From a virus: a DNA stretch of 22,575 bases. Each line of letters begins with the position of its first letter. Position 1 is the stretch's first letter. Made by a program: the position numbers and the translations under genes. The stretch lies in the IMG/VR virus record IMGVR_UViG_3300033143_001775, positions 1 to 22,575 of that record; one strand, given 5' to 3'. Shown here piece by piece: positions 1 through 22,575 of the stretch. Below the pieces are notes generated by a model. That model worked only from the letters and a program-made list of their open reading frames with translations, was not told where the DNA came from and did not search any database.

Positions 1-2
1 AC

Positions 3-599
3 TTTCCTAAAGTTGACGAGGTAAAAACCAAATCAGTATCTACAGTTTGGACTTCCCAATGGAAAGCTATTAAAGGCATTCATAAACTACTTAAGCATAT
101 TCCTAAGATAAAAGGCAAGATGGACTTATATAGTTGCGGCATTCTATACTACCAATTGAGAACCTCTGACGATTGGTTAGCCGCTATTGGTAAAGATAAG
201 TTCAAAGGCTTTAATGGGAAAGGTAAAGCAACGTACCACGGTTGGATAGAGTTATTAGATATTCCCAAGGTACTAAGCAAAGCTTGGTTTATGATAGACC
301 TACAGGGAATGGGTAACCCTCGTTACAAAGTATATAAGCAAGGTTCGATTAATCTAACTACAGCCGAAGCTTTATACTATGGAGCGTGCCCTGTTCTTCA
401 CGAGCAAGTACTTGAGTCAGGAATACCTAAAGACTTAATTGTTGTCGTGGAAGACGAGAGTCAAGTTCCAAAAGCTATAGCGGATAATAAGAAGTTTGCG
501 TCAGACCCAAAGAGAATTAAGAAAGCTAAAGCTTGGGCTAACAAAAACTTTAATGTTAAACGCTTGTATGATAAAATCGTACTGGGAGAATTTAAATGA
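3..599 (+). CDS. Glycosyltransferase, GT-B type C-terminal part (5' end outside window)
   Basis: The frame is open from the left edge of the window, so the ATG at 120 is internal and the gene starts upstream. The visible 198 residues look like the nucleotide-sugar-binding half of a GT-B (GT4-like) glycosyltransferase. There is a segment of the form TSQWKAIKGIHKLLKHI, as in the 'K-G-x-x-x-L-L' helix of these enzymes. Near residue 120 there is NLTTAEALYYGACPVL, matching the E-A-x-x-x-G-x-P-V motif that contacts the sugar nucleotide. The stop overlaps the start of the deacetylase gene by 4 bases, so the two are translationally coupled. In this context the acceptor is plausibly a modified base in phage DNA, but that is inferred; a host-surface or protein glycosyltransferase is possible. 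Sugar donor unknown. Confidence 0.72.
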   Translation, partial: FPKVDEVKTKSVSTVWTSQWKAIKGIHKLLKHIPKIKGKMDLYSCGILYYQLRTSDDWLAAIGKDKFKGFNGKGKATYHGWIELLDIPKVLSKAWFMIDLQGMGNPRYKVYKQGSINLTTAEALYYGACPVLHEQVLESGIPKDLIVVVEDESQVPKAIADNKKFASDPKRIKKAKAWANKNFNVKRLYDKIVLGEFK

Positions 600-1147
600 A
601 AGTAATAATAGAGCCTCACGCAGATGACGCATTCCTTTCGTTAGGAGGGCATATTGATCAATGGATTAAATCGGGGGAACAAGTATTGATCGTTACGGTA
701 TACTCAGGAACCAGAAAGCGAGCATTGGACGCTCAAAATTATGCTCGTACAGTAAACGCTTCGTGGTTTGGAATGGAGTTTGACGAGGAAGATACGGAAG
801 AGTTGACTGCAAAATCTTTTTGGGATAAGATAGCCGAGGTTAAAAAGATACATAAGTTCAAATTGAACAATCTTATTTTTCCGCTAGGGCTTCAGCACCA
901 CGATCATTATTTTATAGCAGACTTAGCTCGAAAAAATAATGATCGGTATCTCGATACCCCTTACCATACTAAACAAAAGAACCACGAGGAGGTAAACGAG
1001 AAGATGGTAGGTCGCAAAGTAGTATCCTTTATGAAGCCTCACGCTCGTAAATGGAGGCACATACCTTTGTTTAAAGATCAAGCAAAGTTCTTTTATTACA
1101 ATCCCAAGGAGGCATTAGTACAATGTATAGAGCTAATCTTAAAATGA
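596..1147 (+). CDS. PIG-L/LmbE-family zinc deacetylase
   Basis: A 183-residue protein with the two signature motifs of PIG-L/LmbE deacetylases: PHADD at residues 7-11 (His8 and Asp11 as zinc ligand and base) and HHDH at 101-104 (His104 as further zinc ligand). The family removes the acetyl group from N-acetylglucosamine-type sugars on lipids, mycothiol precursors or antibiotics. The protein is shorter than most members (about 220-290 residues), a compact phage version. A GGGAGAA ribosome site precedes the ATG, which overlaps the glycosyltransferase stop. The pairing suggests that a transferred N-acetyl-hexosamine is deacetylated to a free amino sugar. Family assignment is firm; the substrate is inferred. 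Confidence 0.82.
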   Translation: MKVIIEPHADDAFLSLGGHIDQWIKSGEQVLIVTVYSGTRKRALDAQNYARTVNASWFGMEFDEEDTEELTAKSFWDKIAEVKKIHKFKLNNLIFPLGLQHHDHYFIADLARKNNDRYLDTPYHTKQKNHEEVNEKMVGRKVVSFMKPHARKWRHIPLFKDQAKFFYYNPKEALVQCIELILK

Positions 1148-2034
1148 TAAAAGGGTTTCTCAATTGGATGGCTGAGAGACATAGTATATACTTACGCAGA
1201 CTTAAGGGAGAACCTAAGCCTTGGACCAAAGATAAGATATTAAGAGACTTTAAATTTACAAATGTATTTCGTGAACTAGATAAAGTTACTATCTGGATAC
1301 GAGAGAATTGGAAAGAGCCTTATGCCGACCATCCTAACTTATGGTTTGCTATGTGCGTAGCTCGTCAAATCAATCATCCAGAAACTTTAAAAGAACTTGA
1401 GCCTTTAGTATTCGCTAAGACGTGGAACGCTAAGAAGGCAGCAAAGATAATGGATGCACGTAAAGCCCGAGGGGAGAAAGTTTACACTGGCGCTTATATG
1501 ATACGTGCGGAGTCAGATCCAAACAAAGAATGGTACTCGTGGTCTAAGAACTTATATATGACTGAAATTGTTTTAGGGCGTGTATGGAAAGCACGTAAAG
1601 ACTTTTACAAGCTAATGGAGACAGAACCTTCTCTTCAAGAAGTAAATGATTGGCTATGTACGTTCCATGGATGGGGAGGCTTTATGTCTTACGAAGTTAC
1701 AACCGACTTAAGGCACACAGGATACTTAGACCGCGCAAAAGATATTAAGACTTGGGCAAATCCTGGGCCAGGTGCTAAACGCGGCACTCATCGTATCTTA
1801 TTCAATACTCGTAGAGGGGACTTGCCTACAGGATTCAAACGCCCTGACTACCAACAAGCTATGCAGGAATTCTTAGCGGCAGCAAAAGATAAACTAGAAG
1901 GGACTGCTATATTTAAAGGTCATCGGTTTGAGATGAGAGATATAGAACATAGCTTGTGCGAGTTCGATAAGTATATGCGAGTTAAGAACGGAGAAGGCAG
2001 ACCCCGAAGCAGATACAATGGAGGCAAAGAATGA
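1123..2034 (+). CDS. 5-hmdU DNA kinase helical domain / alpha-glutamyl-putrescinyl-thymine pyrophosphorylase-like protein
   Basis: A 303-residue, mostly helical protein. It carries FKFTNVFRELDKVTIW at residues 43-58, HGWGGFMSYEVTTDLRHT at 182-199 and GPGAKRG at 215-221, which I recognise as conserved blocks of the phage family covering the helical domain of 5-hydroxymethyl-dU DNA kinases and the 'aGPT-Pplase' proteins. Some members of this superfamily were later shown to be amino-acid:DNA transferases. They act on 5-hmdU already in DNA, so they mark thymine hypermodification. The start at 1123 has AAGGAGG 10 bases upstream; an ATG at 1144 overlapping the deacetylase stop is possible but lacks a clear ribosome site. 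The kinase function, fused in some phages, may lie in the next gene. I cannot tell kinase partner from transferase. Confidence 0.68.
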   Translation: MYRANLKMIKGFLNWMAERHSIYLRRLKGEPKPWTKDKILRDFKFTNVFRELDKVTIWIRENWKEPYADHPNLWFAMCVARQINHPETLKELEPLVFAKTWNAKKAAKIMDARKARGEKVYTGAYMIRAESDPNKEWYSWSKNLYMTEIVLGRVWKARKDFYKLMETEPSLQEVNDWLCTFHGWGGFMSYEVTTDLRHTGYLDRAKDIKTWANPGPGAKRGTHRILFNTRRGDLPTGFKRPDYQQAMQEFLAAAKDKLEGTAIFKGHRFEMRDIEHSLCEFDKYMRVKNGEGRPRSRYNGGKE

Positions 2035-2414
2035 TACTTTGGCTAACAGGAAATACAGGAGCAGGTAAAACTACTCTAGCAAATTTCTTAGCTCCTTTGA
2101 TTCATAATGCTATTCTTGTAGACGGGGATACCTTAAGAAGTATGTGGGATAATACGGACATGTCCCCCGAAGGTCGTTGGAAGCATAATATTAAAGTCGC
2201 TCATTACGTAGAAGAGGTTCAAAAAGAAAATAAGGATTATAACATTATAGTATCTGTTATATGCCCTTATCGAACTTTGAGAAAGGAAGTAGCGGAAATT
2301 TGCGATTGTAAATTCATATACGTGGAAGGAGGTAAGAAGGGCGATGAGTTCCCTTATGATATACCTACTGACGAAGAACGTAGTGTAGCGTACAAAATAA
2401 CTTGGAGAAAATAA
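2031..2414 (+). CDS. APS-kinase-like P-loop kinase (short)
   Basis: A 127-residue P-loop kinase. Walker A is GNTGAGKT at residues 7-14, followed by VDGDTLR at 30-36, the D-M-S-x-E-x-R-x-x-x-N-I block at 43-54 and VICPYR at 76-81. This order is that of adenylylsulfate (APS) kinase, with CPYR in place of its SPYR. It lacks the usual C-terminal part (typical APS kinases are about 170-200 residues) and ends soon after FIYVEGG. Two readings fit: an APS kinase making PAPS for the adjacent sulfotransferase, or the kinase half of a split 5-hmdU DNA kinase working with the preceding helical protein. GGAGG lies just upstream, and the stop overlaps the next ATG by one base. The fold is clear; the substrate is open. 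Confidence 0.7.
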   Translation: MILWLTGNTGAGKTTLANFLAPLIHNAILVDGDTLRSMWDNTDMSPEGRWKHNIKVAHYVEEVQKENKDYNIIVSVICPYRTLRKEVAEICDCKFIYVEGGKKGDEFPYDIPTDEERSVAYKITWRK

Positions 2415-3022
2415 TGATAAGAATATTAGCGAACCCTCGAAGCGGTACAACAAGTTTATCTCGTACCTTGATAAAAGATTTAGGGCTTGATGTGCCTCAC
2501 GAGAAAGTAGGAGAGGATGGTACTGTGTCTTGTTTCTTTTGGACTGACTCTAAAATTTACCCTACCGGAAAGACAGGCAAACCCGCTCATCCAGGTGACG
2601 GAGTACCTAGTGAATATGATTGGGATAAGACTATTCATTTAGTTAGACATCCTTTAAAGTGCATTCCCTCTATGCGGTCTATCGTTGGACGCGACCAGCA
2701 ACAATGGCTATACGATAAAGGTTTGATACGAGATACTCATCGTAAACCCAAATTGCTTTTCTCTATGGAAGCTTGGTATGAAACTAACTTAGCTATTGAA
2801 CGTCTCAAGCCTAACTTCCGCATTCAAATAGAAAATGTAGATTGGAAGAAGTTAGGCAAAGCATTAGGCACTAAGCAAATACCGGAGGTCACCCGTCACC
2901 TTAATAGAGCAACGGGGTTCCTAGAGCCTAAGCCTATTGCTTGGGAAGATATGGAAGCTTTAGATTCTAAACTAACAGCCAAGATAAAAAGAATGGCTCT
3001 CAAATATAAATACGAGGTTTGA
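2414..3022 (+). CDS. PAPS-dependent sulfotransferase-like protein
   Basis: A 202-residue protein. NPRSGTTSLSRTL at residues 7-19 matches the 5'-phosphosulfate loop of sulfotransferases (P-x-x-G-T-T). VRHPLKCIPSM at 77-87 matches the 3'-phosphate site, with Arg78 and Ser86 eight residues apart as usual. The family moves sulfate from PAPS to hydroxyls or amines of sugars, lipids or proteins. I place the start at 2414, where GGAG lies 6 bases upstream and the ATG overlaps the kinase stop; an upstream TTG at 2402 is less likely. Position after an APS-kinase-like gene and beside glycosyltransferase, deacetylase and thymine-modification genes suggests that the acceptor is modified DNA, but that is inference. 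Confidence 0.72.
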   Translation: MIRILANPRSGTTSLSRTLIKDLGLDVPHEKVGEDGTVSCFFWTDSKIYPTGKTGKPAHPGDGVPSEYDWDKTIHLVRHPLKCIPSMRSIVGRDQQQWLYDKGLIRDTHRKPKLLFSMEAWYETNLAIERLKPNFRIQIENVDWKKLGKALGTKQIPEVTRHLNRATGFLEPKPIAWEDMEALDSKLTAKIKRMALKYKYEV

Positions 3023-3023
3023 T

Positions 3024-4031
3024 ATGAGAACAATAGAAGTTAAAAATGTAAATGAGGTGCTACCGTTAGCTCTACAAATGCTAGCTGTACACGGTAAAGA
3101 AATATCCCCACGGGGCATTCTTACTTTGGAACCTGTAACTACAACTTATCTGCGACCTTGCGAACGGGTTATGCTAGTTCCAGAACGTGACGCCAATCCT
3201 TTCTTTCATTTAATGGAAGCACTTTGGATTCTTCAAGGTCGTCAAGACGTAGCTTGGCTGACGCAATTTAATAAGAATATGGAACTCTATAGTGATGACG
3301 GAGCTATCTTCCACGCGCCTTACGGTCAGAGACTTCGCCACCAACAAGGATTCGACCAAATAAGATCAGCGATAAACTTATTGATAGCGGACAAAGATAC
3401 TCGCCAATGCGTTATGCAAATATGGGATGCTTCTTGCGACCTTGGGATAAAGAGTAAGGACATCCCTTGTAATGATCTCATCTTCTTAAAGATAAGAGAT
3501 AACAAATTAAATATGACGGTTTGTAATCGGTCTAATGATGTTATATGGGGAGCGTATGGGGCGAACGTAGTTCAGTTCAGTATGATCCAAGAGTATATAG
3601 CAGGGAAAGTAGGCGTCAAAGTGGGAGTGTATAATCAAGTATCCGACAGCTTCCACGTATATCCCGACAATCCGCAGTTTGAAGCTTTGGTTCAACTACC
3701 TTATACAGACTTCAATCCTTATAAGTATGAAGTAACTCCTTACCCTTTAGCTACATGGTTGGACGGTTGGGATGACGAACTCGCTTTGTTTTGTAGTATG
3801 GTTGACCCTGACCCTTCTATTGATAGTGCTCCTATCTTAAGTAAGGTGCGTGAGGGAGAATCTATGTTTCAAATACCGTTCTTTGTAGACGTAGCCATCC
3901 CAATGTATAATTGTTGGATAGGGCATAAGATATCTCTCAACGGATTAATGCTAGTCGATAGTATAAAAGCTTCAGACTGGCGTTTGGCGGCAACGCAATG
4001 GTTAACTAAACGGGAGCAAGTAAATGACTAA
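3024..4031 (+). CDS. Thymidylate synthase homologue, probable dUMP hydroxymethylase
   Basis: A 335-residue member of the thymidylate synthase / dNMP hydroxymethylase superfamily. Visible landmarks are the FHLMEALWILQG helix with Glu65, YGQRLR at 100-105, the catalytic Cys149 in IPCND, CNRSND at 167-172 with the phosphate-binding Arg169, and DSFHVY at 208-213. Cys149 is followed by Asn instead of the His of true thymidylate synthases (PCN versus PCH). The Asn that reads uracil appears kept as Asn181 in GAYGANVV, so dUMP rather than dCMP is the likely substrate. The product would be 5-hydroxymethyl-dUMP, the precursor of 5-hmdU DNA. This fits the neighbouring genes, but true dTMP synthesis cannot be excluded. 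GAGG precedes the ATG. Confidence 0.83.
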   Translation: MRTIEVKNVNEVLPLALQMLAVHGKEISPRGILTLEPVTTTYLRPCERVMLVPERDANPFFHLMEALWILQGRQDVAWLTQFNKNMELYSDDGAIFHAPYGQRLRHQQGFDQIRSAINLLIADKDTRQCVMQIWDASCDLGIKSKDIPCNDLIFLKIRDNKLNMTVCNRSNDVIWGAYGANVVQFSMIQEYIAGKVGVKVGVYNQVSDSFHVYPDNPQFEALVQLPYTDFNPYKYEVTPYPLATWLDGWDDELALFCSMVDPDPSIDSAPILSKVREGESMFQIPFFVDVAIPMYNCWIGHKISLNGLMLVDSIKASDWRLAATQWLTKREQVND

Positions 4032-4230
4032 CGAACAACAACAATGGATAGAGAACGCGACCTATGAAGAACTATTAAAGCGGTGGCGGTTCGCTAAAGA
4101 TTCCGATACTATCTTTCAAGAAGATGCGGGGTCATACTACCAAGACCAAATGAATAAAAAGAAAGCTATGTTGGCAGCAGCAGAGCAAGTCGTAATAAGT
4201 AAACGAATTGGATGGAGTAAAATATCATGA
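4024..4230 (+). CDS. Small conserved phage protein, function unknown
   Basis: A 68-residue hydrophilic protein beginning 8 bases inside the end of the thymidylate-synthase-like gene, with GGGAG upstream of its ATG. The central block, YEELLKRWRFA followed by SYYQDQMNKKKA, resembles a small protein I have seen in many siphoviruses, but I know no function. The sequence is largely helical, with no Cys cluster, signal peptide or membrane segment. Its stop overlaps the start of the HD-domain gene (ATGA), placing it firmly in the nucleotide-modification operon. It could be an accessory subunit of a neighbouring enzyme; nothing in the sequence proves this. Confidence 0.75.
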   Translation: MTNEQQQWIENATYEELLKRWRFAKDSDTIFQEDAGSYYQDQMNKKKAMLAAAEQVVISKRIGWSKIS

Positions 4231-4796
4231 GTTTAAAATGGTTACAAACTGCGAGACACGGGGGATTGGTAAAAAGATGCCATACAGTTCCTTCCTTACA
4301 ATCTTATAATGTAGCGGAGCATTCTTTCAATGCGATACTTATAGCTCACACTATTTGTAAAGACCTTGATTGGAAAGTTAGATACGATAGTGCTGAACAT
4401 TCCCGTTGGCTAAATATTGACGAGGCTAAAATCACTCACTACCTTTTACTGCACGACTTACCAGAAGGGTATACGGGAGACATACCTGCTAATGTTAAGA
4501 AAGAAACTAACATTAAATCGGTCATGGATAGAATCGAAGAAGAATGGTACAATAAGCACGTACCAGACTATATGAAGCAAACTATAACCGACCATGAATA
4601 TGTAGTCGCTAAGTTAGCAGACGTATTGGAACTTTGCATGTTTTGTAAAGACGAAATACAAATGGGTAACCATCATCCCGCTATGGTCTTAATGGCCGAC
4701 CGAGCTTCAGCTTACGCTTTAAACTACTCTGAAGGATTAGGGCACATCCCTTCTATTGTAAAATCTATTGTTGACGACTTAAGGAACCTATTATGA
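4227..4796 (+). CDS. HD-domain 5'-deoxynucleotidase, YfbR-like
   Basis: A 189-residue HD hydrolase resembling E. coli YfbR, which removes phosphate from deoxynucleoside 5'-monophosphates. Metal ligands are seen at His32 (VAEHS), His76-Asp77 (LLHDLPE) and Asp132 (KLADVLE), followed by the GDIPANVKK segment typical of this group. The YfbR Arg-Trp pair near residue 18 is Arg17-Cys18 here, so the Trp that helps shape the sugar pocket is missing. In a phage that replaces thymine, such an enzyme could deplete dTMP or control dUMP/hmdUMP. It overlaps both neighbours by 4 bases (ATGA). Family is sure; preferred nucleotide is inferred. Confidence 0.85.
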   Translation: MSLKWLQTARHGGLVKRCHTVPSLQSYNVAEHSFNAILIAHTICKDLDWKVRYDSAEHSRWLNIDEAKITHYLLLHDLPEGYTGDIPANVKKETNIKSVMDRIEEEWYNKHVPDYMKQTITDHEYVVAKLADVLELCMFCKDEIQMGNHHPAMVLMADRASAYALNYSEGLGHIPSIVKSIVDDLRNLL

Positions 4797-5170
4797 GTAA
4801 TGAGTTTATGAATATAAAATTAGATTCCGATATAGCGGAAAAGATTGCGTTGGGCGATGTTACTGCTCTTGAAGAAGCGGAGAAGTCATATGGCGATTCG
4901 TGGAAGCGTAGAGGCGGTACAGATAGCTTTATGATGCTTGCTCGTAAGTGGGACAGGATAGAGAACCAATGTCGCAAACATAACTTTAATATATTGACTG
5001 CCTGTTCTGTCGACCAACGCGCTGAAGGTATCATTGACGACATCAGAGACTTGAGACGCTACTTGGTACTTGTCGAACAAGAAATGATCCAGCGAGGGGG
5101 AGCGATACCCGAGATACCAAAAGGGGAGGGCGAAGCGGGAAGCGGATATGTAGACCAAGATAAGTCCTAG
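4793..5170 (+). CDS. Conserved phage protein, possibly Nmad1/DUF1599-like
   Basis: A 125-residue soluble protein, the last gene of the + strand operon, overlapping the HD gene by 4 bases with AAGGA upstream. The core reads YGDSWKRRGG, then FMMLARKWDRIE, then IIDDIRDLRRYLVLVEQEM, a helical arrangement common in phage proteins. It recalls the YG-x-S-W block of the nucleotide-modification-associated domain 1 (DUF1599), but I could not verify this. The tail after about residue 103 is Gly/Glu-rich and probably disordered. Its place in a base-modification operon suggests nucleotide handling; no catalytic residues are evident. Confidence 0.65.
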   Translation: MSNEFMNIKLDSDIAEKIALGDVTALEEAEKSYGDSWKRRGGTDSFMMLARKWDRIENQCRKHNFNILTACSVDQRAEGIIDDIRDLRRYLVLVEQEMIQRGGAIPEIPKGEGEAGSGYVDQDKS

Positions 5171-5181
5171 CAGACTAATCC

Positions 5182-5268
5182 TCTGGTGGATAGGGCTGGA
5201 TTCTCTCTTTATAGGTCTAATCGTAAAGGGTATCTAAAAAGCCCGTTTTACTTATAATCTGGTGGATA
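5182..5268. repeat. Pair of 11-bp direct repeats in the convergent intergenic region
   Basis: TCTGGTGGATA occurs at 5182-5192 and again at 5258-5268, 76 bp apart, with loosely similar flanks (TAATC or TAAT before each copy). Both lie between the convergent operons. They could be protein-binding sites or traces of an old duplication; nothing further supports a role. Confidence 0.35.
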
Positions 5269-5269
5269 C

Positions 5270-5290
5270 GCTCAGTCTCCTGAGCTTTTT
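5270..5290 (+). terminator. Intrinsic terminator of the left operon
   Basis: A perfect 6-bp stem, GCTCAG (5270-5275) with CTGAGC (5280-5285) around a TCTC loop, is followed directly by TTTTT (5286-5290) on the + strand. It lies about 100 bases after the last + strand gene, as expected for a Rho-independent terminator closing that operon. Confidence 0.75.
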
Positions 5291-5291
5291 A

Positions 5292-5326
5292 CCCCCTATA
5301 TGCCCGCTTGGCTAGGCTATAGGGGG
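5292..5326. other. Strong inverted repeat between convergent operons
   Basis: CCCCCTATA (5292-5300) pairs perfectly with TATAGGGGG (5318-5326), and an inner GCC/GGC (5302-5304 / 5315-5317) can extend the stem. Neither side has a proper T-tract, so it is not a textbook terminator by itself. It directly follows the + strand terminator and may back it up, or block leftward transcripts or protect their 3' ends. Confidence 0.5.
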
Positions 5327-5408
5327 ATTCTGTCGGCCTATCTAGGGGGGGTTCTCCTTCTTTCTATATCCTATCTCAACCCAATTCTGTAATCCCAACA
5401 ACCTCACT

Positions 5409-5639
5409 CTACAAATTCCCGCAGTTTCCATATTGTCTACATACACAACAGGAATATCTTTTACAGTTAACGCTCTGGACAGGAATATCTTTTACAGTTA
5501 ACGCTCTGGCGTATGGCGGCAAAGGTTCCAAAGATGTTATAGGCTTACTTCTTTGCATTGGCGGCAACGGCACTCCTGTTGAACACCCGTAGAAAATCAA
5601 CACCACCATTAGAACAAATAGTAACTTTACTTGCTTCAT
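5409..5639 (-). CDS. Rz1: Rz1-like outer-membrane spanin lipoprotein, C-terminus altered by a duplication
   Basis: A 76-residue prolipoprotein: a basic start, a hydrophobic signal and the lipobox FYGC with Cys19, then a Pro-rich segment (GVPLPP, LEPLPPY) typical of Rz1. It begins inside the Rz gene in another frame, the standard nested arrangement, and GGAG lies upstream of the ATG. Rz1 is lipidated in the outer membrane and joins Rz to fuse the membranes at the end of lysis. A perfect 31-bp tandem duplication (5448-5509) shifts the frame after KDIPV and gives an odd Cys-rich end. With one copy removed, the frame runs on through LLGLQNWVEIGYRKK to a TAG at 5342-5344, a more believable spanin tail. 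The gene may therefore be mutated or wrongly assembled. Confidence 0.75.
   Translation of the reverse strand: MKQVKLLFVLMVVLIFYGCSTGVPLPPMQRSKPITSLEPLPPYARALTVKDIPVQSVNCKRYSCCVCRQYGNCGNL
5448..5509. repeat. Perfect 31-bp tandem duplication inside Rz1
   Basis: Bases 5448-5478 are repeated exactly at 5479-5509. The match ends sharply at both sides, with no extra shared base at the junction. As 31 is not a multiple of three, it frameshifts the 3' part of the Rz1-like gene. Confidence 0.95.
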
Positions 5640-5859
5640 TTTTTAAACTCCTATATTTTAATCGTAAAGAACTTTCATTACCCAACGCTACACGTAAAGC
5701 TTCGGCGTCAATAACTGCTTGCTTCTCGTGCTCTTCCTTTTGCGTTTTAAGCGCGTCAACTATCTTCCCATCTTCATACCATCCCCTAGCAGACCAACTA
5801 CCTATAGCCGCCGCGAGAATAGCCCCAATAATAAAATACATTTTAAATTGAGCAAGCAT
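5545..5859 (-). CDS. Rz: Rz-like inner-membrane spanin
   Basis: A 104-residue protein with an N-terminal signal-anchor (MYFIIGAILAAAIGSW, about residues 7-22) followed by a charged helical/coiled-coil region (about 33-80) and a short tail with one Cys (TICSNGGVDF). This is the layout of i-spanins, which sit in the inner membrane and reach across the periplasm to the Rz1 lipoprotein. I chose the ATG at 5859 because it overlaps the stop of the preceding holin-like gene (TAATG) and puts the membrane anchor at the N-terminus. A longer frame from 5931 would add a Cys-rich stretch lying inside that gene. The 3' part overlaps Rz1. Confidence 0.8.
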   Translation of the reverse strand: MLAQFKMYFIIGAILAAAIGSWSARGWYEDGKIVDALKTQKEEHEKQAVIDAEALRVALGNESSLRLKYRSLKNEASKVTICSNGGVDFLRVFNRSAVAANAKK

Positions 5860-6281
5860 TAGCCTGTACCCTTGACAAGTAATATTACACGAGCCCATGC
5901 AAACGACACTACCGATACAATAGCAGGCCAAACATAGTCCACTACTATTCTATGAACTCCCATCGAGATAGTAGATACAGTCAACCCTGTTAAGACAAAG
6001 TATCCAGTGGAGATATTATCGCCGTATAAGTAGTATCCCAAAAAAGCTAGGGATATGCCTATTGGAAAAGATACTAGCCATAGTCGCTGAACTTTTTCTT
6101 TTCTATTGTACTTAGTTAAAAAAGATTTTTTAACATATTGCATAAGTATCGAAACAATAAACATAGCACCAATATACATTTTTAGCTCTAAGGGAGTCAT
6201 GGCCCATAAATCTAAAATCCATTGATAGATATGCGTAGTTGTTTGCGTCACGCCTTGTACGTCCTGATTAACATTATTCAT
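5859..6281 (-). CDS. Multi-pass membrane protein, holin candidate
   Basis: A 140-residue membrane protein with hydrophobic stretches near residues 32-50, 68-88, 91-108 and 116-136, suggesting three or four crossings. It has a polar N-terminus and a short basic linker (KKSFLTKYNRKEK). No family motif is recognised. It lies between the endolysin and the spanin genes in a lysis cassette, where holins are found, and has a strong GGAGG site. A holin would release the signal-less amidase into the periplasm. The next small membrane protein is an alternative holin or antiholin. Confidence 0.6.
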   Translation of the reverse strand: MNNVNQDVQGVTQTTTHIYQWILDLWAMTPLELKMYIGAMFIVSILMQYVKKSFLTKYNRKEKVQRLWLVSFPIGISLAFLGYYLYGDNISTGYFVLTGLTVSTISMGVHRIVVDYVWPAIVSVVSFAWARVILLVKGTG

Positions 6282-6286
6282 TACCG

Positions 6287-6508
6287 CTATCCTCCGTGTT
6301 TAATACTTAAAATATGTTTAATGCCTTCGATAGCTACATACCCTATCCCAGACAGTATAGATAGAACAACCGAAGTCACTACAACTTTAGCTATCCAATC
6401 CCCGTACTTGGACAAAGTTCTATGGTAATCTTTCATCCAAACTAAATCTTCAATAGTCACATCATACTTATCTTTAAGAAACTTTAATAACTTCTCATCC
6501 TCGCTCAT
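6287..6508 (-). CDS. Small single-pass membrane protein, possible holin or antiholin
   Basis: A 73-residue protein. The first 38 residues are charged and helical (MSEDEKLLKFLKDKY onward), followed by one hydrophobic segment (about 39-62, IAKVVVTSVVLSILSGIGYVAI) and a short basic end. Its ATG overlaps the end of the endolysin gene by 4 bases. Small one-TM proteins next to an endolysin are often holins or regulators of holin timing, but sequence alone cannot separate the roles here. Confidence 0.55.
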   Translation of the reverse strand: MSEDEKLLKFLKDKYDVTIEDLVWMKDYHRTLSKYGDWIAKVVVTSVVLSILSGIGYVAIEGIKHILSIKHGG

Positions 6509-6987
6509 TCGCTCATACCCACATCATTTAATAAATCTTGCCACGGGAACCCCTCGCCTGGGTCTACTTTACGTTCAGGCGAAAGGTCGCTGTGCCTTAC
6601 TATCTTTTTTATAGGCCAGAGGTCTATCCACTCCATGACTTGCTCCACTATAGTTAAGTATTGGTCAGTAGATACATATGAAGTCTTTATAGCTTCTAAG
6701 AACGAACCGTATGTATGATGCCCCTCCACCAAAACCTCTAACCCTAAAGAGTTGGTATTATACCCCTTGGCGTGGTAAGCGCGTTCAGTATCCTTACGGC
6801 AACGGAAGTTAGTTCCATTGGGACCAATTAAAGATTGAGCAGACAATCCGCTCTTATCTAAAAATTTAACCGCGTGCTTACTCCCGTCCAAACCTTTTAT
6901 GAACTCCCCCATGGAATGAATAACTATCAACTTAGGCGTTTGGGGTTTTTTACCCCCATGTTTTAAATGAGCTATCTTTACGGCCAT
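6505..6987 (-). CDS. Endolysin: N-acetylmuramoyl-L-alanine amidase (Amidase_2)
   Basis: A 160-residue amidase of the T7-lysozyme/Amidase_2 type. Zinc ligands are visible as His24 (IVIHSMG), His132 (IVRHSDL) and Asp142 (KVDPGEGF, where T7 has Cys), and Lys140 is in the position of the T7 catalytic Lys. It cuts the amide bond between muramic acid and L-alanine in peptidoglycan. There is no signal peptide or separate cell-wall-binding domain, as usual for Gram-negative phages, so release must depend on a holin encoded next to it. It overlaps the small membrane protein gene downstream and the fibre-assembly-like gene upstream. Confidence 0.88.
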   Translation of the reverse strand: MAVKIAHLKHGGKKPQTPKLIVIHSMGEFIKGLDGSKHAVKFLDKSGLSAQSLIGPNGTNFRCRKDTERAYHAKGYNTNSLGLEVLVEGHHTYGSFLEAIKTSYVSTDQYLTIVEQVMEWIDLWPIKKIVRHSDLSPERKVDPGEGFPWQDLLNDVGMSE

Positions 6988-7529
6988 ATGATATCTACCT
7001 CTTGAGTCACCCCATTCGCAATAGCCTCTTTTGCTAGCTGATATATATCAATAACCTTTTGGAACTTAGCAGTCGGTTGACGCGACGAGAGTGCGATAGA
7101 CAACCAGAACTCCGCTTGGAATGATATCTCTTCTATATCGTTAAGAGCAGGGAACGTAGTTTGGATTAAAGATAAACCTGCCGACCTTATTTCAGAAACT
7201 CTTAGAGCTTCATCTAACTGCGTTTGAATGGCCGTAGGAAAAGTTTGACTGACCAAAGCGTCTGGGGATTCTCCTAGCTCAAACTCTTTTATTTTTCCTG
7301 TGGAAATAATAAACCAACTCTCATCGTTCCTAAAGTCAGGCGTCACTACCCACGCACCCGCTCCATCCCATACCGCAACTTCATTAGCCAATAAAGTAGG
7401 TAGAGGAAAGTCATCAGCGTATACCGCATTAGCAGGAAGAAGAAATGCTTCAAACTCTAAGGGGTTGGCCTTAGCATCCGTCTCACTTATAGATTCCTTT
7501 GTCTCACTATCGTAATTTAATATTTTCAT
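6978..7529 (-). CDS. Tail fibre assembly-like protein
   Basis: A 183-residue protein directly downstream of the collar fibre gene. The segment LLANEVAVWDGAGAWVVTPDFR (about residues 47-68) matches the 'A-N-E-V-A-V-x-D-x-x-x-G-W-x-x-x-P-D-Y-R' block common in Tfa-like tail fibre assembly proteins. The C-terminal half is helical. Such proteins help fold or cap fibre trimers. The position between fibre and lysis genes is typical. Confidence is moderate because the C-terminal half has no motif I recognise. Confidence 0.55.
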   Translation of the reverse strand: MKILNYDSETKESISETDAKANPLEFEAFLLPANAVYADDFPLPTLLANEVAVWDGAGAWVVTPDFRNDESWFIISTGKIKEFELGESPDALVSQTFPTAIQTQLDEALRVSEIRSAGLSLIQTTFPALNDIEEISFQAEFWLSIALSSRQPTAKFQKVIDIYQLAKEAIANGVTQEVDIIWP

Positions 7530-7530
7530 T

Positions 7531-8088
7531 TTAGTTTCCCGTATATCTTATGCAGGGCATTAAATTAACATTACGTCCCCGAGTTTCATTACCGCCAGTT
7601 GCAGTTGTACTCCGATAGGTAGGAGTTCCATCCATACTTTCACTATTGTAAGTAGAACCTGACCCTGTCGTACCCTTTGTGACATGAGTATGAACGTGAC
7701 TGTCTAATTGATGATCTTGCTTCGTACCTACGTTGTCGCCGGTAGTTGCATCGCCACGGTCTGTACGTGCCGCTCTGTCTGGATCAATTGCGGCTCCGTG
7801 ATCCCAGAAGCGTGGAAACTCTCCTCGGTAGTCAGGAATGTTGAACGTATTCCCATCCACGTTACCATAAGCAATCCCCAACACCGCATATAAAACTGCG
7901 TACGTTGTTCGCGACAAACTTGAACCGTCACATTCTAAGTATCCGCTTGGCGCTGTTGCTAACGGCCATAGTAGAATTAAACTAGTGGGAGCCGACTCTA
8001 TAATATTATCACGATACCCCGTCATCAAACCTGTTGTTATAGGAGAATCAGGATCAATATCGCTATCTGGTATTACTGTCCAAACCAT
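7531..8088 (-). CDS. Tail collar domain fibre protein
   Basis: A 185-residue protein with the phage tail collar domain: PSGYLECDGSSLSRTTYAVLY (about residues 47-67), then GNTFNIPDYRGEFPRFWDHG, as in short-fibre proteins of T4 and related phages. A Gly/Ser/Thr- and His-rich loop follows (DSHVHTHVTKG), probably metal-binding or a receptor-binding tip, and the end NLMPCIRYTGN is the usual final strand. It probably forms trimers at the tail tip. The first 45 residues are short compared with long fibres and may attach to the baseplate. Confidence 0.8.
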   Translation of the reverse strand: MVWTVIPDSDIDPDSPITTGLMTGYRDNIIESAPTSLILLWPLATAPSGYLECDGSSLSRTTYAVLYAVLGIAYGNVDGNTFNIPDYRGEFPRFWDHGAAIDPDRAARTDRGDATTGDNVGTKQDHQLDSHVHTHVTKGTTGSGSTYNSESMDGTPTYRSTTATGGNETRGRNVNLMPCIRYTGN

Positions 8089-8092
8089 TTTC

Positions 8093-8368
8093 TTAGTCCT
8101 CTGCTATTGCCATATTAGAACACCGCCGCGTTATAGGAAAGGCGCAACGAATCATAAACTTTTCATGCCACTCAATAGGTCTCATTCCTGTTACTATTCC
8201 TGTGACTGGGTCTTTCACTTCCATATCTATAGCATCCGTCAAAGCTTGTATACCTTTAAAGTATTCGCACTTTACACATCCCATATGTAAGTATCTTGGC
8301 CTGAAATTCTTTATAGGACAATGGGCTGTAACTGATGTAGGTATTTCTATACTTGTTAAATTGCTCAT
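8093..8368 (-). CDS. Small Cys-rich protein, possibly metal-binding
   Basis: A 91-residue protein with five cysteines: one in HCPIK, a C-x-x-C pair in MGCVKCEYF, one in IRCAF and one in RRCSN near the end. The spacing suggests a metal-binding or disulfide-stabilised fold. I recognise no family. It lies between the large tail-tip gene and the collar fibre, with AGGAG upstream of its ATG, and could be a small tail component. No membrane segment or signal is present. Confidence 0.65.
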   Translation of the reverse strand: MSNLTSIEIPTSVTAHCPIKNFRPRYLHMGCVKCEYFKGIQALTDAIDMEVKDPVTGIVTGMRPIEWHEKFMIRCAFPITRRCSNMAIAED

Positions 8369-8385
8369 ATTACTTGGGCTCCTTT

Positions 8386-11097
8386 CTAAGCTATATAATG
8401 TCCGATGCTGCCATCGGTGTAAAAACCGCTGTTCTGACTTATGAAACCATAAGCCTCCTGATTAGCTTCAGACTCAGCAGTATAATCTCCCATTGAGTCA
8501 GCTGCTATAAATCCATACCGTACTAATTGATACCCCCAACTCTCCGCTTCGACTTCTATTAGTTGCTTGTCGTGAGTATCTGTTACTTTTAAAATTTGTA
8601 TCTTTTGAAGCGCATTAGCTCCCGTCTCATCTTGAAATGCGAAAGTGTCTAGTATTAAAGAACTGCCCGTCCATACGTCCGCATCTTTAGTATCTATCTT
8701 GAACTTTGTTGTTTGAGGGGTGCCTGAGTATCTAGACAATAACCTACCCGCTAAAGTTAGTACCAATCCTGAATTAGAACCGCTCAGCCAATCTGCGTAT
8801 ATAACTAATACAGCCTTCTCGTCATAAGCATTTCCATTCTCTGAATCAGTATCTACCACAACTTTAAATTTTCTATAGTTGCTAGGATCATCCAAGTCTT
8901 CAGTTATATCTATTATGTCGTAATGAACCCATACCTGAGAAATTCTATCTCGTATATTATCCTTATATGAAATAGAATCCTTTACAACATGTTCTATGTC
9001 GTTAAGGGTAGGCGGCACTTCATTTTTAAGAAGGGGGGCTATGGCTCTTAGCTTTATGAGTTGAGCCCTCTCGTCAAACCACATATAGATAAGGTTCTGT
9101 CTGCATATACGTTCTATAAGATCATTCACGCCTTCAGGAGTTACTACAACCCGAGATAAATCATTAGCACTTAGCCAATCTTCTTTTTCTAAATCCCATT
9201 CATTAGTCCCTACCGTTGCTTCCTCTTTCAATCCTATGTTATCGTACTTACCGCTAGAAGCCCCTGTGTGCCGCAATCCTATCGTATGACTGATAGCAGT
9301 CGCTACAAATTGATAAGTTCCCGTAAGAGTAATAGCCGTCTTAACAGCAACCGTGTCTAGTATAACACTAGCGGTTCCCCCTACCTGAGACACTACTTCG
9401 TAACTGAATGTGTAAGTCTCCCCTATAACTGTTGTTACCGTTTGGTTGGCTTCTCCGTCTGTCGCTCCCGCAGTCAATACAATATTTCTTGCAGCATCCC
9501 AAGTGGGAGTTGTAGTTCCTAATAACGTCCAACTTACTAAGTCAGTATTAAAACTAGTGTTAGAAAATAATTCGGAAAGTTCAAATCCATCGTAAGGAAT
9601 AAACTGAGGGTCAACCCCTGAAAAATTTACAAGTAAGTCATACAGAATATCTATTACATTTTTAGTTTCATAATTTAAACACTGTTGAACTGTATCGTCT
9701 ATATCGTGCTCTGAAGCGGTTGACCCTAATGCCCCTCTAGTAGATAGTATTAAGGTGTCTGCGGATACTGAGCCATAAGCTATAACTTCATCGCCAATGC
9801 TAATGTATCCATGAGGTTCGTAATTGACCCCCTCTCCTGTATGTAAAACAGCAGAGGTAGCTATGTCGGTAAGCGCAACCGAAAGAGTGCTAGTGCTAGC
9901 GACAGGAGCTTGAGACCGTTTGTTGTCCGCTAACTTGAGAATGTCTTTTCCCGTTACTATAGCATTTCCAGATTGATCAAAATCTATAGTGTCTACAACA
10001 TACAAACGCTCTTGAAAGTCATTCCAAGAAAATCCCTCTGGATTAATATAGCCCTGAAGAACTCTCATCAAACGTCCTTTGTAGTAAGGAGTGCGAGCTT
10101 TCAACTTACCAAAAAAGGTTCCTAGTGATTCAGGAGTATATGTACGCGTACTAAAATAAGGATCAGTATATATATCATCATCAGCAAAGTCGCGCATATG
10201 TACAGTAACAACTCCGCGTTTACCTAGAGAACCTTTAGGGTCAATTCGGCAAGGAGTAAACTTAGGAGGCTTTTCAATACAAGGATACCCAGACTCTCCC
10301 GCAGGCCAATTAGAAACAGGTTCATAAAAACGATAAGTTTTAAAATGCTTCGTATAATTAGGAATGTCTTGGCAAGTATTATATGTATTGTAGCATTCAT
10401 TACCCGCAGATAAAGCAGCAGTACATGCTCCCGTTGCGCTTGCGATTATTGTTTTAACATAATGTTTTAATTCGCTACCTACCGTAACCTGAGCCCCCCA
10501 CGCATCCGCGCTACCAACTGTCGCAGCAGATAACGTCCATGAATCGCTAGCACCGCCCGCAGCAAAAAAGTAAAATGCGCCTATAGTATTCGCCACAATT
10601 GATTTCGCGGAAATATGTATACGCCAATGATCTCCTAAATCCAAAACGCCGTATTCCCCTGCGGTAGAATCAAAACTAGCAGTGATCTCTCCGGTCTGGT
10701 TGTCTAGCATTATATAATTATTTTCTGTAGAAATTCCCCCAAAACCTAATCTCAGATAAACAAAACGAGTTGATCTTGGGATAGCGTCCTTTTGTAAATG
10801 AATCGACGCATTATAAAAATTTGTAACCACATACGAAGGTATTGCTTGGTAAGCACTTTCTGTTGTTCCCGCACTATCATCTTCAAGATTGTCCATCGAC
10901 CGAGTGCCGTCGGGAGCGACTGCTGTGTCCGCAACTATCGTGAGAGATTTAGTCCAATCAGTGTGAGAAAAATCTTCGCTGTGCTTTAATAAGTTAGTAA
11001 CACTTTTCCCGTACTCATAGGCACACGTATCTAACCGCAACTCAGAAACCGTTACAGGTATGCGCCCATCTTCTATTCTTCTAAGATCATACGTCAT
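8386..11097 (-). CDS. Large tail-tip/baseplate protein with two beta-sandwich insertions
   Basis: A 903-residue structural protein. The body (about 216-510 and 630-903) carries blocks typical of siphovirus tail-tip proteins: CQDIPNYTKHFKTYRFYE, KNVIDILYDLLVNFSGVD, then TPEGVNDLIERICRQ and MWFDERAQLIKLRAIAP. Two modules look inserted. Residues about 36-215 start NLLKHSEDFSHTDWTKS and resemble a carbohydrate-binding-like jelly roll. Residues about 512-627 (FNTDLVSWTLLGT to KYDNIGLKEE) resemble a CBM4/9-like fold and interrupt the body between FIPYDGF and WDLEKEDWLS. These may bind surface glycans of the host. The gene overlaps the preceding tail gene by 11 bases. Exact equivalence to a lambda tail protein is uncertain. 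Confidence 0.75.
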   Translation of the reverse strand: MTYDLRRIEDGRIPVTVSELRLDTCAYEYGKSVTNLLKHSEDFSHTDWTKSLTIVADTAVAPDGTRSMDNLEDDSAGTTESAYQAIPSYVVTNFYNASIHLQKDAIPRSTRFVYLRLGFGGISTENNYIMLDNQTGEITASFDSTAGEYGVLDLGDHWRIHISAKSIVANTIGAFYFFAAGGASDSWTLSAATVGSADAWGAQVTVGSELKHYVKTIIASATGACTAALSAGNECYNTYNTCQDIPNYTKHFKTYRFYEPVSNWPAGESGYPCIEKPPKFTPCRIDPKGSLGKRGVVTVHMRDFADDDIYTDPYFSTRTYTPESLGTFFGKLKARTPYYKGRLMRVLQGYINPEGFSWNDFQERLYVVDTIDFDQSGNAIVTGKDILKLADNKRSQAPVASTSTLSVALTDIATSAVLHTGEGVNYEPHGYISIGDEVIAYGSVSADTLILSTRGALGSTASEHDIDDTVQQCLNYETKNVIDILYDLLVNFSGVDPQFIPYDGFELSELFSNTSFNTDLVSWTLLGTTTPTWDAARNIVLTAGATDGEANQTVTTVIGETYTFSYEVVSQVGGTASVILDTVAVKTAITLTGTYQFVATAISHTIGLRHTGASSGKYDNIGLKEEATVGTNEWDLEKEDWLSANDLSRVVVTPEGVNDLIERICRQNLIYMWFDERAQLIKLRAIAPLLKNEVPPTLNDIEHVVKDSISYKDNIRDRISQVWVHYDIIDITEDLDDPSNYRKFKVVVDTDSENGNAYDEKAVLVIYADWLSGSNSGLVLTLAGRLLSRYSGTPQTTKFKIDTKDADVWTGSSLILDTFAFQDETGANALQKIQILKVTDTHDKQLIEVEAESWGYQLVRYGFIAADSMGDYTAESEANQEAYGFISQNSGFYTDGSIGHYIA

Positions 11098-11851
11098 ACA
11101 TAGCCACGCAATCTATTCTAAAGTTTAAATGTAGAGCTTGCACATATCTTGGATAGGCGATTTTATTCGCCATACAATAAGCAACCTCCTCAGGATAGTT
11201 AGCAGTGTCCCACGCAAAATAAAACGGGTATAACTCTATGTGGTTAGCAAATGCTTCCCAATTAGTATCGACCCATCCGCGAGAAACTAGCTTTTGATCA
11301 ATTACAACCTTGGCTCCTTTAGACCGAAGTGTGCGACCTAAGTATTGACCGTTCACGGACATGTTATTAAATACCTTACGGTCACGATTTAGATTAGCAG
11401 GAGAGAAGCCCAAAGGCATTTCGCGTTCCAATTGTAATGCTTCCCCTAAGAATAAATTTGCAATGAACGATGCTGCGCCTGTACTCGCTATTTCAAATCT
11501 AAAATATCTAGCATTACGGCTAGTCACCTTATGAAATATTGCTTGGTTATTATCGGGAGTCTGTATAGAATCTAAATCTGATTCCTCCCCCGCCCATGCC
11601 CCAGTAGCACTGTATTCCGGCTTAATGGTTCCTGCGTTGTCTGTTAAGTTATGGCCAGTTATACCCCAGCAATCGACGTCAACAGCCGCTCCCATATCTA
11701 TATAAAAATAAACAGTACCGGCGGCTATTGCTTTCCACCAACTAGAAGTCTTCCAGCTCTGAGCATTTTCTTTCTCAAACCCAGTAGCCTCAGAAGTGAC
11801 CGTGACTGTTCCGCTCTTTACTAAATTAATATGCCCTATATATGCACTCAT
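11087..11851 (-). CDS. Tail-tip protein with N-terminal discoidin-like domain
   Basis: A 254-residue protein encoded between the tape measure and the large tail-tip protein, the usual place of a distal tail or minor tail protein. The first 140 or so residues look like a beta-sandwich of the galactose-binding/discoidin type (VTSEATGFEKENAQSWKTSSWW, then YFYIDMGAAVDVDCWGITGHNL and ARYFRFEI). The second half (RKVFNNMSVNGQYLGRTLRS onward) is typical of phage tail proteins that follow such domains. Its ATG overlaps the tape-measure stop (ATGA). It could bind host glycans or simply serve as an adaptor ring. Confidence 0.65.
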   Translation of the reverse strand: MSAYIGHINLVKSGTVTVTSEATGFEKENAQSWKTSSWWKAIAAGTVYFYIDMGAAVDVDCWGITGHNLTDNAGTIKPEYSATGAWAGEESDLDSIQTPDNNQAIFHKVTSRNARYFRFEIASTGAASFIANLFLGEALQLEREMPLGFSPANLNRDRKVFNNMSVNGQYLGRTLRSKGAKVVIDQKLVSRGWVDTNWEAFANHIELYPFYFAWDTANYPEEVAYCMANKIAYPRYVQALHLNFRIDCVAMYDV

Positions 11852-13911
11852 GCTACATTTAACTCCGCGCCATCTTCGGTTTCAATATTGATCTGCTCGA
11901 TAAGTTCCCGCACATCTTCTTTAGAGTATCCCGCACCATTCAAAGTTATAGTTACTTGCTGACGCGAAGTCTCTGGGCCAAACCCTTCATTAGTAGGGGG
12001 AGGAGGTAAATTAGCAGACGTTTGACCGCCTGTCGGTTTAGCTACGGAACCCGCAGAACTGCCGCCGCCTACATTTGCTAATTGAGCCGCTCCATTTAAC
12101 GCAGCACCAATTGCTAACGCAACGCCTAGCGGGTAAGGAGGAACCGCCAAAGCATTCATAACCGCTTGAGCCGTACTCGCTATGATAGAAACTTTAGCCA
12201 TAGCTTGTTGAGCTGAAGATTGCTTCTTACCTTCGGAAGCCATTAAAGCAGTCATACCTTGGGCAATACTAGATACTGCTCCTAGAGCGCGTTGAGCTAC
12301 CATACGTCTAGCAGTAGCCCCTCGTTTTGCTATCTTTAATTTCTCGTCTTCAAAATCTTGCTCAAGCTTAATCATTAGCTCACGTCTTCTTTCTTCATTT
12401 ATAAGCTCAGCTTGAAATGCTTCTTCTACCACAAAAGTTCTATTCTCATTTGCTAACGCTAACCGTTCTTGTTGAGACATTAAAGACTCTTCTAAAATAA
12501 TCAAATCTCCCGCATACTTTTCACGAAGCTCGTCTTGCTCTTTTAAAAATAATTCTGCGTTAGTAGCAGACATAGCTTCGTTTCTTGCCTTAGCTTCTAC
12601 GGCTGCTTGCTCTCGTATCTTAGCTAATCGCGCTTGAGCTTGTTCTGAATCTACTCCTGTAACATTCTTCTGAGCTTTCATTGCTTCAGTATTATTCCAA
12701 ATCAAATTGTATTCTTCTTCTAACTGTTTAGCATTAGCATCCCGTGCTCGCCCTATAGCTTTTGCCCCTTCTAAATCTAAACTTGCTAACGCTACTAGTT
12801 GCGCTGCTGTTGCCCCTATCTTATTGCCTAAGTCTTGAAAGGTCAAAGCTACCGTTTGAGCTATCTTAACCATCCAAGCCATAAGGTCTACTACTCCTCT
12901 TAATGCAGGATCAAATAGTTCTCCTAACATTAAAGCAAACCCCTCCCATACAGATGCTAACTTCTTAATGTCGCCATCTAAATTATCTACTTTTATCGCA
13001 GCTTGTTCGTACGCAGTAGAAGTTCCTGTAAGCCGCTCTCTCATCTTAACCATAGCGTCAGAATTATTTATTAAAGATTTTGCCACTACAATATTTCGTT
13101 TACCGAATATTTCAAGCATCTCAACTGTACTAAGCCCAGCTTCTTTAATGTTCTTCATAGCTTGAGTCAAACCTACTAACTCGGGCTTAAACTTAGCGTT
13201 GGATTGATCGGCAAGATTCAAATAGATGTTGCGCAATCCTGTTCCCGCTTCGCTGCCCTTCAGCGCAGATAACGACATAATCTGCAATGCAGCATTCATT
13301 TCTTCAAACGAAGTTCCTGCCCCTGCCGCAACAAGCCCCGCAACTTTAATCGCTTCCGCAGTATCCTCTATTTCAGAAGAACCTCGCTTGGCTCCTGCCG
13401 CTAATACATTAATGAATTTAGAAGCTTCCTCTGCTCCTGCCCCATATTGGTTAAGAGCTACTGCTAAAGTTTTAGCTGCATCCGGTAAAGTAGATCCAGA
13501 TGCTTCTGCTAAAGTTATAGCTTCTTTTGTAACCGCCGCCAAAGCTTCTCCGCTTTCTAGTAAGTCAGGCTTAGCAGAAGCAACTAATTTAAATGCCTCT
13601 GCTGCTTGACTTGCCGTCAACGTAGTAGTTGAGCCAAACTCTAAAGACTTTTGTTTTAAAAATTCTAAGTCTTTACCTACTGCACCCGTGATAGCGGAAA
13701 GATCAGAGATAGCTGAGCCAAAATTGCGCCATATATCTATAGTCTTTCCAGCAACTCGTAATGCAGCATAAGCACCTACTAGCCCGCCTGCGGTACGAGT
13801 AAGCTGCTTCATGGCAGAGTTTGTCTTTTTAATATCGCCTTGAACTTTTTTGAAGGCAGCCTTCGTTTTGTTATCGGCAGATATTCTTATTCTAGTGTCG
13901 GTTACTGGCAT
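11848..13911 (-). CDS. Tail tape measure protein (TP901 family)
   Basis: A 687-residue, Ala-rich, mainly helical protein. Residues about 60-260 match the TP901-type tape-measure core (SAITGAVGKDLEFLKQKSLEFG, TTLTASQAAEAFKLVASAKP, ALNQYGAGAEEASKFIN, SALKGSEAGTGLRNIYLNLA). A charged coiled-coil region follows (about 400-545), then hydrophobic segments near 550-640 that may enter the host membrane at DNA injection. At about 0.15 nm per residue, the general rule for tape measures, the tail would be roughly 100 nm, so a siphovirus of moderate length. It overlaps the downstream tail-tip gene by 4 bases and the preceding chaperone frame by 20. Confidence 0.88.
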   Translation of the reverse strand: MPVTDTRIRISADNKTKAAFKKVQGDIKKTNSAMKQLTRTAGGLVGAYAALRVAGKTIDIWRNFGSAISDLSAITGAVGKDLEFLKQKSLEFGSTTTLTASQAAEAFKLVASAKPDLLESGEALAAVTKEAITLAEASGSTLPDAAKTLAVALNQYGAGAEEASKFINVLAAGAKRGSSEIEDTAEAIKVAGLVAAGAGTSFEEMNAALQIMSLSALKGSEAGTGLRNIYLNLADQSNAKFKPELVGLTQAMKNIKEAGLSTVEMLEIFGKRNIVVAKSLINNSDAMVKMRERLTGTSTAYEQAAIKVDNLDGDIKKLASVWEGFALMLGELFDPALRGVVDLMAWMVKIAQTVALTFQDLGNKIGATAAQLVALASLDLEGAKAIGRARDANAKQLEEEYNLIWNNTEAMKAQKNVTGVDSEQAQARLAKIREQAAVEAKARNEAMSATNAELFLKEQDELREKYAGDLIILEESLMSQQERLALANENRTFVVEEAFQAELINEERRRELMIKLEQDFEDEKLKIAKRGATARRMVAQRALGAVSSIAQGMTALMASEGKKQSSAQQAMAKVSIIASTAQAVMNALAVPPYPLGVALAIGAALNGAAQLANVGGGSSAGSVAKPTGGQTSANLPPPPTNEGFGPETSRQQVTITLNGAGYSKEDVRELIEQINIETEDGAELNVA

Positions 13912-14176
13912 TATTTTCTAGCCTCTCATCTATGATACTCATTGCTTCTATATAAGGATTAGGTTGGTTCAATAAACCTCCTCCAAATATAAGTATCCCA
14001 TTTTTATAGTGACGATACAAACTCAAATAAGTTCTTGACGCTTCTTCTATTAGCGGCAATAAACAAACTCGACTAACAATCACTCCTTCTATTTCCCAAC
14101 GGTCGTATCCTGCGGGGTTTGTATCGTCACATTGTTTATGCGTACATTTATCGCAATCGAAGTCTTTGGGATTCAT
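13892..14176 (-). CDS. Tail assembly chaperone T-domain (made mainly as a frameshift extension)
   Basis: A 94-residue frame, Cys-rich at the start (DCDKCTHKQCDD, plus a later VCLLP), lying between the first chaperone and the tape measure, as lambda T does. In this frame the sequence is open upstream of the ATG at 14176 back to the slippery site at 14200-14206, adding the residues LIIAIEVS. It is therefore probably expressed as the C-terminal part of a fusion of about 220 residues spanning 13892-14553. In lambda the fusion binds the tape measure while the main tail tube polymerises. Independent initiation at 14176 is possible, but I see no strong ribosome site there. Confidence 0.7.
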   Translation of the reverse strand: MNPKDFDCDKCTHKQCDDTNPAGYDRWEIEGVIVSRVCLLPLIEEASRTYLSLYRHYKNGILIFGGGLLNQPNPYIEAMSIIDERLENNASNRH

Positions 14177-14196
14177 ACTAACTTCAATTGCGATGA

Positions 14197-14553
14197 TTAG
14201 TTTTTTCCTTCATCCTCAGATACGCTACTCATCTTAATTATCTGAGAGAATAGCTCAGTCAATTCTGCAACAGGTATCCTTCCGAAAGCAAGACGCGAAA
14301 ATTTAACATCTTTGCCGTCCTCATCAGGAAAATTATCCCATCCCACTAGCCCATACTTTAAAGTGTTCTTCATAGTACGTTCAGAAAAAGACATCATGCC
14401 GTCTTGATCCATATTGGCTTCGGCCATTACCCCCATATATTGTTGCCCATCCATAGGCTTCAATTTAAAAGTAGTAGGATTCTCCGAACCTCGATCAGAT
14501 TCGATTACATAATCAACTTTATCTATCTTTGCTTGCGCTGCTGTTATTGCCAT
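14197..14553 (-). CDS. Tail assembly chaperone (gpG-like)
   Basis: A 118-residue soluble protein directly downstream of the tail tube gene and upstream of the tape measure, the place of lambda gpG. It starts MAITAAQAKID with GGAG upstream of the ATG and ends DEGKN, where the final codons contain the slippery run. The middle (FKLKPMDGQQYMGVMAEANM) is typical of the short chaperone of such pairs. It would coat the tape measure before tube assembly, with a fraction of ribosomes making the longer fusion. Confidence 0.72.
   Translation of the reverse strand: MAITAAQAKIDKVDYVIESDRGSENPTTFKLKPMDGQQYMGVMAEANMDQDGMMSFSERTMKNTLKYGLVGWDNFPDEDGKDVKFSRLAFGRIPVAELTELFSQIIKMSSVSEDEGKN
14200..14206 (-). other. 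Programmed -1 frameshift site A AAA AAC
   Basis: Read on the - strand, the last sense codons of the chaperone gene are GGA AAA AAC, followed by TAA. The heptamer A AAA AAC is in the correct phase for tandem -1 slippage and is a well-known efficient sequence in bacteria. After the slip, reading continues CTA ATC ATC and joins the frame of the 94-residue downstream region without a stop. I did not identify a convincing downstream pseudoknot. Confidence 0.85.
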
Positions 14554-14584
14554 GATATTGGGCTCCTTAGTTTATTTCTTTAGT

Positions 14585-15511
14585 TTATGTGAAGGCTATT
14601 GCTACTTCATCATCTGTGGTAGACTCTGTTGCACCATACGGTATCTCTAGCGTGCGGATACCTTCACGATCACCTGGAGCTACATCTTTATAATATATAG
14701 CAGGGTGAGTTATGTTAAGTATGTTGCCGGCAGTTCCGCCAATAGCTCCTGACGCAAGAGTCATAACAACTCCTGCTTTGAAATCAGAATCGAAAGGCTT
14801 AGTGGCAACCAATTGATGCTCAGGGTCTACTGAACCGTTAACATCGCGTTTGATAATGCGTACTTCTCCAAACCCGTCAGTTCCAGCAGGGTCAGGCGGC
14901 ATAGAAACTTCATTACCAATATCGAAAGTCCAAGCGCCAATAATCGCGCTATAGCCGCCCATGTCGAAAGCTGCATTGATGAACGGTGCAGGAACAATTG
15001 AATCATAAGTAGGCGAAGCAAGAGCTATATCTGTGACCGCACTAACGTGACCCGTCATAGTGAAACTTGCTTTAGGTATTGCGCCCACTTCCATATTAAA
15101 GCTAACAGAACCTCGACAGCCCGTAAGCTTCATCAACGTACCATCTTGATAGTAATAGACAGTAGCAGACTTATGTCCCGTAGAAGCAGGAGTGTAAGTA
15201 ACTGACGTTACCGCTACAACTGTTTCTAGCATTCCGCAAGCTTCTAACAAGTCAGCCATTTCTGGCGGAGTTCCCGCTACTCCCGAACCTTTCATTTCTA
15301 CATCAAAGGTTACAGTTCGTAGCATACCTCCATAAACTTGCTGGAGCTGACCGATACTTGCGCGAACAGCAGGACGTTCATTCATACGAAGTCCTTCATT
15401 TGCCCAAGCTAAATTTTCGACCAATATAGCATCATCACCTTCTACAGGTACAGGGTCTAAGTTATAAGTCACTTCTTCTTTTACAAGAATGACTTCGCGA
15501 TTAATAATCAT
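14585..15511 (-). CDS. Tail tube (major tail) protein
   Basis: A 308-residue beta-rich protein. The blocks GTPPEMADLLEACGMLET (about 79-96), VTYTPASTGHKSATVYYYQDGTLMKLTG and FNMEVGAIPKASFTMTGHV are typical of phage tail tube proteins. It polymerises as stacked hexamer rings forming the tail. The ATG overlaps the stop of the tiny upstream gene (ATGA) and has GGAG upstream. The next genes downstream are the tail chaperones, as in lambda-like phages. The C-terminal 90 residues may be a surface domain facing outward. Confidence 0.8.
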   Translation of the reverse strand: MIINREVILVKEEVTYNLDPVPVEGDDAILVENLAWANEGLRMNERPAVRASIGQLQQVYGGMLRTVTFDVEMKGSGVAGTPPEMADLLEACGMLETVVAVTSVTYTPASTGHKSATVYYYQDGTLMKLTGCRGSVSFNMEVGAIPKASFTMTGHVSAVTDIALASPTYDSIVPAPFINAAFDMGGYSAIIGAWTFDIGNEVSMPPDPAGTDGFGEVRIIKRDVNGSVDPEHQLVATKPFDSDFKAGVVMTLASGAIGGTAGNILNITHPAIYYKDVAPGDREGIRTLEIPYGATESTTDDEVAIAFT

Positions 15512-15651
15512 TTCTTCACTCCTTTCTTTTCTTCTTTCAATTTAGTTTTGCCGACAGAATTACCTTCGGTTTTAACAATTGGCGCTTGTTCTTTCACGCC
15601 TCCGCTTTTGACCTCTACTTTTTTTCTCTTACGTTTAGTTTCATCACTCAT
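15508..15651 (-). CDS. Tiny Lys-rich protein, function unknown
   Basis: A 47-residue frame starting at the ATG at 15651, with GAGGA upstream, and ending in a TGA that overlaps the tail tube ATG. It is very basic and hydrophilic (MSDETKRKRKKVEVKSGG at the start, KEEKKGVKK at the end), probably disordered. The translational coupling and a believable ribosome site suggest it is real. It may be a leader for the tube gene or a small assembly factor; neither can be shown. Confidence 0.5.
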   Translation of the reverse strand: MSDETKRKRKKVEVKSGGVKEQAPIVKTEGNSVGKTKLKEEKKGVKK

Positions 15652-15664
15652 TATAAATATCCTC

Positions 15665-16099
15665 TTAATTAAAATTGGCCCAGTTGGTTCTATACTTAAC
15701 AGAATAAGTTAAGCGTTGTCTTGCTATCGGTTTATCTCCTTCAATACTTATATTAGGTTGCTCGGTTCCTATTGCTTCTATGTACTTAACAAAGTCCAAA
15801 GGCAGTAAATTATAATTGCCCATTAAAGCCGCATGAACTTCTCCGCGTATAGTGTTAAGTTCAGAAACTACTGCTGCTATATCTCCCCGAGATACTATGT
15901 CTATAAAGACTGTTAAGTTCCAATCTATAAAAGACTGCGTCATTTGACTCTCAACAGTATCATCCCCGCCTGCTATAACTAAAGCAGGAAGCTCTGCTTG
16001 CTCTAATTCGTAAGTCTGAGCGCGTTGCACATTGGCTTGGGTAGTAGCTAACCCCGTCAATACTGTTTCTATGCCTGATAGTATATCTTCAGTTCTCAT
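15665..16099 (-). CDS. Tail terminator / completion protein (gpU-like)
   Basis: A 144-residue protein between the head-tail joining protein and the tail tube gene, the usual place of the tail terminator. It has an alpha/beta character: an N-terminal helix (ILSGIETVLTGLATTQANV), strands around ALVIAGGDD and WNLTVFIDIVSRG, and the late strand RLTYSVKYRTNW, resembling the minor-tail gpU fold. Such proteins cap the tube at its head-facing end. Its ATG overlaps the preceding stop. Assigned by position and general pattern, not by a sharp motif. Confidence 0.62.
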   Translation of the reverse strand: MRTEDILSGIETVLTGLATTQANVQRAQTYELEQAELPALVIAGGDDTVESQMTQSFIDWNLTVFIDIVSRGDIAAVVSELNTIRGEVHAALMGNYNLLPLDFVKYIEAIGTEQPNISIEGDKPIARQRLTYSVKYRTNWANFN

Positions 16100-16377
16100 T
16101 AGTGAGCCGCCTCTAATATAATAAGTATCATACCTGTACCGTCCAACTGTTTGGCCGCCACTTTATATTCTATGTTGTCTACAAAAATAGGATTGCCCCG
16201 TTTTATATCTGGCACCGCATCCACGTTAGTTAAAAACGTAGGCTTTAAAGTTTCCACATTGTTAACTTCTACATACTGGTCTTCAAATATGCCCGCTACT
16301 TCTAATGTTCTATATACCGCAATAGTAGCATGCTCTTCAGTATCTAAAAACGCAGAAAAATCTTCAGTCATCGGCAT
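16099..16377 (-). CDS. Head-tail joining protein (gpFII-like)
   Basis: A 92-residue protein. The start MTEDFSAFLDTEEHA, the GIFEDQYVEV block and the end LDGTGMILIILEAAH match the pattern of lambda gpFII-type attachment proteins, which form a ring between portal vertex and tail. GAGGAG lies upstream of the ATG, and the stop overlaps the tail terminator start. Position after the capsid and decoration genes agrees. Confidence 0.65.
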   Translation of the reverse strand: MPMTEDFSAFLDTEEHATIAVYRTLEVAGIFEDQYVEVNNVETLKPTFLTNVDAVPDIKRGNPIFVDNIEYKVAAKQLDGTGMILIILEAAH

Positions 16378-16451
16378 AACAATCTCCTCTTAAAAGATAG
16401 AGAGGGCAGGAGCCCCCAACCCCCTCAATCAGTCTTAAGTTGAACCTATAC

Positions 16452-16829
16452 TTATGTTACAGTATTTGGACCAACATTAAGCTTCACGGCAATACCTTCG
16501 CCAGCCGCAGCCAACGTCTTGGTTTCCATTACGATACAACCGACTGTTAAATCGCCAGTCGCAGGAGTAGCAGCAGCATCATCTGCATAACCTAAACCTC
16601 CATTAGCACTTACGTCCCAAGAGATGCCTTCACCTTGAGTAAACGCTGCACCATTAACACCTGGAAGATCATACACGCCCGCAATAGCAACCGCAATAGT
16701 ATCGCCAATAGCTCCATCAGTAATTGGAACCCCTAGTAGCCCTTCAATAACAATAGGAACACCTGCTGTTGCAGCCGCTGCTAATGTTACATTAAGGATG
16801 TTACCTTCACCTTGATATGTTTTAGACAT
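16452..16829 (-). CDS. Capsid decoration/cement protein (DUF2190-like)
   Basis: A 125-residue, Ala/Gly/Val-rich protein of low charge encoded right after the major capsid gene. It starts KTYQGEGNILNVTLAAAATAG, has paired features around GVPIVIEGLLGVPI and AGVYDLPGVNGAAF, and resembles the DUF2190 family of capsid-associated proteins, which stabilise the head from outside. A ribosome site (AAAGGAAG) precedes the ATG. A terminator-like hairpin separates it from the capsid gene. Confidence 0.7.
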   Translation of the reverse strand: MSKTYQGEGNILNVTLAAAATAGVPIVIEGLLGVPITDGAIGDTIAVAIAGVYDLPGVNGAAFTQGEGISWDVSANGGLGYADDAAATPATGDLTVGCIVMETKTLAAAGEGIAVKLNVGPNTVT

Positions 16830-16850
16830 TTTTCTTTCTTCCTTTATAAT

Positions 16851-16867
16851 GCGAGCTTTAATCTCGC
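16851..16867. other. Short inverted repeat before the decoration gene
   Basis: GCGAG (16851-16855) pairs with CTCGC (16863-16867) around a 7-base loop, just upstream of the decoration protein ribosome site. It may influence translation or processing of that message. It has no T-tract on the - strand. Confidence 0.35.
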
Positions 16868-16870
16868 TTC

Positions 16871-16902
16871 AAATAAAGCAGGGAAGCTTTAAGCCTCCCC
16901 GC
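16871..16902 (-). terminator. Terminator-like hairpin after the major capsid gene
   Basis: On the - strand, a GC-rich stem of about 10 pairs (bases 16902-16878, with two G-T pairs) closes a small AT loop and is followed by TTTATTT (16877-16871). It sits 20 bases after the capsid gene stop. It is probably a partial terminator or a 3' end stabiliser that raises capsid message over the downstream genes. Confidence 0.55.
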
Positions 16903-16921
16903 CACTTTACTACTTAACTAC

Positions 16922-19012
16922 TTATACGCCTGCGTTCTTATAGCCGCCACGGAAGTCGTTACCAGTGGTGCCATAATCTAAGCGAACCTTCCAAGCAGTA
17001 CCGTCAACAGTAAACCCGTTCTGACTTTCCAAGTAAGGAGTTTGGTTACCATCAAGGAACGCAATTTCCAAAGTAGGAATGTCGGTTGGGTTTGCAAGCA
17101 AGTACCACTCAGTAGCATTCAAACGTGGATCAGAAACAACTTCAAGAGAGTTGCGATGAACGTTAATTTTCTTGCTGTTAGCAACAGTGAAGTCTGTCTC
17201 AGACGCAATCAATGCTTTGATAGTGTCTTCCAACTCAACACCGCAAACAATATACTTAGCTTGAATATCTAAGTAGTCATTCGCATCAGGGTCTTGTTGC
17301 TTACGCATCGCTGTCTTAGCCGCGCCGATAAGAGCAAGAGTAGGAGCCGCACCAGAACCTGCTAAGTTATTATGATCGGCGTGGAACAAAGCAGTACCAT
17401 CAAACAACGCAGCGTTATCGGTAATGATACCGTAAACATCGTTACCGATAGTACGAGCACCAGCACGACCCATTAAGCCCGCAATACGTAAGAAGCCATT
17501 CAAATCGTCATTGATAATCATTTGACGAGTAAGAGTGATCAACTTACCTTTTGTAGCTGCCTGGATAGTCTCTTTCTCTTCGCCGATAGTGCCCGCAGTA
17601 TATTCGCCGCCTTCAGGAATCGTATCGAGCGAGTTGAACGAACCTAAACGAATGCGACTATTTTGCTTAAAGTCAGGAACACTAGATACGTTCGCAATTG
17701 AACGCCAAGTTTCTGCAAACGCAGTATAAGCACGTTGCAACTCTTTACCGATACTGTTTTCCAGTAAGTAAGGGAAGTCACTTGTAGAGTGCGTAAACGC
17801 CGCTCCAACAATACGCATCTTATCCATACCCGCCATAGATACGCCGCTCAGCTTCAAAGAAGATTTAGCAATATCTAATAAGGTATGCCCGCGGAATTCA
17901 TTCTTGCCGTCATCTTGCTTAGCACCAGAACGAATTTCAATAGCTTCGGAAATACCGGCACGGAACTTGTCGCGTTGGTCTGCTAACAATTCAATTCGCA
18001 TTTCTGCGCCCGTAGCAGTTCCTGCATTCTTTCCGATAGCATCGAGAAGTTCGGCACGAGCGTCGTCAATACCGACAGTGCGGTCTTCAAGACACTTATC
18101 AAGTTGTGCACGATAAGTATCGCCGTGAGGAGCGAATGCCGCACGAATAGCCTTTTGACGAATGCCTTCTACTTCTAATGCCTCGTCAGCGGCTTTCTTC
18201 GCAATAGCTTCATCGCGTTCTTTTTTTGCTGTAGCTTCAGCAATTGCTTTAGCTTCGGCAGCTTTTTCTTTTTCAGTTTTCATAGTCTCTTCTACCTTTT
18301 GTGGGTCAGCTACCGCTGACGTTTCAATTGCTTGTTTTTCAACAAGCGGTTTTTTAATAACGAACTGCGCCAATATATGGTTTGGTACGTTATCAAATTT
18401 GGTTGGGTCAAAGTTAGCGGCCAACTCTATCTCGCCCGATACTTCATCAATGAAACCAAAGTCCAATGCTTCTTCTGCATTCATCCAAGTCTCATCGTCC
18501 ATTAAGCTAACTATAGTATCTACATCAATGCCTGTACGACCGGCGTATGTATTTGCCATATTAGCTTTCATCTTATCCATAATCTCCGCAGTTTTGCGAA
18601 GGTCTTTTGCTTCTCCTGCCGCTCCCCCTTGAGGATTATGAACCATCATCAATCCGTTCTCGGCCATAGCGATATGGTCGCCAGCCATAGCAATTAATGA
18701 ACCCATAGACAAAGCAACTCCATCTATGTGTACTACTACTCGCGCAGAATGATTCTTTAAAGTATTATAAATAGCAGTACCATCTATAATAGAGCCGCCT
18801 GGACTATTTATAAATACATTAAGCAGTTTGACCCCGCCTAGTGCTTTTATATCAGTCGCAAAATCTTTAGCAGATATGCCCCAGAAGCCTATCTCTTCAT
18901 AGATCATTATGTCCGCTTCTTGGGCACCTTTAGATGTAATAGAATACCAACTATTCACACTAGGTTCCCCCTTCTTTTTTGCCATTGCCTTTATTTTTGG
19001 TTGACGTTTCAT
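16922..19012 (-). CDS. Fused ClpP-like prohead protease, scaffold and major capsid protein
   Basis: A 696-residue polyprotein. Residues about 20-200 are a ClpP/S14 protease: catalytic Ser102 in GVALSMGS, His125 in MVHNPQGG and an Asp at 172 or 173 before WMNAEEALDFGFID. Residues about 240-300 are a Lys/Glu/Ala coiled coil, the likely scaffold. Residues about 372-696 are a Mu gpT-like major capsid protein (EFRGHTLLDIAK, TLTRQMIINDDLNG, ARTIGNDVYGII, ALFHADHNNL). The protease presumably frees itself and the scaffold from the capsid domain. I chose the ATG at 19012, which has GGAGG 6 bases upstream; an ATG at 19039 lacks such a site. It overlaps the portal gene by 53 bases. Confidence 0.88.
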   Translation of the reverse strand: MKRQPKIKAMAKKKGEPSVNSWYSITSKGAQEADIMIYEEIGFWGISAKDFATDIKALGGVKLLNVFINSPGGSIIDGTAIYNTLKNHSARVVVHIDGVALSMGSLIAMAGDHIAMAENGLMMVHNPQGGAAGEAKDLRKTAEIMDKMKANMANTYAGRTGIDVDTIVSLMDDETWMNAEEALDFGFIDEVSGEIELAANFDPTKFDNVPNHILAQFVIKKPLVEKQAIETSAVADPQKVEETMKTEKEKAAEAKAIAEATAKKERDEAIAKKAADEALEVEGIRQKAIRAAFAPHGDTYRAQLDKCLEDRTVGIDDARAELLDAIGKNAGTATGAEMRIELLADQRDKFRAGISEAIEIRSGAKQDDGKNEFRGHTLLDIAKSSLKLSGVSMAGMDKMRIVGAAFTHSTSDFPYLLENSIGKELQRAYTAFAETWRSIANVSSVPDFKQNSRIRLGSFNSLDTIPEGGEYTAGTIGEEKETIQAATKGKLITLTRQMIINDDLNGFLRIAGLMGRAGARTIGNDVYGIITDNAALFDGTALFHADHNNLAGSGAAPTLALIGAAKTAMRKQQDPDANDYLDIQAKYIVCGVELEDTIKALIASETDFTVANSKKINVHRNSLEVVSDPRLNATEWYLLANPTDIPTLEIAFLDGNQTPYLESQNGFTVDGTAWKVRLDYGTTGNDFRGGYKNAGV

Positions 19013-20465
19013 CTGTCTCCTCCGGTTTAGTTTCTTCAATTAATCCTGCTTCCAATTCGTCTTTCCTTTCTTCTATACGTTTTTGTAATACTTCATCAGG
19101 CTCTCCTCCTCGTCTCTGGATAACTTCTGCCTTGGAAGCTATGCCTGTTGCTAATTCTTTTTCAATACCGTCCATTTCTTTCTTAGGGTCAATCCAAGTC
19201 AGAGGAGGCCGCGTAAACTCTGCATCATATAAAGTGGACTCATCTATATCTTTAAACTCATCCAGCAATCCTCCTAGCTGAACCATCTTTAAAAAAGATT
19301 CGTATAAAGGAAGTACTTGACGCTTGGAAAAATAGCTCCATAGTATACCGTAATTCATACGGCTCTCTACTAACTCTTGACGTTGAGCTGAATAAGTGCC
19401 GTTGTAATTTTTAGCTATGCTGCTAAAGTTTGTATAAGTTCCTGCCGCAGCAAAACGTAAGTTAGCATCTAAGAACGGAATAACATCGTTGTTAGGTCTG
19501 TTACTATGCGTGGTCTGAACTTCCTCGCCTATTCTTAAATCGTCAAATACCATTCCAGGCATAAACTCCATCTCACGATAGTCGTCAGCATTATCGCCAG
19601 TAGGAGCTACGTACATATCAGGAGAACCTTTGCGAATGAACCCCGCCATAGCCGCAGATACTCTAGCCGCAACGCGCTCTGACTCTTCAATATCTTTTAT
19701 ATCGTCAAACCTGTGCATGACTACCGCAAAAAGAGAAACACCGCGTGTCTGTCTTATACGGTCAGTCATTTTTAAATGTATTATATTATCCGCAGATACT
19801 CGCTTTGTATCCTGATTAGTAAACAACCCTGTTATGGTAGGTTGAGACTTGTGTATATAATACGCTTTCGCTCTACCCCATTTATTCTTTTGCACTCCTT
19901 GCACAATACCTTTCTTATCGTCATTTAAATCCATAGACAAATAATCAGCTTCAATTAATTCATAAGAGAAAGGGACAATTGTTTTATGATCTAAGGAGCC
20001 TATGTTTCCACTAAGCATTTGAGTCAATACTTCCCCATCCCTCAGCCAAGTTCGACACGCCATACGTTGAGCGGAAGCATTATCATAATCACCTGTAACT
20101 TCTGGCGCTCTGTCCCAATTTTTATATAGCTTTAAAATTTCTTTGTTAGCTTCTTTATGTAGTGACCCGTCCTTTTTCTTAATAGCAGGAATCGGATTGA
20201 TACCCATACCTACAATATTAGCAACCAAAGTATTTAACACTCCTTTAGCTAAGTCGTAATTTTGTTCCAAGTGTCGAGCACTGGCGCGTATACTTTCAGC
20301 CGCTTCTCCTGCTTCTACATCAGGGTCATTATTAGTAACTCTCTTCTTGTGAAAGTTACTTGATTGCCCCGCCTCATAGTAAGCACGAACCGCTTGTTTG
20401 ACTTGTATACGTTTTAATCCGTACTCAGGAAAAATTGATACAATTAAATTATCTAAAAGTCTCAT
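18960..20465 (-). CDS. Portal protein (lambda gpB family)
   Basis: A 501-residue portal protein of the lambda family. Recognisable blocks are ESIRASARHLEQNYDLAKGV (about 57-76), VANIVGMGINPIP, ACRTWLRDGEVL (about 131-142), the SYELIEADYLS region and HRFDDIKDIEESERVAA. Twelve copies form the ring through which DNA enters and leaves the head. The C-terminus is Glu/Lys-rich and probably disordered (EETKPEETDETSTKNKG). The ATG overlaps the preceding small gene's stop. The end overlaps the protease-capsid gene. Confidence 0.9.
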   Translation of the reverse strand: MRLLDNLIVSIFPEYGLKRIQVKQAVRAYYEAGQSSNFHKKRVTNNDPDVEAGEAAESIRASARHLEQNYDLAKGVLNTLVANIVGMGINPIPAIKKKDGSLHKEANKEILKLYKNWDRAPEVTGDYDNASAQRMACRTWLRDGEVLTQMLSGNIGSLDHKTIVPFSYELIEADYLSMDLNDDKKGIVQGVQKNKWGRAKAYYIHKSQPTITGLFTNQDTKRVSADNIIHLKMTDRIRQTRGVSLFAVVMHRFDDIKDIEESERVAARVSAAMAGFIRKGSPDMYVAPTGDNADDYREMEFMPGMVFDDLRIGEEVQTTHSNRPNNDVIPFLDANLRFAAAGTYTNFSSIAKNYNGTYSAQRQELVESRMNYGILWSYFSKRQVLPLYESFLKMVQLGGLLDEFKDIDESTLYDAEFTRPPLTWIDPKKEMDGIEKELATGIASKAEVIQRRGGEPDEVLQKRIEERKDELEAGLIEETKPEETDETSTKNKGNGKKEGGT

Positions 20466-20689
20466 AAGAATTTAGCCTGTGAAAATCCAACACGCGACTC
20501 GCCATTTGCGCTACGTTGTAGTTGAGCTTCTACGCCCGTCCAATAGTTTAATTTTTTAGTTATCTCATCCGCATTAGCACGCGTCAAAGTACGCGAACCA
20601 ATACTATAAGATTGGCCTTTTGCTACTGCTAAGTCTGCAGCTGTCCAAGCGGCAACCGCTGCTGTTGCGTCTGCTAATGATATCGCCAT
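20462..20689 (-). CDS. Small head-completion protein (DUF6148/gpW-like)
   Basis: A 75-residue protein with the pattern AKGQSYSIGSRTLTRANADEITKKLNYW, close to DUF6148/gpW-type proteins placed immediately before the portal gene in lambda-like phages. gpW stabilises the packaged head and connects portal to tail. GAGG is upstream of the ATG, and the stop overlaps the portal start. The split between gpW and DUF6148 cannot be settled by eye. Confidence 0.68.
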   Translation of the reverse strand: MAISLADATAAVAAWTAADLAVAKGQSYSIGSRTLTRANADEITKKLNYWTGVEAQLQRSANGESRVGFSQAKFL

Positions 20690-20690
20690 T

Positions 20691-21029
20691 TTAATCTGCC
20701 TCTACATTAAATGTTATCTTGCCAAATAAAAGTTGAGCAGGAGTAGAGTCAGTATCTACATGTACGTGAACTGCATACAATGATCCTGCTACTCCCCCTA
20801 TTACTTTAAATTGAACGGCCTCGCCTATAGGAACGTCAATGCCGCTTATATTTAAAACTGTTGTCGATATAGCCTCATCTGAAATAGTTAAATCAGAAGT
20901 AACATCTTCAGTTACAGTAGGAACTCCCGACAAACTTTCCCCTTCCGCTAACCGATTGGAAAAAGATACTGCCGCATTTAAATTTTCCCCGACAATTTTA
21001 GTCGGCACTTCTATCGCTATATGACTCAT
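20691..21029 (-). CDS. Small beta-rich structural protein, Ig-like
   Basis: A 112-residue protein dominated by alternating hydrophobic strands: MSHIAIEVPTKIVG, AAVSFSNRLAEGESLSG, then VQFKVIGGVAGSLYAVHVHVDTD. The pattern suggests one Ig-like beta sandwich. No signal peptide. It lies between the long repeat protein and the portal-proximal gene, so it is probably a small virion surface or head component. I recognise no named family. Confidence 0.6.
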   Translation of the reverse strand: MSHIAIEVPTKIVGENLNAAVSFSNRLAEGESLSGVPTVTEDVTSDLTISDEAISTTVLNISGIDVPIGEAVQFKVIGGVAGSLYAVHVHVDTDSTPAQLLFGKITFNVEAD

Positions 21030-21030
21030 A

Positions 21031-21252
21031 TTAATTATCTCTTATGTTGAAATCAAATTTATTATAAGGTAACTCAAAATCGAAATTGTTTTCACTTAAC
21101 TCAAATTCAAATTTATTATGCGGCAATGTGTATTCTAAATCTGAAACATATACCGCTAACCCATCATCAATTATTGCCGTTCCTTCTGTTAAAATTAAAG
21201 CTTGAGTTGTAGTTACTATAGCTGCAATAATCGAAGCACTATTCTCAGTCAA
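21031..21252 (-). pseudogene. Detached C-terminal end of the repeat protein
   Basis: This 73-codon frame has no ATG; its only plausible start is the TTG at 21252, which lies inside a repeat unit. It continues the repeat register of the gene to its right (TENSASIIAAIVTTTQALILTEG). It ends with another short repeat, NKFEFEL, NNFDFEL and NKFDFNI. Removing one copy of the 32-bp duplication at 21238-21301 joins it exactly to that gene, so I read it as the original C-terminus cut off by a frameshift. Confidence 0.75.
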
Positions 21253-22375
21253 TATTAAAGGCTGAGTTAACTATTCTCAGTCAATATTAAAGGCTGAGTT
21301 AGGGCCTGTACGTTTACATCATAAATTAAATCAGCACTATTCTCAGTCAATACTAACGGCTGAGTTATTGCCTGTATATTTATTCCTAACGATACTCCTG
21401 CCGTATTCTCGGTCAAAGTTAGACTTTGAGAAACTGCGGGAACCGTTATATCTAAAGATACCGTAGCATTATTCTCAGTCAATACTAACGCCTGACTTAT
21501 TGCGACGATAGCTGCATCTGATGTTAAGTCTATAGTGGCCGTGTTCTCAGTCAATACTAACGACTGAGTTATGGCTTGAACCGTTACCCCTAAACTTATA
21601 CTGGAGGTATTCTCCGTCAACGTCAACGCTTGAGTTATTGCTTGTACGTTTACATCTAATAATATAGTAGCCGTATTCTCAGTCAATGTTAACGCCTGAG
21701 TTATGGCTTGTACGTTCACTCCTAAAGTTATATCAGATACGCCCTCCGATAATATTAATGCTTGGGTCGTTGCTTGTACGTCTACATCGTATACTATAGT
21801 AGCATTGTTCTCAGTCAATACTAAAGGCTGAGTTATGGACGGCACAGTTACGTCATAAACTAAATCGGCAGTATTCTCCGTCAACGTCAACGCTTGAGTT
21901 ATTGCTTGTACGTTTACACCTAACTCTATAGAAGCAGTATTCTCGGTCAAAGTTAGACTTTGAGATGCCGCTGCTACGTTTACATTTAAAGCTACCCCTG
22001 CCGCTATTGCGGAACTCAACGCCAACGCCTGAGTTATTGCCTGTACGTTTACTCCTAATTCTACACTAGCTATATTCTCTGCTAACGTCAACGCCTGAGT
22101 TATTGCTTGAACCGTTTTATCTATTACTATAGTAGCAGCATTTTCCGTAAGCACTAACGCCTGAGTTATTGCTTGAACCGTTGCGTCTAATATTATAGTG
22201 GCGGCATTCTCAGTAAGCACTAACGCCTGAGTTATTGCCGCTACTGTTATTTCTAATTCTACAGTAGCCGTATTCTCAGTCAATGTTAACGCCTGAGTTG
22301 TTGCCGCTACTGTTACGTCATTAGCTATAGTGGCCGTATTCTCAGTCAATGTTAACGCCTGAGTTATGGCCGTTA
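21144..22375 (-). repeat. Tandem array of 66-bp (22-residue) coding repeats
   Basis: About 18 diverged units encode the pattern V-Q-A-I-T-Q-A-L-T-L-T-E-N-T-A-T-I-x-L-D-V-x. The DNA markers TTCTCAGTCAA and GCCTGAGTTAT recur every 66 bases. Units vary at third positions as well as in sequence, so the array is old rather than freshly amplified. One unit is degenerate (about 22005-22030). Confidence 0.92.
21238..21301. repeat. Perfect 32-bp tandem duplication splitting the repeat gene
   Basis: Bases 21238-21269 are repeated exactly at 21270-21301, with no additional shared base at the junction. The length is neither a multiple of three nor of the 66-bp unit, so it brings in an early stop and separates the C-terminus. 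Confidence 0.95.
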
Positions 22376-22575
22376 CCGTAGTGCCCGATACTTTAGTTAT
22401 TGTTGCTGAGCCAGTACTGTTATAAGCATCTAATCCTTTTACTCGAAAAATAATTGCATCGCTGTCTGCTAAATCAGCAGCAATGAACTCTATAGTATAC
22501 TCAACCTCTACAAAATCTAAACCTAAGAAATCAGCATCGCCGCCAATACCGTCTTCAATAATACCCGCGTTAGGA
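21267..22575 (-). CDS. Virion repeat protein with 22-residue beta repeats (5' end outside window)
   Basis: The frame is open to the right edge of the window, so at least 435 residues are encoded here and the true start lies outside; a TTG at 22349 is internal. The first visible 65 or so residues (GIIEDGIGGDADFLGLDFVE, then TIEFIAADLADSDAIIFRVKG) form a separate beta-rich domain. The rest is a run of 22-residue units built around TQALTLTENTATI, alternating polar and aliphatic residues, as expected for stacked beta hairpins. Similar repeats occur in other environmental phages in my recollection. Location just upstream of the portal region suggests a head-associated or appendage protein. The stop results from a 32-bp duplication; the natural end is at 21031. 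Confidence 0.7.
   Translation of the reverse strand, partial: PNAGIIEDGIGGDADFLGLDFVEVEYTIEFIAADLADSDAIIFRVKGLDAYNSTGSATITKVSGTTVTAITQALTLTENTATIANDVTVAATTQALTLTENTATVELEITVAAITQALVLTENAATIILDATVQAITQALVLTENAATIVIDKTVQAITQALTLAENIASVELGVNVQAITQALALSSAIAAGVALNVNVAAASQSLTLTENTASIELGVNVQAITQALTLTENTADLVYDVTVPSITQPLVLTENNATIVYDVDVQATTQALILSEGVSDITLGVNVQAITQALTLTENTATILLDVNVQAITQALTLTENTSSISLGVTVQAITQSLVLTENTATIDLTSDAAIVAISQALVLTENNATVSLDITVPAVSQSLTLTENTAGVSLGINIQAITQPLVLTENSADLIYDVNVQALTQPLILTENS

Follow-up and report, generated by a model that had tools for sequence, protein, structure and literature searches.

What does a phage make of the thymine in its DNA when genes for sugar transfer, deacetylation and sulfation share an operon with a core enzyme of base modification? 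The question is raised by an uncultivated phage fragment, the incomplete record IMGVR_UViG_3300033143_001775, which was analysed over its whole length of 22,575 nt (22.6 kb; the window) and has no close DNA relatives in the phage collection searched. A first-pass annotation had described five adjacent, overlapping genes followed by a thymidylate synthase (TS) homologue. ORF calling recovered all of them in that order, within a longer operon:

3..599, + strand: GT-B (GT4-like) glycosyltransferase (GT), C-terminal part only, the 5' part being cut by the contig end; 47% identity to the GT of phage L003
596..1147, + strand: PIG-L/LmbE-family N-deacetylase; PF02585 at 1.3e-6; PHADD and HxxH metal-site motifs
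1123..2034, + strand: AADT-type protein (PF18723, aGPT-Pplase1 / HMUDK_hel), homologue of M6 gp55; PF18723 at 8e-56
2031..2414, + strand: APS-kinase-family P-loop kinase, short and lacking the substrate lid; PF01583 at 3e-12
2414..3022, + strand: PAPS-type sulfotransferase-like protein, 202 aa; NPRSGTT and RHPLKCIPSM motifs; PF13469 at 4e-5, below cut-off
3024..4031, + strand: TS homologue, probable dUMP hydroxymethylase; phrog_5131 at 3.5e-106
4024..4230, + strand: small operon ORF from the ORF call; no family match
4227..4796, + strand: HD-domain YfbR-like 5'-deoxynucleotidase; PF12917 at 4.8e-15; position as M6 gp59
4793..5170, + strand: conserved small protein at the operon end; no family; recurs in 25 AADT loci

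The AADT-type gene has an alternative start at ATG 1144. For the sulfotransferase-like gene, ATG 2414, which overlaps the stop codon of the upstream gene, is the likely start, not TTG 2402.

The third gene indicates what kind of locus this is. The annotation had placed its product among helical proteins of the 5-hmdU superfamily and ranked it as accessory. Family and fold were borne out, and the predicted structure is all-helical and confident (pLDDT 92), but the protein is the central enzyme, of the amino acid:DNA transferase (AADT) type. It is about 46% identical to gp55 of Pseudomonas phage M6, which itself matches PF18723 at 8e-56, equal to the window protein, and it possesses all family-wide invariant residues of the PF18723 type. 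Judged by these features, it is a core enzyme of the known thymidine hypermodification pathway. Comparison with the PDB by sequence, profile and fold yielded nothing significant (HhH DNA glycosylases headed the weak fold matches), and GTDB genomes held a single relative, a 28% match in a MAG. The TS homologue has CMP 5-hydroxymethylase as its best PDB match (6e-21), with a uracil-type Asn (YGAN) where that enzyme has Asp; it is probably a TS-family dUMP hydroxymethylase. An AADT-type protein and a dUMP-hydroxymethylase-like TS in the M6 gene order therefore identify the window as a 5-hmdU hypermodification locus, in agreement with the annotation.

The genes around this core differ from those of M6. 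The window shares with M6 (Yuavirus; 5-(2-aminoethyl)dU) the AADT, TS, HD nucleotidase and small genes as well as their order (gp54-gp61). However, M6 has a 5-hmdU DNA kinase (5-HMUDK, PF18748) and the tailoring genes gp51-gp53, whereas the window has the GT, PIG-L, APS-kinase-like and sulfotransferase genes instead, and no PF18748-type kinase was found in the 22.6 kb of this incomplete record. Of the 44 other records searched that are not of 5-HMUDK type, 43 likewise gave no match to the 5-HMUDK profile. In a comparison set of 87 AADT loci, a 5-hmdU kinase lies near AADT in 20, and GT, deacetylase or sulfotransferase genes occur in 58; no PF18723 neighbourhood among the 87 combines the kinase with a GT, PIG-L or sulfotransferase gene. 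The window belongs to the latter class, not to the kinase class. The AADT invariant residues are identical in kinase-class and glycosyl-class loci. Such enzymes, unchanged in two exclusive settings, raise the question of their task where no phosphorylated hmdU is made. Where AADT occurs without 5-HMUDK, its most frequent partner is TAGT (TET-associated glycosyltransferase, PF20691), the enzyme of T6-type DNA glycosylation, the T6 TAGT substrate being glucosyl-hmC (PMC13216743); the window uses a GT-B-type enzyme with PIG-L instead.

This GT and its PIG-L neighbour resemble an aminosugar pair. The truncated window GT alone had no significant Pfam match, but a family profile built from nine relatives matched GT4 enzymes in the PDB, the best being the GlcNAc-malate synthase BshA (8e-6); the relative in L015 matched PF00534 at 1.3e-4, below the cut-off. 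The PIG-L protein exceeded the PF02585 cut-off (29.4 bits versus 28.2), its PHADD and HxxH zinc motifs were invariant across seven PIG-L sequences, and its profile matched teicoplanin deacetylases (1e-8) and a BshB-type deacetylase (3e-3) in the PDB. The two genes occur as a pair in six phages, namely the window and five others. A GT4 GlcNAc transferase is likewise paired with a PIG-L deacetylase in the bacillithiol (BshA/BshB) and mycothiol (MshA/MshB) pathways, and this analogy suggests transfer of GlcNAc followed by deacetylation. The window sequences are distant from these enzymes, however, and their context is phage DNA modification, where the acceptor is presumably a DNA base.

The protein encoded at 2414..3022 is predicted from its motifs to be a PAPS-type sulfotransferase that catalyses sulfuryl transfer. 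Both PAPS motifs named by the annotation were seen, and they are conserved throughout an aligned subfamily of nine. The Walker A Lys is lacking (GTT replaces GKT/S), the 3'-phosphate-type Arg is kept, and the corresponding Ser is kept in all members except L083. In L108, a Gln replaces the candidate catalytic Glu of the others. The match to PF13469 was 24.3 bits against a cut-off of 27. The structural model (pLDDT 73) had weak PDB matches to SULT and 3-OST (E about 1e-2, TM 0.37-0.51), mixed with P-loop kinases, and matched viral sulfotransferases in BFVD at 1.6e-4 to 1e-3. Neighbourhood scans with the sulfotransferase rather than AADT as the starting query placed the subfamily in eight phages with a PF18723 AADT (the window, L015, L023, L024, L026, L027/L106, L065 and L083); in the ninth, L108, the gene adjoins an ADDT gene of PF18724, an amino acid:DNA transferase family unrelated to PF18723. 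Distant sulfotransferases (L091-L098) were left out of the supporting evidence. The annotation would be refuted if the cassette genes were widespread in phages without base modification, and this is not the case for the PIG-L clade and the sulfotransferase subfamily: AADT or ADDT was present in 7 of 8 PIG-L records and with 9 of 9 subfamily members. Because the same genes recur together in distant phages, their association goes beyond chance. In four sulfotransferase loci, a family of putative function only (c29) stands in place of a recognised GT; a glycosyltransferase identity found no support from Pfam, PDB profile or hhalign, and c29 was therefore not counted as a GT. No relatives of the sulfotransferase were found by a scan of GTDB genomes. 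Among cultured phages, its only match was a distant one (28%) in a Kyanoviridae phage, outside any base-modification context; neither PIG-L nor GT was found in cultured phages, and no cultured phage among those searched carries the whole cassette.

The annotation had joined these activities into a sulfated aminosugar pathway following the logic of heparan N-sulfation. The aminosugar-like pair and the tie between sulfotransferase and hypermodification genes in nine phages speak for parts of this pathway, whereas the analogy to heparan is weak and a supply of PAPS by the window's own gene questionable. As in heparan sulfate NDST, a deacetylase and a PAPS-type sulfotransferase come together in one operon of the window, but the PIG-L is a separate protein and the sulfotransferase mostly occurs without a deacetylase. 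PIG-L is absent from all eight other sulfotransferase loci, as is a sulfotransferase from every other PIG-L locus, so deacetylation followed by N-sulfation is not a general rule. Thus the expected gene set does recur in other phages as the GT/PIG-L pair and as the sulfotransferase, but PIG-L with sulfotransferase was seen in the window only.

The gene at 2031..2414 had been read as encoding an APS-kinase-like enzyme. Its best PDB match is indeed adenylyl-sulfate kinase (1e-11), and it retains the LTGNTGAGKTT P-loop, VDGD and GRWKHN, whose Arg and Asn we take to be the APS contacts of APS kinase (CysC). However, when it is aligned to a phage APS kinase that is complete, a gap falls on the lid segment DPKGLYxRAxxGxxxGLTG, and the protein scored 45.8 bits where the NCBIfam apsK cut-off lies at 138.7. 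With the lid absent and the curated cut-off failed, PAPS supply by this gene is therefore doubtful. A complete APS kinase (9e-61, DGD and DPKGLY intact) is encoded by phage L024 and was absent from the 44 other records searched; only 2 of the 9 sulfotransferase phages have a gene of this family at all. No relatives of the window kinase were found in IMG/VR.

Together, these data suggest that the phage probably converts the thymine of its genome into a bulky base that bears a sugar and is possibly sulfated. We give even chances to the operon being a thymidine-hypermodification cassette of glycosyl type in which sulfate is added to the finished side group. Homology supports the first steps: the TS homologue would make 5-hydroxymethyl-dUMP, which would then be incorporated into phage DNA, and the AADT-type protein would act at the 5-position of the 5-hydroxymethyl base. 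The GT4-like enzyme may add an N-acetylated sugar, GlcNAc being the favoured candidate, either directly to the base or to its side arm, so that glycosylation would occur instead of, or besides, the phosphorylated and amino-acid-bearing bases of M6. Deacetylation by PIG-L would yield an aminosugar, and a sugar hydroxyl, an amine or an amino-acid arm could then receive sulfate from PAPS through the sulfotransferase. The donor may be host PAPS, a supply that kinases encoded by some of the related phages perhaps increase. With so bulky a group, the phage DNA may be shielded from host nucleases. Sulfation of the base itself we infer from the sequence and the company of the gene. That some phages carry a sulfated hypermodified base, derived from 5-hydroxymethyl-uracil and bearing an arm of sugar or amino acid that a phage sulfotransferase sulfates from PAPS, is a tentative proposal to which we give slightly less than even chances.

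The end product may instead be an aminosugar base, either phosphorylated or plain. Phosphorylation by the APS-kinase-like protein would then fall on 5-hmdU or on the aminosugar, while the sulfotransferase-like protein would bind base or nucleotide or have lost its activity. A kinase that keeps the P-loop, DGD and R/N region without the APS lid would suit this role, as would its weak match to the Gar/GrdA gentamicin-resistance ATP-binding family (1.2e-4), the APH-fold kinase-like genes at the kinase position in L023, L065 and L048, and the modest fold evidence for the sulfotransferase. We nevertheless consider this outcome unlikely: an identity as 5-HMUDK was ruled out by profile, Walker A alone being in common, no relative of the window kinase occurs in other AADT loci, and both cofactor motifs of the sulfotransferase subfamily survive wide divergence.

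A little less likely again is a sulfate that serves only as an activator. The sulfotransferase would sulfate the hydroxymethyl of 5-hmdU in place of the phosphate otherwise added by 5-HMUDK, and AADT would displace the sulfate with an amino acid, leaving the final base free of sulfate. In sulfate esters of hydroxymethyl aromatics the sulfate leaves readily, the active residues of AADT are unchanged, and the M6-type kinase is missing in all eight sulfotransferase loci with a PF18723 AADT. But 5-hmdU kinase and sulfotransferase are both absent from more than 40 AADT loci, so a missing kinase does not demand a sulfotransferase, and L108 combines sulfotransferase, ADDT and an HMUDK-like kinase side by side. 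Finally, GT, PIG-L and sulfotransferase could be mere neighbours of the DNA-modification genes that act on a virion glycan or a host surface polysaccharide, as distant sulfotransferase relatives sit among glycan genes (L091). This is improbable considering that many unrelated phages have these genes within the transcription unit of AADT and TS, that the close subfamily was found only with AADT or ADDT, and that no PF18723 neighbourhood holds both the 5-hmdU kinase and any of the three genes.

Negative charge on a hypermodified base, as predicted in the annotation, has a precedent. The base of Bacillus phage SP-15 carries glucose and phosphoglucuronate on dihydroxypentyl-uracil (PMC5977210), so that its thymine replacement bears a sugar and is additionally negatively charged, as proposed here; its charge comes from phosphate rather than sulfate, and the genes differ. 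The 5-hydroxymethyl-pyrimidine handles so far are glycosylated, aminated or carbamoylated (PMC12783734). No sulfated DNA base was found in the literature searched; other papers on hypermodification may have mentioned sulfotransferases earlier. A sugar-bearing, possibly sulfated thymine replacement may be DNA chemistry without earlier description. If sulfation proves true, a DNA base would for the first time be seen to carry a sulfate ester or sulfamate, and DNA modification would gain a chemical group and, in PAPS, a cofactor that are both new to it. The sulfate could readily be tested for by its mass (+80 Da), and it would matter for restriction enzymes as well as for sequencing chemistry.

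At the far end of the operon, the HD-domain YfbR-like protein probably has a role in nucleotide-pool control, and in about 25 AADT loci the small protein encoded here at 4793..5170 stands last.

The window, 22,575 bases long, spans an entire IMG/VR virus record that is itself a fragment; its layout is as follows:

Left part, plus strand: modification operon (GT, PIG-L, AADT-type, APS-kinase-like, sulfotransferase-like, TS homologue, small ORF, HD nucleotidase, small conserved protein)
Right part, minus strand: structural and lysis block (endolysin, tail fibre, tape measure, tail tube, ClpP-capsid fusion, portal)

The adjacent gene set described in the first-pass annotation was confirmed; the genes are present on the plus strand, and neighbours overlap or nearly abut. 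The operon is probably a thymidine hypermodification cassette of the glycosyl type in which sulfation is a probable step, a reading built on genes, family assignments of stated strength and recurrent associations seen at the sequence level. Adjoining the lysis genes, a short lipoprotein-like ORF (5409-5639, minus strand; Cys after a signal-like stretch) possibly encodes an Rz1-type spanin.

Judged by its sequence, gene 3 (1123-2034) is the key gene of the operon. Its product matched the amino acid:DNA transferase (AADT) family PF18723 (8e-56) and shares ~46% identity with gp55 of Pseudomonas phage M6, which is reportedly a glycine transferase (Lee et al.). The M6 order is gp54, gp55 (PF18723), gp56, gp57, gp58 (TS), gp59 (HD), gp60, gp61 and DNA polymerase; the window keeps this order but differs in its tailoring set. 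M6 DNA contains 5-(2-aminoethyl)dU, formed via 5-hmdU and a phosphorylated intermediate (PMC6449724). M6 gp54 (L001:3686-4249) matched the 5-hmdU DNA kinase family PF18748 (7.7e-18), despite being annotated as 'terminase small subunit'. The nearest relative of the window TS homologue is CMP 5-hydroxymethylase (6e-21), with Asn in place of the Asp of that enzyme; Asn at this TS-family position is expected for a uracil substrate. The window phage DNA would carry hmdU.

AADT loci fell into two kinds. Among 87 labelled neighbourhoods (80 IMG/VR loci retrieved by AADT protein, plus M6, the window and loci found by PIG-L), the 5-hmdU DNA kinase occurred in 20, and a TET-associated glycosyltransferase (TAGT, PF20691), window-type GT, PIG-L or sulfotransferase in 58; none had both. 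The chance of such exclusion under independence is 4e-13 with relatedness among loci ignored, and 9e-9, with one mixed cluster and remaining relatedness ignored, after clustering at 60% AADT identity. When a kinase profile was run against 44 non-kinase-kind records in full, many of them 40-76 kb long, 43 gave no match. The two kinds are interleaved in the AADT tree, where the window protein lies in a clade (support 99/97) with M6 and L020 (kinase) and L085 and L086 (GT and PIG-L). Positions conserved to 90% or more in either class almost all carry the same residue in the other, so the AADT-type enzyme is not a relic in glycosyl-kind loci. A minimal set of TAGT, AADT-type gene and TS homologue, without a recognised 5-hmdU kinase, was seen in 42 loci (e.g., L071:8500-12500, L004, L060). 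Three loci (L023:5980-7933, L065:13905-15984, L048:13394-15305) have APH-fold kinase-like, HAD-like and MobA-like nucleotidyltransferase genes between AADT and TS, an array suggestive of a pathway supplying DNA modification with an activated sugar or amine.

The window-type GT adjoins PIG-L or lies at most two genes away in six phages, the window included. Searching with the PIG-L sequence itself yielded a clade of seven relatives, six with AADT and TS homologue in the same record; neither was found in the seventh, a T4-like record:

L101 (IMGVR_UViG_3300010371_000033), 7458-10549: window-type GT and PIG-L, two ORFs between

The GT profile best matched BshA, a GlcNAc transferase, and the PIG-L profile matched antibiotic deacetylases and a BshB-type deacetylase. 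Bacillithiol and mycothiol synthesis, in which a GT4 enzyme is followed by a PIG-L deacetylase, follows the same logic and is a closer parallel than heparan. GlcNAc may be the GT donor, and PIG-L may deacetylate it on DNA.

The window sulfotransferase-like protein, taken singly, scored under the Pfam cut-off. It belongs to a subfamily sharing the blocks G-x-x-R-S/C-G-T-T, D-x-x-W-Y-P, G-E-R-R-S-D-Y/F, R-x-P-x-x-x-I-x-S and N-x-x-x-G, the first without the Walker A lysine expected of a nucleotide kinase. For the predicted model of the window protein (pLDDT 73), E values were about 1e-2 against SULT7A1, 3-OST-3 and DHEA sulfotransferase and between 1.6e-4 and 1e-3 against viral sulfotransferases. 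In L015, L023, L024, L026, L065 and L083 a subfamily gene is located between those for AADT and TS, as it also is in L027/L106 if that record is circular (genes joined across its two ends). Scans starting from the sulfotransferase, which found L106 and L108, gave only distant non-AADT matches (L091-L098). The most telling locus is L108:

L108 (IMGVR_UViG_3300038441_001101), 8367-13697: PF18724 ADDT, subfamily sulfotransferase, HMUDK-like P-loop kinase and radical SAM-TAGT fusion, in a row

Its ADDT gene, also for an amino acid:DNA transferase, matched PF18724 (3.5e-20), a family different from PF18723. L108 is another hypermodification locus, of different build, in which the sulfotransferase subfamily recurs.

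The sulfated-aminosugar pathway proposed in the first-pass annotation is partly supported, as regards thymidine hypermodification, a GT/PIG-L pair that looks like an aminosugar pair, and a probable sulfation. Its heparan logic, N-sulfation after deacetylation, is not favoured, since no other sulfotransferase locus has PIG-L. No description of a sulfated DNA base was found in the literature searched, whose coverage was without the field's main papers.

PAPS is made by most hosts anyway. The 127-aa window kinase, annotated as APS-kinase-like, is indeed an APS kinase relative, but was not called an APS kinase, since the DPKGLY lid is absent and the score reaches a third of the curated cut-off. 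The L024 phage does encode a complete APS kinase (PF01583, 9e-61; L103:8919-9533), about 20 kb from its sulfotransferase; none was found in 44 other records and 14 more. APS-kinase-family genes occurred in two of nine sulfotransferase phages versus 0/52 others (P about 0.02), an association that is suggestive only.

An uncharacterised family of about 310 aa, c29, without Pfam or PDB match, recurs in AADT loci (L024:11615-12547, L026:4762-5724, L083:12665-13609, L027, L033, L035). It stands in place of a recognised GT in four sulfotransferase loci, and in four of its loci it adjoins the sulfotransferase or sits one gene away.
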